NCBI RefSeq assembly: GCF_006016075.1
Contig: NZ_CP040093.1
Span: 496,001 to 560,000 of the forward strand
Direction of reading: 5' to 3'
Length of the DNA: 64,000 bases
Source: Caloramator sp. E03
GTDB lineage: Bacteria > Bacillota > Clostridia > Clostridiales > Caloramatoraceae
Both the position numbers and the translations under genes were made by a program. The notes below the pieces were generated by a model. The model saw only the letters and a program-made list of their open reading frames with translations, was not told where the DNA came from and did not search any database. This document shows positions 1 to 64,000 of the stretch, one piece after another. The stretch's first letter is position 1. Every line of letters starts with the position of its first letter.

Positions 1-873
1 ATCATTTCTATGACCATATATCATATCAAAATCAACAAGGTTAGTAAAAATTAGCCCCTTACAAGGTCTTTTAATATATTCAATAGTCTTTAATATGCCA
101 TCCATATTATTTTTAGTATGATCAGCTCTACTTATGCCATACCCTGAATATATATCTTCAATCTTTCCAACAGCACAAACTTCCATGCCAGATTCAATGA
201 TAAAATTAAGCATCGTCTTTTTAGGTGGCTTTAGCGAGAAATCCTTTCTATTTGAAGTTCTTTTGTATTCTCCATTATTTCCAACAAAAGGCCTTGCTAT
301 TACCCTTCCTACGGAGTGCTCTCCTTTTAAAAGCTCTCGTGCTATGCTACACATCTCATAAAGCCGTTCAAGAGGTATTATTTCTTCATGGGCAGCAATT
401 TGAAATACACTATCAGCAGATGTATATACAATAGGATAGCCAGTTTTTACATGTAAATCCCCAAGCTCTTCTATTATTTTAGTTCCAGAGGAAGCATAGT
501 TCCCCAATATCTTTGTACCTATCCTTCTTTCAAATTCATTTATTAAATCCTTAGGAAAACCATTTGGATAAGTTGGGAATGGTTTATCAAGTATTATCCC
601 TGCTATTTCCCAGTGTCCAGTTGTTGTATCCTTCCCTGAAGACTTTTCAAGGGACTTTCCGTAACACCCTATCGGACTTTCACATTTTTCAATTCCTTTT
701 ATACCGTCTATATTGCCAAGACCAAGCTTTTGAAGGTTTGGAAGGTCTAATCCTCCTAATTGTTTTGAAATATTGCCAATTGTATCACTTCCTTCGTCAT
801 TAAAATCTTTAGCATCAGGTAACTCTCCGATTCCAACGCTATCCATTACAATTAGTATAACCCTGTTTATCAT
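1..873 (-). CDS. deoB: Phosphopentomutase (partial, C-terminus beyond window)
   Basis: Interconverts ribose or deoxyribose 1-phosphate and 5-phosphate in nucleoside salvage, in the cytoplasm. The N-terminus has the alkaline-phosphatase-superfamily metal site ([13 protein letters not shown]), and [11 protein letters not shown] carries the threonine that is phosphorylated in this family. The reading frame stays open to base 1 (291 codons); the usual length is about 390 residues, so roughly the last 100, including the second metal cluster, lie outside. ATG at 873 follows AAGGAGAG. It lies downstream of xerD, as drm does in Bacillus subtilis, but a terminator separates the two. Identity is secure. 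Confidence 0.93.
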
Positions 874-956
874 AATATCTCTCCTTATTAATTGAAATAT
901 GACCTTTTATTCAAATTTCAAATTCATTGGAATTTTATTATAACTCAAAAAATAGA

Positions 957-980
957 AAATAAAAAGGGCCTTATGCCCTT
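957..980 (-). terminator. Intrinsic terminator at the xerD 3' end
   Basis: On the minus strand AAGGGC and GCCCTT form a stem (964-969 with 975-980, five-base loop) followed by TTTTTATTTTC. The stem overlaps the last codons of xerD. It should separate xerD from deoB. Confidence 0.75.
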
Positions 981-1849
981 GGATGCGTCTTTTTATAAAC
1001 ATCACCAATTCTATTTTTAATCATTTCAGCATATATCTGTGTTGTAGATATATCTGAATGCCCAAGCATCTGTTGAACAGATTTCAAATCAGCACCATTT
1101 TCAATTAAATGGGCAGCAAAAGAATGCCTTAGAGTATGTGGAGTTATTTCTTTATCTATATTAGATAATGTTGCATAATACTTAATTATCTTCCAAAAAC
1201 CCTGTCTTGTCATTTTTCCACCATGAAAATTCAAAAAAAGTGCTTTCTCATCTTCCTTTTTAACAAAATAGCTTCTATATTTCCTTAAATAATTTCTTAA
1301 TGAATCTATTGCAATTTTGCCAATTGGTATTATTCTTTCTTTACTTCCATTGCATTTGATATATCCTACCTCAAGATTCACATCATCAACTTCAAGGTTT
1401 ACAAGTTCGGTAACCCTTATTCCTGTTGCATAAAGCACTTCAAGCATAGCTTTATCTCTCGCACCTTTGGGCTCTGAAACATTTGGGCTGGAAAGCAAAC
1501 TTTCGATTTCAGATACAGTAAGTATCTGTGGCATCTTTTTTTCAATCTTAGGAGACTCTAAATCTAAAGTTGGGTCATAAGCTATAACATGATTTCTAAG
1601 TAATATTCGATAAAAAGCTCTAATAGAAGCAAGACTTCTTGAAATAGACGATACTGCCCTTGCTTCTTTTTGCATATAAAGAATATAAGCAATAATATTA
1701 GTTTTTTTAACATTTCTAAAGTCTATATTGTTATTCTTTAAATACATTAAAAACTGCTTAATATCCCTGCTATAAGAGTCAATTGTATTTTTACTAAGCT
1801 TTTTATCAAGGGTTAACTCTTCTAAAAAATCATTAATAACTTTATCCAT
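971..1849 (-). CDS. xerD: Tyrosine site-specific recombinase XerD
   Basis: Resolves chromosome dimers at dif together with XerC. The 292 residues show the N-terminal SAM-like core-binding domain (LSKNTIDSYSRDIKQF) and the C-terminal catalytic domain with the expected R-K-HxxR-H-Y set: Arg in ATGIRVTEL, His and Arg in HTLRHSFAAHL, His in LGHSDISTTQIY and the nucleophilic Tyr in IYAEM. ATG at 1849 follows AAAAGGAGA. Placement downstream of spoIIM and a small membrane protein and upstream of deoB matches ripX/xerD of B. subtilis, which argues for XerD rather than XerC or an integrase. Confidence 0.93.
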   Translation of the reverse strand: MDKVINDFLEELTLDKKLSKNTIDSYSRDIKQFLMYLKNNNIDFRNVKKTNIIAYILYMQKEARAVSSISRSLASIRAFYRILLRNHVIAYDPTLDLESPKIEKKMPQILTVSEIESLLSSPNVSEPKGARDKAMLEVLYATGIRVTELVNLEVDDVNLEVGYIKCNGSKERIIPIGKIAIDSLRNYLRKYRSYFVKKEDEKALFLNFHGGKMTRQGFWKIIKYYATLSNIDKEITPHTLRHSFAAHLIENGADLKSVQQMLGHSDISTTQIYAEMIKNRIGDVYKKTHPRA

Positions 1850-1921
1850 TTAAAAGTCTCCTTTTTAACAACTTTTATTATTTATATTCAACATTAAAAT
1901 AATAATTCCTTCATAGTTTAT

Positions 1922-2143
1922 TTAAAAATCTATTATTTTGCTAAATAATTTTATAAATATTTCAAAATATGTTTTTCTTTTAAAATCATTATCTAAAACA
2001 TAAATAGAATTATTGTGTAAAATACTATTTTCCGTAAGAGTATTTATTAAATAATTTATTAAATAAGGCAAAAATATTCCAATAAAAAAAATTATTAAAA
2101 AAACCTTAATATATAGCAAAATTACCTTCCTTCCTAATCCCAT
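1922..2143 (-). CDS. Small membrane protein, YqzK-like (DUF4227)
   Basis: A 73-residue protein with one or two hydrophobic stretches at the N-terminus (ILLYIKVFLIIFFIGIFLPYL) and a polar tail. The ATG at 2143 is chosen because GAGGTG lies six bases upstream; a longer start at 2164 would overlap spoIIM and has no ribosome-binding site. In B. subtilis the gene before xerD is yqzK (DUF4227), of similar size and topology. The family assignment therefore rests mainly on synteny. Function unknown. Confidence 0.6.
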   Translation of the reverse strand: MGLGRKVILLYIKVFLIIFFIGIFLPYLINYLINTLTENSILHNNSIYVLDNDFKRKTYFEIFIKLFSKIIDF

Positions 2144-2153
2144 TGTAACACCT

Positions 2154-2792
2154 CTACTGTACAATCATATAGGTTGAAAGGCTCTTTATTAAAATTGGAG
2201 ATATATATGCTTCTATGACACTACCAATGCACATTATAATAAAAAATATAACAATAATAGCTGTATAGGATAAAATGCTGCTCTTTACACTAACTGGAAC
2301 ACTTTTTATTTTTGCCCTAAAGGTTTGTAGGGAAAATATGAGACTTAAAGCAGAAATAATCAAAAGGCAAGGTATATAAAGTATGTTTTGTGGTAAAATT
2401 GCAATGAACATAAATAAAAGTCCCTTCCAACCTAACCCATCGATTAAAAATGCTATTGTAAAACCTACTATAAACCCTCTAAATGTAGTTATAAATAAAG
2501 TTACTGGAACACCTATTATAGTTATACTTAAAAGCCATATAAAAAAAACTGTTTGAAAATTGTTCTTTAATGATTGATAAAATATTTGACTGTTAGGTAT
2601 GTTTTGATTGTTAAGCACTTGAAAAAAATTATTAAGATATATTACAAGATCCTGCTTTTTGTTATAATCAAGTGCTTTTATAGTAAAAGCACCTGCTGCA
2701 ATCCCTATAGTAAAAAATAAAATAACTGTAAAGTATATACCTATATTCTCATGAATACTTTTAGATATAACATCTTCATATCTTCTTTTCAT
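2154..2792 (-). CDS. spoIIM: Stage II sporulation protein M
   Basis: One of the three SpoIIDMP engulfment-machine subunits, in the mother-cell membrane, needed for septal peptidoglycan remodelling around the forespore. The 212 residues have about five hydrophobic segments and the family hallmark region FRGFIVGFTIAFLIDGLGWKGLL. The length matches the family (about 210). ATG at 2792 follows AAGGAGGACATTTT, but that Shine-Dalgarno sequence lies in an inverted repeat (2797-2806 with 2834-2843). It follows the Nudix gene by about 60 bases, so the two probably share a transcript. Confidence 0.92.
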   Translation of the reverse strand: MKRRYEDVISKSIHENIGIYFTVILFFTIGIAAGAFTIKALDYNKKQDLVIYLNNFFQVLNNQNIPNSQIFYQSLKNNFQTVFFIWLLSITIIGVPVTLFITTFRGFIVGFTIAFLIDGLGWKGLLFMFIAILPQNILYIPCLLIISALSLIFSLQTFRAKIKSVPVSVKSSILSYTAIIVIFFIIMCIGSVIEAYISPILIKSLSTYMIVQ

Positions 2793-2796
2793 AAAA

Positions 2797-2843
2797 TGTC
2801 CTCCTTCTCATTAGTTTCTATAAATTTATATGAAAGGAGGACA
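2797..2843 (-). promoter_or_regulatory. Inverted repeat sequestering the spoIIM ribosome-binding site
   Basis: TGTCCTCCTT on the minus strand (from 2843) and AAGGAGGACA (ending at 2797) are perfect 10-base complements separated by 27 bases. The second arm is the Shine-Dalgarno sequence of spoIIM. There is no run of U after it, so it does not look like an intrinsic terminator. A role in translational repression of spoIIM is inference. Confidence 0.6.
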
Positions 2844-2852
2844 AGTATTATG

Positions 2853-3383
2853 TTATATAAATTTTTTTGCTGCTAAAATACCAGAAATAGTTTTTGCATC
2901 TTTAATTTCACCATTATAAATCATATTAAGAGCATCTTCATATTTAACATACATTATTTCAAGATTCTCATCTTCATCAGGATTAACCTTTCCATCCTCC
3001 ATTTCAGTACATAGATATATATAAAGCTTTTCATTGGAGAATCCAGGAGAGGTATATAAAATATTCATTAGCTTAAGGCTTAACGCTTTCTTTCCTGTCT
3101 CTTCTTCAAGTTCCCTAACTGCACATTTTATAGGTTCTTCACCTTTTTCTAATTTTCCCGCTGGTATTTCAATTAAAACTTCTTCAAAGGGTTTTCTAAA
3201 TTGCTTTACAAGTATTATTTCTTTTTTTTCATTTATCGCAACGATTCCAACTCCACCATTGTGTTCAACTATCTCCCTCGATGATTTTCTACCACTTGGA
3301 AGTTCTACCTCATCAACCCTAAGGTTTATTATTTTTCCTTTATGAATATATTTTTGTGAAATTGTTATTTCTTTAAAATTCAT
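2853..3383 (-). CDS. nudF: Nudix hydrolase, ADP-ribose pyrophosphatase type
   Basis: Hydrolyses ADP-ribose and related nucleoside diphosphates to AMP and sugar phosphate. The Nudix box is complete: GKLEKGEEP followed by AVRELEEETGKKA (G-x5-E-x7-REUxEExGU), and YTSPGFSNEKLYIYL is typical of the ADP-ribose pyrophosphatase branch. ATG at 3383 is preferred because GGGGTG lies six bases upstream; that GTG is the alternative start three codons earlier. 176 residues is normal. B. subtilis nudF also lies near spoIIM. Confidence 0.88.
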   Translation of the reverse strand: MNFKEITISQKYIHKGKIINLRVDEVELPSGRKSSREIVEHNGGVGIVAINEKKEIILVKQFRKPFEEVLIEIPAGKLEKGEEPIKCAVRELEEETGKKALSLKLMNILYTSPGFSNEKLYIYLCTEMEDGKVNPDEDENLEIMYVKYEDALNMIYNGEIKDAKTISGILAAKKFI

Positions 3384-3458
3384 CCAAATCACCCCGTATA
3401 TTTTTTAAAATTTAGCATAATAATATAATACCACATTTTTAAAGGAGATGAATTTTTT

Positions 3459-3611
3459 ATGAAAACTAATAATAAAAAACAATTAATATTATATGGAAAA
3501 TTTGAAGAAGTAATTAATTTTTTAAAGGATAGCCAAAAAAAATATATATATGTTTTAGAGTTAATACAAGCCTTAGAAGATGAAAAATCAACATTAAAAT
3601 ATATAAACTAA
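3459..3611 (+). CDS. Small hypothetical protein (50 aa)
   Basis: An unrecognised plus-strand gene. ATG at 3459 lies behind the strong ribosome-binding site AAAGGAG (3441-3447) and TAA is at 3609. The protein starts MKTNNKKQLILYGKFEEV, is lysine-rich and mostly helical in character, with no hydrophobic segment or known motif. An AT-rich TATAAT-like element lies at 3424-3429. It is divergent from nudF, and its stop is one base from the stop of the convergent membrane-protein gene. The strong Shine-Dalgarno sequence is the main reason to believe it. Confidence 0.55.
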   Translation: MKTNNKKQLILYGKFEEVINFLKDSQKKYIYVLELIQALEDEKSTLKYIN

Positions 3612-3612
3612 T

Positions 3613-4431
3613 CTACCATAATTTTAACTCTAATATTATAGATTTTATGAAATTAAATATTCTATTGTTAACTATTACTTTATGATTAATATTTTTCCCT
3701 AAATTACTATTAATTACTTTATTAAATCCTAATTTTAAATTATCAAAGAATATATTATATATTATCAACATTAAAGTTAAGGATACTAAAAATAAAATAT
3801 TAAAAGCACTAACTTCACATACTACAAGTCCTGATATAAAACCAATTACATTTATTCCACCCTTTCCCAAGGCGGTATACCCAAAAGCCTCGAATAGATA
3901 ATATGTACTTATTACAATAAATGATATAAAATAAACTTCATATATCCATCTTAGTCTAAAAAATAAAGTTAAGATCCATATTAAATAATATAAGTTTATT
4001 GCTCTTTTAGGTTTTGAATTTGCAATTTGAAACCTATGAACAAGTAAAGATATGAAAATCCCCTTTAACATCCAAAAGTCCTCATTGAAAAAATAGTTTA
4101 ACCAGACTGAGAATATAAAAATAAAAATTATATTTGTAATATCATTTGAAAAAACTTTACATAATCTTTTATTTTGTAATATATCAAAAAATACCCCTAT
4201 AAAGTAAGTAATCAGAAAAATACTAATAAAAGTTAATAATTTAAAGTAGGATATCTCTCCTTTTATATAATAAATTATAAAATTTAAAATCATGCAGACA
4301 ACAATTACTGTTTCGCTTATAAATTCTAATCTTATAAAATTATTTTTAATAAAATATTTTTTTTGAAAAAAAAGAACCGATATTAATAGCATTATTGTTT
4401 CTAAAATTGCTACGTATAACACTAATATCAC
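3613..4431 (-). CDS. Multi-pass membrane protein of unknown function
   Basis: About 270 residues with roughly eight hydrophobic helices and almost no soluble domain. The central stretch FGYTALGKGGINVIGFISG is the most motif-like part and faintly recalls MraY-type phosphotransferases, but the Asp-rich catalytic motifs of that family are not visible. The start is uncertain: GTG at 4431 is only a few bases from AGGGAAG, so GTG at 4422 may be used. It is upstream of and codirectional with nothing close. I do not recognise the family. Confidence 0.6.
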   Translation of the reverse strand: MILVLYVAILETIMLLISVLFFQKKYFIKNNFIRLEFISETVIVVCMILNFIIYYIKGEISYFKLLTFISIFLITYFIGVFFDILQNKRLCKVFSNDITNIIFIFIFSVWLNYFFNEDFWMLKGIFISLLVHRFQIANSKPKRAINLYYLIWILTLFFRLRWIYEVYFISFIVISTYYLFEAFGYTALGKGGINVIGFISGLVVCEVSAFNILFLVSLTLMLIIYNIFFDNLKLGFNKVINSNLGKNINHKVIVNNRIFNFIKSIILELKLW

Positions 4432-4471
4432 TTCCCTAAAAGTAACATTATCTGTTTTTTAAAATACTTGG

Positions 4472-4520
4472 ATAAAATAAAATGAAGCTTAGAATTATTA
4501 TTAGTTTACCCTAAGCCTCA
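4472..4520 (-). terminator. Intrinsic terminator of spo0A
   Basis: On the minus strand TGAGGCTTAG (4511-4520) pairs with CTAAGCTTCA (4483-4492), one G-U pair, followed by TTTTATTTTATCC. It lies directly after the spo0A stop codon. Confidence 0.8.
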
Positions 4521-4545
4521 TGTAATATTAATAAACATATTTTAT

Positions 4546-5349
4546 TTATCCAAGCTTTGCTTTTAATCTCAATTTATCAGCAACCATTGCAATAAATTCG
4601 CTATTTGTTGGTTTCCCTTTATCATTATGTATAGTATATCCAAAAAGTTTATTTATAGTATCTACTTGTCCACGGGACCAAGCAACTTCAATAGCATGTC
4701 TTATTGCCCTCTCAACCCTACTTGCAGTTGTGTTGTATTTTTTTGCAATTGAAGGATACAATTCCTTCGTAACCGCACTTAAAAGTTCAACATCGTTAAC
4801 AACCATTTGAATTGCTTCCCTTAAATAAAGGTAGCCTTTAATATGTGCAGGAACTCCTATTTCATGAATAATATTAGTAATTTCAGCTTCTAAATTGTTT
4901 GGATTTGATAAATTTGTAGATTGTGTTGAAACAAATGAACTCCTTCTTATTTCACTTGTTACCATACCACTTGAAAACATCTGCCTTATTCTATTGCTAA
5001 ATATCTCCATATCAAAAGGTTTAACAACATAATATTCAGCACCAAGATTTATAGCTCTTTGTGTTATTTTATCCTGCCCAACAGCAGATAATACAATTAT
5101 CTTTGGCATTGATATATTTGTCATTGAATTAATCTTTTCAAGAACTCCTAATCCGTCAAGATGCGGCATTATAATATCAAGTACAAGCACATCTGGCTCA
5201 TAAGTTGATACAAGTTTTACTGTTTCAATACCATCCTTTGCTATTCCAACAACTTCAAAGTCATTTTGTGCTTTCAAATAGTCACTTAAAATACTTGCAA
5301 ATTCTTTATTGTCATCAGCAATAACTATTTTTATCCTTTTATTCTCCAT
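4546..5349 (-). CDS. spo0A: Sporulation master response regulator Spo0A
   Basis: Phosphorylation-activated regulator that commits the cell to sporulation. Residues 1-120 form a receiver domain with the acidic pair D12/D13, phosphoacceptor D58 in [12 protein letters not shown] and the conserved Lys in YYVVKPFD. A linker leads to the C-terminal Spo0A DNA-binding domain, whose recognition helix region [17 protein letters not shown] is essentially invariant in the family. 267 residues is the normal size. ATG at 5349 follows GGGAGG. The upstream region carries a sigma-H promoter that overlaps a 0A box. spoIVB lies upstream, as in all spore formers, but is separated by a terminator. Confidence 0.98.
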
Positions 5350-5390
5350 TTAACCTCCCAACCTTCCTTTCCATATATTAGCAATTATAT

Positions 5391-5419
5391 TTATTCGACA
5401 AACATTAGGGATTTCCTTC
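5391..5419 (-). promoter_or_regulatory. Sigma-H promoter of spo0A overlapping a 0A box
   Basis: On the minus strand GAAGGAAAT (5411-5419), an 11-base spacer and GTCGAATAA (5391-5399) match the sigma-H consensus RNAGGAWWW / RNNGAATWW at every position. The -10 region contains TGTCGAA (5394-5400), the exact 7-base Spo0A-binding box. A sigma-A-like TATAAT (5384-5389) follows but has no good -35. In B. subtilis spo0A also has a sigma-H promoter with nearby 0A boxes. Confidence 0.82.
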
Positions 5420-5451
5420 TTTATTAAGTAAAAAAATTTTTAAAAAACATT

Positions 5452-5503
5452 TTTTTAAAAAACAAGTCGGAAGAAAAAAACATTATTTTGAAACTTCCGA
5501 CTT
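5452..5503 (-). terminator. Intrinsic terminator of spoIVB
   Basis: On the minus strand AAGTCGGAAG (5494-5503) pairs with CTTCCGACTT (5464-5473), followed by GTTTTTTAAAAA. It separates spoIVB from the spo0A promoter. Confidence 0.82.
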
Positions 5504-5511
5504 ATGCTAAA

Positions 5512-6747
5512 TTAAAAATCAATACCTGCCTCTTTAAGCATCCATTCTATATATATACCATATCCCATATCAGGTTTATTTACAAATACATGAGTTATAG
5601 CACCAACAAGCTTCCCATCTTGTATTATAGGGCTTCCACTCATTCCTTGTACTATTCCACCAGTTTTACTTAAAAGCTCATTATCTGTAATTCGAATTAT
5701 CATACTTTTAGAATTTGGTTTTGTTTGTTGTGTTAGCTTTTCTATATAAATATCATATTCTTTAACTTCATTTCCATTTATAGAAGTTAATATCTTTGCT
5801 GGACCCTCTTTTATTTCATTCTGCATTGCTATTGGTATAGGCTTACTATAAAGGGGTTTATCTACTTTTCCTGTAAATTTTCCATATATTCCTGAAGGCG
5901 TATTCTTTTCTATACTTCCAATTTCATCTTCTATTGAAAAAGTTCCTTTAAGTTCCCCTGGTTTTCCCCTAACTCCTTGTTCAATAGCCATTATTTTTGC
6001 TGTATATATTTTACCACTGTTAATTGGAATAATAATCCCTGTGTCTACATCGCTTATTGGATGTCCAAGAGCTCCAAATATATTTGTCTTATCATAATAA
6101 AAGGTTAACGTTCCAATTCCTGCTGTTGAATCTCTTACCCATAATCCTATTTTATATTCATCCTTATTTTTTGTTTCTAAGGGTTTTACTTCTACCGTCC
6201 TAAATCCATCATTATTAGATAATTTTATCTTTAAAATAGAATCTTTATTACTATTAATCATATTTGACAGTTCGTTACAATTATCTACTTTAGTTCCATT
6301 TATCTCAACTATTCTATCTCCAATATTAATTCCTGCTGCTAATGCAGGGCTTTGTTTCCATCCCTTTCCTGTTTCAACATCTGCAAAACCAACAACTAAT
6401 ATACCATCTATATTTATTTTAACTCCAATAGGCTGTCCTCCTGGAATTACCTTAAACTCTGGCACAAAACTTAATGTCATCTTCTTTACTGGAATTATAC
6501 CAAAAAGCTTTATGCTAATATTTAAGCTATTATTTTTATTCGTTAAACCCTTTTCATTATTATTAGATTCAACTTTATATATAAAATTATTTTTTAAACT
6601 GTTATTTTTAAAATTTATTTGTTCACTTTTACTGCCTGAAATTTTAATATTTCCTGGCATAGACATAACATTAATCGTTGCAGCAAACAAAGCAATCGCT
6701 ATTATTATACTAAACCCTGTTGCAATTTTAAAATATTTACTTTTCAA
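5512..6747 (-). CDS. spoIVB: SpoIVB serine peptidase (S55), sporulation signalling protease
   Basis: Forespore protease that crosses the inner forespore membrane and triggers intramembrane processing of pro-sigma-K. An N-terminal hydrophobic anchor (about residues 10-28) is followed by a PDZ domain (GWKQSPALAAGINIGDRIVEING) and the S55 peptidase domain with catalytic His in GALGHPISD and Ser in GMSGSPI. TTG at 6747 is chosen: AAGGAG lies eight bases upstream, whereas the GTG at 6756 would overlap the ribosome-binding site. About 411 residues, normal. It has its own transcription unit, as a terminator follows recN. A sigK gene with a pro-like N-terminus is present elsewhere in the window. Confidence 0.95.
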   Translation of the reverse strand: MKSKYFKIATGFSIIIAIALFAATINVMSMPGNIKISGSKSEQINFKNNSLKNNFIYKVESNNNEKGLTNKNNSLNISIKLFGIIPVKKMTLSFVPEFKVIPGGQPIGVKINIDGILVVGFADVETGKGWKQSPALAAGINIGDRIVEINGTKVDNCNELSNMINSNKDSILKIKLSNNDGFRTVEVKPLETKNKDEYKIGLWVRDSTAGIGTLTFYYDKTNIFGALGHPISDVDTGIIIPINSGKIYTAKIMAIEQGVRGKPGELKGTFSIEDEIGSIEKNTPSGIYGKFTGKVDKPLYSKPIPIAMQNEIKEGPAKILTSINGNEVKEYDIYIEKLTQQTKPNSKSMIIRITDNELLSKTGGIVQGMSGSPIIQDGKLVGAITHVFVNKPDMGYGIYIEWMLKEAGIDF

Positions 6748-6894
6748 GCATATCACTCCTTAACAGGCAGTCTTTAATTCTCACCTTCTTTCTACATCTA
6801 AATTAACCTTTTTGATGTCCATATATACTATAATAATCTGTACAACACTAACAATATAAAACTATAATGTAAAGCATGCTCTATTAATTTTATT

Positions 6895-6939
6895 TATAAA
6901 AATAAGAAAAGCTAAAGTAAAACCTTAGCTTTTCTTATT
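6895..6939 (-). terminator. Intrinsic terminator of the recN operon
   Basis: On the minus strand AATAAGAAAAGCTAA (6925-6939) pairs perfectly with TTAGCTTTTCTTATT (6901-6915), followed by TTTATAAAT. It includes the recN stop codon and closes the long asp23-to-recN operon. Confidence 0.8.
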
Positions 6940-8618
6940 TCACATTTAGTTTTTTCTGCAAGTTCAAGCATCTCTTTAGAATGACTACGAGTGATTTCTG
7001 TTACTGCTGCACCTGAAAGCATTCTTGCAAGTTCTTCAATTTTGTTGTTACTATCAAGTTCATACACTCTTGTATAAGTTTTGTTATTATTAACAATTTT
7101 TTCTATTTTAAAATGTGTATCAGCCATAGAAGCAATCTGTGGAAGATGAGTAACACAAAGTACTTGACGAGCTCCTGATATTAGGCACATCTTTTCAGCT
7201 ACACATTGAGCTGTTCTTCCACTTATACCAGTGTCAATTTCATCAAATATTAAGGTTGGTATCCTATCAACCTCTGCTATAACCGTTTTTATTGCTAGCA
7301 TTATTCTTGAAATTTCTCCTCCAGAAGCAACCTTATTTAAAGGCTTTAAAGGTTCTCCAGGATTTGCTGTCATAACAAAGCAAACGTCATCATTACCATT
7401 CTCTGTTATTTTTTCACTTTCTTCCACATTTATTTTAAAAACTGCTTTTTCCATACCAAGATATTTAAGTTCATTTTCAATCAATTTTTCAAGTTCTGAT
7501 GCAGTTTTCTTTCTTTCCAATGTCATTTTCTTTGAAAGTTCATAAAGCTTGTCTTTATATTCTTGAAGATTTTTCAAATATATATCTAATATTTCTTCGC
7601 TTCTTTCTATATTTAAATATTCTTCTTTTATCTTTGACAGATAATCTAAAATTTCTTCAATAGAATTTCCATATTTGCGTTTTAACTTATTTATTAAATC
7701 AAGTCTTAACTGAATCTCTTCAAGTTCATTTTGATCAAATTCAATAGAATCTTTATATAATCTTATTTCATCTATTACATCCTCAAGTTTATAATAAACA
7801 TCTTCAATTGTATTTTTTATATTTTTTAGTTTATCATCAAATTTTTCTATTGATTCTATGTGAACAATGCTTGTACCTATTTTATCAAAAGCACATTCTC
7901 TATTTTCTCCTCCATAAAGTTCATCATAAATTAATGATAGAGAAGAATAAATCTTCTCAGCATTATATAATATATTTCTTGTTTTTAAAAGTTCATCATC
8001 TTCCCCAAATTTTAAATTAGCTTCAGTTATCTCTTGTATTTGATATTTTAAAAGATCCATCCTTTTTATCTTATACTCTTCATCTTTTTTTAGCTTTTCT
8101 ATTTCTCTTTCTATTTCCTTAACTTTAATATATACCTCTTTAAATTCCTGCTTTATACTCTTAAAGTTATTGCTACAAAATGAATCAAGTAAATCCAAAT
8201 AGCTATTCTCATTTAAAAGAGATTGATGTTCATGCTGTCCATGAATATCTATAAGTAAATTGCTTATCTGTTTTAAAAGCCCTAAAGTAACTGTTCTGTT
8301 ATTTATCCTTGAAATAGTTCTTCCACTTTTATTTATTTCTCTTGATATAATTAAAACATCGTCAACTTCAATTCCATTGTTATCTAAAATATCCTTTACC
8401 TCATTGGTGTTTTCAAACACGGCTTCAACATAAGCAGATTCTTCATCGCCCCTTATTATATCCTTATTTTGCTTCTCACCAAGTACGAAATTAACTGAAT
8501 CTATTAAAATTGACTTTCCTGCACCAGTTTCTCCAGTTAAAATATTTAATCCCTCTGAAAAACTTATATCTAAACTATCAATGAGTGCAAAATTTTTTAT
8601 ATGAAGCTTAAGGAGCAT
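6912..8618 (-). CDS. recN: DNA repair protein RecN
   Basis: SMC-like ATPase that acts early in double-strand-break repair. The 568 residues show Walker A GETGAGKS near residue 30, two long charged coiled-coil arms (about residues 150-380), the ABC signature VASGGEISRIMLAI, Walker B PTLIFDEIDTGISG and the H-loop CVTHLPQIAS. ATG at 8618 follows AGGAGGAGT. It ends the housekeeping operon after argR with 11 bases between, the same order as ahrC-recN of B. subtilis. Confidence 0.97.
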   Translation of the reverse strand: MLLKLHIKNFALIDSLDISFSEGLNILTGETGAGKSILIDSVNFVLGEKQNKDIIRGDEESAYVEAVFENTNEVKDILDNNGIEVDDVLIISREINKSGRTISRINNRTVTLGLLKQISNLLIDIHGQHEHQSLLNENSYLDLLDSFCSNNFKSIKQEFKEVYIKVKEIEREIEKLKKDEEYKIKRMDLLKYQIQEITEANLKFGEDDELLKTRNILYNAEKIYSSLSLIYDELYGGENRECAFDKIGTSIVHIESIEKFDDKLKNIKNTIEDVYYKLEDVIDEIRLYKDSIEFDQNELEEIQLRLDLINKLKRKYGNSIEEILDYLSKIKEEYLNIERSEEILDIYLKNLQEYKDKLYELSKKMTLERKKTASELEKLIENELKYLGMEKAVFKINVEESEKITENGNDDVCFVMTANPGEPLKPLNKVASGGEISRIMLAIKTVIAEVDRIPTLIFDEIDTGISGRTAQCVAEKMCLISGARQVLCVTHLPQIASMADTHFKIEKIVNNNKTYTRVYELDSNNKIEELARMLSGAAVTEITRSHSKEMLELAEKTKCEIRKAKVLL

Positions 8619-8629
8619 TTATACTCCTC

Positions 8630-9082
8630 CTATTCATTTAATATTTTTTTAAACTTTATAACCATTTCCTGTGCCTTTTCAGGAGTTCTTGCAATTATAA
8701 GTATAGTATTATCTCCTGCAACACTTCCTACAAGGCCATCAAGTCCCATATTATCAATTGCTTCTCCAGCTGCAGGACCAGAACCCGAGAGTGTTTTTAC
8801 CAATACAATATTGTTTACATAGTCAATATTAATTACAGATTGGGTAAAAATACTTATAAATTTATCAGTTAATATGCTTTTTCCTTGAGAAATAGGTGCA
8901 TATTTATATTTTCCGCTGCTTGAAAGAACTTTAATTAATTTTAATTCCTTTATATCCCTTGATACAGTTGCTTGGGTAACATCTATTCCCGCCCTTCTCA
9001 ATTCATCAACAAGTTCTTCTTGAGTTTCAATATCCTTCTCACCAATTATTTCTAATATCTTTGCATGCCTTGCAATTTTCAT
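8630..9082 (-). CDS. argR: Arginine repressor ArgR/AhrC
   Basis: Hexameric, arginine-dependent repressor of arginine biosynthesis and activator of catabolism. The N-terminal winged helix is seen in ELRRAGIDVTQATVSRDIKELKL, and the C-terminal arginine-binding domain in GSGPAAGEAIDNMGLDGLVGSVAGDNTIL. ATG at 9082 is chosen because AAAGGAG precedes it by seven bases, giving 150 residues, the family norm; a longer frame overlaps nadK. It sits between nadK and recN. Confidence 0.95.
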   Translation of the reverse strand: MKIARHAKILEIIGEKDIETQEELVDELRRAGIDVTQATVSRDIKELKLIKVLSSSGKYKYAPISQGKSILTDKFISIFTQSVINIDYVNNIVLVKTLSGSGPAAGEAIDNMGLDGLVGSVAGDNTILIIARTPEKAQEMVIKFKKILNE

Positions 9083-9098
9083 AAAAAAACTCCTTTCT

Positions 9099-9956
9099 TT
9101 ATTCCCTTTCATTCTTCAGTTTATTCCTTAAGACATCATAAAAACTTCTATCTAAAACCTTTATAAGTTTCGTGGTATATGGAGCTTTTTTTATAATAAC
9201 ACTGTCCCCATTTTTAAGCTTATATCCTTTTTGACCATCTGTGGTTAAATATACACATTGGCTATCATCTGCAACTTCTACCCTAACGATTTCATCTTTT
9301 GATATAACAATTGATCTTGCACTTAGTGAATGACAGCATATTGGAGTTATTATTATAGCTTCTATTTTAGGATTTAATATAGGCCCTCCTGCAGATAAGG
9401 AATAAGCAGTTGAACCAGTCGGGGTTGATATAATTATTCCATCTGCATTATATGTATCCATATATTCATTATTAACAAAAACCTTCAAGGTTATAATCCT
9501 TGCAAGTATGCCTTTTGTAATTCCAAAATCATTAAGACAATAAAAAGTATCTTCCTCTAGTCCGTCTTTTACAACCTTTGCTTCAAGCATTAGCCTCTCT
9601 TCAATTGAATACTCATTATTTAAAATTTTTTCAAGAGCATCAAAAACATCTTCAGCCTCAACTTCAGCAATAAATCCTAAATGTCCTATGTTTACTCCAA
9701 GTATTGGAGTATTATATTTTACACATTCTCTTGCAACCCCAAGTAACGTTCCATCTCCTCCAAGGACAATTGCAAAGTCACACTTACCATAAAGTTCTTC
9801 ATTTTTGCATCCAAGTTCAATCCTATTTATTTTAAACGCAACTTCTTCCGGAAGAAGAACTTCACATCCTTTTTGGTTAAGCCATTCTAGTATTTTTTTT
9901 GTCATTTGTAAATCATTATCCTTCGACATATTTGTAATTATTGATGCCTTTACCAT
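9099..9956 (-). CDS. nadK: NAD kinase
   Basis: Phosphorylates NAD to NADP using ATP or polyphosphate. The catalytic LGGDGTLLGVAR motif is near residue 65, the NE/D motif appears as CLNDFGI, and the conserved glycine-rich TPTGSTAYSLSAGGP follows. 285 residues is typical. ATG at 9956 follows GGCGGTGA. It lies between tlyA and argR, a common clostridial arrangement within the dxs operon. Confidence 0.95.
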   Translation of the reverse strand: MVKASIITNMSKDNDLQMTKKILEWLNQKGCEVLLPEEVAFKINRIELGCKNEELYGKCDFAIVLGGDGTLLGVARECVKYNTPILGVNIGHLGFIAEVEAEDVFDALEKILNNEYSIEERLMLEAKVVKDGLEEDTFYCLNDFGITKGILARIITLKVFVNNEYMDTYNADGIIISTPTGSTAYSLSAGGPILNPKIEAIIITPICCHSLSARSIVISKDEIVRVEVADDSQCVYLTTDGQKGYKLKNGDSVIIKKAPYTTKLIKVLDRSFYDVLRNKLKNERE

Positions 9957-10020
9957 CTTTTCACCGCCACAAAATCTACTATATTATTTCAATAACAATT
10001 ACAAAAATCCTTTTTTTATT

Positions 10021-10830
10021 TTATAGATATTTATGTGATTTTTCTACAATGTCATTTATTAATTCATCTATGAACTCAATTGCAATATTACCATAATTAG
10101 TAAAATAAGCAAGATACTCAATATTACCTTCTGGGCCTTTTATAGGTGAATAAGTAAGACCTTTTAGTACAAAGCCCATACCTATCGCAAAATCCACTAT
10201 ATTTTTTACCACTTCCTTATGCACATTAATATCTCTTACTACACCTTTTTTCCCAACTTTCTCTCTACCTGCTTCAAACTGTGGTTTAATAAGACATATT
10301 ACTTCTCCCTTTAAATTAAGAAGCTGTTTTACAACAGGAAGTACAAGTTTTAAAGAAATAAAAGAAACATCAATGGATACAAAATCAGCCTTTGTATCAA
10401 TATCCTCTGGTTTCACAAAACGAATATTAGTTCTTTCCATACACACAACCCTTGGATCCGTTCTAAGTACCCAAGCAAGCTGTCCATATCCAACGTCTAT
10501 AGCATATACCTTTTTTGCCCCGTTTTTTAGCATACAATCAGTAAAACCACCCGTTGATGCTCCTACATCTATCGCAACCTTGTTTTTCAAATCTATAGAA
10601 AACTCATTAACTGCTTTTTCAAGCTTAAGTCCTCCTCTACTTACATAGGGAATTGTTTCTCCTTTGACTTCAATATTTGAATTAACAGGTACCTTTTCTC
10701 CAGGTTTGTCAACTCTAACATTATCAACAAATACTAATCCTGCTAATATATTTTTTTGAGCTTTTTCCCTCGAATCAAAAAATCCATTCTTTACAAGCAG
10801 TATATCTATCCTTTCTTTACTTTCTGCCAT
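10021..10830 (-). CDS. tlyA: TlyA family rRNA methyltransferase (S4 + FtsJ-like domains)
   Basis: Predicted 2'-O-methyltransferase for cytidines of 16S and 23S rRNA, often annotated as hemolysin A; B. subtilis YqxC is the orthologue. An N-terminal S4 RNA-binding domain (residues 1-60, RIDILLVKNGFFDSREKAQKNI) precedes a Rossmann methyltransferase domain with SAM motif VAIDVGASTGGFTDCML and the catalytic-region Lys in CLIKPQFEAGRE. 269 residues is normal. It follows dxs closely. The true rRNA target here is inferred from the family. Confidence 0.92.
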   Translation of the reverse strand: MAESKERIDILLVKNGFFDSREKAQKNILAGLVFVDNVRVDKPGEKVPVNSNIEVKGETIPYVSRGGLKLEKAVNEFSIDLKNKVAIDVGASTGGFTDCMLKNGAKKVYAIDVGYGQLAWVLRTDPRVVCMERTNIRFVKPEDIDTKADFVSIDVSFISLKLVLPVVKQLLNLKGEVICLIKPQFEAGREKVGKKGVVRDINVHKEVVKNIVDFAIGMGFVLKGLTYSPIKGPEGNIEYLAYFTNYGNIAIEFIDELINDIVEKSHKYL

Positions 10831-10840
10831 AGTCTTCTCC

Positions 10841-12706
10841 TTATATGTTCATCAATATTTTTTCATATATTCCGTCTGCATCTAATCCATATTTTTTATA
10901 CAATATTGCAGGAGCTCCATGGGTTACAAATTCATCTGGAAAGCCAAGCCTTATTAGCTTTCCTTTATAGTTTTTCTCACTTGCATATTCTAAAACTGCA
11001 CTTCCAAACCCTCCTGCAATTACCCCATCTTCTATGGTAATTATGGTATTATATTTTTTAAAAATGCTCTCAAGAAGTATAGTATCCATTGGCTTTATAA
11101 ATCTACAATTTATAAGTGCTGCATTTATATTATTATTGATTTTTAGTCTATTCAAAGCTTTAATAGCAAACTGAATCATTCTTCCAACAGCCAAAACTGC
11201 AATATCATTACCATCTTTTAAAATTTCCCATTTTCCTTTTATAATAACCTCATCTTCATTAAAAGGGAAAGTAACATCAAAGTCTCCTCCCCTTGGATAA
11301 CGTATAGCAACAGGTTTATCATACTCAAAGCACCATCTTAACATAATTCTAAATTCATTTATATCCTTTGGAGATAACATTGTAATATTTGGAATAGATC
11401 TTAAGTATGCTATATCAAAAATTCCCTGATGAGTCTCTCCATCTTCCCCAACTATACCAGCTCTATCTATTGCAAATACAACAGGAAGATTTTGAAGACA
11501 TACATCATGTATAATCTGATCATAGGCCCTTTGAAGAAAAGTTGAATAAACAGCAAATACCGGTTTTAAACCATTTGCAGCAAGCCCTGCTGCAAAGGTT
11601 ACAGCATGCTGTTCTGCTATACCTACATCAAAAAATCTTGTTGGAAATTTATTTTTAAATTCATTTAGTCCTGTGCCATCAGGCATTGCAGCAGTTATTG
11701 CAACAATATTTCTATTTCTTTGAGCAGCTTTAATAATTTCCTCTCCAAATACTTTTGAATAGTTTGTTTTTACAGTAGCTATGTTTTCTCCAGTTTCTAT
11801 TTCAAAAGGACCTATTCCATGAAATTCTTCTGGGCTTTCTTCTGCAAAGCAGTACCCTTTTCCTTTTTTAGTAATAACGTGAATAAGAACTGGTCCTTTT
11901 TTATTTTTAGCCCTTTCTAAAACTTCACTAATCCTTTGTATATCATGACCATCAATTGGCCCTAAATATGTAAAACCCATTTCTTCAAATAGCATTCCCT
12001 GAACAAGTAAATATTTTAAGCTTTCTTTTAATTTTTCTGCACCTTTATATAAATTATTCCCTACTGTAGGAATTTTTTTCAATATTAATTCTAAATCATC
12101 TTTTAAATTTAGATAGGTTGGATCTGTTCTTATTTTGCTTAAATAAGCAGCTATGCTTCCAACGTTTTTTGATATTGACATCTCATTGTCATTTAAAACT
12201 ACAATTATGTTAGTATTTGAAATACCTGCTTCATTTAATCCCTCAAGGGCAAGACCTCCCGTTAAAGCCCCATCTCCTATTACAGCAACAACATTATACT
12301 TTTCATTTTTAATATCCCTTGCTTTAGCCATGCCAAGAGCAGCAGATATTGATGTACTACTATGACCTGCTGCAAAAACATCATAAGGACTTTCACTTGG
12401 CTTTGGGAAGCCACTAAGTCCTCCATATTTTCTTAAAGTACTAAATCTATTTTTTCTTCCTGTTAATATCTTATGAACATAAGATTGATGACCTACATCC
12501 CAAATTATTTTATCTTCAGGCATATTAAATACTCTATGAAGAGCTATTGTAAGCTCAACTACACCAAGATTAGAGGCAAGATGGCCCCCTGTTTTTGAAA
12601 CAGTATAGATTAAAAAATTTCTAATTTCTTCAGCAAGTTTATAAAGTTCATCTAATTTTAATTTTTTTAATTTACTTGGAGAATTAATTTCATCTAACAA
12701 ATTCAT
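10841..12706 (-). CDS. dxs: 1-deoxy-D-xylulose-5-phosphate synthase
   Basis: First enzyme of the MEP isoprenoid pathway; condenses pyruvate and glyceraldehyde 3-phosphate with thiamine diphosphate and Mg. Visible motifs are HLASNLGVVELTIAL, the ThDP/Mg motif VIGDGALTGGLALEGLNEAG with NDNEMSIS, and the second-domain DRAGIVGEDGETHQG. 621 residues is full length. It lies 13 bases after oapA. ispA, in the same operon just upstream of the OLE RNA, is also an isoprenoid gene, a context typical of OLE loci. Confidence 0.97.
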   Translation of the reverse strand: MNLLDEINSPSKLKKLKLDELYKLAEEIRNFLIYTVSKTGGHLASNLGVVELTIALHRVFNMPEDKIIWDVGHQSYVHKILTGRKNRFSTLRKYGGLSGFPKPSESPYDVFAAGHSSTSISAALGMAKARDIKNEKYNVVAVIGDGALTGGLALEGLNEAGISNTNIIVVLNDNEMSISKNVGSIAAYLSKIRTDPTYLNLKDDLELILKKIPTVGNNLYKGAEKLKESLKYLLVQGMLFEEMGFTYLGPIDGHDIQRISEVLERAKNKKGPVLIHVITKKGKGYCFAEESPEEFHGIGPFEIETGENIATVKTNYSKVFGEEIIKAAQRNRNIVAITAAMPDGTGLNEFKNKFPTRFFDVGIAEQHAVTFAAGLAANGLKPVFAVYSTFLQRAYDQIIHDVCLQNLPVVFAIDRAGIVGEDGETHQGIFDIAYLRSIPNITMLSPKDINEFRIMLRWCFEYDKPVAIRYPRGGDFDVTFPFNEDEVIIKGKWEILKDGNDIAVLAVGRMIQFAIKALNRLKINNNINAALINCRFIKPMDTILLESIFKKYNTIITIEDGVIAGGFGSAVLEYASEKNYKGKLIRLGFPDEFVTHGAPAILYKKYGLDADGIYEKILMNI

Positions 12707-12719
12707 GATTCATACCTCG

Positions 12720-13307
12720 TCAGTATTTTTTCCTTTTCATTGATTCTATAAACCAAGCTACTCCATAAACAATATTATTGCTTTGAGATATTGCAAAATT
12801 CTTCCCTATAGCCTTACCACAAACTGTTAGAGAAGCAATAGTAGCACTTATAGCTAATGTTAGTATAGTTTTATTTTTTATGTTTATAATATCCATCATC
12901 TTGGTAATAATTACAGCGCCTGTAGCACCACTTACTACCCCGCATATATCACCAATAACATCGTTACAAAAATTTGATACTTTGTCAGCATTACGTATTA
13001 AAAATACTGAAGTTTTGGCTCCTTTCACTTTTCTTGAGGCCATAGAATGAAAAGGAACTTCATCAGCCGCTGTAACTGAAACTCCTATTATATCAGATAA
13101 AATACCTATTAGAATAATTATAATCAAAATAACAAATGCAATAAATATTCCGACATTGGAAAGCAAAACATTAGAAATAAAACTAATAAAGGACGAAATT
13201 AAAAAAGTCCATAACGTTATTCCTATTATCCATTTATAATTTGTACCTTTACTTCCTGATTTTTTTATATAAAACTTTATTTTTTTATTTTTCCCTTTTT
13301 CCTTCAT
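12720..13307 (-). CDS. oapA: OLE-associated membrane protein OapA
   Basis: A 195-residue protein with a very basic N-terminus (KEKGKNKKIKFYIKKSGSKG) followed by about four hydrophobic segments, and a conserved core around ADEVPFHSMASRKVKGAKT and NFCNDVIGDICGVVSGATGA. OapA is the known protein partner that binds OLE RNA and takes it to the membrane; the basic tail fits RNA binding. ATG at 13307 follows AGAGG. The gene starts 18 bases after the RNA's closing stem and is followed by dxs. Assignment rests on sequence character and exact adjacency to the OLE RNA. Confidence 0.92.
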   Translation of the reverse strand: MKEKGKNKKIKFYIKKSGSKGTNYKWIIGITLWTFLISSFISFISNVLLSNVGIFIAFVILIIIILIGILSDIIGVSVTAADEVPFHSMASRKVKGAKTSVFLIRNADKVSNFCNDVIGDICGVVSGATGAVIITKMMDIINIKNKTILTLAISATIASLTVCGKAIGKNFAISQSNNIVYGVAWFIESMKRKKY

Positions 13308-13324
13308 ACTAATAACCTCTATGT

Positions 13325-13908
13325 ATTGTCCAAGTGGTAGAAGAAAAGGTTAAGTTTGCGGCTTAGGTCCAGCAGGCTTTCCCACTTTCAAGACCTCAGC
13401 GTCGCCGCTGTGGCGGTTTCCCTTTAACCAAAAGTCCATATTGTTACCATATATGGGGCTGGATTACCACTTAGTCCACACTGCAATCCCTTTTCTCCCT
13501 CCAAAGGAACAGTCTAGGAGTTTTCCTCAACAGCTTAGTCTATTATTAGCCTCTTTTGCAAAGTTGGTTTCCTATAGCAATAACATAAAATTCTGGATCC
13601 GGGAATTTTATGTCTGATCTATCCTCCACCAACTTCGCTCAAGGCAGGCTACACTGCACGCAGCTATATACCGCAATGCAGGTTTAATCCCATGCCGTAC
13701 TTTTAAAGCACGTACATAGGTCTCCGCGAGGGTAGGGTCGATTGCGCATGCCGTTGCGGTCGCCCCATCCCCCTTACTCCCAGCACCAACCCACTACTGG
13801 GCGTAGCGAGCCAGCACAAGGAACTTCATCGATGTGCCCTTTGACGGATTTTTAGCCCCGTCTTCATAATAAACTTAGCTGACTAGAATACTGCACCACT
13901 TGGAACAG
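13325..13908 (-). ncRNA. ole: OLE RNA (Ornate Large Extremophilic RNA)
   Basis: About 580 bases without coding frames and conspicuously richer in G and C than all flanking DNA. The ends close by a perfect 10-base stem: TCCAAGTGGT at the RNA 5' end (13895-13904) with ACCACTTGGA at the 3' end (13329-13338). Recognised OLE-like blocks include GGGGCTAAAAATCCGTCAAAGG, at the 5' part, the GC-rich segment at 13720-13767, and CCTAAGCCGCAAACTT near the 3' end. An internal extended hairpin is visible at 13560-13640 (arms 13583-13593 and 13603-13613 perfect). Size, ornate pairing, the oapA gene directly downstream and the ispA/dxs context all match OLE RNA. A promoter sits 7 to 12 bases before the 5' stem. 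The function of OLE is unresolved; in Bacillus halodurans it affects tolerance to cold, alcohol and Mg. Confidence 0.93.
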
Positions 13909-13914
13909 ATTATT

Positions 13915-13943
13915 ATTCTATCATAACTTAATCATCATAACAA
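13915..13943 (-). promoter_or_regulatory. Probable sigma-A promoter of OLE RNA
   Basis: On the minus strand TTGTTA (13938-13943), 17 bases, then TAGAAT (13915-13920) with an extended TGa just before it. The predicted start site, about seven bases further, falls just before the first base of the OLE closing stem, which supports the call. Confidence 0.55.
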
Positions 13944-13952
13944 TATTTCATT

Positions 13953-14387
13953 CTATGCAATAATACCAATTATTATCCCTAAAAGAGCTCCTGCAATAAC
14001 TTCTATTGGCGTATGTCCTATTAGCTCCTTTAATCTCTCTTCTCTAATTCCATTTTCCTTTATAATATCATCTATTATTAAATTTAATATCCTTGCTTGA
14101 TTTCCAGCTGCTCTCCTTACACCAGCTGCGTCATACATAACTATTAAGGCAAAACATAATGCTATAGCAAATTCTGGGCTGTCGAATCCAACTATATATC
14201 CACACTTTACTGCCAAAGCTACTGAAAATGCTGAATGGGAACTTGGCATTCCTCCTGAGCCTATTATCCTTGAAAAATCTACTTTTCCAGCTGTAAAATA
14301 AGAAGTAAAAATTTTGAGAAATTGTGCTACTGCCCACCCTAAAACTGCAGCTATTAATATTTTATTGTTTATTATTTCACGCAACAT
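13953..14387 (-). CDS. Divergent PAP2 family membrane protein (DUF212, YuiD-like)
   Basis: Small membrane protein of the divergent PAP2 / acid-phosphatase-like family. The conserved motif GSGGMPSSHSAFSVALA and the downstream MYDAAGVRRAAGNQARILN are diagnostic; HTPIEVIAGALLGIIIG follows. Four or so membrane segments. ATG at 14387 is used (the TTG one codon earlier is an alternative); AGGAA lies just upstream. A link to polyprenyl phosphates is suggested only by its place between ispA and the OLE RNA. Activity is unproven for the family. Confidence 0.85.
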   Translation of the reverse strand: MLREIINNKILIAAVLGWAVAQFLKIFTSYFTAGKVDFSRIIGSGGMPSSHSAFSVALAVKCGYIVGFDSPEFAIALCFALIVMYDAAGVRRAAGNQARILNLIIDDIIKENGIREERLKELIGHTPIEVIAGALLGIIIGIIA

Positions 14388-14402
14388 CAATTCCTATCAC
14401 CC

Positions 14403-15275
14403 TTAGCTTTCTCTATGAAGCAAATAATCAGTAAGATTTAAAAGGAAGCCACTATTATCAATAATTTTAGCACTTTCTGTAGCTTTCATAGAATACTCTT
14501 TTGCAATTTTTTTTGATTCTTCAATCCCTAAGATGCTTACAAATGTAGATTTATTTTTCTGTTTATCAGCTCCCGTATTTTTCCCAAGCTTTTTAATATC
14601 TCCTTCATAATCAAGTATATCATCAACTATTTGAAAGGCAATCCCAAGGTCTTTTCCATACTGCAAAACTGTATTATACATATCTTCTCTTTCAGCAATT
14701 ATACAACCACAAAGACATGAAGCTGTAATCAACGCTCCTGTTTTTTTTCTATGCATTTCGTACAGAGTATCTAAATCTATACTTTTGCCTTCACTTTCTA
14801 TATCAATAACCTGACCTCCAACCATACCTGTTATCCCTGATGCTTTTGCAATAGTATATGCAGCCTTTACATAGCTTATTTTATTCTTTTTAACAGCTAT
14901 ATCAAGCATAATCTCAAATGCATAATTTAAAAGTCCATCACCTGCTAATATTGAAATTGCTTCTCCATACACCCTATGATTTGTAGGCCTTCCCCTTCTT
15001 AAATCATCATCATCCATTGCTGGAAGATCATCATGTATTAAGGAATAGGTATGTATAAGTTCTATTGCACAAGCAAATTCCAATATATCATCAATTTTTC
15101 CACCTAATGCCTCACATATAGAAATTGATAGTATTGGTCTTATCCTTTTTCCACCTGCAAGAAGGCTGTAATTCATTGATTCTATTATTTTTTGGGGAGC
15201 GTTCTTATCTATTATTCTTTCAAGAACCATATTTACTAAAGTCTGTTTTTCTATTAACTCTTTTTCAAAATCCAT
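14403..15275 (-). CDS. ispA: Farnesyl/geranyl diphosphate synthase
   Basis: Head-to-tail prenyltransferase that makes C15 (or longer) isoprenoid diphosphates. The first aspartate-rich motif is HDDLPAMDDDDLRRGRPTNH and the second is QIVDDILDYEGD; the KTGALI segment is also present. 290 residues is typical of bacterial FPP synthase. The gene starts two bases after xseB, exactly as in B. subtilis (xseA-xseB-ispA). Confidence 0.95.
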   Translation of the reverse strand: MDFEKELIEKQTLVNMVLERIIDKNAPQKIIESMNYSLLAGGKRIRPILSISICEALGGKIDDILEFACAIELIHTYSLIHDDLPAMDDDDLRRGRPTNHRVYGEAISILAGDGLLNYAFEIMLDIAVKKNKISYVKAAYTIAKASGITGMVGGQVIDIESEGKSIDLDTLYEMHRKKTGALITASCLCGCIIAEREDMYNTVLQYGKDLGIAFQIVDDILDYEGDIKKLGKNTGADKQKNKSTFVSILGIEESKKIAKEYSMKATESAKIIDNSGFLLNLTDYLLHRES

Positions 15276-15277
15276 AG

Positions 15278-15520
15278 TTACTCCTCCTTTAAAGCAAAGT
15301 CCTCTTCGAAGGTATTATCATCTTTGCCTTTAACTATTATACTTATTTTTCTTTCAGCTTCATCAAGCTTCTTATTGCAAAAATCGGCAAGCTTCATACC
15401 TTCTTCAAATAGCTTTAAGGACTCCTCTAAGGAAAGATCATCCTCCTCCATTATATTCGAAATTTCCTCCAGCCTTTTTAACGCTTCTTCAAAGCTCTTA
15501 TCATTTTTATTTCTTCCCAT
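15278..15520 (-). CDS. xseB: Exodeoxyribonuclease VII small subunit
   Basis: The 80-residue partner of XseA. The family signature FEEALKRLEEISNIMEEDDLSLEESLKLFEEGMKL is complete and predicts the usual helical hairpin. ATG at 15520 lies inside the end of xseA (14-base overlap), giving translational coupling. The C-terminal tail is acidic. Confidence 0.95.
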   Translation of the reverse strand: MGRNKNDKSFEEALKRLEEISNIMEEDDLSLEESLKLFEEGMKLADFCNKKLDEAERKISIIVKGKDDNTFEEDFALKEE

Positions 15521-16724
15521 AGATATCCTCCATAATCTTCTCCACCTTACATTCTACAACTCCATCACTAAGGTGAAGATTAATATTATCATCAATGTGA
15601 AGCTTTTTTACGCTTTTTACTATTTCTCCTTTACTCTCAATATATGCATATCCCCTTAATAATACCTTTGCTGGATTTAAGGCATCAAGCTTATTCAAAA
15701 CTGCCTCAAGATGTTTTCTATCAATATTTATTCTGTTTTGAATATTGCTTAGTATTTTATACTGAAGAACATCTACATACTGCTGACTCTGCCTTATTAA
15801 GTTTTCAGGAGATTCTGAGTTAAGTAGTCTAATCAAATCCTTTACTTTATATCTATTTTCTAATATCTTATCTTGCAAATTCGAAAACATTATGTTTTCT
15901 ATGCTTTTAATTTTATATTTTAAATCATCATAACAAGGGACAGCCATCTCAGCAGCATGAGAAGGAGTTGATGCTCTAAGATCAGAAACAAAATCTGCTA
16001 TTGTAAAATCCGTTTCATGCCCAACAGCAGAAATTACTGGAATTTTACTTTTATATATTGCCCTTGCAACAATCTCCTCATTAAAAGCCCATAGCTCTTC
16101 AATTGAGCCTCCTCCCCTTGCTATTATTATAACATCAATATCATCTCTTGTATTAAAATATTCTATTGCCTCAACTATACTTTCCTTAGCTCCTTCCCCC
16201 TGAACCTTAGCAGGATATAATACTATATTTACATTATAAAATCTTCTTGAAGAGACATTTATAATATCTCGTATAACTGCTCCCGTTGGAGATGTCACAA
16301 CTCCTATTTTTTGCGGGAACACAGGTATAGGCCTTTTTCTTTCCTTGTCAAAAAGCCCTTCTTTCTCAAGCTTATCCTTTAATTTTTCAAAGGCAACATA
16401 CAGGTTCCCTAATCCATCCCTTTCCATACTACAACAATATAATTGATACTGGCCATCCCTTTCATATACTGAGATATACCCTGTTATTATTACATTCATT
16501 CCATCCTCAGGCATAAACTTTAAGAACTGATTATAGCCTTTAAACATTACACATTTTATTTTGGCTTCTTCATCTTTTAATGTAAAGTACATGTGTCCAG
16601 AAGAGTGAAATTTAAAATTTGATATTTCTCCTGTTACTGTTACATTGCATAATTCTATATCATTTTCAATTATATCTTTTATGTATTCAGTTAAAGTAGA
16701 GACTGTAAAAGGTTTTTTATTCAT
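15507..16724 (-). CDS. xseA: Exodeoxyribonuclease VII large subunit
   Basis: Single-strand-specific nuclease in repair. The N-terminal OB fold (VTGEISNFKFHSSGHMYFTLKDEEAKIKCVMFKG) precedes the catalytic domain with VTSPTGAVIRDI, RGGGSIEELWAFN and the conserved HETDFTIADFVSDLRASTPSHAAE. ATG at 16724 is used, giving 405 residues; a GGAGG lies 11 bases upstream within the 3' end of folD. Upstream in-frame starts have no Shine-Dalgarno sequence. Confidence 0.95.
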   Translation of the reverse strand: MNKKPFTVSTLTEYIKDIIENDIELCNVTVTGEISNFKFHSSGHMYFTLKDEEAKIKCVMFKGYNQFLKFMPEDGMNVIITGYISVYERDGQYQLYCCSMERDGLGNLYVAFEKLKDKLEKEGLFDKERKRPIPVFPQKIGVVTSPTGAVIRDIINVSSRRFYNVNIVLYPAKVQGEGAKESIVEAIEYFNTRDDIDVIIIARGGGSIEELWAFNEEIVARAIYKSKIPVISAVGHETDFTIADFVSDLRASTPSHAAEMAVPCYDDLKYKIKSIENIMFSNLQDKILENRYKVKDLIRLLNSESPENLIRQSQQYVDVLQYKILSNIQNRINIDRKHLEAVLNKLDALNPAKVLLRGYAYIESKGEIVKSVKKLHIDDNINLHLSDGVVECKVEKIMEDIYGKK

Positions 16725-17550
16725 AATTATTAAAAGCCTCCAAAACATTTTCAATTAGCATTGTCGTTGTCATAGCTCCAACTCCTCCTGGCACTGGAGT
16801 TATATACGAAGCCTTTTCAAGCACTTTTTCAAAATCCACATCACCTTTTAATTTACCATCAACCATAGTTGTTCCCGCATCTATTACTACTGCTCCTTCC
16901 TTTACCATGTCAGCAGTAATAAGGCCGGGTTTTCCAACAGCACTTACTATTATATCACATTCTAAAAGTTGAGATTTCAAATTAAAAGTCTTTGAATGGC
17001 ATATCGTAACCGTTGCATTATTATTTAAAAGCATCATTGCACAAGGTTTTCCTACTATATTGCTTCTTCCAACTACAGCTGCCTTTTTCCCAGAAATTTC
17101 AATACCATAAGCTTTAATAAGCCTTATAATACCTTTAGGAGTACAAGGCAATAAGCATTTTTCCCCTCTAAAAAGCCTTCCTGCATTTTCTGGGTTAAAA
17201 CAATCAACATCCTTACGATAATCAATTATACTGGCAATTTTATTTTCATTTATATGCTTTGGCAAAGGAACTTGTACAAGTATTCCATGTATATCTTTCC
17301 TTATATTTAATTCCTCAATAAGCCTTATAAGATCTTCCTCTTTTGTGTTCATTGGTAAATTATATGTAACAGAACCAAGCCCCGTTTGAATACATACTTT
17401 TTCTTTATTTTTAACATAAGCTGCTGATGAAGGATCCCCTTCAACTATAATTGTTGCAAGAGTTGGTTTTACTGCCTTTTCAGCTTCTATTTTCCTTATC
17501 TCCTCTGCAAGTTTTGCTCTTATTCCTTCTGCTATCTTTTTTCCATCCAT
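16717..17550 (-). CDS. folD: Bifunctional methylene-THF dehydrogenase / cyclohydrolase
   Basis: Interconverts methylene-, methenyl- and formyl-tetrahydrofolate. Visible motifs are AAYVKNKEKVC with the catalytic Lys, the folate-site motif ILVQVPLPKHI, GRSNIVGKP of the NAD(P) site and TPVPGGVGAMTTTML at the C-terminus. ATG at 17550 follows GTGGGG; 277 residues is typical. It overlaps xseA by eight bases. Confidence 0.96.
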   Translation of the reverse strand: MDGKKIAEGIRAKLAEEIRKIEAEKAVKPTLATIIVEGDPSSAAYVKNKEKVCIQTGLGSVTYNLPMNTKEEDLIRLIEELNIRKDIHGILVQVPLPKHINENKIASIIDYRKDVDCFNPENAGRLFRGEKCLLPCTPKGIIRLIKAYGIEISGKKAAVVGRSNIVGKPCAMMLLNNNATVTICHSKTFNLKSQLLECDIIVSAVGKPGLITADMVKEGAVVIDAGTTMVDGKLKGDVDFEKVLEKASYITPVPGGVGAMTTTMLIENVLEAFNNYE

Positions 17551-17563
17551 TATAATCCCCACA

Positions 17564-18481
17564 TCAAATACCTCCCTGATTCATATATCCAATATAGGCA
17601 ATCCCTACTGCGTTATCCGAAGCATATTTAGGATCGCCAAAAAAAACAAGATTATAAAATCTTTTTGAAATATAGTTTCTTAAAAATTCACTTGATGCAA
17701 CCCCTCCCATTATTAAAACAGGAAGGTTATATGTCTTTAAAATATTGTTTATAGTTTTTTCTATTGTTTTAGAGATGCAAAGCATTGCTGCATAGCATAT
17801 CTCATAAGGATTATAGCCCATATTTATATATTTTAGTCCTAACGTTTCCTGTCCTGAAAGATTAAATTCTAATCCATCAACCCTTGATGGTATTCTAAGG
17901 CCAGCATCATCTTTAGACATGGCAAGTGAGTCTACATATTTACCTGCAGGAAATTCAAACCCTAAAGCTACGCCAATTCTATCAATAAACTGACCAAGGC
18001 TTATATCCTTAGTCCCTCCAATTTTCTTAATAAAATAACCTTTGTCCCTTTTTATGTGTAAAACTTCTGAAGTCCCTCCAGATAGATGTAATGCAACAAA
18101 TTCTTTATATTCAAAATCTATAGAACGGCAAGCCGCTTCAATATGCCCCTCCTGGTGTGTTGTATAATAAATATTTATATTATTTGTATATGCAATAGCC
18201 TCTGCTATACTTTGTCCTGCTTTAAATACTGGCATATATGATTCTTCAATAGGTCTTGGCTTTATACTAACACATACGGCATCAAGATTGCTAACAGATT
18301 TATCATTTAAAATAAGAGGCAAATTATTCACATGCTGAAAAAGGGCTTCAGATTGCCTCAAGCCCTTTTCTCCAGTCTTTATTTTAAGAAGTTTTCTGGT
18401 ATCATAAACTATTTTACCATTATCAACAACTGCAACAGAAGTCGTATAATTGCTTGTATCAATCCCTAAAACCCTACACAT
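17564..18481 (-). CDS. TsaD/Kae1-like ASKHA protein (glycoprotease-like paralogue)
   Basis: A 305-residue ASKHA ATPase-fold protein. N-terminal GIDTSNYTTSVAVVD and the metal-site-like motif THQEGHIEAAC resemble the HxExH region of TsaD, and LSGGTSEVL and IMGGVASSEFLR match its nucleotide-binding loops. It is shorter than true TsaD (about 340) and has HQEGH where TsaD has HMEGH, so I treat it as the clostridial paralogue found next to nusB rather than the t6A synthase itself. ATG overlaps the nusB stop (TAATG). Confidence 0.8.
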   Translation of the reverse strand: MCRVLGIDTSNYTTSVAVVDNGKIVYDTRKLLKIKTGEKGLRQSEALFQHVNNLPLILNDKSVSNLDAVCVSIKPRPIEESYMPVFKAGQSIAEAIAYTNNINIYYTTHQEGHIEAACRSIDFEYKEFVALHLSGGTSEVLHIKRDKGYFIKKIGGTKDISLGQFIDRIGVALGFEFPAGKYVDSLAMSKDDAGLRIPSRVDGLEFNLSGQETLGLKYINMGYNPYEICYAAMLCISKTIEKTINNILKTYNLPVLIMGGVASSEFLRNYISKRFYNLVFFGDPKYASDNAVGIAYIGYMNQGGI

Positions 18482-18891
18482 TATTTTATCTCCCTTAGTA
18501 TATTGCCAAGTACTCCATTAATAAATACCCTTGATTCATCCGTGCTGTATTTTTTTGCAAGCTCAATAGCTTCATTTACTGCAACAACATTTGGAACATC
18601 TTCCCTATAAAGCATTTCATAAACTCCTAGCCTTAAAATTGCAAGATCAACCTTTGCAATTCTTCCCATCTTCCACCCAGGTTTTAAATATCTTTCTATA
18701 TAACCGTCAATTTCTTTTTTGCGATTTTCGACTCCTTCTAAACAGTTTTTTAAATATTCAACATCATCCTTTGAAAGCTCTAATTCGCTATTTTCAATGA
18801 AACTTTCAAGTACCTCTGATGCATTTGAATTATTAACATTCATCTGGTATATCAATGTCATCGCTGTTTCCCTTGCAAGTTTTCTACTCAT
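18481..18891 (-). CDS. nusB: Transcription antitermination factor NusB
   Basis: Binds boxA RNA with S10 during rRNA antitermination. The all-helical family features are clear: MSRKLARETAMTLIYQM at the N-terminus and DLAILRLGVYEMLYREDVPNVVAVNEAIELAKKYSTDESRVFINGVLGNI at the C-terminus (quoted in part from two adjoining helices). ATG at 18891 follows GGAGG by seven bases; 136 residues is normal. Follows the asp23-amaP-DUF2273 genes, as in most Firmicutes. Confidence 0.95.
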   Translation of the reverse strand: MSRKLARETAMTLIYQMNVNNSNASEVLESFIENSELELSKDDVEYLKNCLEGVENRKKEIDGYIERYLKPGWKMGRIAKVDLAILRLGVYEMLYREDVPNVVAVNEAIELAKKYSTDESRVFINGVLGNILREIK

Positions 18892-18905
18892 TAGTATTCC
18901 TCCAA

Positions 18906-19130
18906 TTATTTCCATTCATCAGGTAGTATTTTTTGAATTGTTTCTACTATACTCTCTTTATTATCTATCTTTTTTCCAATATAATACCCTATAAATACAC
19001 ATATTGCAATAAATAATGCTTTTAAAAATCCAATAGTTAATATGAATATTGCAAGGATAAATCCTACAATTGCTCCAATAAACTTTCCCCGGTTATTGTG
19101 GAAGATATTTAACAACACTTCTTTCCACAT
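18906..19130 (-). CDS. DUF2273 small membrane protein
   Basis: A 74-residue protein with two adjacent hydrophobic helices, including the family-typical GAIVGFILAIFILTIGFLKA and the basic turn GYYIGKKID. DUF2273 proteins accompany Asp23 and AmaP and are thought to help anchor Asp23 at the membrane. ATG at 19130 follows AGGTG. It is 12 bases after amaP. Confidence 0.87.
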   Translation of the reverse strand: MWKEVLLNIFHNNRGKFIGAIVGFILAIFILTIGFLKALFIAICVFIGYYIGKKIDNKESIVETIQKILPDEWK

Positions 19131-19142
19131 TTTAACACCTCA

Positions 19143-19685
19143 CTATTCAAAACGAAGCTTTGTATTTTGAGCTATATCCTCTATAACAACTTTTATCTCT
19201 CCTACCGGGATTTCTGCTATATTTTCTATATAGTTTTTAACATTTTCTTGTACATTTTTAATGGTACTTGGTATATTAATATCAGGAACTACCAAAGCCT
19301 TTATTAATATGTTCATATTATCCTTACCCGGTTTTACAAAAACTTTAGCATCCTTTATTCCTTTTGTCTGTTCTATAGTTTTAAGCACAAGAGATTTAAT
19401 TGTTTCATTAGATATGTACATATCCCCTTCGGGCATACTTTTTAATACTCCTATTTTAGGGCTTCTTGAACCAATAAAAATTGAAATTATGAAATACATG
19501 TTTATTATTATTAATAGTAAAAGAATTATAAAATAGTACCACTTATAAACTCCATAGAGGTTATTTAAAAATTGTAATGCCCTATTATAATTAACATAAT
19601 TTAAAGGCATAAGCATAAGCAGACCATAAAAGCATGTAAGGGCAATAATATATAGAATAAGCAAAAACTTATTCAAACTATTCAT
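19143..19685 (-). CDS. amaP: Alkaline-shock membrane anchor protein AmaP
   Basis: A 180-residue protein with two N-terminal transmembrane helices (about residues 7-30 and 53-75) and a C-terminal Asp23-like alpha/beta domain (SNETIKSLVLKTIEQTKGIKDAKVFVKPG). AmaP anchors Asp23 to the membrane in Staphylococcus. ATG at 19685 follows AAAGGAG. A strong hairpin separates it from asp23. Confidence 0.87.
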   Translation of the reverse strand: MNSLNKFLLILYIIALTCFYGLLMLMPLNYVNYNRALQFLNNLYGVYKWYYFIILLLLIIINMYFIISIFIGSRSPKIGVLKSMPEGDMYISNETIKSLVLKTIEQTKGIKDAKVFVKPGKDNMNILIKALVVPDINIPSTIKNVQENVKNYIENIAEIPVGEIKVVIEDIAQNTKLRFE

Positions 19686-19711
19686 AAATTCATCTCCTTT
19701 GTAATTTAAAA

Positions 19712-19737
19712 TTAACCCTCCAAAAATAGAGGGTTAA
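19712..19737 (-). terminator. Intercistronic hairpin between asp23 and amaP
   Basis: TTAACCCTC (19729-19737, minus strand) pairs with GAGGGTTAA (19712-19720), followed by TTTTAAATTAC. The U run is broken, so it is probably a partial terminator or a stabiliser of the asp23 mRNA. Confidence 0.55.
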
Positions 19738-19742
19738 AAATA

Positions 19743-20138
19743 CTACTTTGTTTTTTTAGGGATTTCTTCTTCCTTAGATTCTCTTTGTATGTTTATTCCC
19801 TGTACATGTATATTTACTTCAACAACTTTAAGGCCTGTCATTGTCTCAACAGCTTTTTTAACATTTTGCTGTACTTCCCAAGCAACTTCAGGAATTCTAA
19901 ATCCATATTCGATTATAAGAAAAAGGTCTATAGTAACTTGTTCTTCACCAAGCTGCACCTTTATTCCTTTATTTGAAGATTTCATCCCAAACTTTTCTGC
20001 GATATCATCTGTAAATCCTCCACTCATTCCTGCAACTCCCTTAACTTCAGTTGCAGCAAGAGATGCTATAACATTTACAACCTCTGGTGCTATCTTCACT
20101 TCTCCTACTTCACTTATAATAGTTGTATTTTCATCCAC
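19743..20138 (-). CDS. Asp23/Gls24 family envelope stress protein (YqhY-like)
   Basis: Alkaline-shock-type protein, orthologue of B. subtilis YqhY by position before nusB. The family core is visible in ISEVGEVKIAPEVVNVIASLAA, GVAGMSGGFTDDIAEKFG and INIHVQGINI-like ending VNIHVQGINIQ. GTG at 20138 is preferred because AGGAGG lies eight bases upstream; a TTG at 20156 would overlap it. 131 residues. YqhY influences acetyl-CoA carboxylase in B. subtilis, but accBC is not at this locus here. Confidence 0.88.
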   Translation of the reverse strand: MDENTTIISEVGEVKIAPEVVNVIASLAATEVKGVAGMSGGFTDDIAEKFGMKSSNKGIKVQLGEEQVTIDLFLIIEYGFRIPEVAWEVQQNVKKAVETMTGLKVVEVNIHVQGINIQRESKEEEIPKKTK

Positions 20139-20221
20139 CTTTACCACCTCCTGCAAAGAAAACTATAACTTAAGTCTACATCTATTATAGCAAAAAATCA
20201 ATAATTTTACAAAACTATATA

Positions 20222-20257
20222 ATGCGGCGAAAAGCTTACTTTTGTTTTTCGCCGCAT
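20222..20257 (-). terminator. Intrinsic terminator of the spoIIIA operon
   Basis: ATGCGGCGAAAA (minus strand, 20246-20257) pairs perfectly over 12 bases with TTTTCGCCGCAT (20222-20233), followed by TATATAGTTTTG. It lies just after spoIIIAH. Confidence 0.85.
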
Positions 20258-20268
20258 TACATAAAGCA

Positions 20269-20763
20269 TTATTGTTTTGCTTTTATGGTTATATTAGATG
20301 GGGAAATATGAGTTGTTCTTACAATTATATCCTTTAGCTGATTAGCCTGTTCATCTGTTAATTGTTCATTTGTTTTTACACAGAGCTCAACCCCATTATC
20401 ATCAATAAAGCATATTGCATCCTCAAATCCTCTTTCTTTAACAAGAGTTTCAACCGTATTTTCTTTATTACCCCAGTCTAAAAGTTGCATAAGCTTTGTA
20501 GAAGCAACTGCTTTTGCTTCTTTATTTGCCTGATTGTCACTGATTATCTTTTCATATTCCTCCTTCATAGCACTTCTTTGATTATCTCTTCCCATTCTTG
20601 ATTCAGCAAAGAAGTTTGTTGTCTGACTTTTAGAAACTGACTTTGAACTTACAGCATTTGTATCTTGAACAGTATCGTTAAATCTCTTTGCAAACCATCC
20701 TGCACATCCAATAAGTACTATTAAAACAGCAATTATAATTGTTTGACGTCTTAAGTTTGACAT
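20269..20763 (-). CDS. spoIIIAH: Stage III sporulation protein AH
   Basis: Mother-cell half of the SpoIIQ-SpoIIIAH channel that links mother cell and forespore. One N-terminal transmembrane helix (IIIAVLIVLIGCAGWFA) is followed by a long helix and a C-terminal YscJ/FliF-like ring-building domain (LVKERGFEDAICFIDDNGVELCVKT). 164 residues, shorter than the 218 of B. subtilis but usual for clostridia. ATG at 20763 follows GGGGGG. Last gene of the operon. Confidence 0.93.
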   Translation of the reverse strand: MSNLRRQTIIIAVLIVLIGCAGWFAKRFNDTVQDTNAVSSKSVSKSQTTNFFAESRMGRDNQRSAMKEEYEKIISDNQANKEAKAVASTKLMQLLDWGNKENTVETLVKERGFEDAICFIDDNGVELCVKTNEQLTDEQANQLKDIIVRTTHISPSNITIKAKQ

Positions 20764-20819
20764 AATATCCCCCCATTATTTATTCTAAATAATTATATGA
20801 AAAAGCCTTTGACATTATA

Positions 20820-21413
20820 CTACTTTTTCATAGGCATAACAGATACTTTACTTGCAGGTATATTAAGTACTGTTTTAACAGAATTTAGAATCCTTTCTTT
20901 TACTTCAGAATTACCTGCTCCTTCTGCAACAACTATTACTCCTCCTATGGAAGGATTAACCTGCTTTATAATATATGGCTTGCTAGTTCCTCCTTCATTA
21001 ATCAAAACAACATTTTCATTTTTACTAATTTCAGTAGTTGTTCTAACTCCTCCTTGACTATCCTTCTCCTCCACTTTTCTATTTGTATCGTTTATATTTA
21101 AAGCTGGTACTGATTCACTTCCTCCTTCGAAGTATATCATAACCGATACCTTACCGACACCTTGTATTTGAGATAATGTATCTATAAGATCCTTTTTTAC
21201 TTTATCTTCAAAACTTGCTGAAGTTGCAATAATGTTTGAATTAGTATTAACTTCAACAGAATTTTTTATATTATTAACTTTTTTTGTATTAAGCTTAACT
21301 ATAATATCACCTATTAATATCAATAATACTCCACATAAGAATAAAATTAATAAATAATATATGGCTTTTTTCCTATCCTCATTTAATTTTTGTAAAATCC
21401 TTTTAAAATTCAT
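20820..21413 (-). CDS. spoIIIAG: Stage III sporulation protein AG
   Basis: Ring-forming channel component in the mother-cell membrane. One transmembrane helix near residues 18-36 (YYLLILFLCGVLLILIGD), a variable low-complexity linker, and a C-terminal ring-building motif domain with family-typical NPSIGGVIVVAEGAGNSEVKERI. ATG at 21413 follows GAGGGG by five bases. 197 residues. Ends about 57 bases before spoIIIAH. Confidence 0.93.
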   Translation of the reverse strand: MNFKRILQKLNEDRKKAIYYLLILFLCGVLLILIGDIIVKLNTKKVNNIKNSVEVNTNSNIIATSASFEDKVKKDLIDTLSQIQGVGKVSVMIYFEGGSESVPALNINDTNRKVEEKDSQGGVRTTTEISKNENVVLINEGGTSKPYIIKQVNPSIGGVIVVAEGAGNSEVKERILNSVKTVLNIPASKVSVMPMKK

Positions 21414-21422
21414 CTCCACCCC

Positions 21423-22004
21423 TCACTTTACAAATTTAATAGAAGAAGAATTTATATTATATTTTTTTTCAAGCAATATGATAACTTCCTCATCCTTAAA
21501 CTTATATTCATTTCTACTATTTTGTCCTATTACAACTTTATCTACGGATTTTATAGTTGAATTATCTTCTTCTAATTGAAGCTCTATGTATTTTATATTC
21601 ACAAATCCATATATATCTTTATTATTACTCTCGTCAATAACAATATTTGTTACATTATATCTTTTTTTAGTAGCATCATATATATCCTTCTCGATACTCT
21701 CTTTTAGTTTCTCTTTAAAAACCTGTTCTGTTTGCATCCTAACTTTTTTTTGTATATCACCTTTATTTGAAATCAAAGCATCCGTATCCATTTCATTTTG
21801 ATAATTCAATATATATGTTTCTATATCGCTTCTTCTATCAAAAATTTTAAATATTGGTGTTAATATTGTTATTATTACTATTAGCCCTGTTATGAACTTA
21901 GCATATTTTTTAAAACTGTTTTCAGGCATAATAAGATCAATAAACGCTAAAAACAACACCATAACCGTAATCGACAAAATATATTTTTTTAAAATCTCCA
22001 ACAT
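21423..22004 (-). CDS. spoIIIAF: Stage III sporulation protein AF
   Basis: Membrane component of the SpoIIIA complex, 193 residues. Two N-terminal hydrophobic helices contain the family motif MPENSFKKYAKFITGLIVIITILTP (in part), and the rest is a soluble ring-building-like domain ending LEKKYNINSSSIKFVK. ATG at 22004 follows AGGGTGAT. It starts four bases after spoIIIAE ends. Confidence 0.92.
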   Translation of the reverse strand: MLEILKKYILSITVMVLFLAFIDLIMPENSFKKYAKFITGLIVIITILTPIFKIFDRRSDIETYILNYQNEMDTDALISNKGDIQKKVRMQTEQVFKEKLKESIEKDIYDATKKRYNVTNIVIDESNNKDIYGFVNIKYIELQLEEDNSTIKSVDKVVIGQNSRNEYKFKDEEVIILLEKKYNINSSSIKFVK

Positions 22005-22008
22005 AACA

Positions 22009-23154
22009 TCACCCTGCAAATACAATTAACCTTCCTGTCTGAGCTATTATTGTTATCATAATAAAAAACATAACCGCTACAGAAAGAACACATACAAATA
22101 TCATAGTGATAGAACTCCCGACAGCACTAAGACAGTTTATAACTTTACGATCTACAATTGGCTCCATAACAGCACTTACAAATTTATATATAAGGGCTAT
22201 TAATATAATTTTGATTAAAGGAAAAATACAAATAAGAAAAAGTATAATAAGCCCTGCTACGCTTACTGCATCCTTTAATATAAGGGAATATCCTGCAACT
22301 GTTGTAACCGCATCAGACAAGCATTTTCCAACAACGGGAATAAAATTATCAACAGCAAATTTAGCTGACTTTACTGCAACTTCATCAAAGGTTGCTGATG
22401 TATTTGATCTTATAGTTACTACGGCAGTAAAAATAGTCATTATAAAGCCCAATATCCAAAGGTTTATCTGCCTTACAAGGTCAGCAAGTTTAGATATCTT
22501 TAGTTCATCGCTAAGATTATTAACTATATTAAGCATTACAATTACCATAGTAATTGGAATTATTAAATCTCTTATTATATCACTTGTTATCTTTATTACA
22601 AACATTAAAATAGGATCAAGGGTTGCTGCTGATACAAATCCTCCAACTGCCGCTAAAAGAACAATTAATGCAGGCATTAGAGCATTCGTAAATTCTATCA
22701 TATCATCGATTGCTTTTTTTCCAATATTCATTGATAGCATAAGGCTTTTAATTATTATTATTACCATTATAAGGTAACACACGTAATAAGCAATTTTTGA
22801 TATTCCTTGGCTATCAAAAGCATTTTGTATATTTTGAAGTACTGCACACAATATACCTATAAATAGAAGTTCTACAAAAAGCCTTGAATTTGCAATTATT
22901 TCTTTAAATAATGCTTTTAATAAGCCTTGTGAAATAGTCTTTAGTGATAAACCTGTTGAACCTGTTGCTTTATATGTATCTATCATTTTAGAAAAGCTTA
23001 TATCCGGCAAATAATTTTCTTCCTGTTGCAATCTTTGAGAATAGACCTCAAGTTTTGAAATATCAAAAAGAGTATTTTCATCTACTTGAGCATAAACTTT
23101 ATAATTTAAAAAAAATAAAAGGGTTAAAAATATAAATAAAAATCTTCTCATCAT
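22009..23154 (-). CDS. spoIIIAE: Stage III sporulation protein AE
   Basis: Polytopic membrane protein of the SpoIIIA channel, with a signal-peptide-like N-terminus (RRFLFIFLTLLFFLNYKVYA) and about seven further membrane helices. Conserved stretches include TNALMPALIVLLAAVGG and VDNFIPVVGKCLSDAVTTV. ATG at 23154 is used because AGGTGA lies five bases upstream; a GTG directly after the spoIIIAD stop (23163) is an alternative. 381 residues, normal. Confidence 0.93.
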   Translation of the reverse strand: MMRRFLFIFLTLLFFLNYKVYAQVDENTLFDISKLEVYSQRLQQEENYLPDISFSKMIDTYKATGSTGLSLKTISQGLLKALFKEIIANSRLFVELLFIGILCAVLQNIQNAFDSQGISKIAYYVCYLIMVIIIIKSLMLSMNIGKKAIDDMIEFTNALMPALIVLLAAVGGFVSAATLDPILMFVIKITSDIIRDLIIPITMVIVMLNIVNNLSDELKISKLADLVRQINLWILGFIMTIFTAVVTIRSNTSATFDEVAVKSAKFAVDNFIPVVGKCLSDAVTTVAGYSLILKDAVSVAGLIILFLICIFPLIKIILIALIYKFVSAVMEPIVDRKVINCLSAVGSSITMIFVCVLSVAVMFFIMITIIAQTGRLIVFAG

Positions 23155-23163
23155 AATTTTCAC

Positions 23164-23550
23164 CTATGGCATTATTTTCAAAACCATGTCCATTACAGCC
23201 ATCAGTATAGGAATGGCAAGGGCAATGATCAATATTTTACCTGCCATTTCTATTTTTCCAGCAATTGAAGTCTGGCCTGCATCCTTGCATATCTCAATAC
23301 CAAAGGATGCTATATATGCAATTGCAATTATTTTAAGTACTATATTAATATAAGTAAATTCAATGTTAACTTTCGCTGCTATTTGCTGAAGAGCTTGTAT
23401 TACAACAGTAATTCTGCTAATCATCATAAGGAATATTATAATACCTGCAATAAGGCTAAGCTCCATTGCAATTTCAGGCCTTTCATCCTTTAGCAATACT
23501 ACAATTATTGTTGAGATTATGCCAATAATAACAATTTGTATTATCTCCAT
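23164..23550 (-). CDS. spoIIIAD: Stage III sporulation protein AD
   Basis: A 128-residue integral membrane protein of the SpoIIIA complex. Four hydrophobic helices are visible, with the family's FGIEICKDAGQTSIAGKIEMAGK loop near residues 85-105. ATG at 23550 follows AAGGTGA. Tightly packed between AC and AE. Confidence 0.93.
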   Translation of the reverse strand: MEIIQIVIIGIISTIIVVLLKDERPEIAMELSLIAGIIIFLMMISRITVVIQALQQIAAKVNIEFTYINIVLKIIAIAYIASFGIEICKDAGQTSIAGKIEMAGKILIIALAIPILMAVMDMVLKIMP

Positions 23551-23561
23551 TAAATCACCTT

Positions 23562-23756
23562 CTACAATTGGAAAAGAGTTTTTATACTATCAAAAAGCTT
23601 GCTTATAAGTCCTATTACCATCATAAGAACAACAACAAGGCCTGTCAGTGTAACAATGGTTGCTTGTTCATCTTTCCCCAAATTTTTCAATATCTTATCA
23701 AGTATAGCTATCAAAATACCAACGGCTGCTATTTTGAAAATAAGCTCAACATCCAT
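23562..23756 (-). CDS. spoIIIAC: Stage III sporulation protein AC
   Basis: A 64-residue two-helix membrane protein of the SpoIIIA complex. The conserved loop LDKILKNLGKDEQATIV lies between the helices. ATG at 23756 follows AGAGGTGA. Confidence 0.93.
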   Translation of the reverse strand: MDVELIFKIAAVGILIAILDKILKNLGKDEQATIVTLTGLVVVLMMVIGLISKLFDSIKTLFQL

Positions 23757-23771
23757 AGATATTCACCTCTT

Positions 23772-24290
23772 TTAAATTAAAATTATGACTATTAATATAC
23801 CAAAGGAAACTCCAAGATATTGATAAAGCCTTTCTTTTTTCTTTTTAGCTTCTTCAGCATTTTTTTCAAAGGTTTTAAGTTTCTCAAGGGTTATATTAAA
23901 ATTCTTTTTTTGAGCTTCCAAATCTCCAATTCCAAGAGTTTGCATAAAAGTTCTAATTACCTCAATCTCTTCATCTTCTAAATAAAGCTCTGACTTTACT
24001 AATTCTAAAGATTTATCAAAGGCTTGTATAATACCTTCAACTTGTTTTTCTTTCAAAAGATTACTAATAGTAATAAGCAACTTCTTAACAGCCTCACTAC
24101 AGCCTAAGGAAACATTATAGAATGCTTCAGTTACAGGTGTTGATTTAAATACAACTTCAGATTCGAGCATATTTAGTATATACTGTATGTCTCTAATCTG
24201 GCTTATCCTTTCAGAAAATACCATTGAATATAAAAAGCCAATAGTAGATGTTGATGCAATTATAATTATGCTTCCCAAAACTTTTAACAT
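23772..24290 (-). CDS. spoIIIAB: Stage III sporulation protein AB
   Basis: A 172-residue protein with terminal membrane helices at residues 1-20 and about 153-171 and a helical cytoplasmic body resembling GspF-type proteins (family knowledge). Family stretches include SERISQIRDIQYILNMLESE and LGIGDLEAQKKNFN. ATG at 24290 follows AAGGAGGGG. It probably works with the SpoIIIAA ATPase. Confidence 0.93.
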   Translation of the reverse strand: MLKVLGSIIIIASTSTIGFLYSMVFSERISQIRDIQYILNMLESEVVFKSTPVTEAFYNVSLGCSEAVKKLLITISNLLKEKQVEGIIQAFDKSLELVKSELYLEDEEIEVIRTFMQTLGIGDLEAQKKNFNITLEKLKTFEKNAEEAKKKKERLYQYLGVSFGILIVIILI

Positions 24291-24315
24291 AGAACCCCTC
24301 CTTTTTCTTTAGCTA

Positions 24316-25275
24316 TTAAAAACTCAAAATGTTTTCAATAGTTCCTGGTCCATTTTTTCTGCTAAGTATTACAATCCTTTCAAATGCTCTATTTTCCATA
24401 AGCCTTTTAATACCAGGCTTATTTAAAACTTCATCAATGTCCTTTCCATGTACTGTTGCTATTACTTTTACTCCTGAATTTATTGCTTCTTCAATAGCTT
24501 CAGCATCCTTTAAACTCCCTATCTCATCAACTGCTATTATCTCTGGAGACATAGATCTTAGCAACATAATCATTCCTTGCACCTTTGGGCACGCATCTAT
24601 TACATCTGTTCTAATTCCGACATCCTTCTGAGGTATTCCAAGATAACATGCTGCTATTTCAGATCTTTCATCAACAACTCCTACTTTATATCCTCTTAAA
24701 TCTATATTTTCACATCCATAACTTAAAATCCTTATTACATCTCTTAAAAGAGTAGTTTTCCCACATCCTGGAGGAGAAGCAATCAAGGTATGCTTTATAC
24801 CATCTGAATATATTTTTTTAACTAAACTCATTCCGCAACCTTTGACTTCTCTTGCAATCCTTATATTTAAACTTGAAACATTCCTTACCGTTTTTATTCT
24901 ATTTTCTTCAAGTATTGTTCTGCCAACAATTCCAACTCTATGTCCTCCTTTTAAGGTTAAAAATCCTTGTTTTATTTCTTCCTCAACAGCATATATGGAA
25001 AAATCGCTCATAAGTTGAAGCGTTCTATCTATATCATCCTTTTCAACAATATAAGCCTTTGAATAATTCTTATTTAATCCATTTTCACAAATAAAATAAT
25101 CTGTTCCATTTTTAAATACCATAAGTGGCTTCTGTACCCTCATCCTTATTTCTTCAATTCCACATATTTCATTAAAATTAAGCTTACCTAATTCTCTTAC
25201 TATTTTTTGTGGAAGAAGCGGTAATACTTCTCTTTGAAGTATCTCTGAAATAGACTTATCATCCGTTTCATTCAT
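24316..25275 (-). CDS. spoIIIAA: Stage III sporulation protein AA, ATPase
   Basis: Secretion-type ATPase that drives the SpoIIIA channel. Walker A is ASPPGCGKTTLLRDV, Walker B is PEIIAVDEIGS, and GGHRVGIVGR and TVHGKD are also conserved. The frame is open for 87 codons upstream, but ATG at 25275 has AAAGGGGG eight bases before it and gives 319 residues, the family size. First gene of spoIIIAA-AH. A convincing sigma-E promoter was not found by eye. Confidence 0.95.
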   Translation of the reverse strand: MNETDDKSISEILQREVLPLLPQKIVRELGKLNFNEICGIEEIRMRVQKPLMVFKNGTDYFICENGLNKNYSKAYIVEKDDIDRTLQLMSDFSIYAVEEEIKQGFLTLKGGHRVGIVGRTILEENRIKTVRNVSSLNIRIAREVKGCGMSLVKKIYSDGIKHTLIASPPGCGKTTLLRDVIRILSYGCENIDLRGYKVGVVDERSEIAACYLGIPQKDVGIRTDVIDACPKVQGMIMLLRSMSPEIIAVDEIGSLKDAEAIEEAINSGVKVIATVHGKDIDEVLNKPGIKRLMENRAFERIVILSRKNGPGTIENILSF

Positions 25276-25350
25276 GGACATGTCCCCCTTTCTTAATATA
25301 ATGTTTATTATCATCCCTAAAAATTTATAACAAAATATTATATTAAAAAA

Positions 25351-25379
25351 TAAAAAAACTTCCCGATAAAGCGGGAAGT
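25351..25379 (-). terminator. Intrinsic terminator upstream of spoIIIAA
   Basis: ACTTCCCG (25372-25379, minus strand) pairs with CGGGAAGT (25358-25365), followed by TTTTTTTATTTTTT. It closes the zinc-ribbon gene and isolates the spoIIIA operon. Confidence 0.88.
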
Positions 25380-25387
25380 CAAAATTT

Positions 25388-25807
25388 TTATTTATCTTTG
25401 CACTTGCAGTTATCATCATCACAATTGCATCCAAAATAAATTGGCTTATCACAGTTTGGGCATATAATTTCTTCTTCATCGTCATTAAACATTTCTTCAT
25501 CAAGATAAACTGTTTCATGACAATTAGGACATTCAACTTCTACATAGCCCTCATCTTCATCTTCAAAATCGTAGTCATCATCCTCTTCATATACGTCATC
25601 CTCAAGCCTTGCAAGATCTTGATCCATTGTATCAATATATTCATCAAGTTCATTTTGATTTTCTTCAAGTATTTCTATAGCTTCTGCCATCTCATCCATT
25701 GTTTCTATTATAGCCTTAAATAGCTTACCTTCCTTACTACTGCAATCAAGATCTAGACCTTCCATTAGGCCTTTTAAATATGCTACTTTTTCTTTAACAC
25801 TTTCCAT
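25388..25807 (-). CDS. CD1247-type acidic zinc-ribbon protein
   Basis: A 139-residue clostridial protein of unknown function. The N-terminal helical part (VAYLKGLMEGLDLD, LEENQNELDEYIDTMDQDLARLEDDVYEE) resembles the CD1247 N-terminal domain family. A very acidic linker leads to a zinc ribbon with CPNCHETVYLDEEMF and CPNCDKPIYFGCNCD, and a Cys-rich tail. ATG at 25807 follows AAGGAGG. Conserved between efp and spoIIIAA in clostridia as far as I recall. Confidence 0.75.
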   Translation of the reverse strand: MESVKEKVAYLKGLMEGLDLDCSSKEGKLFKAIIETMDEMAEAIEILEENQNELDEYIDTMDQDLARLEDDVYEEDDDYDFEDEDEGYVEVECPNCHETVYLDEEMFNDDEEEIICPNCDKPIYFGCNCDDDNCKCKDK

Positions 25808-25832
25808 TGTATTTCCTCCTTATGAATAAAAT

Positions 25833-25885
25833 AATATTGATTAATAATAGCTAATTTATACAAAAAGCTACTACTAATCAATATT
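25833..25885 (-). terminator. Long hairpin terminator after efp
   Basis: On the minus strand AATATTGATTAGTAGTAGCT (25866-25885) pairs with AGCTATTATTAATCAATATT (25833-25852) over 20 positions with two G-U pairs, then ATTTTATTC. It lies nine bases after the efp stop. Confidence 0.7.
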
Positions 25886-25893
25886 AGTATGCA

Positions 25894-26451
25894 TTATACA
25901 CGGGACATATATTCTCCTGTTCTTGTGTCTATCCTGATAACATCACCAGTATTTACAAATAAAGGCACCATGAATGTAGCTCCTGTTTCAACTGTTGCTG
26001 GCTTCATAGCGTTTGTTGCAGTATCACCTTTAAATCCTGGCTCTGTCTCTGTAACTGTAAGTTCAACAAAGTTTGGTGGTTCTACTGAGAATGCCTCTCC
26101 TTTGTAGAACTTAATAATTGCAAACATATTTTCCTTAAGATATTTAATTGCTTCTTCAACTTTTTCATAGTTTAATGGAACCTGGTCATAAGTATCCATA
26201 TCCATGAAATAGTAAAGAGTTCCATCATTATAAAGATACTGCATTTCCTTTCTTTCAATTATTGCTTCTGGGAATTTTTCTGTAGGGCTGAAAGTCTTTT
26301 CTACAACTGCACCTGTAACAACATTTTTAAGTTTAGTTCTTACAAAAGCAGCTCCTTTTCCAGGTTTTACATGCATAAAATCAACTATTGTGTAAACTTG
26401 TCCATCCAATTCAAAAGTTACACCTTTTCTAAAATCTCCAGCTGAAATCAT
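25894..26451 (-). CDS. efp: Translation elongation factor P
   Basis: Relieves ribosome stalling at polyproline. The three OB domains of EF-P are complete in 185 residues. The tip loop is [12 protein letters not shown], with the conserved Lys at about residue 32, and the C-terminal signature [22 protein letters not shown] is exact in pattern. ATG at 26451 follows GGAGGG. Downstream of the Xaa-Pro peptidase, as yqhT-efp in B. subtilis. Confidence 0.97.
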
Positions 26452-26537
26452 TAATATTATCCCTCCATTAGATATTATTTACTATATAAATTATTTTAAA
26501 CTTAATTATTATAAATTATTAAATTTTTATATTGATT

Positions 26538-27611
26538 CTATAATTCTATAAGCTCTTTTATGGAATTAGAAAGTACTTTATATCCATCCTCTGTTACAAG
26601 AACTAAGTCTTCTATCCTTACTCCTCCATATCCTGGAATATATATTCCAGGTTCATCAGTAACAACCATTCCAGCCTGTAAAATGCTTTTACTAAATGCA
26701 CTAAGCCTTGGCTGTTCATGAATTTCTCTGCCAACTCCATGTCCTAATCCATGACCAAACTTATCTCCATAACCTTTAATACTTATTATATCCCTTGCAA
26801 CTTTATCTATTTCAGAGCAAGGCTTATTAGGACTTATCGCTTCAAGAGCAGCTTTATTTGCTTCAAGAACTATATTATATATCTCTTTTTGTTTCTCATC
26901 TGCTTTACCAACTACTATAGTTCTTGTCATATCTGAACAGTATCCTTCATATACACAGCCAAAGTCAAGGGTTAAAAAATCGCCTTTCTCAATTATCTTT
27001 TCTGTAGCAACACCATGGGGAAGAGAGGATCTTACACCAGAGGCTATTATTGAATCAAATGAGAGCTTAGATGCACCATGCTTTTTCATAAAAAACTCAA
27101 GCTCAACTGCAACATCTTTTTCTCTTATACCTGGCTTTATAAAATTTAGTATATGTAAAAAAGCATCATCTGCAATCTTTGCAGCTTTACTTATAAGTTG
27201 AATTTCATCTTCATCTTTTATCATTCTAAGCTTTTCTAGCGTACCTTCTAAATTGATTAGCCTTATTTCACCTAATACTTCCTTTAATTTTATATATTCT
27301 GAAAAACTTATCCTGTCTTCTTCTATTCCTATGCTTTTTATTTCATTATCTACAGCTATTTTTCTAATGTATTCATGTACTGTTGGAGGTTTGTATTCAA
27401 CTATTTCAAAATTTTTCACCTGATTTTTTGCCTGCTCTGTATACCTTGAATCAGTTATAAAAAAAGATTTATCCTTTGTTATAACTGCAAAGCTCTCATC
27501 ACCAGTAAATCCAGTAAGATAATTCCTATTTGCATCACTAATTATTAGTGCTGCATCAATTCCTAACCTTTCAAATTCATTTCTAAATTTAGCTATCCTC
27601 TTCTCTACCAA
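26538..27611 (-). CDS. Xaa-Pro aminopeptidase/dipeptidase (M24B)
   Basis: Metallopeptidase that removes residues before proline. It has a creatinase-like N-terminal domain and a pita-bread catalytic domain with metal ligands in LTLDFGCVYEGYCSDMTRT (two Asp), GHGLGHGVG (His), TDEPGIYI (Glu) and GVRIEDL (Glu). 357 residues, as in B. subtilis YqhT. The start is TTG at 27611 behind GGGGGTG; no in-frame ATG is better placed. Confidence 0.93.
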   Translation of the reverse strand: MVEKRIAKFRNEFERLGIDAALIISDANRNYLTGFTGDESFAVITKDKSFFITDSRYTEQAKNQVKNFEIVEYKPPTVHEYIRKIAVDNEIKSIGIEEDRISFSEYIKLKEVLGEIRLINLEGTLEKLRMIKDEDEIQLISKAAKIADDAFLHILNFIKPGIREKDVAVELEFFMKKHGASKLSFDSIIASGVRSSLPHGVATEKIIEKGDFLTLDFGCVYEGYCSDMTRTIVVGKADEKQKEIYNIVLEANKAALEAISPNKPCSEIDKVARDIISIKGYGDKFGHGLGHGVGREIHEQPRLSAFSKSILQAGMVVTDEPGIYIPGYGGVRIEDLVLVTEDGYKVLSNSIKELIEL

Positions 27612-27689
27612 ACTTTCACCCCCATGCTGTTAAATTTCAAAAATAAAACTTCAAAGCTGTTTCATGTTTATCCTAATCATAACAATAGT

Positions 27690-27718
27690 ATTTTAGCAAA
27701 TTTGTAGATATAATGCAA
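27690..27718 (-). promoter_or_regulatory. Probable sigma-A promoter for yqhT-like peptidase and efp
   Basis: TTGCAT (27713-27718), 17-base spacer, then TAAAAT (27690-27695) preceded by an extended TGC. It lies about 80 bases before the TTG start. No convincing terminator for the pilus genes was seen in 27720-27819. Confidence 0.5.
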
Positions 27719-27819
27719 ACTATAATTGATTTACCTTAAAATTTCAACTTTTTTCCTCTTTAATAACTTTTTTGCTATTTTTTAATTATGTTTCCTTAAT
27801 ACAGTTAAGAACTTTTGTA

Positions 27820-28392
27820 TTAATTATTAACTAAATTATCACTTCCAAAATCCTCTTCTACTTCCACAGATTTTAAATAATAATAGAGTATCTGTAGATG
27901 GGCAATATAAGATTGTTCATTTCTTTTAATATCTAAGCTTTTTATTTGACAAATCCTTTCATCTTCCTCACAGCATTTAATAAAATTACATAGGTTTTCG
28001 TAACTACCTTTTATCTCTACATCAACGGGGATAGCATAAAGATTCATAACATTTATATTATCTGATTTACTGTAATTTTTTATTTCATAAGGTGAACTAA
28101 AATCAACACTATATAAAGTTAAGCTTAAAGTTTCACAAAAAGATTTTAATCTGTTTATTATTTTAGAGTTATCTTCGGACTTTGGAATATATAAACTTAA
28201 TTTTATTAACTCATCAGAATAATTTTCATATATATTTGAATTCTTTTTTTCTTCTAATATTTTAATTTTAAAATTTAAGTCTTTTATTTTATTCATAATA
28301 GGTGAAAAATAGTAAATATAATATATGTATAATATTGATAAAATTATGGTTGTTGAAAATAAAATTCTCTCTCTTTTAGTCAAACCATTCAT
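27820..28392 (-). CDS. pilO: Type IV pilus assembly protein PilO-like
   Basis: A 190-residue bitopic membrane protein: one transmembrane helix near residues 12-30, a coiled-coil (KIKDLNFKIKILEEKKN) and a ferredoxin-like periplasmic-side domain with the PilO pattern VDVEIKGSYENLCNFIKCCEEDERICQIKSLDI (in part). It should pair with PilN. It is the last gene of the pilus cluster. Identity is inferred from architecture and position after PilN. Confidence 0.8.
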   Translation of the reverse strand: MNGLTKRERILFSTTIILSILYIYYIYYFSPIMNKIKDLNFKIKILEEKKNSNIYENYSDELIKLSLYIPKSEDNSKIINRLKSFCETLSLTLYSVDFSSPYEIKNYSKSDNINVMNLYAIPVDVEIKGSYENLCNFIKCCEEDERICQIKSLDIKRNEQSYIAHLQILYYYLKSVEVEEDFGSDNLVNN

Positions 28393-28396
28393 ATTT

Positions 28397-28897
28397 TCAC
28401 CTTTTTAAAAAAATATTTATAAAGAATTTATATTTGTTTTTTGCTATTTCGTATCTTATATTCTCTGGCCTTATTATTTCACCTTTATAAACATTTTCAA
28501 GGTTATTTATGTAGTTACTTATTAAATTGTAATCTAAAACTTCTCCTTCTAAAGTTATTTTTTTATTTATATAATAAATAGAATTAATATTTATGTTATT
28601 TGGTTTACACTCATGTATTTTTGTAATTAAAGAAGCCAAGTTCATTTTATTATCTTTTAAGCTCATATATAAATCTTTATAAAATTTATAAGTATTCTCA
28701 TTACTCTCTTCGTATTTGTACGTTTTTTCCAATTTATCTGCCTCATGTTTTGTTATTTTAAACCTATAATATGGAACATACATCATAAAAAATAAAATAA
28801 TTCCAAAAGCAAGAATATAAATGACTACTCTCTTTTTATTTTTAATCAAATATCTGTTTTCAATTATAATATCCTCTGCGAAATTTACATCATACAT
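28397..28897 (-). CDS. pilN: Type IV pilus assembly protein PilN-like
   Basis: A 166-residue membrane protein with a short cytoplasmic N-terminus (MYDVNFAEDIIIENRY), one transmembrane helix (VVIYILAFGIILFFMMYVP), a helical segment and a ferredoxin-like domain (ININSIYYINKKITLEGEVLDYNLISNYI). In other bacteria the PilN N-terminus binds PilM; the usual INLLP motif is replaced here, which fits the unusual PilM next to it. ATG at 28897 follows AAGAAGGTGA, which contains the pilM stop. Confidence 0.78.
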   Translation of the reverse strand: MYDVNFAEDIIIENRYLIKNKKRVVIYILAFGIILFFMMYVPYYRFKITKHEADKLEKTYKYEESNENTYKFYKDLYMSLKDNKMNLASLITKIHECKPNNININSIYYINKKITLEGEVLDYNLISNYINNLENVYKGEIIRPENIRYEIAKNKYKFFINIFLKR

Positions 28898-28901
28898 AGT
28901 T

Positions 28902-29510
28902 TCACCTTCTTAAAAGTATCCCTATATTACTTAAATATTTACCACTTTCTATTTCATTACATATTTCAATTAACTTAAACCTGAAAAATCTTAAATAAAG
29001 ACAGGTATTATTTAAATACATAATAGCTCTTTCTTTGCTTTCATTTGAACCTTCAATAATATCCATTTTTAAGCTTAATTTTTGGGATATTCTAAAGCAT
29101 AGATCAATCATTGTTTTTGATACAGCAAAAGTCTGTACTTCTAAATTTTTTTTATAATGATTTTTATAATCTTTTAAATAGATATTGTAATCATTAATAG
29201 TGGGACCTATATATTCTTCCATTTCAAAAAGAACGTTTTTTATTATATATTTTTTATTCATAGTTGGTAAAATGATAAGTTTTGTTATTAAGTTTCTATT
29301 ATCTATGACATATCTAACAATTTTTGGTTTTAATCTTTTTTCATTTATGATATTTTTAATTGCATTTACAATTTCTTCCTCATTATATTGGTCTAATAAA
29401 TTAATACAATATCCGTATTTTATACTTAGTTTAAAAAGGTTTTTTTCTGCATAAACTATATTTATAAAATTATCACCCAAATAAACTGATATAATTCCTT
29501 TACAAAACAT
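28902..29510 (-). CDS. pilM: Short PilM-like pilus assembly protein
   Basis: PilM is an actin-like cytoplasmic protein of about 330-350 residues; this one has 202. N-terminal GIISVYLGDNFINIVYAEK and the middle ILPTMNKKYIIKNVLFEMEEYIGPTINDY match the first PilM subdomains, and VQTFAVSKTMIDLCFRISQKLSLKMDIIEGS continues as expected. The phosphate-2 and adenosine motifs of the second half are absent. The TGA stop lies inside the pilN ribosome-binding site, so the short form looks fixed rather than a sequencing break. ATG at 29510 follows AGGAGGG. Confidence 0.72.
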   Translation of the reverse strand: MFCKGIISVYLGDNFINIVYAEKNLFKLSIKYGYCINLLDQYNEEEIVNAIKNIINEKRLKPKIVRYVIDNRNLITKLIILPTMNKKYIIKNVLFEMEEYIGPTINDYNIYLKDYKNHYKKNLEVQTFAVSKTMIDLCFRISQKLSLKMDIIEGSNESKERAIMYLNNTCLYLRFFRFKLIEICNEIESGKYLSNIGILLRR

Positions 29511-29521
29511 AAACCCTCCTA

Positions 29522-29929
29522 TTATTTTGTAACAGGTTCAGTTATAACCTTTTTAATTTCGTATTCAGTGCTCTTGTGTCTTCCCAATGAATCTATTATA
29601 TACTCAACATAATTCCCTTTTATTGTAGATGTAATCTTAATAATACATGTACATTCACAATCTTGTTTTTTATCAGTAAATTCAACATTATTATCCTTTA
29701 CTATCATATAGTATGTAACATTTACAGGATTTGCAGGGTTAAACTCTTTTACTTTTTTTATTCCAAACTCAATTCCTGCTTCAGCATTATATAAAGACTG
29801 CTGTTTAAAAATTATATTTGAATTAATTTTATAATTTATTATGGTTAAATCTATTATTTTAAGTAAAAAAGTCATTATAGGTAATAATAATATAATTACA
29901 TATATTACTGCAGAGGCTTTTTTAGTCAT
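29522..29929 (-). CDS. PilX-like minor pilin / pilus-associated membrane protein
   Basis: A 135-residue protein with one N-terminal hydrophobic helix and the PilX-type motif QSLYNAEAGIEFGIKKVKEF just after it. A classical prepilin cleavage site (G before FxxxE) is missing; the N-terminus is MTKKASAVIYVIILLL. The C-terminal domain has a CECTC cluster. ATG at 29929 is chosen because AGAGGTGA precedes it; it overlaps the next gene by eight bases. Confidence 0.65.
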   Translation of the reverse strand: MTKKASAVIYVIILLLPIMTFLLKIIDLTIINYKINSNIIFKQQSLYNAEAGIEFGIKKVKEFNPANPVNVTYYMIVKDNNVEFTDKKQDCECTCIIKITSTIKGNYVEYIIDSLGRHKSTEYEIKKVITEPVTK

Positions 29930-30332
29930 AAAAATCACCTCTGCTCAATACATAAAAGGTATTAGAATAACTCCCAAAATAAAGAGTTAAAGTATATAAT
30001 CTATCTTTCATCTTTTTTATTTGTATTTTAGTAATTCCTGAAGCTATCTGCTGTGAATCAGTATCAAACCTTAATATGTTATTTTTTATATATACTCTTT
30101 TACCATCAATAAAAAAATTATTATCTTCTATTCTAATATCATTAGATTTAATAATATTTTCATAAAGGAAATCAGCAGCAATATTCATATTTTCCTGTAT
30201 ATTTGTTATATCTTCAATTTTATATAAAAATATATTATTATAAGATATAAAATCCAACATGTAAATTGTAATAAAAGAACATATCATAGCAGCTATTAAG
30301 GTTTCTATTAATGAATATCCTTTCCTCTTCAT
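29922..30332 (-). CDS. Prepilin-type minor pilin (PilW-like)
   Basis: A 136-residue protein with a class III signal, MKRKGYSLIETLIAAMI, cleaved after Gly and with Glu at +5, then a hydrophobic alpha-1 helix. The segment NMNIAADFLYENIIKSNDIRIEDN is typical of PilW-type minor pilins. It is packed tightly between two other minor pilins. Confidence 0.8.
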   Translation of the reverse strand: MKRKGYSLIETLIAAMICSFITIYMLDFISYNNIFLYKIEDITNIQENMNIAADFLYENIIKSNDIRIEDNNFFIDGKRVYIKNNILRFDTDSQQIASGITKIQIKKMKDRLYTLTLYFGSYSNTFYVLSRGDFYD

Positions 30333-30342
30333 TATTTTCTCC

Positions 30343-30744
30343 CTATTTTAATACCAAAAGCCTAATTAAAAATTCTTTTTTTATAGAGAAAACACTTACA
30401 TCAATGCCATCCATATAATTACAATTTATATTTTTTATAGTAACTCTATACTTTTTTCTGTTATCAACAATATGTTCATCTTCAATAAGATTTATAAATT
30501 TATTGCTAATTTCATTAACATCATCACCACAAAAAGACATATTTTCAATTGGAATTTTTAAATTACTACTTTTAAACATCTCACATATTGACCTTGCTAT
30601 GTAAAAAGCTTCTTCCTTTTCTTTAACAATTTTATTTATTTCTATTGCTCTGTTTTGAATATTAAAGATATTAATTAATATAAAAGAGATTATAAAACAT
30701 AGTAAAACTATTTCTATAAGAGTAAACCCTTTATATATTTTCAT
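30343..30744 (-). CDS. Prepilin-type minor pilin (PilV-like)
   Basis: A 133-residue protein with the type IV prepilin leader MKIYKGFTLIEIVLLCFII: cleavage after Gly, Phe at +1, Glu at +5. The helix continues into EKEEAFYIARSICEMFKSSN, a PilV-like feature. The ATG overlaps the stop of the preceding pilin gene by four bases (ATGA). Confidence 0.82.
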   Translation of the reverse strand: MKIYKGFTLIEIVLLCFIISFILINIFNIQNRAIEINKIVKEKEEAFYIARSICEMFKSSNLKIPIENMSFCGDDVNEISNKFINLIEDEHIVDNRKKYRVTIKNINCNYMDGIDVSVFSIKKEFLIRLLVLK

Positions 30745-31235
30745 CTGTTCACCTTCATTATCCTTGTATAGCCAATTGTCAAGGTTATTGCCTCTTCTCT
30801 TCCTGTTTCTTTATCAACTAAAGTTATTGTACACGGCGGATTAACATTACCTTTAGGATAAAAAGTTAGCTTATTTTCACTATTTAGAATACTAAACGTA
30901 CTTTTGTTCCTGCTTATAAAAACATTTTTGGGAAGCTTTACATGTTTTAGTACCATTGATGAAGATATATTTGTACCAATAGCATATATCAAATATTCAT
31001 TATATTCTCCCTTACCATTATCATTTAAAAATATCACTCTAACAGAAGTTGAGTTTTTACATATCGCTTGCATTTTAGCATATCTTAAATCCCCTATAAG
31101 CTCTTCACAGGATAGGCTAAGCCTATCTTTTAAAATATACGGTTTGACCTTAGGATAACATAGAGAAAGCATCATAATAATTAAAAAAACAGTAAATAGA
31201 ATTTCTATTAAAGTAAATCCTCTCTTACTGTTCAT
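30741..31235 (-). CDS. Prepilin-type minor pilin (GspH/FimT-like)
   Basis: A 164-residue protein with leader MNSKRGFTLIEILFTVFLI. The body LICEELIGDLRYAKMQAI-type pattern, seen as LSCEELIGDLRYAKMQAICKN, and the later FYPKGNVNPPCTITL are typical of GspH/FimT pseudopilins. ATG at 31235 follows GGAGGT by seven bases; a longer start at 31250 would contain its own ribosome-binding site. First gene of the minor pilin run. Confidence 0.83.
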   Translation of the reverse strand: MNSKRGFTLIEILFTVFLIIMMLSLCYPKVKPYILKDRLSLSCEELIGDLRYAKMQAICKNSTSVRVIFLNDNGKGEYNEYLIYAIGTNISSSMVLKHVKLPKNVFISRNKSTFSILNSENKLTFYPKGNVNPPCTITLVDKETGREEAITLTIGYTRIMKVNR

Positions 31236-31348
31236 TAAAATGACCTCCATTTATCTTTTAAAATAATATCCATCTAATTAATGTTTTATACTTAAATAAA
31301 AATAAAAAACAATTAAATAGTTACATAAATATGTCCTAAAATTTAATA

Positions 31349-31429
31349 TAACCCCATAAATCTGCATAACCAATTTTACATGGCTTTTTTAATAGAGCCT
31401 ATCTTACATTATCAGATTTATGGGGGTTA
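31349..31429. repeat. Long inverted repeat between pilD and the minor pilin genes
   Basis: TAACCCCATAAATCTG (31349-31364) and CAGATTTATGGGGGTTA (31413-31429) are inverted copies differing by one bulged C. The 48-base interior holds a smaller GGCT/AGCC stem. On the plus strand it is followed by TTATTAATTTTTTAAG; on the minus strand the T run is weak. The surrounding 31236-31464 stretch has no gene. It may terminate pilD transcription or act as a leader structure. It does not match either known c-di-GMP riboswitch class by eye. Confidence 0.6.
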
Positions 31430-31464
31430 TTAATTTTTTAAGCTTTTTAAATGATGTAATCTGA

Positions 31465-32211
31465 TCAAAGCATTAGCTTATTTATATATAAATTAATCAT
31501 CTTTTCACCCCAGAAAACAGTAAATATAGAGGCTATAGATATAAAAGGTCCAAAAGGAATAAAATCCTTTCTTGATTTTATTTTTAAAACTATTAAAACA
31601 ATACCTACTATTGCTCCTAAAACAAATGATAAAAAAAGCATTATTATAGATAATTTAAATCCAAGGTAAAGACCAGATACAAAACAAATTTCAACATCAC
31701 CCCATCCCATACCTTTTGTTAAAATTACTATTAAAGCTATTATTCCTGCAGAAAATGCTGCACCTAAAATATTGCTTAAAATTATATTATTGTGAAACTT
31801 AAGTAAAGTAAAAGCAATTCCTGTTATGATGCCAAATACAATTGTATTAAAGTAAACATCTGTAGTTTTTAAATCTATCATTCCAATTACAATTAAAGTA
31901 GAAACAAAAACTGCATATTTAAAAAAATAAAAAGATAATCCATATTTATAATAAAGACTAACAAAAAGTATTCCTGTAAATGCTTCTATTAAAGGATACA
32001 TAACAGAAATTTTTTCATTACAAAACCTACATCTACCTTTTAAAATTATGTAACTTATCACAGGAATTAAGTCATACCATTTTATTTTATTACCACAGCT
32101 TGTACAATGAGATGGTGGATAAGAAATGGACTCATTATTTGGTATTCTATAAATACATAAGTTTAAAAAACTTCCTATAACGAGTCCATATATAAAAATT
32201 ATTATGCCCAT
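31465..32211 (-). CDS. pilD: Type IV prepilin peptidase / N-methyltransferase
   Basis: Cleaves and N-methylates prepilins at the membrane. The cytoplasmic zinc-binding loop has two CxxC pairs (HCTSCGNKIKWYDLIPVISY and GRCRFCNEKIS), and the aspartyl protease residues lie in GMIDLKTTDVYF and GMGWGDVEICFVSG. About eight membrane helices. ATG at 32211 is preferred, with AGGGGAG about ten bases upstream and an N-terminus MGIIIFIYGLVIGSF typical of the family. An ATG at 32241 overlapping the prepilin stop is possible. Confidence 0.9.
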   Translation of the reverse strand: MGIIIFIYGLVIGSFLNLCIYRIPNNESISYPPSHCTSCGNKIKWYDLIPVISYIILKGRCRFCNEKISVMYPLIEAFTGILFVSLYYKYGLSFYFFKYAVFVSTLIVIGMIDLKTTDVYFNTIVFGIITGIAFTLLKFHNNIILSNILGAAFSAGIIALIVILTKGMGWGDVEICFVSGLYLGFKLSIIMLFLSFVLGAIVGIVLIVLKIKSRKDFIPFGPFISIASIFTVFWGEKMINLYINKLML

Positions 32212-32237
32212 TATAAAATCTACTCCCCTATTTGCCA

Positions 32238-32606
32238 TCATTTTTTATAGTATTTCTCATCATTTGGATTTTCTATAAAATCCTTTAAATCTTTTATTGT
32301 GCTTACTTTAAAAGGAAACTGTTGTGGCCAATTGGTTAAATATTTTTTGCTCTGATCATCCGGCATAAGCTTTCCTTTTACATTTTCAAGGGTATCTGCA
32401 TCACTAATAGCATTATCTTCATCATTTTCAACGTTGTAAAGCTCAACAGCGCTTATAATAGTTTTAGCATCAGATAAAAACATTGCTTTCTTTGCACTTT
32501 TTGAGTAATTACCTATTCTTGGCACAATAGCAGATAAAATAATGCCAAGAATTGCAATAACTGATAGCAATTCAATAAGGGAGAAGCCTTTATGTTTATA
32601 AATCAT
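32238..32606 (-). CDS. Major-type prepilin (PilA-like)
   Basis: A 122-residue prepilin: leader MIYKHKGFSLIELLSVIAILGIILSAIV (quoted in part) with cleavage after Gly and Glu at +5, then a short globular domain ending DLKDFIENPNDEKYYKK. It sits between pilC and pilD as a major pilin gene often does. ATG at 32606 follows GGAGG by ten bases. No disulfide cysteines. It could also be a pseudopilin. Confidence 0.8.
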   Translation of the reverse strand: MIYKHKGFSLIELLSVIAILGIILSAIVPRIGNYSKSAKKAMFLSDAKTIISAVELYNVENDEDNAISDADTLENVKGKLMPDDQSKKYLTNWPQQFPFKVSTIKDLKDFIENPNDEKYYKK

Positions 32607-32660
32607 AAACCAATCGCCTCCTACCCCTATTATTGCCATGTATGTTAATTTTATTCATAT

Positions 32661-33857
32661 TTACCATTGACCTATAAATTCATACATTTGAAAGATAGGC
32701 ATTACTACTGATAAGACAATAAATCCAACAACCCAAGATAAAAAAATTATTATTATTGGTTCAATAATTGAAACCATTCTCATAGAACTATTTTCAACCT
32801 CAACTTCATATATATCAAAACATTTCTTAAGCATTATATCAAGATTACCTGATTCTTCACCAGTTTTTATAATATTTATTATTGTTGAGGGTACAATTTT
32901 TTCTACAGCAAAGGCATCAGCCATGTTGCTTCCTTCTTTTATCTTATTTAGCACATTTTTAAGAGATTTTTTTAATAATATATTTTCTATTGTTTCTATA
33001 CATATATCAATACTTTCTACTATAGGTATGCCACTTGAAATAAGCATTGAAAAAGCTCTGATAAAATTAAGCCATTCAACATTTCTATATATAGGAATTC
33101 TTAATTTTATTGAATTTAAAATTATAGCCATTGTTTCATTATCAAATATATATTTGATAGCAACCAAAAAAATCAGCAAAGGAATTACTATAACTAAGCT
33201 ATTATATCTTACAAAATTACTGATACTAAAAAGTAACCTTGTTGAAAAAGGTAATTCCATTATATTAAACTGGCTAAACAATTTAATAAAAGAAGGTACA
33301 ACCTTAAATATTAATACATTTATTACAATAAAAGCAGTAATTGCCACAAAGGACGGATAGATTAATACTTGCTTAATTTTTTTCTCAAACCTTTGCTTCC
33401 ATTCAAAATACTCTGCCATTGACTGCAATGTTTCATCAAGCTTTCCACTGCTTTCCCCAACACTTATCATTTTAATTAATATCTCTGGTATTACATTATC
33501 TATACAAAGAGCACTTGATAAATTCATTCCTTTTTTTATATTTTCAACTACTTCTTCAAAATAATCTTTATAAACAAAGCTTATATTATACTTAATTATT
33601 TCAAAGGCTTGTATTATGTTAATGCCAGCACCATTAAATAAAGCTAATTGCCTGCAAAACAAAGCTAATTCTTTATTTGTCATCTTATTAGACTTTAGAA
33701 ACATTAATATACTTCTTCTTTTACCTTTTTTAATATAAAAAGGATAATATCCTATATTTCTTATTATTTTCATTGCATTTTTTTCATCTTCAGCCTTTAG
33801 CTTTCCTTCTATTGTAATACCATTTAAGTTTTTTGCTTTATATTGATATACAGGCAT
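32661..33857 (-). CDS. pilC: Type IV pilus inner-membrane platform protein PilC
   Basis: GspF/PilC family platform protein, 398 residues. Two homologous cytoplasmic helical domains are seen, each with the family pattern (LALFCRQLALFNGAGINIIQA and WLNFIRAFSMLISSGIPIVES), and each is followed by membrane helices. N-terminal YQYKAKNLNGITIEGKL is the usual start. It works with PilB and PilT, encoded just upstream. Confidence 0.93.
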   Translation of the reverse strand: MPVYQYKAKNLNGITIEGKLKAEDEKNAMKIIRNIGYYPFYIKKGKRRSILMFLKSNKMTNKELALFCRQLALFNGAGINIIQAFEIIKYNISFVYKDYFEEVVENIKKGMNLSSALCIDNVIPEILIKMISVGESSGKLDETLQSMAEYFEWKQRFEKKIKQVLIYPSFVAITAFIVINVLIFKVVPSFIKLFSQFNIMELPFSTRLLFSISNFVRYNSLVIVIPLLIFLVAIKYIFDNETMAIILNSIKLRIPIYRNVEWLNFIRAFSMLISSGIPIVESIDICIETIENILLKKSLKNVLNKIKEGSNMADAFAVEKIVPSTIINIIKTGEESGNLDIMLKKCFDIYEVEVENSSMRMVSIIEPIIIIFLSWVVGFIVLSVVMPIFQMYEFIGQW

Positions 33858-33870
33858 TAGCTACACCTCT

Positions 33871-34929
33871 TTAAAAGTTGATAAGCCTCTCCATTATATC
33901 CTTATCAACACAATAGGTCATTGCATCATCATAAGTTATAATACCTTTTTTATAAAGTTCAACAAGAGACATATCCATAGTTTTCATTCCATATTTCCCT
34001 CCTGTTTGAACTGCTGAATCTATCTGATGTGTTTTACCTTCCCTAATAAGATTTCTAATTGCAGGTGTTGCAACCATTATTTCAAGAGCACAAACTCTTC
34101 CTTCTCCGTCTGCTCTTGTAATGAGTTGTTGAGATATTATTCCTTCAATAACTGCTGAAAGCTGTACCTTTATCTGTTGCTGCTGATGAGGAGGAAAAAC
34201 ATCAACTATCCTATCAATAGTCTTCGAAGCCCCTATAGTATGAAGCGTTGACATTACAAGATGTCCTGTTTCAGCTGCAGTTATTGCAATAGAAATAGTT
34301 TCAAGATCTCTCATCTCTCCTACAAGAATAACATCAGGATCTTCTCTTAAAGCTGATCTTAAAGCTGCAGAATATGACTTTGTATCATATCCAATTTCTC
34401 TTTGATTAACTATACTTTTTTTATGTTTATGCAGATATTCAATAGGGTCTTCAAGCGTAATTATATGTCCGCTTCTTGTATTGTTAATTTCGTTTATCAT
34501 AGCTGCAAGTGTAGTTGATTTTCCACTTCCTGTAGGACCAGTAACAAGTATTAAACCTCTTGTTTTTTTACAAAGGTTTTTAATAACAGGGGGCATATTA
34601 AGTTTTTCTAAGGTAGGCATTTGCAGTGCTACGGTTCTAAGTGCCATAGCATCACTACCTCTCTGTCTAAAAATATTTACCCTAAACCTACCAATGCCCT
34701 GAACAGAATATGAAAGATCTATTTCTCCGATAGAAATATATTTTTGATACTGCTCCTCAGTAAGAACATATTTTGTATATTCTTCAACTTCCTTTGGTGT
34801 TAACCTTTCATTTCCATAAGGCATCAGATTTCCATTTATTCTCATAGTTGGTGGTATACCAACAGTAATGTGTAAATCTGAAGCATTAAGTTCAACTGTT
34901 TTTGCTAATAATTCTTGAAATGGTATCAT
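33871..34929 (-). CDS. pilT: Type IV pilus retraction ATPase PilT
   Basis: Hexameric motor that retracts pili, predicting twitching motility or DNA uptake. N-terminal ASDLHITVGIPPTMRINGNL, Walker A GPTGSGKSTT, Asp box ITLEDPIEYLHKHKKS, Walker B REDPDVILVGEMRD, His box TGHLVMSTLHT. The AIRNLIREGKTHQID C-terminal motif distinguishes PilT from PilB. 352 residues is normal. ATG at 34929 has GGGAGG upstream, so the 38-base overlap with pilB is real. Confidence 0.95.
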   Translation of the reverse strand: MIPFQELLAKTVELNASDLHITVGIPPTMRINGNLMPYGNERLTPKEVEEYTKYVLTEEQYQKYISIGEIDLSYSVQGIGRFRVNIFRQRGSDAMALRTVALQMPTLEKLNMPPVIKNLCKKTRGLILVTGPTGSGKSTTLAAMINEINNTRSGHIITLEDPIEYLHKHKKSIVNQREIGYDTKSYSAALRSALREDPDVILVGEMRDLETISIAITAAETGHLVMSTLHTIGASKTIDRIVDVFPPHQQQQIKVQLSAVIEGIISQQLITRADGEGRVCALEIMVATPAIRNLIREGKTHQIDSAVQTGGKYGMKTMDMSLVELYKKGIITYDDAMTYCVDKDIMERLINF

Positions 34930-36121
34930 TTTGTACCTCCCATTCTTCCATTTTTATTATTTTAAGATATTCATCAAAAGTTGTAATGCCTTGTAAAACC
35001 ATCGCTTTACATGAGCTTTCAAGGGTAATCATTCCTTTTTTAATGCATAAGGATCTTAATGTGTTTATGTTTCTACAGGTGATTATCTTTTCTCGTATTT
35101 CATTTGTTATGTCTAAAACTTCAAAAACTCCTGTCCTGTCTTTATATCCGGTATTATTACATTTTTTACATCCTTTTCCTTTATATAATTTCACTTTTTC
35201 ATTATTATTAAATCCAATAATATATTTTTCATATTCATTTGCTACATATTCCTCTTTACAATTAGGGCAAATCTTTCTTACAAGCCTTTGAGAGATAATT
35301 CCAGATATTGATGCGGCAATTAGATAAGGCTCTATCCCCATGTCTATAAGCCTTATAATAGACGATACACAATCATAAGTATGAAGTGTGCTTAAAACAA
35401 GGTGACCTGTTGTAGCAGCTCTAATTGCTATTTCTGCAGTTTCATAGTCCCTTATTTCACCAACCATTATAACATCTGGATCCTGTCTTAATATTGCTCT
35501 TAAACCAGTAGTAAATGTAAGTCCTGCCTTTGTATTGACGTTAACCTGGTTTATTCCTTCTATCATATATTCAACAGGATCCTCAATAGTAACAATATTT
35601 TTATCGTCTATATTGAATTCTTTAATTAGGGTATAAAGTGTTGTTGTTTTTCCACTTCCTGTAGGACCTGTTACAAATAAAATTCCCTTACTGTTATTTA
35701 AAATTTTATTAATAATTTTTATATCTCTGTCGCAAAATCCAAGCTCCTTTATGCCTAAAAATATATTTTCTCTATTTAAAATCCTTATTACAGCTTTTTC
35801 CCCATAAATACCTGGCAAAGTTGAAACCCTTAAATCATATATAGCATTATCTATTTTTTCTACTATCCTTCCATCCTTAGGAAGTCTCTTCTCTGCAATA
35901 TCCATACTTGCAAGAACCTTTAATCTTAATATCAAAGCATCAAATATTTCCTTTGAAAATCTTTGATATTCACAAAGGTGCCCATCTATCCTAAACCTAA
36001 CTTTTAAATATGTCTCAAAAGGCTCTATATGTATGTCACTTGCATTTGATTTAATAGCATCTTTTATGATGTCATCAAGCATTTTAACTATTGAAATATT
36101 TTTTATTTCAACAGAGTTCAT
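34892..36121 (-). CDS. pilB: Type IV pilus extension ATPase PilB, lacking the N-terminal domain
   Basis: GspE/PilB family assembly motor. The core is complete: SNASDIHIEPFETYLKVRFRIDG, Walker A GPTGSGKTTTLY, Asp box TIEDPVEYMIEGINQ, Walker B RQDPDVIMVGEIRD, His box TGHLVLSTLHT and a zinc-binding Cys4 module (CPNC, CKKCNNTGY). It has 409 residues against about 560 for standard PilB, as the N-terminal MshEN-type domain, which can bind c-di-GMP, is absent. ATG at 36121 follows GAGGGAT. Only about 30 bases after aroE, so they are probably cotranscribed. Confidence 0.93.
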   Translation of the reverse strand: MNSVEIKNISIVKMLDDIIKDAIKSNASDIHIEPFETYLKVRFRIDGHLCEYQRFSKEIFDALILRLKVLASMDIAEKRLPKDGRIVEKIDNAIYDLRVSTLPGIYGEKAVIRILNRENIFLGIKELGFCDRDIKIINKILNNSKGILFVTGPTGSGKTTTLYTLIKEFNIDDKNIVTIEDPVEYMIEGINQVNVNTKAGLTFTTGLRAILRQDPDVIMVGEIRDYETAEIAIRAATTGHLVLSTLHTYDCVSSIIRLIDMGIEPYLIAASISGIISQRLVRKICPNCKEEYVANEYEKYIIGFNNNEKVKLYKGKGCKKCNNTGYKDRTGVFEVLDITNEIREKIITCRNINTLRSLCIKKGMITLESSCKAMVLQGITTFDEYLKIIKMEEWEVQNDTISRIISKNS

Positions 36122-36152
36122 CCTATTATCCCTCGTTATTTGTAATAATTTA

Positions 36153-36983
36153 CTATAGAGATAAATTATTCTTTACTATTTCAAATATAATATCAATTTG
36201 TTTTTTGTCAACTGATATGCCATTCCATATTTCTTGAGAAATTACCCCTTGAGCAATAAGCATATAAAGCCCATTATAGATTTTTAATCCATATTGCTCT
36301 GCATAACTTAAAAATAAAGTTTTTGAAGGATTATAAATTAAATCAATAGCAACAGAAAAATTTTTAATTAAATCTTTATTAACAGGACAAGCTTCTATAT
36401 TTGGAGCCATACCACATGGAGTACAGTTTATAATATATTCAACATCTTTTATATTAGGTAATAAATCATAAGATATAATTTCTACACAATCTGGCCATTT
36501 CTGTGATAATCCAACTTTAACATCTCTACTTGCAACATATATATTTTTTATGCCTTTATCTATTAAAGAACATAATACCGCTCTTACTACTCCACCCGTT
36601 CCTAATATCAATGCATTTTTTCCCTCTACTTTTAAATTATACTTATCAAGCATCAATGAAAAACCCTGATAATCTGTGTTATAGCCTATTGCTTTTTCCC
36701 CATCAAACAAAATCGTATTAATAGAGCCTATCCTTTTGGCCTCTTCACTTAGTTCATCTATATAATCAATTGATGATATCTTATAGGGAATAGTAACATT
36801 TAAACCTTTAATACCTGAAATTTTACACTCTTCGATAAAATCCTTAAGATTACATGGTTCAATCTCATAAAGTTCATATTTGCCATTGATATTCATTCTT
36901 TTTAATATTTCTTTATGTACAATTGGAGAAATACTATGACTTAGTTTTTGTCCAATAAGCCCATATAAATTATCCTTCACCAT
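36153..36983 (-). CDS. aroE: Shikimate dehydrogenase
   Basis: NADP-dependent reduction of 3-dehydroshikimate in aromatic amino acid synthesis. The substrate site SHSISPIVHKE, the catalytic Lys in GLNVTIPYK, Asp in GYNTDYQGF and the nucleotide motif ILGTGGVVRAVL are all present. ATG at 36983 follows AAAAGGAG by eight bases; 276 residues is typical. It overlaps yqeG by 14 bases, as is common for the yqeG-aroE pair. Confidence 0.95.
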   Translation of the reverse strand: MVKDNLYGLIGQKLSHSISPIVHKEILKRMNINGKYELYEIEPCNLKDFIEECKISGIKGLNVTIPYKISSIDYIDELSEEAKRIGSINTILFDGEKAIGYNTDYQGFSLMLDKYNLKVEGKNALILGTGGVVRAVLCSLIDKGIKNIYVASRDVKVGLSQKWPDCVEIISYDLLPNIKDVEYIINCTPCGMAPNIEACPVNKDLIKNFSVAIDLIYNPSKTLFLSYAEQYGLKIYNGLYMLIAQGVISQEIWNGISVDKKQIDIIFEIVKNNLSL

Positions 36984-37491
36984 CTGAAAACTCCTTTTCA
37001 TATATTAGATTTTTCTTAATTAAACCTTCAATCTTTCTTATAATTTTTGTTGTTATAAATTCTTTACTTGAAATTGGATCAACAAGAATTGTATATGTTT
37101 TACACCTGTTTCCTCCTAATATATCAGTAAATATTTGATCTCCAATAACACATGTATTAAAAGGGGCTGCATTAAGCTTTTTCATTGCACCTTTAAACAT
37201 TATCTTCATAGGCTTAATTCCTACAACAGAAAAATAATCAATATCTAAATCCCCTCTGAATAGTTTAACTCTTCGACCGGAACTATTTGACAGCAGGCAT
37301 ATCTTAAAACCTTGTCTTATAAGATTATTTATTAGTTCTTTAACAGATTCATCAGCAATTTTACTACCCCAAGGCATAAGAGTATTATCTATGTCAATTA
37401 TAAGATTTTCTATTCCTAATTCTTTCAACTTATAAAAGTTTATTTTGTAAATGTTTTTATAATAAAAATCTGGCATCAAAAATTTTTTCAT
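36970..37491 (-). CDS. YqeG family HAD phosphatase
   Basis: A 173-residue HAD-superfamily protein (subfamily IIIA). Motif I is LIIDIDNTLMPWGSK, motif II is CLLSNSSGRRV, and the acidic motif IV is VIGDQIFTDILGGNRC. It resembles the Gep4/YqeG family; Gep4 dephosphorylates phosphatidylglycerol phosphate in yeast mitochondria, but the bacterial substrate is not established. Followed directly by aroE. Confidence 0.9.
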   Translation of the reverse strand: MKKFLMPDFYYKNIYKINFYKLKELGIENLIIDIDNTLMPWGSKIADESVKELINNLIRQGFKICLLSNSSGRRVKLFRGDLDIDYFSVVGIKPMKIMFKGAMKKLNAAPFNTCVIGDQIFTDILGGNRCKTYTILVDPISSKEFITTKIIRKIEGLIKKNLIYEKEFSDGEG

Positions 37492-37612
37492 AATTACCTC
37501 AACTGACTTTTCTTTAATATCTCCTTATATTATACATAAATTAAACATTATTTCCAATATAGACATAAGTTTGACTTTTTATTCTAATATAAATACTTTT
37601 TATTTTGGATAC

Positions 37613-37640
37613 AAAAAAAGAAGCAGCATAATACTGCTTC
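37613..37640 (-). terminator. Intrinsic terminator of sigK
   Basis: GAAGCAG (37634-37640, minus strand) pairs with CTGCTTC (37620-37626), followed by TTTTTTTG. It begins at the sigK stop codon. The 37492-37612 stretch beyond it shows no gene. Confidence 0.88.
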
Positions 37641-38326
37641 TAAACCTTCATTTCCTTTGCAAGCTTTTTTAGAGCCTTTTTCTCTATTCTTGATACATAA
37701 GATCGCGATATTCCAAGTAAAGCCGCTATCTCTCTTTGTGTCTGGGGTTCTCCTTTCAAGCCATATCTTAACTGTATTATAAGTTTTTCTTTACCTTCAA
37801 GTATTTTTTCGATTAGATTATACAGTTTTTTTATAGCTACCTTATTTTCAACTTCATCAAGAACTGCATCACTATCAGTTCCAAGCACGTCTATGAGGCA
37901 TATTTCATTGCCTTCCTTATCTATTCCGATTGGATCTTGAAGGTAAACTTCAGATTTTGATTTTTTGTTTGCTCTTACATACATCAATATTTCATTCTCA
38001 ATGCACTTTGCAGCATAGGTTGCAAGCCTGTTGCCCTTATTATAATCAAAGCTTTCAATAGCTTTAATAAGCCCTATAGTTCCTATAGAAATAAGATCAT
38101 CTGCATCTTTACCCTGTGGGCTAAATTTTTTTATAATATGGGCAACTAACCTTAAATTCCTGGTAATAAGCTCATTTTTGGCATTTTCATCTCCTGATTT
38201 ATATAAGGAAAAAAGATTTTTTTCTTCTTCTTCAGTTAATGGGTAAGGAAATGAACTACTATTTGCAACATATCCTATGAAAGGAACAGAATTGTTAAAT
38301 AGACTAAAAAACATATCCAACAACAA
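37640..38326 (-). CDS. sigK: Late mother-cell sporulation sigma factor SigK (with pro-like N-terminus)
   Basis: Directs late mother-cell gene expression. Region 2 (NELITRNLRLVAHIIKKF, DDLISIGTIGLIKAIESFD, ATYAAKCIENEILMYVR) and region 4 (REIAALLGISRSYVSRIEKKALKKL) are complete. The hydrophobic first 20 or so residues (LLDMFFSLFNNSVPFIGYV) look like the inhibitory pro-sequence removed by SpoIVFB after SpoIVB signalling. The frame is continuous, with no skin-type insertion. The start is TTG at 38326 (TTG at 38323 is equally possible) behind GGGGGTGAAAG; this whole start region lies in an inverted repeat. 228 residues. Confidence 0.95.
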   Translation of the reverse strand: MLLDMFFSLFNNSVPFIGYVANSSSFPYPLTEEEEKNLFSLYKSGDENAKNELITRNLRLVAHIIKKFSPQGKDADDLISIGTIGLIKAIESFDYNKGNRLATYAAKCIENEILMYVRANKKSKSEVYLQDPIGIDKEGNEICLIDVLGTDSDAVLDEVENKVAIKKLYNLIEKILEGKEKLIIQLRYGLKGEPQTQREIAALLGISRSYVSRIEKKALKKLAKEMKV

Positions 38327-38390
38327 ACTTTCACCCCCGGTAGAAGTATTATGTACATACCAGTAACTACCGGGACTTTGGATATGTTTT
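38309..38390 (-). promoter_or_regulatory. Extended inverted repeat covering the sigK translation start
   Basis: Outer arms AAAACATATCCAA (38378-38390, minus strand) and TTGGATATGTTTT (38309-38321) are perfect 13-base complements. Inner arms around 38367-38374 and 38336-38343 (CCCGGTAG against CTACCGGG) add about eight more pairs. The Shine-Dalgarno GGGGGTGAAAG and the TTG start codons lie between or within the arms. If transcribed, the mRNA would fold its own start site. Confidence 0.65.
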
Positions 38391-38473
38391 ACTATATATT
38401 AATACATATAAATTTGAGTTGTAATATTATTTTACCATAGTTTGGTACAATTTGGAATATCAATTAAAACATT

Positions 38474-39109
38474 TTAACTATTTTTTTGTTTTGAAGCAGC
38501 TATCTCTTTTACCTTTGCAATCATTATATCAATTGCAACTTTGTTGTATCCACCTTCTGGAATGATTATATCTGCATATCTTTTAGTAGGTTCCACAAAT
38601 TGGAGATGCATAGGTCTTACCACATTAATATATTGGTTTATTACCGATTCTAATGTTCTTTTCCTTTCTTTTATATCTCTTTGTATCCTTCTTACTATTC
38701 TAACGTCTGCATCAGTGTCTACAAATATTTTAATATCAAGCATATTCCTAATTTCAGGTTCAGTAAGTATTAAAATTCCTTCCAGAATTATAATATCCTT
38801 AGGTTCAACTCTAATAGTTTCTTTAGATCTATTGTGAATTCCAAAGTCATAAATGGGCTTGTCTATTGCCTTACCTTCACAGAGCATCTTTAAATGTTTT
38901 AATAAAAGCTCTGTATCAAAGGCATCTGGGTGATCATAGTTAGTTTTAATCCTTTCTTCAAAGGATAAATGGCTCTGATCCTTATAATATGAGTCCTGCT
39001 CTATAATACATATTTGTTCTTCATTAAGACTCTTGTATATTTCCTGAGCTACTGTACTCTTGCCAGAACCCGTTCCCCCTGTAATTCCAATAAGTATTGG
39101 TTTACTCAT
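38474..39109 (-). CDS. udk: Uridine kinase
   Basis: Phosphorylates uridine and cytidine in pyrimidine salvage. Walker A is [14 protein letters not shown], the substrate-site region [29 protein letters not shown] is characteristic (quoted across one loop), and [18 protein letters not shown] follows. 211 residues is normal. It overlaps trhP by eight bases, matching the trhP2-udk order of B. subtilis. Confidence 0.96.
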
Positions 39110-40334
39110 TATTATCCCCCTTTTCTTTTACAAGCATATCAAAAGACTTTAGTGGCTTTATTGATTTTATCTTATAAATCATCTGTGGATGTGGAGTTGA
39201 ATCAATTTCATTTCCTGCATCATCCCAAATTTCATCAAGTTTTATAGAAAAGTTATCATCCTTAGGAGTTAGTATTTCAATTTCATCTCCTTTAAATATC
39301 CTATTCCTTTGTTCAATAGTTGCTATATTTGTTTCAAAATCATAATCAACAACTATTCCAACAATATCATGAGTTCTTATATATGATGACGTGCTATATA
39401 TCTGCTTTTTAGGTTTTCCAAAATAAAAGCCTGTAGAAAATTCTCTATGGCTTGCCTTTGAAACTTCTTCAAGCCATTTAGGATTAAACACATAATTTTT
39501 ACTATCTTTAAGATAACTATCAATCGCCTGCCTATAGGCTTTTGTAACTGTTGCAACATAATATGAACTCTTCATTCTTCCTTCTATTTTAAAACTGTAA
39601 ACCCCGCTTTCCACAAGCTCTGGTATATACTCTATCATGCAAAGATCCTGAGAATTCATTATATATGTTCCTCTTTCATCTTCAAATACTGGAAAATACT
39701 CTCCAGGACGTTTTTCTTCCATAAGATAATATTTATATCTACAGGGATGAGCACATAATCCCCTATTTGCATCCCTTCCTGTCATATAATTCGAAAGAAG
39801 GCATCTCCCTGAATAGGATATACACATTGCTCCATGAACAAAGGCTTCAATTTCTAAATCATCTGGTACTTTTTCTCTAAGCTCTTTTATCTCTTTTAGT
39901 GACATCTCCCTTGCAAGAACAACCCTCTTTGCTCCAAGTTTATACCAAAATTCTGCCGACTTATAGTTTACATTATTGGCCTGGGTACTGATGTGTATTT
40001 CAAGCTCAGGAGCAGTTTCTTTAACAATAGAGAAAACACCTAAATCAGAAATTATTACAGCATCAACTCCTATATCACTTAGAAACTTAATATATTCAGG
40101 CATACCTTTAATGTCATCATTGTGTGGAAATATGTTTATAGTCACATAAACTTTGGCACCTTTTTCATGGGCAAATTCAACTGCCTTTTTCATAGTTTCT
40201 CTATCAAAGTTGTCAGCCATTGCCCTAAGGCTATATGCCTCTCCTCCTATATATACTGCATCAGCACCATATATAATAGCTGTCTTCAATTTTTCAAGAT
40301 TTCCTGCTGGAGCTAAAAGTTCAATTTTTTTCAT
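39102..40334 (-). CDS. trhP: U32 family tRNA wobble-uridine hydroxylase TrhP
   Basis: Annotated in general as peptidase U32, but the B. subtilis orthologues YrrN/YrrO (TrhP) supply prephenate-dependent 5-hydroxylation of uridine 34 in tRNA. Family motifs are [64 protein letters not shown] (Cys residues likely hold an Fe-S cluster; quoted in shortened stretches) and [20 protein letters not shown] at 40334 follows GGAGG. It is coupled to trmR (TGATG overlap), which completes the same pathway. One copy here instead of two. Confidence 0.88.
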
Positions 40335-40990
40335 CAAAGCACCTCCTTAACCTTACAGCTTAAAGCAATACCATCACCAATTGGAAGTACCACCGTTTCA
40401 AGCTCTGGCATATTTGATATATTGCTTAAATATTTTCTCATCCTTTTTACTATAGTAATTTTTCTTCTTATGAGCAACTTATTTGTTGCAATCATTCCTC
40501 TAAAAAGCACATTATCACATATTAAAAGACCATTAATTTTAAGATGTTTTAGGCAATAGGGAAGAAACTTTTCATAGTGACCCTTTGCAGCATCTAAAAA
40601 TACCAAATCATATTCTCCTTCAATATCTTTTAAAACCTCAAGAGCATCTCCTTTTAATATTTTAATATTTTTTTCCATATTCATTATTTTTATATTTTTA
40701 GTTGCCAGTTCATACATAGAATCATTCTTTTCAATAGAAACAACCTCACAACCATCTCCAGCAGCCAATGCCATAACAAGAGCAGAATAACCAATTGCAG
40801 TACCAACTTCAAGTATCCTTTTTACATTATGTGATTTTATTAAAACTCTTAAAAACTGTGCTACCTCAGGATGAATTATAGGAACGTTATTTTCCTTGGC
40901 ATATTCTTCTAAGGTTTTTATATATCCTATACTTTCAGGAATAAGACTTCTTATGTATTCTTCTATATAATCATGCGCAATATTGCTCAT
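40334..40990 (-). CDS. trmR: tRNA 5-hydroxyuridine methyltransferase TrmR
   Basis: SAM-dependent O-methyltransferase that converts ho5U34 to mo5U34. The class-I fold motifs RILEVGTAIGYSALVMALA, CEVVSIEKND and YDLVFLDAAKGHYEKFLPY are clear, and CDNVLFRG is typical of the COMT-like branch. ATG at 40990 follows GGAGG; 218 residues matches B. subtilis YrrM. The neighbour trhP makes its substrate, so the functional assignment is strong. Confidence 0.88.
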   Translation of the reverse strand: MSNIAHDYIEEYIRSLIPESIGYIKTLEEYAKENNVPIIHPEVAQFLRVLIKSHNVKRILEVGTAIGYSALVMALAAGDGCEVVSIEKNDSMYELATKNIKIMNMEKNIKILKGDALEVLKDIEGEYDLVFLDAAKGHYEKFLPYCLKHLKINGLLICDNVLFRGMIATNKLLIRRKITIVKRMRKYLSNISNMPELETVVLPIGDGIALSCKVKEVL

Positions 40991-41021
40991 TTTAACCTCC
41001 AAACATAACAAACATAAAATT

Positions 41022-41059
41022 AATACATGGAAGATTTTAATCTTTTTCTTCCATGTATT
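41022..41059 (-). terminator. Intrinsic terminator between mltG and trmR
   Basis: AATACATGGAAGA (41047-41059, minus strand) pairs over 13 bases with TCTTCCATGTATT (41022-41034), followed by AATTTTATG. It lies after the mltG stop. Confidence 0.72.
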
Positions 41060-41091
41060 AAATATCTTTTACAAAAATTTTTATTTTAATT

Positions 41092-42135
41092 CTAGTTAGT
41101 CTTTAACATCTTCTTATATTTAAGGAATTCATCATAACTATTTGTGAAATAATGGCTTCCATCACCCTTTGACACAAAATATATATAATTAACATCAGCA
41201 GGATTTAAAGCTGCCATAATTGAATTTTTTCCTGGATTACAAATAGGTCCTTGTGGAAGTCCAATATATTTATAGGTATTATAAGGAGAATCAACTTCAA
41301 GGTCTTTATAATATAAAACGCTCTTATGAGTACCCAATGCATACTGAACCGTTGCACAGGATTCAAGTTTCATATTTTTTTGAAGCCTGTTGTAAAAGAC
41401 TTTAGCAATTATAGGTCTTTCAATATCGAGTTTTGCCTCTTCCTCAACTATTGAGGATATTGTAATTATTTCATCAAGAGAATAATTAGTATTTTTCATT
41501 TCTAGAAAAACTGCAGATTTATAAATTTCATTAAATCTTGAAAGCATCTTATCTATTATTTCATGATTACTTGTTCCCTTTTTAAATTGATAAGTATCAG
41601 GAAACAAATACCCTTCAAGCCTTGATTGTCTACTCTGGGGTATGGATTTTAAAAAATCATAATCAAATTTGCCAGTTTGGCATTCTTTAATAAAAGAATT
41701 TATATCATTAACAAGACCTTCTTTATTTAATTTCTCTGCTATTTCTTTTATTGTATATCCCTCAGGTATAGTCACAAAAATAACATCAGGATCTTTATCT
41801 ATTTTACCATTAAAAATCTTTTCAAAAACCTCCAAAGGAGTCATGGAAGTGTTTAAAATATACACACCTTGCTTTAAATTCTTTCCAAGATTCTTACTTC
41901 TTACATAAAATTGAGCAAATAATTTATTTTTGACAATCTTGCTTTTATACAATTTATCAATTACTTCATTTCTATTTTCACCTTTTTCCACTCTAAATAT
42001 CTCTTGTTTCTTACTTTTGGAAATTGGTGAGTTAATGTATTTTTTATAATCCATATATAAAAACAAAGTAAAAAATATGAGTATAAAAAACATTATTAGT
42101 AAGCTTTTGAAAAATTTTTTATAAATAAAATCCAT
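41092..42135 (-). CDS. mltG: Endolytic murein transglycosylase MltG
   Basis: Cleaves nascent glycan strands at the membrane (YceG-like). One N-terminal transmembrane helix (LLIMFFILIFFTLFLYMDY), a LysM-like domain (FVTIPEGYTIKEIAEKLNKEGL) and the catalytic domain with LEGYLFPDTYQF, the catalytic Glu in ISSIVEEEAK and YNTYKYIGLPQGPICNPG. ATG at 42135 follows GGTGGGG at short spacing. 347 residues. The order mltG-trmR-trhP-udk equals yrrL-M-NO-udk of B. subtilis. Confidence 0.94.
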   Translation of the reverse strand: MDFIYKKFFKSLLIMFFILIFFTLFLYMDYKKYINSPISKSKKQEIFRVEKGENRNEVIDKLYKSKIVKNKLFAQFYVRSKNLGKNLKQGVYILNTSMTPLEVFEKIFNGKIDKDPDVIFVTIPEGYTIKEIAEKLNKEGLVNDINSFIKECQTGKFDYDFLKSIPQSRQSRLEGYLFPDTYQFKKGTSNHEIIDKMLSRFNEIYKSAVFLEMKNTNYSLDEIITISSIVEEEAKLDIERPIIAKVFYNRLQKNMKLESCATVQYALGTHKSVLYYKDLEVDSPYNTYKYIGLPQGPICNPGKNSIMAALNPADVNYIYFVSKGDGSHYFTNSYDEFLKYKKMLKTN

Positions 42136-42197
42136 AACCCCACCACTTTTTCTATTTATATTCATATTATATTATTTAAACTTTTATTTAACAAGGC

Positions 42198-44030
42198 TTA
42201 AATACTTTTACTTCTTGAAACTTCTTTCTTTCTAAGATTTGTATCAAGGATCCTCTTTCTCATTCTAATACTTTTAGGTGTAACTTCTACAAGTTCATCA
42301 CTTGTTATAAATTCAAGACATTGCTCTAAGGACATTTCAATAGGTGGGGTAAGCCTTAGTGCTTCATCTGAACCAGCTGCTCTCATATTTGATACATGTT
42401 TCTTTTTGCATACGTTTACATCTATATCTTCTGCTCTTGAACAAACACCAACAATCATCCCTTGATAAACTGGGGTTCCAGGAGCTATAAATAGAGTTCC
42501 CCTCTCCTGAGCATTGTAGAGCCCATAAGTTACAGCTTCACCAGTTTCAAAAGCCACAAGTGCTCCTCTGCTTCTTTCTGGTACATCGCCTTTATAAGGC
42601 TCATATCCATAAAAAACATGATTCATAATTCCATTTCCTTTAGTATCCGTCATAAATTCATTCCTATATCCAATTAGTCCTCTTGCAGGTATCTTAAACT
42701 CAAGCCTTACATAACCATTTATAGCTGATGTCATATTTACCATCTCAGCCCTTCTTATTCCCAGCTTTTCCATTACAACGCCCATGTAATCCTCAGGAAC
42801 ATCAATTGTAAGATATTCAATAGGTTCATATATGTTATTTTCTATTTCCTTTAATATTACCTTTGGTTTTGAAACCTGGAATTCATATCCTTCTCTTCTC
42901 ATAGTTTCTATAAGTATAGATAGATGAAGCTCTCCCCTTCCCGATACCTCAAAAGCATCAGTTGAATCAGTTTCCTTTACTCTAAGGCTTACATTTGTTT
43001 CAAGTTCTTTGAAAAGCCTATCTCTAAGATGTCTTGAAGTCACATAATCGCCTTCTCTTCCAGCAAAAGGACTATCATTAACACTAAAAGTCATTGATAT
43101 AGTTGGCTCATCAATCTTTACAAAGGGCAAAGCCTCTGGATTTTGTATATCTGCAATAGTTTCACCTATACTTATATTAGATATACCTGCTACAGCTACA
43201 ATATCACCAAGAGAAGCTTCTTCAACTTCCTCCTTTTTAAGACCACTAAAAGAATACAAAGTTACAATCTTTCCATTTCTTATAGTTCCATCAGTTCCAC
43301 AAACTGCTACCTGCTGATTTTTTCTTATTTTTCCTCTTTCTATCTTACCTATTGCAATTCTTCCAACATAATCATTTGAGTCTATAGTTGTAACAAGCAT
43401 CTGTAGAGGCTCATCTAAATATCCTGCTGGTGCAGGTATATTGTTTATTATGGTTTCAAATAACGGCTTTAGGTTATCTGAACTATCAGAAAGGCTAAGT
43501 TTTGCAAATCCTTCCTTTGCAGAACAATAAACTACAGGGAACTCAATCTGATCGTCATCGGCTCCAAGCTCAATAAATAACTCTAAAACCATGTCTATAA
43601 CTTCCTCTGGTCTTGCATCTGTCCTGTCAATTTTATTAATAACAACAATAGGCTTTAATTTTAACTCAAGGGCCTTTCTTAAAACAAACCTTGTTTGTGG
43701 CATAGGTCCTTCAAAGGCATCTACTAAAAGAACAACGCCATCAACCATTTTAAGTACTCTTTCAACTTCTCCACCAAAGTCAGCATGTCCTGGTGTATCA
43801 ACAATATTTATTTTTATTCCGTTATAAACAACGGCTGTATTTTTTGAAAGTATTGTGATTCCTCTTTCTCTTTCAAGATCATTAGAATCCATAACCCTCT
43901 CTTCAACTTTTTCATTATTCCTGAATATACCACTTTGTTTTAACATTCCATCTACAAGGGTAGTTTTTCCATGGTCAACATGGGCAATTATTGCAACGTT
44001 TCTAATATCATCTCTTATAACTTTCTCCAT
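42198..44030 (-). CDS. typA: Ribosome-associated GTPase TypA/BipA
   Basis: Translational GTPase involved in ribosome assembly and stress or cold growth. G1 AHVDHGKTTLVDGML, G3 VDTPGHADFGGEVERV and G4 NKIDR are complete; the C-terminal BipA-specific region has RGLIGYRNEFMTDTKGNGIMNHVF and GTLFIAPGTPVYQGM. ATG at 44030 follows GGAGG by eight bases; 610 residues is full length. Its leader contains a strong promoter, a palindrome and an 11-base-pair hairpin. Confidence 0.97.
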   Translation of the reverse strand: MEKVIRDDIRNVAIIAHVDHGKTTLVDGMLKQSGIFRNNEKVEERVMDSNDLERERGITILSKNTAVVYNGIKINIVDTPGHADFGGEVERVLKMVDGVVLLVDAFEGPMPQTRFVLRKALELKLKPIVVINKIDRTDARPEEVIDMVLELFIELGADDDQIEFPVVYCSAKEGFAKLSLSDSSDNLKPLFETIINNIPAPAGYLDEPLQMLVTTIDSNDYVGRIAIGKIERGKIRKNQQVAVCGTDGTIRNGKIVTLYSFSGLKKEEVEEASLGDIVAVAGISNISIGETIADIQNPEALPFVKIDEPTISMTFSVNDSPFAGREGDYVTSRHLRDRLFKELETNVSLRVKETDSTDAFEVSGRGELHLSILIETMRREGYEFQVSKPKVILKEIENNIYEPIEYLTIDVPEDYMGVVMEKLGIRRAEMVNMTSAINGYVRLEFKIPARGLIGYRNEFMTDTKGNGIMNHVFYGYEPYKGDVPERSRGALVAFETGEAVTYGLYNAQERGTLFIAPGTPVYQGMIVGVCSRAEDIDVNVCKKKHVSNMRAAGSDEALRLTPPIEMSLEQCLEFITSDELVEVTPKSIRMRKRILDTNLRKKEVSRSKSI

Positions 44031-44049
44031 TTTAGCAACCTCCAAAAAT

Positions 44050-44085
44050 AATAGGATACTATTTAGTATCCTATTGTTAACAATA
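44050..44085 (-). promoter_or_regulatory. typA leader hairpin and overlapping palindrome
   Basis: AATAGGATACT (44065-44075, minus strand) pairs with AGTATCCTATT (44050-44060) around a four-base loop, followed by ATTTTT and then at once by the typA Shine-Dalgarno GGAGG. A separate 14-base perfect palindrome, TATTGTTAACAATA (44072-44085), lies at the predicted transcription start. The hairpin could be an attenuator; the palindrome could be an operator. Confidence 0.5.
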
Positions 44086-44089
44086 TTTT

Positions 44090-44118
44090 ATTGTAAGCAA
44101 TATAAATATGAATGTCAA
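44090..44118 (-). promoter_or_regulatory. Sigma-A promoter of typA
   Basis: TTGACA (44113-44118), 17-base spacer, TACAAT (44090-44095): eleven of twelve consensus positions. It overlaps the queT-like stop codon. Confidence 0.72.
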
Positions 44119-44585
44119 TGCTTGTATAAATTTGTTACTCGCTCAATTACTGTTGATAAGATTATTCCTGCAATTCCAGCCGATACAAACTCTCCAAAGC
44201 CAATTGTACCAACAGTAACAACGTATGGCATGTTTGTTATTTTGCTTACCCATATCGATACTATAAATGCATTAAGTAGTATTGGAGGAATTACAGCTAA
44301 GTATTTATTAGGCATCTTTGAAGTAAGATAAGCAGCAGCAAGTGTAGTTAAACTCCCAAATACTATATCAATAAGTCCTAATCCGCCAAATATATTTGCC
44401 AACATGCAACCTAAAAAAAGCCCTGGTATTGCCTCTGGCATATAAAAAGGCAGTATTGTCATTGCTTCAGATAATCTAAACTGAACTGCACCATAAGATA
44501 TCGGTTTTAATACAACTGTCAGTACATAATATATCGCTGCAATTACACCTGCTTGTATTATATATCCATTTTTGTTTCCTCTCAT
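44115..44585 (-). CDS. QueT-family membrane transporter component
   Basis: A 156-residue integral membrane protein of the QueT family (predicted queuosine-precursor ECF substrate-binding subunit). The typical pattern YGAVQFRLSEAMTILPFYMPEAIPGLFLGCMLANIFGG (quoted in part) is clear and about five helices follow. It lies 14 bases after ylbF, so no preQ1 riboswitch precedes it, in contrast to many queT genes. Substrate therefore uncertain. Confidence 0.87.
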   Translation of the reverse strand: MRGNKNGYIIQAGVIAAIYYVLTVVLKPISYGAVQFRLSEAMTILPFYMPEAIPGLFLGCMLANIFGGLGLIDIVFGSLTTLAAAYLTSKMPNKYLAVIPPILLNAFIVSIWVSKITNMPYVVTVGTIGFGEFVSAGIAGIILSTVIERVTNLYKH

Positions 44586-44599
44586 AAATTATTCCCCCA

Positions 44600-44953
44600 C
44601 TATTTTTTAATAAGTTCTTCTGTAAAATCTATATCCATAGCATCTCCCAATATTTTCATGATATCCTCCCAAAGCCTTGAAAATCTCATTTCAGCTTCAA
44701 GATAATTTCTTATTTCAGGATTAAGGCTAATTATATTTAAAAGATTATTAAGAGAATCAATTTGTTCCTTTGAAGGTTCAACACCTTTAAGCTGCTGTGA
44801 ATATAGTTCTAATTGCTTCTTTCTAAAATCCTCTACCATTCTTTTATGGTTTGGATTTGAATTTATTTTTTCCATAGCTGATTTATACTCTATTACTTCA
44901 GGTGCTAATTTTAAAGCTCTTGCAAGCTCATGGGCTTTATCATATACGTTCAT
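44600..44953 (-). CDS. YlbF/YmcA family regulator
   Basis: A 117-residue helical protein with the family core YDKAHELARALKLAPEVIEYKSA and RKKQLELYSQQLKG. In B. subtilis YlbF, YmcA and YaaT form the Y complex that influences RNase Y and mRNA maturation, and sporulation phosphorelay. ATG at 44953 follows AGGAGGTTGGTAAC. Its place just downstream of RNase J may be meaningful. Confidence 0.88.
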   Translation of the reverse strand: MNVYDKAHELARALKLAPEVIEYKSAMEKINSNPNHKRMVEDFRKKQLELYSQQLKGVEPSKEQIDSLNNLLNIISLNPEIRNYLEAEMRFSRLWEDIMKILGDAMDIDFTEELIKK

Positions 44954-45025
44954 GTTACCAACCTCCTACATAAATTAATTATTACCACAAATAATAACTT
45001 TTTTCAATATATTTAAAATTTTTTG

Positions 45026-45052
45026 AAGCCCAGTACAAAATGCACTGGGCTT
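45026..45052 (-). terminator. Intrinsic terminator of the RNase J gene
   Basis: AAGCCCAGT (45044-45052, minus strand) pairs with ACTGGGCTT (45026-45034), followed by CAAAAAATTTT. The U run is poor, but the stem is strong and directly follows the stop codon. Confidence 0.65.
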
Positions 45053-45055
45053 TGA

Positions 45056-46726
45056 TTAGATTTCCATTATTATTGGTAATATCATGGGTTTACGTTTTGT
45101 CTTTTCATATAAATATTCTCTTAAATCATCTTTAATGCTTGATTTTAAAGCTGCCCATTCTGTAATTTGATTTTTTAGGCACTTTTCTAAAGAAACTTTA
45201 ACAATGTTTTTTGCTTCTTCCATAAGGTCTTCAGACTCTCTTACATAAACAAAACCCCTTGATATAATATCTGGTCCAGCAATAACCTTTCCTGTTTCTC
45301 TCTCAATTGTTACAACAACTGTTAATATACCGTCTTGTGATAAATGCTTTCTATCCCTTAGCACTATGTTTCCAACATCTCCTACTCCAAGGCCGTCAAC
45401 AAGAACCTGACCTGCTGGTACATATCCGCTAATCCTTGCACTATTTTCGTTTACTTCTAAAACTTGGCCAATGTCAGATATAAATATATTATTTTCATCC
45501 ATTCCAAGTTTTTGTGCAAGTATTGAATGCTGTTTTAAATGCCTATACTCTCCATGAACAGGCATAAAATACTTAGGTTTAACAAGGGTATGTATAAGCT
45601 TAAGTTCTTCTTGACATGCATGACCAGAAACATGAACATCTGCAAGGGACTCATATATAACGTTAGCTCCCCTTTTAAAAAGCTGATTTATAACCCTTGA
45701 AATAAGCTTTTCATTTCCTGGAATAGGAGTTGCTGATACTATCACAAGATCATCTTTCATTATTTCAACTTTTCTATGTTCTGAGGTAGACATCCTTGCA
45801 AGAGCTGACATAGGCTCTCCTTGGCTACCAGTTGTTATAATCACAATTTCGCTGGGTTTGTATTTTTCAATATCATCAATGTCTATAAAAAGGCCTTCTG
45901 GATATCTTAAATACCCAAGCTCATTTGCAACCTCAACAATGTTTTCTATACTCCTTCCTGATATTGCAACCTTTCTACCATACTTATATGCTGAATCCAT
46001 TATTTGCTGAATCCTATGAATATTAGATGCAAAAGTAGCTACAATTATTCTTGATTTTGTTTCACTGAAAATCTTATCAAAGGTTTCCCCCACAGTCCTT
46101 TCAGACATAGTGTACCCTGGTCTTTCTATATTTGTGCTATCTGCCATAAGAAGCATAACACCTTGTTTCCCAAGTTCAGCAAGCCTTGCAAAATCCATAA
46201 TCTCTCCATCTATAGGAGTATAGTCGATTTTAAAATCTCCAGTATGAACTATTATACCTACTGGTGTATGTATTGCAAGAGAACAGGAATCAGCAATGCT
46301 ATGATTATTTTTTATAAACTCAACTTTGATTTCTCCAAAAGTAATAACGTCTTTAGGTTTAACAACCTTTAAAGTACAATCCCTAAAAATGCCATGCTCT
46401 TTTAATTTAGTTTCTACTATACCAAGGGTAAGCTTAGTTCCGTAAACCGGTACATTTAGCTGCTTTAATATATAAGGCAATGCCCCTATGTGATCTTCAT
46501 GTCCATGGGTTAAAATAATGGCCTTAACTTTTTCTTTTTGTTTCAAGAGGTAGTTAATATCTGGTATAACAATATCTACTCCAAACATCTCTTCCTCTGG
46601 AAACATAAGCCCGCAATCTATGACTATTATATCATTTTTATATTCAATAACAGTCATATTCTTTCCAATCTCATTAACTCCTCCAAGTGGAATAACTTTT
46701 ACTTTATCTTTTTTTGCCAAACACAT
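45056..46726 (-). CDS. rnj: Ribonuclease J
   Basis: Metallo-beta-lactamase/beta-CASP RNase with 5' exonuclease and endonuclease activity. Metal site LTHGHEDHIGALPY, GDFKIDYTP, beta-CASP motifs MADSTNIERPG, TTGSQGEPMSALARMS and HVSGHACQEEL are present, plus the C-terminal extension. ATG at 46726 follows AAGGAGGG; an upstream open frame has no start signal. 556 residues is standard. Confidence 0.96.
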   Translation of the reverse strand: MCLAKKDKVKVIPLGGVNEIGKNMTVIEYKNDIIVIDCGLMFPEEEMFGVDIVIPDINYLLKQKEKVKAIILTHGHEDHIGALPYILKQLNVPVYGTKLTLGIVETKLKEHGIFRDCTLKVVKPKDVITFGEIKVEFIKNNHSIADSCSLAIHTPVGIIVHTGDFKIDYTPIDGEIMDFARLAELGKQGVMLLMADSTNIERPGYTMSERTVGETFDKIFSETKSRIIVATFASNIHRIQQIMDSAYKYGRKVAISGRSIENIVEVANELGYLRYPEGLFIDIDDIEKYKPSEIVIITTGSQGEPMSALARMSTSEHRKVEIMKDDLVIVSATPIPGNEKLISRVINQLFKRGANVIYESLADVHVSGHACQEELKLIHTLVKPKYFMPVHGEYRHLKQHSILAQKLGMDENNIFISDIGQVLEVNENSARISGYVPAGQVLVDGLGVGDVGNIVLRDRKHLSQDGILTVVVTIERETGKVIAGPDIISRGFVYVRESEDLMEEAKNIVKVSLEKCLKNQITEWAALKSSIKDDLREYLYEKTKRKPMILPIIMEI

Positions 46727-46806
46727 TTTCCCTCCTTCGTTGTCCCATATATTACCAATTATATATAAAATAAAATCAATCAATTTTATTCATTTACAAT
46801 ATAATG

Positions 46807-46836
46807 ATTTTAACCTGCAATATAGTATATAGTCAA
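46807..46836 (-). promoter_or_regulatory. Probable sigma-A promoter of the RNase J gene
   Basis: TTGACT (46831-46836), 18-base spacer, TAAAAT (46807-46812). It is just downstream of the fur-like stop codon. The 5' leader would be about 75 bases. Confidence 0.5.
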
Positions 46837-46839
46837 CAT

Positions 46840-47295
46840 TTACTTTGAGTACTTGCATTTGCTACAATATCCAAAAAACTTAACACTATGATTAGTTATT
46901 TTAAAATCATACTTTTGCTCAATTTTTTCCTCAAGTGTTTCTAACAAGTCCCCTTCCACCTCTTCAACATTTCCACAATTTATACAAACAAGATGATGAT
47001 GTTGATGATCCTCCTCTTCATGTATTAGCTCATATCTATTACATCCATCATCAAAATTCATTCTACATACAAGCCCCATCTTCTCCAAAAGTTGAAGAGT
47101 TCTATATACTGTTGCAAGACCTATTTCAGGGCATTCTTTTTTTACAATATCATATATTTCCTCCGTTGAAAGATGCTTTCCTTCATTATCTATTATAACA
47201 TTAAGTACAGCTCTTCTTTGAGGAGTAAGTTTATACCCTCCTGTTTTTAAACGCTGCTTAAGTTTTTCATTTTCATCTTTGGAAAATACAATCAT
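46840..47295 (-). CDS. fur: Fur-family metal-dependent repressor
   Basis: A 151-residue regulator: winged helix GGYKLTPQRRAVLNVIIDNEG and LATVYRTLQLLEKMGLV, the metal-binding DHQHHHLVCINCGNVEEVEGD with structural CxxC, and a second CxxC (GYCSKC). The His-rich hinge suits Fur or Zur; PerR is less likely but cannot be excluded. ATG at 47295 follows GAGGTG. An imperfect dyad covers its promoter and may be self-regulatory. Confidence 0.88.
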   Translation of the reverse strand: MIVFSKDENEKLKQRLKTGGYKLTPQRRAVLNVIIDNEGKHLSTEEIYDIVKKECPEIGLATVYRTLQLLEKMGLVCRMNFDDGCNRYELIHEEEDHQHHHLVCINCGNVEEVEGDLLETLEEKIEQKYDFKITNHSVKFFGYCSKCKYSK

Positions 47296-47327
47296 ATTTA
47301 CACCTCAATTCAAAAGCTAATCAATTT

Positions 47328-47371
47328 ATTTTACAATATTTTACATGAATTGTCAAGAGATTCTCAATTGA
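47328..47371 (-). promoter_or_regulatory. Promoter and dyad upstream of the fur-like gene
   Basis: TTGACA (47351-47356), 17-base spacer, TAAAAT (47328-47333): eleven of twelve consensus positions. TCAAGAGATTCTCAATTGA (47353-47371, plus strand) is an imperfect dyad over the -35 box. It does not clearly match a standard Fur or Per box. Confidence 0.65.
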
Positions 47372-47381
47372 AATAAAGCTT

Positions 47382-48065
47382 TTAAAAAAATATTTCAATT
47401 TCGTCTTTAATATTAATTTCATTAATATCTACAAAACATCTATATGCCTTTACGATAACTCCCCTATCATAAGCTTTTTTTAGTTTTTCCCCAAAAATTT
47501 TATCAATTTTGTAGTTCGGTGTAAAGCTTTCAACATAATCCATAAAAGCAATTATTACTATCGCAGCTCTATATTTATTATTAGCCATTATTAGTTCGTC
47601 TATGTGTTTTCTACCTCTTTCTGTCGGTGCATCAGGAAATTTTGATATCCCATTTTCTTCATAAGTTGCACATTTTACCTCAACAAAAATACCATTATAG
47701 ATTTCATCTTCAATAAAAAAATCAAACCTACTGTTTGAATACTGTACTTCTCTTTTTATTTTACCTTTTACCCAATCTATTCTTCCATTTGTCACTGCTT
47801 CTTCAAATACTTTGTTTGCTAAAGAAGAATTAACACATACTATATTTTTATCCTTGTAAACATGAAGCAAGCTATATTTTGTCTTTCTATTTGGTTTATC
47901 ACTTTTCTGAAGAATAACTTTAGTTCCTTCATAAAGTAGTTCAGTCATCCTTCCAGTATTAGGTACATGAACTAATTCAATTCTATCATCAACCTTGATT
48001 AATGCCTCAAACCTATTAATCCTTTTAATACATAAGCCATTGACCTTTTCTCCCTGTATAAACAT
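47382..48065 (-). CDS. sfsA: SfsA family DNA-binding/nuclease-like protein
   Basis: A 227-residue protein of the sugar fermentation stimulation A family. It has an N-terminal OB-like domain (RINRFEALIKVDDRIELVHVPNTGRMTELLYEG, shortened) and a PD-(D/E)XK-like C-terminal domain with FDFFIEDEIYNGIFVEVKCATYEENG, FPDAPTERGRKHIDEL. ATG at 48065 follows GAGGTA. The cellular role of the family remains uncertain. Confidence 0.9.
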   Translation of the reverse strand: MFIQGEKVNGLCIKRINRFEALIKVDDRIELVHVPNTGRMTELLYEGTKVILQKSDKPNRKTKYSLLHVYKDKNIVCVNSSLANKVFEEAVTNGRIDWVKGKIKREVQYSNSRFDFFIEDEIYNGIFVEVKCATYEENGISKFPDAPTERGRKHIDELIMANNKYRAAIVIIAFMDYVESFTPNYKIDKIFGEKLKKAYDRGVIVKAYRCFVDINEINIKDEIEIFF

Positions 48066-48107
48066 TATACTTACCTCATCACTGAATTAAATCTTATATA
48101 TAAAACA

Positions 48108-48132
48108 AAGGATATACCAATGGTATATCCTT
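48108..48132 (-). terminator. Intrinsic terminator of the DUF1292 gene
   Basis: Perfect 12-base arms (48121-48132 and 48108-48119), minus strand AAGGATATACC and GGTATATCCTT, followed by TGTTTTATAT. It includes the stop codon. Confidence 0.7.
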
Positions 48133-48409
48133 ATTCTTCGTCATCTTCAAAGTCTTCTTCATTTAACCATTCTTCATAAGCAGCTGCAACCTTTTCAAAT
48201 TCATCATCATCTTCAATAGTTGTAAGCATTTCTTCTCCATCTTCATTTGTTGTAAGTTTTAGTACAACTGCATCTTCTTCATTTTCTTCATCTACAGGGT
48301 ATAACACATAGTATTCATTTCCATCAACTTCAAGAGCAGTTATAACTTCAAATTCAGTTTCTACTCCATCCTCATCAGTTAATACTACAGTATTTTCGTT
48401 GTTTTCCAT
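48131..48409 (-). CDS. DUF1292 protein (YrzB-like)
   Basis: A 92-residue very acidic protein of unknown function. The family pattern VVLTDEDGVETEFEVITALEVDGNEYYVLYPVDEENE is complete (quoted in part) and the C-terminus is an acidic run. ATG at 48409 follows GAGGTG. ireB-ruvX-DUF1292 is conserved in B. subtilis (yrzL-yrrK-yrzB); here an aldo/keto reductase is inserted between ireB and ruvX and the gene has its own promoter. Confidence 0.9.
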   Translation of the reverse strand: MENNENTVVLTDEDGVETEFEVITALEVDGNEYYVLYPVDEENEEDAVVLKLTTNEDGEEMLTTIEDDDEFEKVAAAYEEWLNEEDFEDDEE

Positions 48410-48439
48410 AGCAAACACCTCTTTTCTAATTATAATGTT

Positions 48440-48468
48440 ATTGTAATTTTATTTTTAAAAGCTGTCAA
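48440..48468 (-). promoter_or_regulatory. Sigma-A promoter of the DUF1292 gene
   Basis: TTGACA (48463-48468), 17-base spacer, TACAAT (48440-48445). It lies directly before the gene and just after the ruvX stop. Confidence 0.68.
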
Positions 48469-48472
48469 TCAT

Positions 48473-48886
48473 TTATTTGTTAATTCTGTTAAGATAAGTT
48501 TGTAGTATATATGTTGCTGCAATAGTGTCAATTACTTCCTTTCTCTTTTTTCTAGAAACATCAGCATCTATTAACATCTTTTCTGCTGCTACAGTTGTCA
48601 ATCTCTCATCTTCTAATTCTATATCTAACTTTATTCTGCCCTTTAATTTATCACAAAAATCAATAATCTTTTCTGCCCTTGGACCTATTGTTCCATTCAT
48701 GTTTTTAGGAAAGCCTACAACTATTTTTTCAACCTGATATTCATTGATAATATTTAGTATTTCATTTATGTCTTTTTTAATACCTGTTCTTTTTATAGTT
48801 TTTATTCCCTGTGCCGTCCAACCTAAGGGATCACTTATTGCAACTCCTATAGTTTTGTCTCCAATATCAAGTCCCATTATCCTCAA
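48473..48886 (-). CDS. ruvX: RuvX/YqgF pre-16S rRNA nuclease
   Basis: RNase H-like nuclease that takes part in 16S rRNA 5' end maturation. [20 protein letters not shown] with the catalytic Asp, [18 protein letters not shown], and [13 protein letters not shown] are the family motifs. 137 residues is normal. The gene starts 13 bases after the aldo/keto reductase. Confidence 0.95.
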
Positions 48887-48899
48887 GATTTTATCCTCC

Positions 48900-49856
48900 C
48901 TATACTATTTTTATACAAAATTCTGGGCAATATGCTGAACAATATCCGCAAAGAACACATTTATCTTCATCTACTTTTGCCTTATTATTAACAACTTTTA
49001 TTGCCTTATTTTTACACTTTTTTTCACATTCTCCGCAACCTTTACACCAACTATCTATATGCAATCTTCTTTTTCTATTTTTAAGTTTTGTAAGTATATC
49101 TTCATCAATCGTTCTTCCTTCAAATATGGAAATATTTGTATATACCTCTTCTAAGGATTGCATACCTACTGCAATAGAATGTATGTTAGGATTATTTAAA
49201 ACAAAACTGAAGCATTCTGTTGAATTTGACATGAGGTTTCCACCCCCAAGAGGCTTCATTGAATATATTCCTTTCCCAGATTTATTTGCTTTTTCAACTG
49301 CCTTTAGCATATCATCAATACTACCATCTATAATTCCAAGTCCTTTTATGTTTACAATAGGATGTATAACATCTATCTCTTCCATAGTGCATATAGCTTC
49401 AACCACTTCAACAGCATGTGTTGAAACTCCTACTGCATCTATTATTCCACATTTTTTTGCATCTATAAGATATCTTAAGGCCTCAGAATGCCCTTTTAAT
49501 GTTAATCTGCTTTCCTGCTCATGAAGGCAAAATATGCTTAATTTTTTTAGTCCAAGCTCTTCTAATGCTTCCTGAACACTTTCTCTCATACCTTCATAAG
49601 TGTAATCATAAGATTTTGATGATATTATTATGTTTTTATTTTTTGAAAGCTCAATTGCTCTTTTTATATATGGATATGTCTTATATAGTTTTGCAGTATC
49701 TATAAAATTAACCCCCATATCAAATGCAGTTGCAATAACTTTTGCTCCTTCTTCTATATCTAGATTTGCTTGCAGAGGTCCCACAGTAAGCCCTCCAAAG
49801 CATAGCTTTGAAACTACCAAACCAGTTTTCCCAAGTCTGACATATTCCAACACTAA
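48900..49856 (-). CDS. Aldo/keto reductase fused to a ferredoxin domain
   Basis: Residues 1-260 form an aldo/keto reductase TIM barrel ([36 protein letters not shown] with catalytic Asp and Tyr, FCLHEQ). The C-terminus is a 2[4Fe-4S] ferredoxin: [18 protein letters not shown] and [15 protein letters not shown]. This fused clostridial oxidoreductase class has unknown substrates. The start is GTG at 49856 (GGAGG five bases upstream), or TTG at 49853. A 20-base-pair perfect hairpin precedes the gene. Confidence 0.9.
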
Positions 49857-49866
49857 TACCTCCAAT

Positions 49867-49913
49867 TATATAAAATATAGACGGTACGAAAAATACCGTC
49901 TATATTTTATATA
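49867..49913 (-). terminator. Perfect 20-bp hairpin between ireB and the aldo/keto reductase gene
   Basis: TATATAAAATATAGACGGTA on one arm (49867-49886, plus strand) is exactly complementary to 49894-49913 around a seven-base loop. It could terminate ireB transcription, but there is no U run after the stem on the minus strand, and the reductase ribosome-binding site follows within about 7 bases. Confidence 0.55.
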
Positions 49914-49958
49914 TAATTTTAATAACTTTTATCACTTTGACTCTTAATAAACATCAAT

Positions 49959-50216
49959 TTATTTTTCATTTATAAAGCCTCTTAAAAGCTCTTCTAATAT
50001 TTCATCTCTTTCAAGCTTTCTTATTTTTGCTCTTGCATTTTTATAGCTTGTGATATATGTAGGATCACCTGAAAGTATATAACCAACAAGCTGATTAATA
50101 GGGTTATATCCTTTTTCTTTAAGTGCATCATATACCTCATTAAGTATCTCTTTTATTTTTTCTCTATTTTCCATATTAAATTTGTATTGCATAGTACCTT
50201 CTTGGCGTTCGGTCAT
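49959..50216 (-). CDS. IreB family regulatory protein (DUF965)
   Basis: An 85-residue protein of the IreB family; in Enterococcus, IreB is a substrate of the Ser/Thr kinase IreK and affects cephalosporin resistance. Core: [46 protein letters not shown] (quoted in part), C-terminal helix. ATG at 50216 follows AAAGGTG. No IreK-type kinase is in this window. Confidence 0.9.
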
Positions 50217-50254
50217 AAAAACCACACCTTTCCCACGTTATTAACTATAAACAT

Positions 50255-50283
50255 AATATACCACTATATTAAAATTAAATCAA
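50255..50283 (-). promoter_or_regulatory. Probable sigma-A promoter of ireB
   Basis: TTGATT (50278-50283), 17-base spacer, TATATT (50255-50260), between the alaS terminator and ireB. Confidence 0.45.
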
Positions 50284-50310
50284 ATATGAAATTAGTAATT
50301 TAAAAAATTT

Positions 50311-50328
50311 AAGGCGGTAAACCGCCTT
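50311..50328 (-). terminator. Intrinsic terminator of alaS
   Basis: AAGGCGG (50322-50328, minus strand) pairs with CCGCCTT (50311-50317) around TTTA, followed by AAATTTTTTAAATT. It overlaps the alaS stop. Confidence 0.8.
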
Positions 50329-52963
50329 ATTTAATCATATTTTCGATTATAGAATACACGCTTTCGAGGGCTTGAGTAACTTTACTTGTATCCTTTCCTC
50401 CTGCTTGAGCCATATCTGGTCTTCCTCCACCGCCTCCACCAGTTATCTTTGCAACTTCTTTAACTAGATTTCCTGCATGAATTCCAGATGCTACTGCATC
50501 TTTACTTGCCATAGCAATAAAGGTTACTTTTCCATCCTTAACATTAGCAAGGACAACAGCAGATTTTCCAAGCTTATCTCTTAACCTGTCTCCAAGTTCC
50601 CTTAAAGCATCTGCATCAAGTTCAAGACAAGCTACTGCCACCTTTATCCCTTTTATATCCTTTGCAGAATCTATTATTTGTTGTAAAGAACCTAAAGCCA
50701 TTTTAGATTTTAAGTTTTCAATCTCTTTATCTTTATCCTTAACTTCCTGAATTAAAGCTTCAGCTCTTCTAACTATATCATTTATTTGAGTCTTTAATGC
50801 TAAAGCAGTATTTTTTAAAGTATTTTCCAAGTTTTCAACATAATTTAAAGCACCTTTTCCAGTAACAGCCTCAATCCTTCTAATACCTGCAGCGACTCCT
50901 CCTTCAGATATTATCTTAAACAGACCTAATGTAGAAGTATTTGAAACATGTGTGCCTCCACAAAGTTCAATGCTAAATTCTCCAGCTTTAACTACTCTTA
51001 CGATATTACCATATTTTTCACCAAACAACGCCATTGCACCCATATTTTTTGCTTCATCAATTGTAGTTTCAATAGTTTTAACATCTAATCCTTCTAAAAT
51101 CTTTTCATTTACCATGTTCTCAATTCTTCTTAAATCCTCATAAGAAATAGCTTCAAAATGGGTGAAATCAAATCTTAATCTATCATAAGATACTCGAGAG
51201 CCAGATTGTTCTACATGGTTTCCAAGTATTTTTCTTAATGCAGCATGAAGAAGGTGTGTTGCTGTGTGGTTTCTTGCAATATCAAGTCTTCTATCCCTAT
51301 CAACTACAGTACTAACAATTGAATTTACTTTAATGCTTCCCTCAATTACCTTTCCAACATGTATTACTTTATCATTAGCTGTTTTTTTACAATCAAATAC
51401 CTCAACTTTAAATCCGTTTCCAATTAAGTATCCCCTATCTCCTATTTGACCTCCCATTTCAGCATAAAAAGATGTATTGTCAAGTATTACTGAAACATCA
51501 TCGCCTTCATTTGCCATATCAACAACATCTCCATTTGAAACTATAACAAGTACTTTACCTTCTGATTTTGTATCTGTATATCCAGAGAATTTAGTTGTAA
51601 TTTCTGCAGGAAGTGTCATATATATATCCATTTCTGTTCCCATATAGTTTGTTTCTTCCCTTGCAGCCCTTGCTCTTTCTCTTTGCATTTTCATCTCTTC
51701 ATTAAAACCATCTATGTCTACTTTCATTCCTTGTTCATCAAGTATTTCAATAGTTAACTCAAGTGGAAAACCATAAGTATCATAAAGCTTGAATGTATTT
51801 GCTCCCGATAATATGTCTTTACCTTCTTTTCTAAGATCATCTATATATTGATTGAGTATAATCATTCCTTGATCAATAGTTTCGTCAAACCTTTCTTCTT
51901 CAAGCTTTATAACCTTCTTTATATAATCTTTCTTTTCCTCAAGCTGTGGATATGCATCCCGTGAGTTTTCAATTACAACATCACAAAGCTCCCAAAGGAA
52001 AGTTCTATTTACTCCAAGAAGTTTCCCGTGCCTTGCAGCTCTTCTTAAAAGCCTCCTTAAAACATATCCTCTACCTTCATTTGAAGGAAGTATACCATCA
52101 CTTACCATAAAAGTAACGCTTCTTATATGATCCGTAATAAGTCTTAAAGATACATCTTTTTTGCTATCATTCTTATATGTAGTGTTTGAAATTCTACAAA
52201 CTTCATTTAATATGTTTTTCATAGTATCTATATCAAATATACTATTCACACCTTGCATTATCGTTGCAATTCTTTCAAGCCCCATACCTGTATCTATGTT
52301 AGGGTTTTGAAGTCTATTGTAGTTTCCATTTTCATCTTTATCAAACTGTGTAAAAACAAGATTCCAAAACTCAATAACTCTATCTTCTTCTCCAGCCTTT
52401 AAAAATTCTTCAAGCGTATTTATTTTACCTTCTCCTCTGTCAAAGTGTATTTCAGAGCAAGGCCCACATGGTCCTTGACCTATTTCCCAAAAGTTATCTT
52501 CTTTGCCAAGTCTAAATATCCTTTTTGGATCTATATCAGTTTTGTTTACCCATATATTGTATGCTTCATCATCATCAAGATATATTGTTACATAAAGCTT
52601 ATCCTTAGGAATCTCTAAAACATTGGTTACAAACTCCCAGGCCCATGGTATTGCACTCTCTTTAAAATAATCACCAAAGGAAAAATTACCAAGCATTTCA
52701 AAAAAAGTTGCATGCCTTGCAGTTTTTCCTACTCTCTCAATGTCCCCAGTTCTAATGCATTTTTGGCATGTTGTAACTCTTCTTCTTGGAGGTATTTGTT
52801 GACCAGTAAAATAAGGTTTTAAAGGAGCCATACCTGCATTTATAAGAAGAAGGCTTTTATCATTTTGTGGAATTAGCGAAAAGCTTGGAAGTCTCAAATG
52901 ACCTTTTTCTTCAAAAAAAGATAAATATTTTTCTCTTATTTGATTTACACCCATCCACTTCAT
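50327..52963 (-). CDS. alaS: Alanyl-tRNA synthetase
   Basis: Class II synthetase of 878 residues. Motifs in order: [22 protein letters not shown] at the start, motif 2 region [32 protein letters not shown]-like [17 protein letters not shown], the editing site [12 protein letters not shown] and [13 protein letters not shown], and a C-terminal Gly-rich C-Ala end ([16 protein letters not shown]). ATG at 52963 follows AGGAGGG. The frame is open further upstream, but that part is the T-box leader and is not coding. Confidence 0.97.
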
Positions 52964-52995
52964 GTTATCCCTCCTAATTTGCTTATATATAATAT

Positions 52996-53225
52996 TAAAA
53001 AAGCCCTCATCCCTAATTAGGGACGAAGACTTATTACTCCGTGGTACCACCCTTATTACCATAAAGGTCACTTTAAACTATAACGGATGAACCGTCTTTG
53101 CCTACTAAATTCAGCAAAGAAGCTTTGGGACTGCTTCCACTATATCCTCTAAGGACTCTCACCACCCGTCCTCTCTCTTAAAGAAAGATTATAGCGTACT
53201 CCTTCCCTTCATAGCCTTTAACTTC
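52996..53225 (-). promoter_or_regulatory. T-box riboswitch, alanine-specific (specifier GCA)
   Basis: tRNA-sensing leader controlling alaS by antitermination. Stem I has the AGTA loop-E motif (complement of 53197-53200) opposite GAA-GCA, placing specifier codon GCA (Ala) at 53132-53134. Stem III is CTTTGC/GCAAAG near 53095-53120. The T-box sequence GGGTGGTACCACGG is at 53039-53052. The terminator pairs 53020-53030 with 53003-53013 (11 pairs including G-U) and ends in TTTTTT (52997-53002). The specifier matches the downstream gene. Confidence 0.95.
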
Positions 53226-53230
53226 TAATC

Positions 53231-53259
53231 ATTATATATAATATGGTCATATTTGTCAA
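53231..53259 (-). promoter_or_regulatory. Consensus sigma-A promoter of the T-box/alaS unit
   Basis: TTGACA (53254-53259), exactly 17 bases, TATAAT (53231-53236): full consensus. It sets the T-box transcript start near 53224. Confidence 0.88.
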
Positions 53260-53320
53260 TTGTATTTGCTTATACAATTCTTGGTTAAATTATAATAGAT
53301 TCAAACATCTCCTAAAACAA

Positions 53321-54328
53321 TCAATATAAACTTCTAAGTATATATCTATAAGCTACTTTTATTATACCTGCAATTGGAATTGAAAGTACAAGACCCCATC
53401 CTCCAAAAAACTTTCCACCAATTAAAAGTATTATCATTATAAAAACTGGATGTAATCCTATACTCTCTCCCATAAGCTTTGGTGCTACAACACCACTTTC
53501 AAACTCCTGTATTATAAAAAAAACAACTACAACTATCAGAGACTTATTTAATGACTGTGAAGATGCTGATATAAAAGCTGGTAAAAATCCTATTACTGGC
53601 CCAAAATAAGGTATTATATTTACTATACCGTTTATGAATGCAATAATTAAAGGATATTTTATTTTAAGTATTACCATAGCTATAAAGGTTAAAAAAAATA
53701 TAATTATTGATAAAATTATCTGGCTTTTTATAAAACTACCAATAACTTTGTCTATTTCACTTCCAAGCTCAATTACTTTATTTCTTATCCTGCTTGGAAT
53801 AAAAGATTTTATAAAATTTATTAAGTATTCTTTATCCGTTAAGAAATAATAAACAAATACAGGCATTAATATAAAAGTTGGTATCTCCATTGAAAATTCT
53901 ATTATATCATTAAAAAACTTTCTTAAATAACTTGTTACAACCATTTCAACTTTAATAATACTACTATCAACTACTGATTTCATATAAGAAGGAAGAGAAT
54001 TGTATCCTATGTTTATTTTAAAACTATCAACTATTCTTCTATATTCATCTATATTCTGAATAAGTGAAAGAATATCTTTTACTATACCTGGTACTATAAT
54101 AATTATTAATATAAAAAAAAGAGTTAAGAAAAATAAAACAGATAAAAAAGCAGCAATTTTTATACTTATCCCTTTGGATTTTAAATAATCTGTTAATGGG
54201 TTCAGCATATAAGCAATAAAAATAGAAAATAATATTGGTTTTAAAAAACTCATCAAATAATAAGCTAATAAAATTATAGTTAGATAAAATAACGTTATAA
54301 TTATTTTTTTAGCCTCAATTTTTATCAT
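53321..54328 (-). CDS. AI-2E family transporter / permease (YrrI-like)
   Basis: A 335-residue polytopic membrane protein of the AI-2E (PerM) family. About eight helices and the family motifs FIAYMLNPLTDYLKSKGI, YFGPVIGFLPA and GVVAPKLMGESIGLHPVFIMI are visible. ATG at 54328 follows AAGGTGA. B. subtilis yrrI also precedes alaS. The name AI-2E is historical; other members act as Na/H antiporters, so the substrate is unknown. Confidence 0.9.
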   Translation of the reverse strand: MIKIEAKKIIITLFYLTIILLAYYLMSFLKPILFSIFIAYMLNPLTDYLKSKGISIKIAAFLSVLFFLTLFFILIIIIVPGIVKDILSLIQNIDEYRRIVDSFKINIGYNSLPSYMKSVVDSSIIKVEMVVTSYLRKFFNDIIEFSMEIPTFILMPVFVYYFLTDKEYLINFIKSFIPSRIRNKVIELGSEIDKVIGSFIKSQIILSIIIFFLTFIAMVILKIKYPLIIAFINGIVNIIPYFGPVIGFLPAFISASSQSLNKSLIVVVVFFIIQEFESGVVAPKLMGESIGLHPVFIMIILLIGGKFFGGWGLVLSIPIAGIIKVAYRYILRSLY

Positions 54329-54335
54329 AAACTTA

Positions 54336-54848
54336 TCACCTTACTAAATTCTTAAATGATATGATATTGGTTATATCTATATCATCTTCATCAACAATTA
54401 TTTTTTCTTTACCAAAAACAGTTTTCTCATTTATTATTATTATCTTTCTTCCTTCAAAAATATCTTCATAAAAACCTCTCTTACAGATTAATGCTTTTAA
54501 TTCTCCATTAAATTCATCAAAAATCAAATCATTTAAAGCTCCAAGCCTTTTTCCATTAATATCTATTATTTCTTTGTCCATAAAATTTTGAAGCATTATA
54601 TATTTATACTTTTTTATAAAACTCTGATTCAACTTGTAAATATCGTTTTTAATAACTATAACATCTTCGTATTTTTCTACATCTCTAATTAGAAGTAAAT
54701 TAAAGGTAGGAAATATATTTTTTGTAGTAATAATAAAAGAATATATTTTTAATTTATTTATATCAATTAAAAAATCTTCTATTCTTCCAATTATATTTCC
54801 TTTTTTATCAACAACACTGCAGCCTCTAACATCAAGATATTTTTTCAC
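54336..54848 (-). CDS. PRC-barrel domain protein
   Basis: About 170 residues with two PRC-barrel repeats: DVRGCSVVDKKGNIIGRIEDFLIDINKLK near the start and KEIIDINGKRLGALNDLIFDEFNGELKALIC (parts quoted) in the second half. These beta-barrel modules bind RNA or protein in other contexts; function here unknown. The start is GTG: 54857 is only one base from AAAAGGA, so 54848 is preferred. It lies eight bases before the AI-2E gene. Confidence 0.8.
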   Translation of the reverse strand: MKKYLDVRGCSVVDKKGNIIGRIEDFLIDINKLKIYSFIITTKNIFPTFNLLLIRDVEKYEDVIVIKNDIYKLNQSFIKKYKYIMLQNFMDKEIIDINGKRLGALNDLIFDEFNGELKALICKRGFYEDIFEGRKIIIINEKTVFGKEKIIVDEDDIDITNIISFKNLVR

Positions 54849-54868
54849 ATTAATCACATCCTTTTAAG

Positions 54869-54897
54869 TTGTAGTATGAGTTCTTTTGCTATATAAT
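54869..54897 (+). promoter_or_regulatory. Probable sigma-A promoter of the O-antigen-ligase-like gene
   Basis: TTGTAG (54869-54874), 17-base spacer, TATAAT (54892-54897), 30 bases before the start codon, on the plus strand. Confidence 0.6.
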
Positions 54898-54926
54898 TCT
54901 AATAGATTTTATAAGAGGTGAAAGAA

Positions 54927-56186
54927 ATGAATAAGAACATTTATAATGCATTTATTATATGTATTATCTGCATACTTCCCTTAATTATAACGCCAAACAG
55001 ACTTGATTATTATTACGAGGCTAAAACATATCTGCTGTATATTTTGTGTTTTTTTACATTTATACCATTTATTCTTCTAAAATTAAAAAAACATTTTAAT
55101 GATAACAAATTAATTTATTATATACTTTTTGCTTATATATTTACTTTATCTATATCAACTTTCTATTCTATTAACTTTTATCAATCACTATACGGGAAAA
55201 TATATAGATACGAAGGTTTTTTGACTCTGATTTGTTATATTATTATTTTCTTTATAGCTTCATCTTCTTATACTTTTTCAAAAAATCATTTGATATATCT
55301 TTTTACATCTTCATCACTTATATCAATCTATGGAATTCTACAATACTTTGGATATAATTTAGTTAAAGTCGATCCAATAAGGAGCAAATGGGTAAGATAT
55401 GTATATTCAACTATTGGTAATCCTAATTTTCTTGGAAGTTACTTGGTTCTTATACTTCCTATTAGCATTTATTGCTTTATTAAATCAAAAAAAATTATAT
55501 ACATTGTAACTTCATCCCTTTTTTATTCAACACTTTTATTAACCAATACAAGAAGTGCATGGCTTGGTTTTGGTGTTTCATTTATATTATTAGCTATCCT
55601 TTCTTTAAAATATAAAAAAGGTCTTAAAAGTTTATTATTAGTTTTATTCCTTATATTTGCTATTGCATTATTTTTAAATTTTAATAAGAACAATGCATTA
55701 ATAAAAAGATTTGATTCTATTATAATTGATGCAAAAACTTTTTATTTAAATAATGCTACAAGTGAATATTCTGGCTCTTCAAGAATATTTATATGGAAAC
55801 GTGCCTTGAAATTAATACAAAAAAGCCCCTTTATTGGTTACGGACCTGATACCTTTGATTTAGTTTTTATGAGTAATTATAGAAATGATGTAAAAAAATA
55901 CATTGGAAATATCATAATAGATAAAGCTCATAATGAATATCTTCAAATAGCAGTAACTTTAGGCATTCCTGCACTTTTTATATATCTATTCTTCTTATTT
56001 ACGATACTATATAAGGCATTTAAAAATACAAAAAAAAATATCCTAATCATACCACTACTTTGTAGCATCATAGGATATCTAATACAAGCATTTTTTAATA
56101 TAAGTGTTGTTTCAGTTTCCCCTGTGTTTTGGGCTTTTCTTGGAATATTATATAACTTTACTTCTTCTACAGGATGTCGTCAATAA
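54927..56186 (+). CDS. O-antigen ligase/polymerase (Wzy/WaaL) family membrane protein
   Basis: A 419-residue protein with about eleven membrane helices. The signature is the long outside loop with [33 protein letters not shown], the region [10 protein letters not shown] and [17 protein letters not shown], all typical of the O-antigen ligase domain. ATG at 54927 follows AGAGGTGA. It is one of very few plus-strand genes and its last 20 bases overlap the end of mnmA. No sugar transferases are nearby, so the substrate cannot be guessed. Confidence 0.85.
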
Positions 56187-57246
56187 CTCCTCCCCCAACA
56201 ACTATATCATCATTATAAAAAACAACTGATTGTCCTTTAGTAATTGCTCTAACAGGAGTATCAAACTCAACAACTATGCCTTCTTTATAAGGATATATTG
56301 TCGCTGGAGTTTCTTTTGCACTATATCTTATCTTAGCAGTAACCTTCATTTCCTTTTTTAAATTATCAAATGGAATTAGATTTACATCCTTTGCATAAAG
56401 CCTACTATTAAATACTTCTTTTTCTTCTCCAAGTACAACTTCATTTCTTTCAGGTATTATATCAACAACATAAGCTGGCCTTCCCAATGCTATACCAAGT
56501 CCTTTTCTTTGACCAATAGTATAGTTTGCAATACCCTTATGCCTTCCAAGAATATTACCTTCCCTGTCAACAAAATTTCCTGGATGTATTTTTTCTGGCA
56601 CTCTCTCCTTTATAAACTTACCATAGTCGTTATCAGGAATAAAGCAGATCTCCTCACTATCAGGCTTACTTGCTACAGATAAACCTATTTCTTTAGCTAT
56701 CTCTCTAACCTTATCCTTTGTATAATCTCCAAGAGGCATTAATGTATGCTGTAGTTGGTATTGCGTCATATTATAAAGTACATAGGTCTGATCTTTTAAA
56801 GCATCCTTTGATCTTAAAAGAAGGTATCTATTAGTATTTTCATCCTTTACAATTTTTGCATAGTGTCCTGTTGCAATATACTTTGCTCCAATTCCATGGG
56901 CTTTTCTTAAAAATTCATCAAATTTAATATGCTTATTACATGCAATACAGGGATTTGGAGTTCTTCCTGCAATATACTCGTCTACAAAATATTGTATAAC
57001 TTTCTTTTCAAAAACCTCTTTAAAGTTCATAACGTAAAATGGTATATTAAGCATATCTGCAACTCTTCTTGCATCATTAACAGCAGAAAGGGAACAGCAT
57101 CCTCCTTCTCTCTCTTCATATTCCTTATTGTAAGGCCAAACCTGCATTGTTATTCCGATTACGTCATAGCCTGATTTTTGAAGAAGATATGCTGTAACGG
57201 AGCTATCTACTCCTCCACTCATACCTACAACAACTTTTTCCTTCAT
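56167..57246 (-). CDS. mnmA: tRNA-specific 2-thiouridylase MnmA
   Basis: Thiolates uridine 34 of Lys, Glu and Gln tRNAs. The PP-loop [16 protein letters not shown] is at the N-terminus, catalytic Cys residues lie in [14 protein letters not shown] and [15 protein letters not shown], and [11 protein letters not shown] follows. 359 residues is normal. ATG at 57246. It sits right after nifU and nifS, whose desulfurase probably supplies the sulfur. Confidence 0.96.
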
Positions 57247-57254
57247 CTACTCAC

Positions 57255-57671
57255 CTACTCATGATGATGGTCATGATGATATTCTTTATCTTTAAAAGGT
57301 TCAAGACCATTTTTTATTCTGTAATCGTTAATTGCCTTGTGAATTGCTTCTTCAGCAAGTACAGAGCAGTGCATTTTAACAGCAGGAAGCCCGTCAAGTG
57401 CCTCTGCAACAGCCTTATTAGTAAGATTCCATGCCTCCTCTATAGTTTTTCCTTTAATAAGCTCTGTTGCCATGCTGCTTGATGCTATTGCAGCCCCACA
57501 CCCAAAGGTCTTAAATTTAACATCCTTAATTATATTATCTTCAACTTTAAGATATATTTTCATTATATCTCCACAAGTTGGATTTCCAACTTCTCCAACT
57601 CCATCAGCATTTTCAATTTCCCCTACATTTCTTGGATTAGTAAAATGATCCATAACCTTTTCACTATACAT
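57255..57671 (-). CDS. nifU: Fe-S cluster scaffold NifU/IscU-like with His-rich tail
   Basis: A 138-residue scaffold with the three cluster-binding cysteines in GNPTCGDIMKIYL, TFGCGAAIASSS and KMHCSVLAEEAI. The C-terminus ends in a His-rich tail (EYHHDHHHE), common in anaerobes and perhaps a metal store. The start overlaps the nifS stop by eight bases. Confidence 0.94.
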   Translation of the reverse strand: MYSEKVMDHFTNPRNVGEIENADGVGEVGNPTCGDIMKIYLKVEDNIIKDVKFKTFGCGAAIASSSMATELIKGKTIEEAWNLTNKAVAEALDGLPAVKMHCSVLAEEAIHKAINDYRIKNGLEPFKDKEYHHDHHHE

Positions 57672-58860
57672 TTATTATTTCCCCCTTATGTTTAAAAGTT
57701 TCATATAGTGGTGACATATCTCTTAGTCTTTGAACTATATCAGGTAGAACATTAAGTACATAATCTATATCTTCATCTTTATTTGCATCACCAAGAGAAA
57801 GCCTTAATGAACCATGAGCTATCTCATGAGGAAGTCCTATTGCTAAAAGTACATGAGATGGATCGAGAGAACCTGAAGAACAAGCACTTCCTGTTGAAGC
57901 ACATATTCCTCTCTGATCAAGAAGCAAGAGCAAGGATTCCCCTTCAATAAATCTAAAGCTAACGTTTATATTCCCCGGCAGCCTTTTTTCAGGATGTCCG
58001 TTAAGCTTTGTATAAGGTATCTTCTCCATTATTCCTTTTAATAGCCTATCTCTCATTTTTCTTATTTTTTCATTGTGAGCATCTATATTTTCTGTTGCAA
58101 GCTCAATAGCCTTTCCAAGGCCAACAATTCCAGGAATGTTCTCTGTACCTGCTCTTCTTTTTCTTTCCTGCCCTCCACCATGAATTAAATTCTCTATTTT
58201 AACTCCCTTTCTTATATATAAAGCTCCAACACCTTTTGGTCCATAGAATTTATGGGCTGCCAGAGATAGCATATCTATATTCATTTCATTAACGTCTATT
58301 TTAACATTTCCAACTGCTTGAACAGCATCAGTATGGAAATATACATTTCTCTTCCTTGCTATCTTCCCAATTTCTGCAATAGGCTGAATAGTTCCTATTT
58401 CATTATTAGCAAACATTATAGATATTAATATAGTTTTTTCAGTTATTGCCTTTTCAAGCTCATCAAGCTTTACTGTTCCATGCTCATCAACATCAAGATA
58501 AGTAACTTCAAAACCATTTTTTTCAAGAAATTCGCAAGCATGAAGTATTGCATGGTGTTCTATCTTTGTTGTTATAATATGGTTCCCTTTATCTTTATTT
58601 GCAAAGGCAATTCCTTTTAGAGCCCAATTATCTGCTTCTGAACCTCCACCAGTAAAGTAAATCTCATCGCTCTTTGCACCAATAGCTTTTGCAACCTTCT
58701 CCCTTGCTTCTTCTATTGCACTTTTTGAACTTCTTGAAAAAGTATATATAGAAGACGGATTGCCAAATCTTTCTGTAAAATACGGCATCATCGCATCAAG
58801 AACCTCAGGTTTTACATAAGTAGTTGCTGCATGGTCCATATAAACAAACCTTTTGTCCAT
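57664..58860 (-). CDS. nifS: Cysteine desulfurase (NifS/IscS type)
   Basis: PLP enzyme that provides sulfur for Fe-S clusters and tRNA thiolation. N-terminal YMDHAATTYVKPEVLDAM, PLP Lys in SLAAHKFYGPKGVGALY, catalytic Cys loop GICASTGSACSSGSLDPSHVL. 398 residues matches NifS-type group I enzymes. It is five bases after the Rrf2 regulator gene. Confidence 0.95.
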   Translation of the reverse strand: MDKRFVYMDHAATTYVKPEVLDAMMPYFTERFGNPSSIYTFSRSSKSAIEEAREKVAKAIGAKSDEIYFTGGGSEADNWALKGIAFANKDKGNHIITTKIEHHAILHACEFLEKNGFEVTYLDVDEHGTVKLDELEKAITEKTILISIMFANNEIGTIQPIAEIGKIARKRNVYFHTDAVQAVGNVKIDVNEMNIDMLSLAAHKFYGPKGVGALYIRKGVKIENLIHGGGQERKRRAGTENIPGIVGLGKAIELATENIDAHNEKIRKMRDRLLKGIMEKIPYTKLNGHPEKRLPGNINVSFRFIEGESLLLLLDQRGICASTGSACSSGSLDPSHVLLAIGLPHEIAHGSLRLSLGDANKDEDIDYVLNVLPDIVQRLRDMSPLYETFKHKGEIINV

Positions 58861-58865
58861 AATAA

Positions 58866-59303
58866 TTATTCTCCCTTCCTTATACCATTTTTAATCTGAT
58901 TGTAGTCATCTATCATATCCTGCAGGGTAATCGATTCAATAACCTTATTAACACTGTCCCTAATTTTTATCCATAAAAGCCTTGTTGCACAATAGCCTGT
59001 TCTTGCACAGGTAACTTCATCATCTATGCATTCTGAAATTTCAATTGGACCTTCAAGAACATTAAGTATATCTGCAACAGTTATTTCACTTGGAGATTTT
59101 GATAACACATAGCCTCCCTGTGCTCCTCTTATACTTTTTATAAGTCCTGCTTTTCTTAATGGCCCAAAAAGCTGCTCTAAATAATATTCAGATATATTTT
59201 GCCTCTCAGCAATTGTTTTTATAGATATTGGTTCGTCACCATAGTGAAGTGCTACCTCAAACATAGCTTTAACACCATATCTGCCCTTTGTAGACAGCTT
59301 CAT
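58866..59303 (-). CDS. iscR: Rrf2-family regulator IscR
   Basis: A 145-residue winged-helix repressor that senses Fe-S status. MKLSTKGRYGVKAMFEVALHYG and the recognition helix NISEYYLEQLFGPLRKAGLIKS are typical, as is RGAQGGYVLS. Three cysteines spaced CIDDEVTCARTGYC fit [2Fe-2S] ligation as in IscR. ATG at 59303 follows GAGGGAT. First gene of iscR-nifS-nifU-mnmA and probably its autorepressor. Confidence 0.93.
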   Translation of the reverse strand: MKLSTKGRYGVKAMFEVALHYGDEPISIKTIAERQNISEYYLEQLFGPLRKAGLIKSIRGAQGGYVLSKSPSEITVADILNVLEGPIEISECIDDEVTCARTGYCATRLLWIKIRDSVNKVIESITLQDMIDDYNQIKNGIRKGE

Positions 59304-59346
59304 AACATCCCTCATTTCAGAGTAAAATAGTATGATTTACATTTAT

Positions 59347-59375
59347 ACAATAGCATATCCGAGTATTTTTGTCAA
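59347..59375 (-). promoter_or_regulatory. Promoter of iscR-nifS-nifU-mnmA with a possible IscR site
   Basis: TTGACA (59370-59375), 17-base spacer, TATTGT (59347-59352) with extended TGC. The spacer holds AAATACTCGGATATG (59354-59368), which resembles the half site of IscR-type operators of Firmicutes; this part is from memory and weaker than the promoter. Confidence 0.6.
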
Positions 59376-59412
59376 CATTCTTTCCAGTTATATTTGTAAT
59401 AAGTCTCAAAAA

Positions 59413-59730
59413 TTATATGCATCCTGAACAATTATGGCAATTGAATTTTACAGGTCTAATGGATTTAATAACAAACCCTTCCTTAGGTTCTGTTACATAG
59501 TCAATTTTAATGCCGTCAGAATATTTGATAACATTTTCATCTGCAAAATATGTAATTCTGCCTACTTTTTGAACAGCATCATCATTTTTAATATCATCAA
59601 TTGCTAATCCGAATTTAGCACCATGACATGTTATTTTATCAACATAAATTCTAATTTGATTTTTCTCATTATATTGCTTTATAGTTTCAAATATTTTCTC
59701 TTCAGCTAATTTAGTAACTAAAATCTCCAT
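59413..59730 (-). CDS. HesB-like / IscA-related protein
   Basis: A 105-residue protein of the HesB/YadR class. N-terminal ILVTKLAEEKIFETIKQY and the region RIYVDKITCHGAKFGLAIDD match A-type Fe-S carriers, while the C-terminus is CHNCSGCI, giving cysteines at about residues 36, 98, 101 and 104. Its position next to iscR supports a role in Fe-S metabolism, though it is in a separate unit. ATG at 59730 follows GCGAGG. Confidence 0.82.
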   Translation of the reverse strand: MEILVTKLAEEKIFETIKQYNEKNQIRIYVDKITCHGAKFGLAIDDIKNDDAVQKVGRITYFADENVIKYSDGIKIDYVTEPKEGFVIKSIRPVKFNCHNCSGCI

Positions 59731-59960
59731 GATTAACCTCGCAATTTAATTATTCTTATTATTAAAATTAACATTTTATGTGCCTTTTATACAAATACTC
59801 AGTTATTTACATTTTTAATAATAAAGATTATATACTTAAAATTTATAAGCAGCAATGTTTTTAAATAAATTAAAATATCAAAAATAAAAATTATAAGCAA
59901 AAATGGATAAGATATGCTAAAATATAAATAATATTATAAAATAATGGAAGGTGAAAAGAA

Positions 59961-60233
59961 TTGCATAGATATTATATTGTTGTTTCAGGAATGGTTCAAG
60001 GAGTAGGGTTTAGATATTTTGTATATTATACTGCAACAAGGCTTAATCTTACAGGATGGGTAAGAAACTGCGACAACGGAGATGTTGAAATAGAAGTACA
60101 AGGTGAAAAAGAAATATTATTAAACTTCATTAACAAAATAAAAAAAGGAAATGGTTTTTCTGATGTAAAAGATGTTAAAATTAAAACTATTGAAATTATG
60201 AAAAATGAAAGAAGCTTTAAAATATATGCATAG
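59961..60233 (+). CDS. acyP: Acylphosphatase
   Basis: A 90-residue enzyme that hydrolyses acyl phosphates. The signature VSGMVQGVGFRYFVYYTA has the catalytic Arg, and LTGWVRNCDNGDVEIEVQGE has the catalytic Asn. The start is TTG at 59961, with AAGGTG seven bases upstream. The plus-strand -10 TAAAAT with extended TGC is at about 59919. The 59731-59960 divergent gap holds no further gene. Confidence 0.94.
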   Translation: MHRYYIVVSGMVQGVGFRYFVYYTATRLNLTGWVRNCDNGDVEIEVQGEKEILLNFINKIKKGNGFSDVKDVKIKTIEIMKNERSFKIYA

Positions 60234-60268
60234 TAAAATTACTTATGCAATATTTTATAAGCTTCTTT
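60208..60268 (+). terminator. Long terminator at the acyP 3' end
   Basis: AAAGAAGCTT near 60208-60217 pairs with AAGCTTCTTT (60259-60268), with further pairing through ATGCATAG/CTTATGCA, then TTTTAATT. The 5' arm is inside the acyP coding end. It may work for both convergent genes. Confidence 0.72.
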
Positions 60269-60278
60269 TTTAATTATC

Positions 60279-62504
60279 TTATTTTGTTTCAATTTGATTT
60301 ATTTCTTTTAAGTCCGCTATATTATGTGCTTTTATAATGCTATCAGAAATAGTATATATTTTATTTTCAATATATAATATCCTATTTATGTTTTTATTGC
60401 TATAGTACCAATAATACCTTGAGTCTTTAAAATCCTCATCGCTTAAGTGAGTTATCTTTCCTTTTAGCTTAAATCCGTTAGATAAGCTAAAATCATATAT
60501 ATATGCCCCTTGAAAAGAAAACTTTCCATAGGATGTTATATCACTTTCATCTTCTACATCCATAACAGTAATTGGAAATGCAATAATGCCTTTCACCTTT
60601 GAAAACAAAAGTGCTTTGTGGTTGTAAAGTATCTCGGAATCTGTTCCCCTATCCCCTATTTTTTCTATATATATTGCTTTAGGATTTTTGACATCAGTAA
60701 TGTCAAATACTGCCATTTTCATACCCATATTCAAAGCGATAGTACCAATTACATTTCCATTTTCATCCTTTTGCTCTTTTTCAATGGTTTCCTTTCCAAA
60801 ACCTATTATATGATTTTCATCATAAGGATGAATATAATTGCTGTAACCTGAAATCTTAAGCTCACCTAAAATTTTAGGGTTTGTAGGATCTTTTAAATCT
60901 ATAACAAATAAAGGGTCGACAGTTCTAAAAGTTACCACATATCCCTTATCTCCCATAAACCTTACAGAATATATCCTCTCATTAGGAGCTATTCCCTCAA
61001 TTTTACCTTTAAGGTTCATCCTATCATCAAACACATATATATTGGTTTTAGAAATATTATCGTCATTTCTCCACTCAAGGCCTGATGTTGTAGCCACTCT
61101 AAAGAAAGTATTGTATTCATCCATTGAGAACTGGTTTAAAATACTTCCAGGTACACTTGCCTTTGCAATGAAATTAGTTTTTCCTTCATTAAATCCAAAT
61201 TTATATATTAAAGTATTGTAATAAGAATCAGTCAGACTTTCCTTAACCATCTGATTATTTTTATAGTTTATTAGATAATGCGTTACTGTAACATATAAGT
61301 TTTTATCTGTTGCAAATATTTCCTCACCTGCACCGATATAGCTTGAGATTTGAACAGGTTTTTTAGAATTTTTAATATCAATTCCTGATATTGTTAAAAA
61401 GCATGGCTTTATAAATTGTGGAAAATATCTTATCTTATCATATTCAATGTTTTTAAAATTGCTATCTATTGCTGTATCTTTATATAAAGGGGTAATATTT
61501 TCGTCTTTTTTTATATCATAATAATGATATTTATTGGAAATTAGATAAACTATATTTCCTATCTTTCTTGAAGAAACAAAACTTCCTTCAATTTCATATT
61601 CTCTTTGAAGCTTTGGATTTTTTCTATCAGTAATGTCATAAACAAGAGCTTTAATGAATGAATAGTTATAATAATACGGAGGCATTAATCCTTTTTCATA
61701 ATCCTTTATAACTGGTTTATCTAAAAATGAAGTTCCGATTATAGCAATATAATTTCCATCAACATAAATCTCATTGGGATTAAATCTATCATAAGTTAAC
61801 ACACTTTCAGTACACATATCTTCTGCCGGGAATGCCTTAATTATATAAACTTTATTATTAGCAACTTCATAGATATAATTGCCATCTGTCTTTACACTAT
61901 CTCCTTCATCAACCCCTTCAACCTGTATATTAGTCTTTGAATATTCTACATTTGAATTCTTCATATCAACATTCTCAGCTACAGTTTTCTCCGAAGAATA
62001 ATTTATATCCTTTTTAATATTTAATATATAATTGTAATTCTTTTGGCATTCTTCAAAAAGGGTTAATAATTTTTCATTAGATTCTACAAATGGTAGCTCA
62101 TTTGACTCAATATCTTTGGATATTGTAAACTGCCTCTTTATAGTAACATTAGTAAATTTTCCATTTTTGTATCTGATGTTTTTTGATATAAAAAGAGTAT
62201 AAGTTCTGCCATATTCATAAGCTTTTGCAGGAGAGATTACAATTGATTTTTTGTCATTTCCTAATGATATACTGATTGGATGTTTAGAATTCTTATAATC
62301 AATAACATATACATTATTGTTATTAACATATATTTCATCTAAAATATCGTCAAAGAGAACTATAAGTTGTTTATTAAAAGGAACATCTTTAATAGGCGGC
62401 AAAATCTTAATTGAATTTCTCTTTGCCATTACTAAGACATTAATTGATATTAAAATAAAAACCAAAGTTGCCAATAATACTGATATTTTAAAATTCTTTC
62501 TCAT
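60279..62504 (-). CDS. Secreted/anchored beta-propeller domain protein (PF09826 type)
   Basis: A 741-residue protein with an N-terminal signal anchor (ISVLLATLVFILISINVLVMA), an SbsA/Big_5-like Ig domain around residues 30-130 (PFNKQLIVLFDDILDEIYV, YGRTYTLFISKNI) and a long C-terminal beta-propeller. The propeller start NIQVEGVDEGDSVKTDGNYIYEVAN and the repeated VYDITDRKNPKL, VIDLKDPTNPKILG, VFDITDVKNPKAIY blades are diagnostic. Function unknown; it acts outside the cell membrane. ATG at 62504. Confidence 0.88.
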   Translation of the reverse strand: MRKNFKISVLLATLVFILISINVLVMAKRNSIKILPPIKDVPFNKQLIVLFDDILDEIYVNNNNVYVIDYKNSKHPISISLGNDKKSIVISPAKAYEYGRTYTLFISKNIRYKNGKFTNVTIKRQFTISKDIESNELPFVESNEKLLTLFEECQKNYNYILNIKKDINYSSEKTVAENVDMKNSNVEYSKTNIQVEGVDEGDSVKTDGNYIYEVANNKVYIIKAFPAEDMCTESVLTYDRFNPNEIYVDGNYIAIIGTSFLDKPVIKDYEKGLMPPYYYNYSFIKALVYDITDRKNPKLQREYEIEGSFVSSRKIGNIVYLISNKYHYYDIKKDENITPLYKDTAIDSNFKNIEYDKIRYFPQFIKPCFLTISGIDIKNSKKPVQISSYIGAGEEIFATDKNLYVTVTHYLINYKNNQMVKESLTDSYYNTLIYKFGFNEGKTNFIAKASVPGSILNQFSMDEYNTFFRVATTSGLEWRNDDNISKTNIYVFDDRMNLKGKIEGIAPNERIYSVRFMGDKGYVVTFRTVDPLFVIDLKDPTNPKILGELKISGYSNYIHPYDENHIIGFGKETIEKEQKDENGNVIGTIALNMGMKMAVFDITDVKNPKAIYIEKIGDRGTDSEILYNHKALLFSKVKGIIAFPITVMDVEDESDITSYGKFSFQGAYIYDFSLSNGFKLKGKITHLSDEDFKDSRYYWYYSNKNINRILYIENKIYTISDSIIKAHNIADLKEINQIETK

Positions 62505-62602
62505 AATAACCCCTCTTATTAAATTTTTATTATATATGACCTATAATATTTTTTATTTGTTCCAACAAATGTGTCATATAGTATAAAAAATCTAAATTTT
62601 AT

Positions 62603-62631
62603 AAAAAATTATGCCGGCTATAAAGCCAGCA
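62603..62631 (-). terminator. Intrinsic terminator of the dihydropyrimidinase gene
   Basis: GCTGGCT (62624-62630, minus strand) pairs with AGCCGGC (62613-62619, one G-U), followed by ATAATTTTTTAT. Confidence 0.78.
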
Positions 62632-62649
62632 ATATTACATAAAGAAATA

Positions 62650-64000
62650 TTAAATATAGTTTATTTCTTTTGCCTTTACAAATTTGCCATAAGGTTTTAT
62701 ATCTATCAGGTTATTATCTTTACATATAACTTTTCCTCTTAAAATAGTTGCAATTGGATATCCTTTTAACTTATATCCTTCAAAGACAGTATATTCAGAA
62801 GCTGAATGAAGTTCCTTGCCTTTTAATACAACTTCCTTCTCTGAATCAAAAATAACGATATCTCCATCACTTCCTGGGGCTATCACTCCCTTTTTAGGAT
62901 AAAGCCCAAATATCTTTGCTGGATTTGTACATAATAACTGTACCATCTTTTCTAAATTCATTTTGCCTTTATTAACTCCTTCTGTAAAAATTAAAGAAAG
63001 CAAAGTCTCACTTCCACCAATTCCTGGTATTATATTAAAGCAATCTTTAGCACTCAATTTATCTTTTATGTTAAAAGCACAATGATCTGTGGTTATACAG
63101 CATAAAGTGCCGTTTAAAATACTATTCCACAAAACATCCTGGTCCTCTTTTTTTCTTAGTGGAGGTGCCATTATATATTTTTGTCCATCAATATTTTTAT
63201 AACATTCATCTGTTAAAAGCAAGTAATGAGGACATGTTTCCCCGTAGACCTTATATCCATTTCCTTTTGATTTATTAATTGCTTTTGCACCTTCAGCAGT
63301 TGAAACGTGAACAAAATATACAGGTGCATTAAGACCTTCTGCTATTTTTATTACTTTATCAATTGCAACTTTTTCTGCTTCCCTTGGTCTGCTATCAGCA
63401 TAATCTGATATTTTCGTTCTGCCTTCTTTTAAGAACTTATCCTTTGTTATTCTTAAAATATCATCATCTTCTGCATGAACCGTTACAAGCATATCTAATT
63501 CTTTTGCTTTCTTTAAAAGGTTCGGTATTTTATCATAAGGTAATTTGCTATTTTCATAGGTAGTATAAATTTTAAGACTTCCTATGCCATAATCTTTTAT
63601 ATTATACAGTTCATCTAGATTCCAGTCATACTTACCAGTAATTTCTACATGAAAGTTATAATCAACATAGCAATGTCCCTGTGCCTCTTTTTCTCTCTCC
63701 CAAAGAGCTTCTATTAAAGTTTTTCCAATAATAGGGCTTACATAATCAATTATAGTAGTAACCCCTCCAAAAGCAGCTGATAAGCTTCCTGTTTCAAAGT
63801 TGTCTGCTGTTCTTCCACTTTTGGTTTTCATATAATAATGTACGTGAGCATCTATTACTCCTGGTATTACATATTTACCTGCAGCATCTATAACCTCATC
63901 ATTTAAATTCTCTTTTATATTTTTATCTATCTTACTTATTTTTTCATTATCTATTAGTACATCTGCTGTGATAATTCCATTTTCTGTTACAACAAATCCA
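62650..64000 (-). CDS. Dihydropyrimidinase / D-hydantoinase (partial, N-terminus beyond window)
   Basis: Cyclic amidohydrolase that opens dihydropyrimidines or hydantoins. The frame continues through the ATG at 63831 to the window edge: GKYVIPGVIDAHVHYYM supplies the first metal-binding HxH. Further ligands are the Lys in IGSLKIYTTYE (carboxylated in the family), His in VTVHAEDDD and VYFVHVSTAEG, and Asp in CITTDHCAF. About 450 of the usual 460 residues are present. Allantoinase or dihydroorotase is less likely, given the length and DHCAF. Confidence 0.9.
   Translation of the reverse strand, partial: GFVVTENGIITADVLIDNEKISKIDKNIKENLNDEVIDAAGKYVIPGVIDAHVHYYMKTKSGRTADNFETGSLSAAFGGVTTIIDYVSPIIGKTLIEALWEREKEAQGHCYVDYNFHVEITGKYDWNLDELYNIKDYGIGSLKIYTTYENSKLPYDKIPNLLKKAKELDMLVTVHAEDDDILRITKDKFLKEGRTKISDYADSRPREAEKVAIDKVIKIAEGLNAPVYFVHVSTAEGAKAINKSKGNGYKVYGETCPHYLLLTDECYKNIDGQKYIMAPPLRKKEDQDVLWNSILNGTLCCITTDHCAFNIKDKLSAKDCFNIIPGIGGSETLLSLIFTEGVNKGKMNLEKMVQLLCTNPAKIFGLYPKKGVIAPGSDGDIVIFDSEKEVVLKGKELHSASEYTVFEGYKLKGYPIATILRGKVICKDNNLIDIKPYGKFVKAKEINYI

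Follow-up and report, generated by a model that had tools for sequence, protein, structure and literature searches.

The non-coding segment directly upstream of oapA in Caloramator sp. E03 raises the question of whether it is an OLE RNA gene with a promoter of its own, as a preliminary description of the sequence had proposed, and whether an intact copy in this organism would be of particular value. To our knowledge, few structured bacterial RNAs without a settled biochemical function are as large as OLE. We have addressed the question using the window (the whole stretch of 64,000 nucleotides that was analysed), the remainder of the genome and the OLE loci of relatives; the features of the locus are collected in Table 1.

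Table 1. Features at and around the OLE locus, in window coordinates.
Feature	Position	Strand	Basis or remark
OLE RNA closed by P1	13329..13904	-	576 nt; RF01071, 523.6 bits; fold z -8.0; single copy
P1 5' strand, TCCAAGTGGT	13895..13904	-	covariation, 50 OLE loci
P1 3' strand, ACCACTTGGA	13329..13338	-	covariation, 50 OLE loci
Predicted sigma-A promoter, TTGTTA-17-TAGAAT, TG before the -10	13915..13943	-	extended -10, recurs in 30 of 51 loci
oapA, OLE-associated membrane protein A, 195 aa	12720..13307	-	identity to OLE-adjacent products; weak CNNM match
dxs, 1-deoxy-D-xylulose-5-phosphate synthase	10841..12706	-	TIGR00204, 856 bits
tlyA, NAD kinase gene, argR, recN (remaining usual OLE neighbours)	6912..10830	-	profile matches
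DUF212 / divergent PAP2 gene, upstream of OLE	13953..14390	-	PF02681, E 8.6e-51
ispA, farnesyl diphosphate synthase	14403..15275	-	NF045485, 341.7 bits, above cut-off
xseB-, xseA- and folD-like ORFs (by eye and position), TsaD-family gene, nusB	15278..18915	-	profiles for TsaD and NusB only

Identity and extent of the RNA

Scanning the entire window with Rfam covariance models, the check first proposed for this segment, identified it as OLE: RF01071 matched the minus strand from 13915 to 13318 over model positions 1-616, at 523.6 bits (E 1.1e-150) against a gathering score of 50 bits. Two matches in the window exceeded the Rfam cut-offs, OLE among them, and at 53016-53221 the minus strand carries a T-box leader (RF00230, 144.3 bits). 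The genome-wide search found one OLE copy. The segment had also been described as GC-rich, non-coding, highly structured and about 580 bases long, and each of these properties held on measurement: its GC content is 0.48, where the window averages 0.30 (sd 0.04), and none of the 575-base stretches taken at 25-base steps along the window is richer; its minimum-free-energy z-score is -8.0 relative to dinucleotide shuffles; and 576 nt separate the outer ends of its closing stem, P1. The interval originally given for the RNA, 13325-13943, takes in the promoter as well. A protein-coding gene was rejected, as no ORF of at least 60 aa overlaps 13308-13952 on either strand, and a phage origin was rejected as well, with no similar DNA found among 50,697 phage records.

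Damaged OLE copies do exist in relatives (the genome G035, described below, provides an example), and the copy here could in principle be a degenerate, non-functional remnant. We regard this as exceedingly improbable, however, given that the model is covered in full, the score resembles those of other intact copies, P1 is perfect, and the reading frames of oapA, oapB and oapC are intact. The locus is a complete, ordinary copy of a known RNA class, to which it adds one member. The preliminary description had set a high value on an intact locus of this kind, which we consider overstated: OLE was found in 86 of 196 genomes in an even sample of the class (and in 27 of 60 in a search of relatives, the present genome counted), and as such a further intact copy is nothing out of the ordinary.

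The closing stem

P1 was correctly described at the outset as a perfect 10-bp stem, in which TCCAAGTGGT (13904-13895) pairs with ACCACTTGGA (13338-13329). In the structure line of the Rfam OLE model the corresponding columns are drawn unpaired, and the pairing was examined across 50 OLE loci from the family, order and class, anchored without gaps by conserved stretches that lie beyond P1. Over the ten positions, 88% of cells are standard pairs. When the 3' strands were dealt out among the sequences this fell to 71% (sd 1.4, maximum 76% in 2000 shuffles, a control that takes the loci as independent though they are related), and with the partner shifted by 1-3 bases 35-62% remained paired. Both sides change at positions -2, -6 and -7, while at position -8 A-U, G-C, C-G, U-A, G-U and U-G pairs are all seen among the loci. 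As the pairing drops when the partner is shifted and many pair types occur, the compensatory changes across these relatives point securely to a real, covarying stem, even though the shuffles ignore relatedness. We do not put P1 forward as new, as it is presumably the closing stem drawn in the published OLE consensus.

Predicted promoter and transcription start

The extended -10 promoter proposed earlier, TTGTTA-17-TAGAAT, is present at 13943-13915 as had been described. Transcription had been predicted to begin right at the 5' stem; the predicted start, at about 13908, would lie 4 nt before P1. A single match of this kind is weak when taken alone, with 12 promoter-like sites in 1.9 kb compared to 7.7 (sd 2.6) in shuffles, and the site's score of 9/12 is common in this AT-rich DNA. 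We therefore consider the possibility that OLE here lacks a dedicated promoter and arises solely through processing of a long operon transcript. This would accord with the ubiquity of such sites, and with four loci from one genus of the same family (L008, L009, L011 and L012) that lack an extended -10 and in which OLE starts at the end of the DUF212 gene. Against it stands a scan of the 34 bases before P1 in 51 loci, in which an extended -10 (one mismatch allowed) turned up in 30, whereas control windows further upstream gave 1.0 each and shuffles gave 1.5 (maximum 6); the size of this excess is rough, as the shuffles were mononucleotide and the loci are related. Given such recurrence, the predicted OLE promoter is more than a lone consensus match. 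The H. halodurans ole gene, moreover, has its own promoter, with processing presumed in addition (PMC9723947), and on balance we judge production by processing alone to be unlikely.

Between 14500 and 12600 the minus strand showed no terminator-like site, the gap between OLE and oapA included, and about 21 nt separate the 3' strand of P1, which ends beside a Shine-Dalgarno-like AGAGG (13320-13316), from the oapA start codon. Both observations would suit a segment whose main task is cis control of oapA and dxs as a structured 5' leader, in the manner of a riboswitch, and not as a free RNA; translation initiation would be a conceivable point of such control. However, the H. halodurans OLE acts as a particle with bound proteins (PMC9723947, PMC12054373), and the genome G052 has a complete OLE before dxs without oapA, which resides elsewhere with a second OLE. 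A role mainly as a leader thus seems quite improbable. It is very doubtful, though conceivable, that the transcript from OLE's own promoter doubles as the oapA-dxs 5' leader, such that OapA binding near P1 and the ribosome-binding site would feed back on expression; were this the case, a dual free RNA and leader would exert feedback upon both OapA and isoprenoid synthesis.

Gene neighbourhood and protein partners

On the minus strand the order is nusB, a TsaD-family gene, folD/xseA/xseB-like ORFs, ispA, DUF212, OLE, oapA, dxs, tlyA, NAD kinase, argR and recN. The gene adjoining OLE downstream is oapA, as had been claimed, while the placement of the RNA between ispA and dxs is accurate in a wide sense only, the DUF212 gene intervening before ispA and oapA before dxs. 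An oapA homologue adjoins OLE in nearly all of the relatives, and oapA has been reported to co-occur almost always with OLE (PMC11332333). The product here is 42-86% identical to those adjoining OLE in relatives, and 41% identical over 179 aa to the one beside a plasmid-borne OLE; its match to the CNNM family is weak (E 0.007), and no relative of solved structure was found by sequence.

OapB and OapC are common in OLE-bearing species, occurring in about 60% and 45% of them, although neither is a strict companion. In this genome an OapB homologue, for which the best PDB match is 7k9b 'OLE-associated protein B' (E 1.9e-11), is encoded between map and an infA-like ORF, and an OapC/YbxF homologue is encoded between rpoC and rpsL. 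Other L7Ae and KOW matches (YlxQ-like, NusG and L24) were rejected as OapC or OapB by gene context and length. A bS21 gene is also present. No protein with a CNNM domain (PF01595) was found in the genome, the completeness of which is 97.8%, while an equal search found one in 12 of 14 control genomes. The lack of a CNNM/MpfA match fits the published anticorrelation of OLE and MpfA across species (PMC11332333), which is a tendency. Taken as a set, OapA, OapB, OapC/YbxF and bS21 with no detected MpfA/CNNM protein make up the pattern published for OLE-bearing species.

Comparison with other OLE loci

The copy here and the H. halodurans OLE are full-length members of the same RNA family, with oapA directly downstream, OapB and OapC encoded in the genome and an upstream promoter, reported for H. 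halodurans and predicted here. They differ in that the host is clostridial here and bacillar there. The P6 element of the H. halodurans RNA, furthermore, has a CCUCC anti-Shine-Dalgarno mimic, which is reported as the bS21 site of that RNA and is not a defining feature of the OLE family. The mimic is absent from the copy here (13715-13780), and in the P5-P6 segment of 51 loci it is present in 5 and absent from 46; as such, this precise motif is not shared generally, at least within the class, and bS21 binding cannot be assumed here. In the H. halodurans paper on the mimic, bS21 still bound when most of the mimic was mutated and two conserved G-C pairs were kept.

The Clostridium acetobutylicum OLE, seen as a dimer by cryo-EM (PMC12286853), is in effect of the same length at 577 nt and shares the A-rich loop CTAAAAATCC with the copy here. 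The nearest named relatives are also Caloramator: Caloramator quimbayensis (L073, probably also L014) has the same OLE, oapA and dxs, along with ispA and DUF212, and its promoter and P1 are nearly identical; Caloramator sp. SKW245 (L072, probably also L026) has the same OLE, oapA and dxs neighbours, its OLE copy being cut by a contig end. OapA is 81% identical to that of C. quimbayensis and 86% identical to that of SKW245, and the sequence differences at their OLE loci are minor.

Several loci are of less usual construction. G052 (L013/L037, L028/L038) carries two full-length OLE genes, at 527.7 and 503.4 bits. No oapA follows the one between ispA and dxs, the roughly 300 bases before dxs containing no OapA-like reading frame, and the only oapA found adjoins the second OLE, in the midst of genes of ABC-transporter and MFS type. 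In G035, a congener, the OLE (L027/L039:6469-6849) is only 381 nt long, lacks the P5 hairpin and is missing much of its middle, and the OapA match (5877-6400) reads through an internal stop, so that ole and oapA are apparently a decaying locus. A 504-kb plasmid of Pusillibacter faecalis, typed conjugative (NZ_AP023421.1, L069:5983-6647), bears OLE with oapA, dxs, tlyA, NAD kinase, argR and recN.

Proposed role and significance

We consider it nearly certain that this is an ordinary full-length OLE gene; most likely it is transcribed from its own sigma-A promoter and with its operon and trimmed near P1, and it would act in a particle like that of H. halodurans. The locus and genome directly supply the RNA, P1, the promoter-like site with its conservation, the partner genes and the lack of a detectable CNNM gene; transcription, processing, particle formation and physiological role would follow by analogy from publications on H. 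halodurans and C. acetobutylicum. OLE has been found to form a dimer (PMC12286853), to sit at the membrane with OapA (PMC12265935), and to bind OapB and OapC and be required for growth on poor carbon sources, in the cold and in the presence of alcohol or high Mg2+ (PMC9723947, PMC12054373). Given that the conserved RNA segments and partner genes are kept here, the same role is what we would best infer.

The RNA most likely arises from its own promoter and also within transcripts of the nusB-ispA-oapA-dxs-recN operon, with trimming to follow near P1. The resulting particle would be a membrane-bound RNA-protein complex in which OLE forms a homodimer, OapA lies in the membrane, OapB is bound at P12.2/P13 and OapC at the k-turn near P5. 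Such a particle would help the cell to cope with stresses that include cold, alcohol, poor carbon sources and too much Mg2+, and would probably do the job of the MpfA-type CNNM proteins of other bacteria. The copy here opens no new test by itself, as H. halodurans already serves, and G052 and G035 are the more informative natural experiments. What the locus offers is a clean OLE copy accompanied by every essential partner so far known, in a genome where no CNNM-type protein was detected; while the biochemical role of OLE is not settled by it, it fits the idea of an OLE particle that stands in for MpfA.
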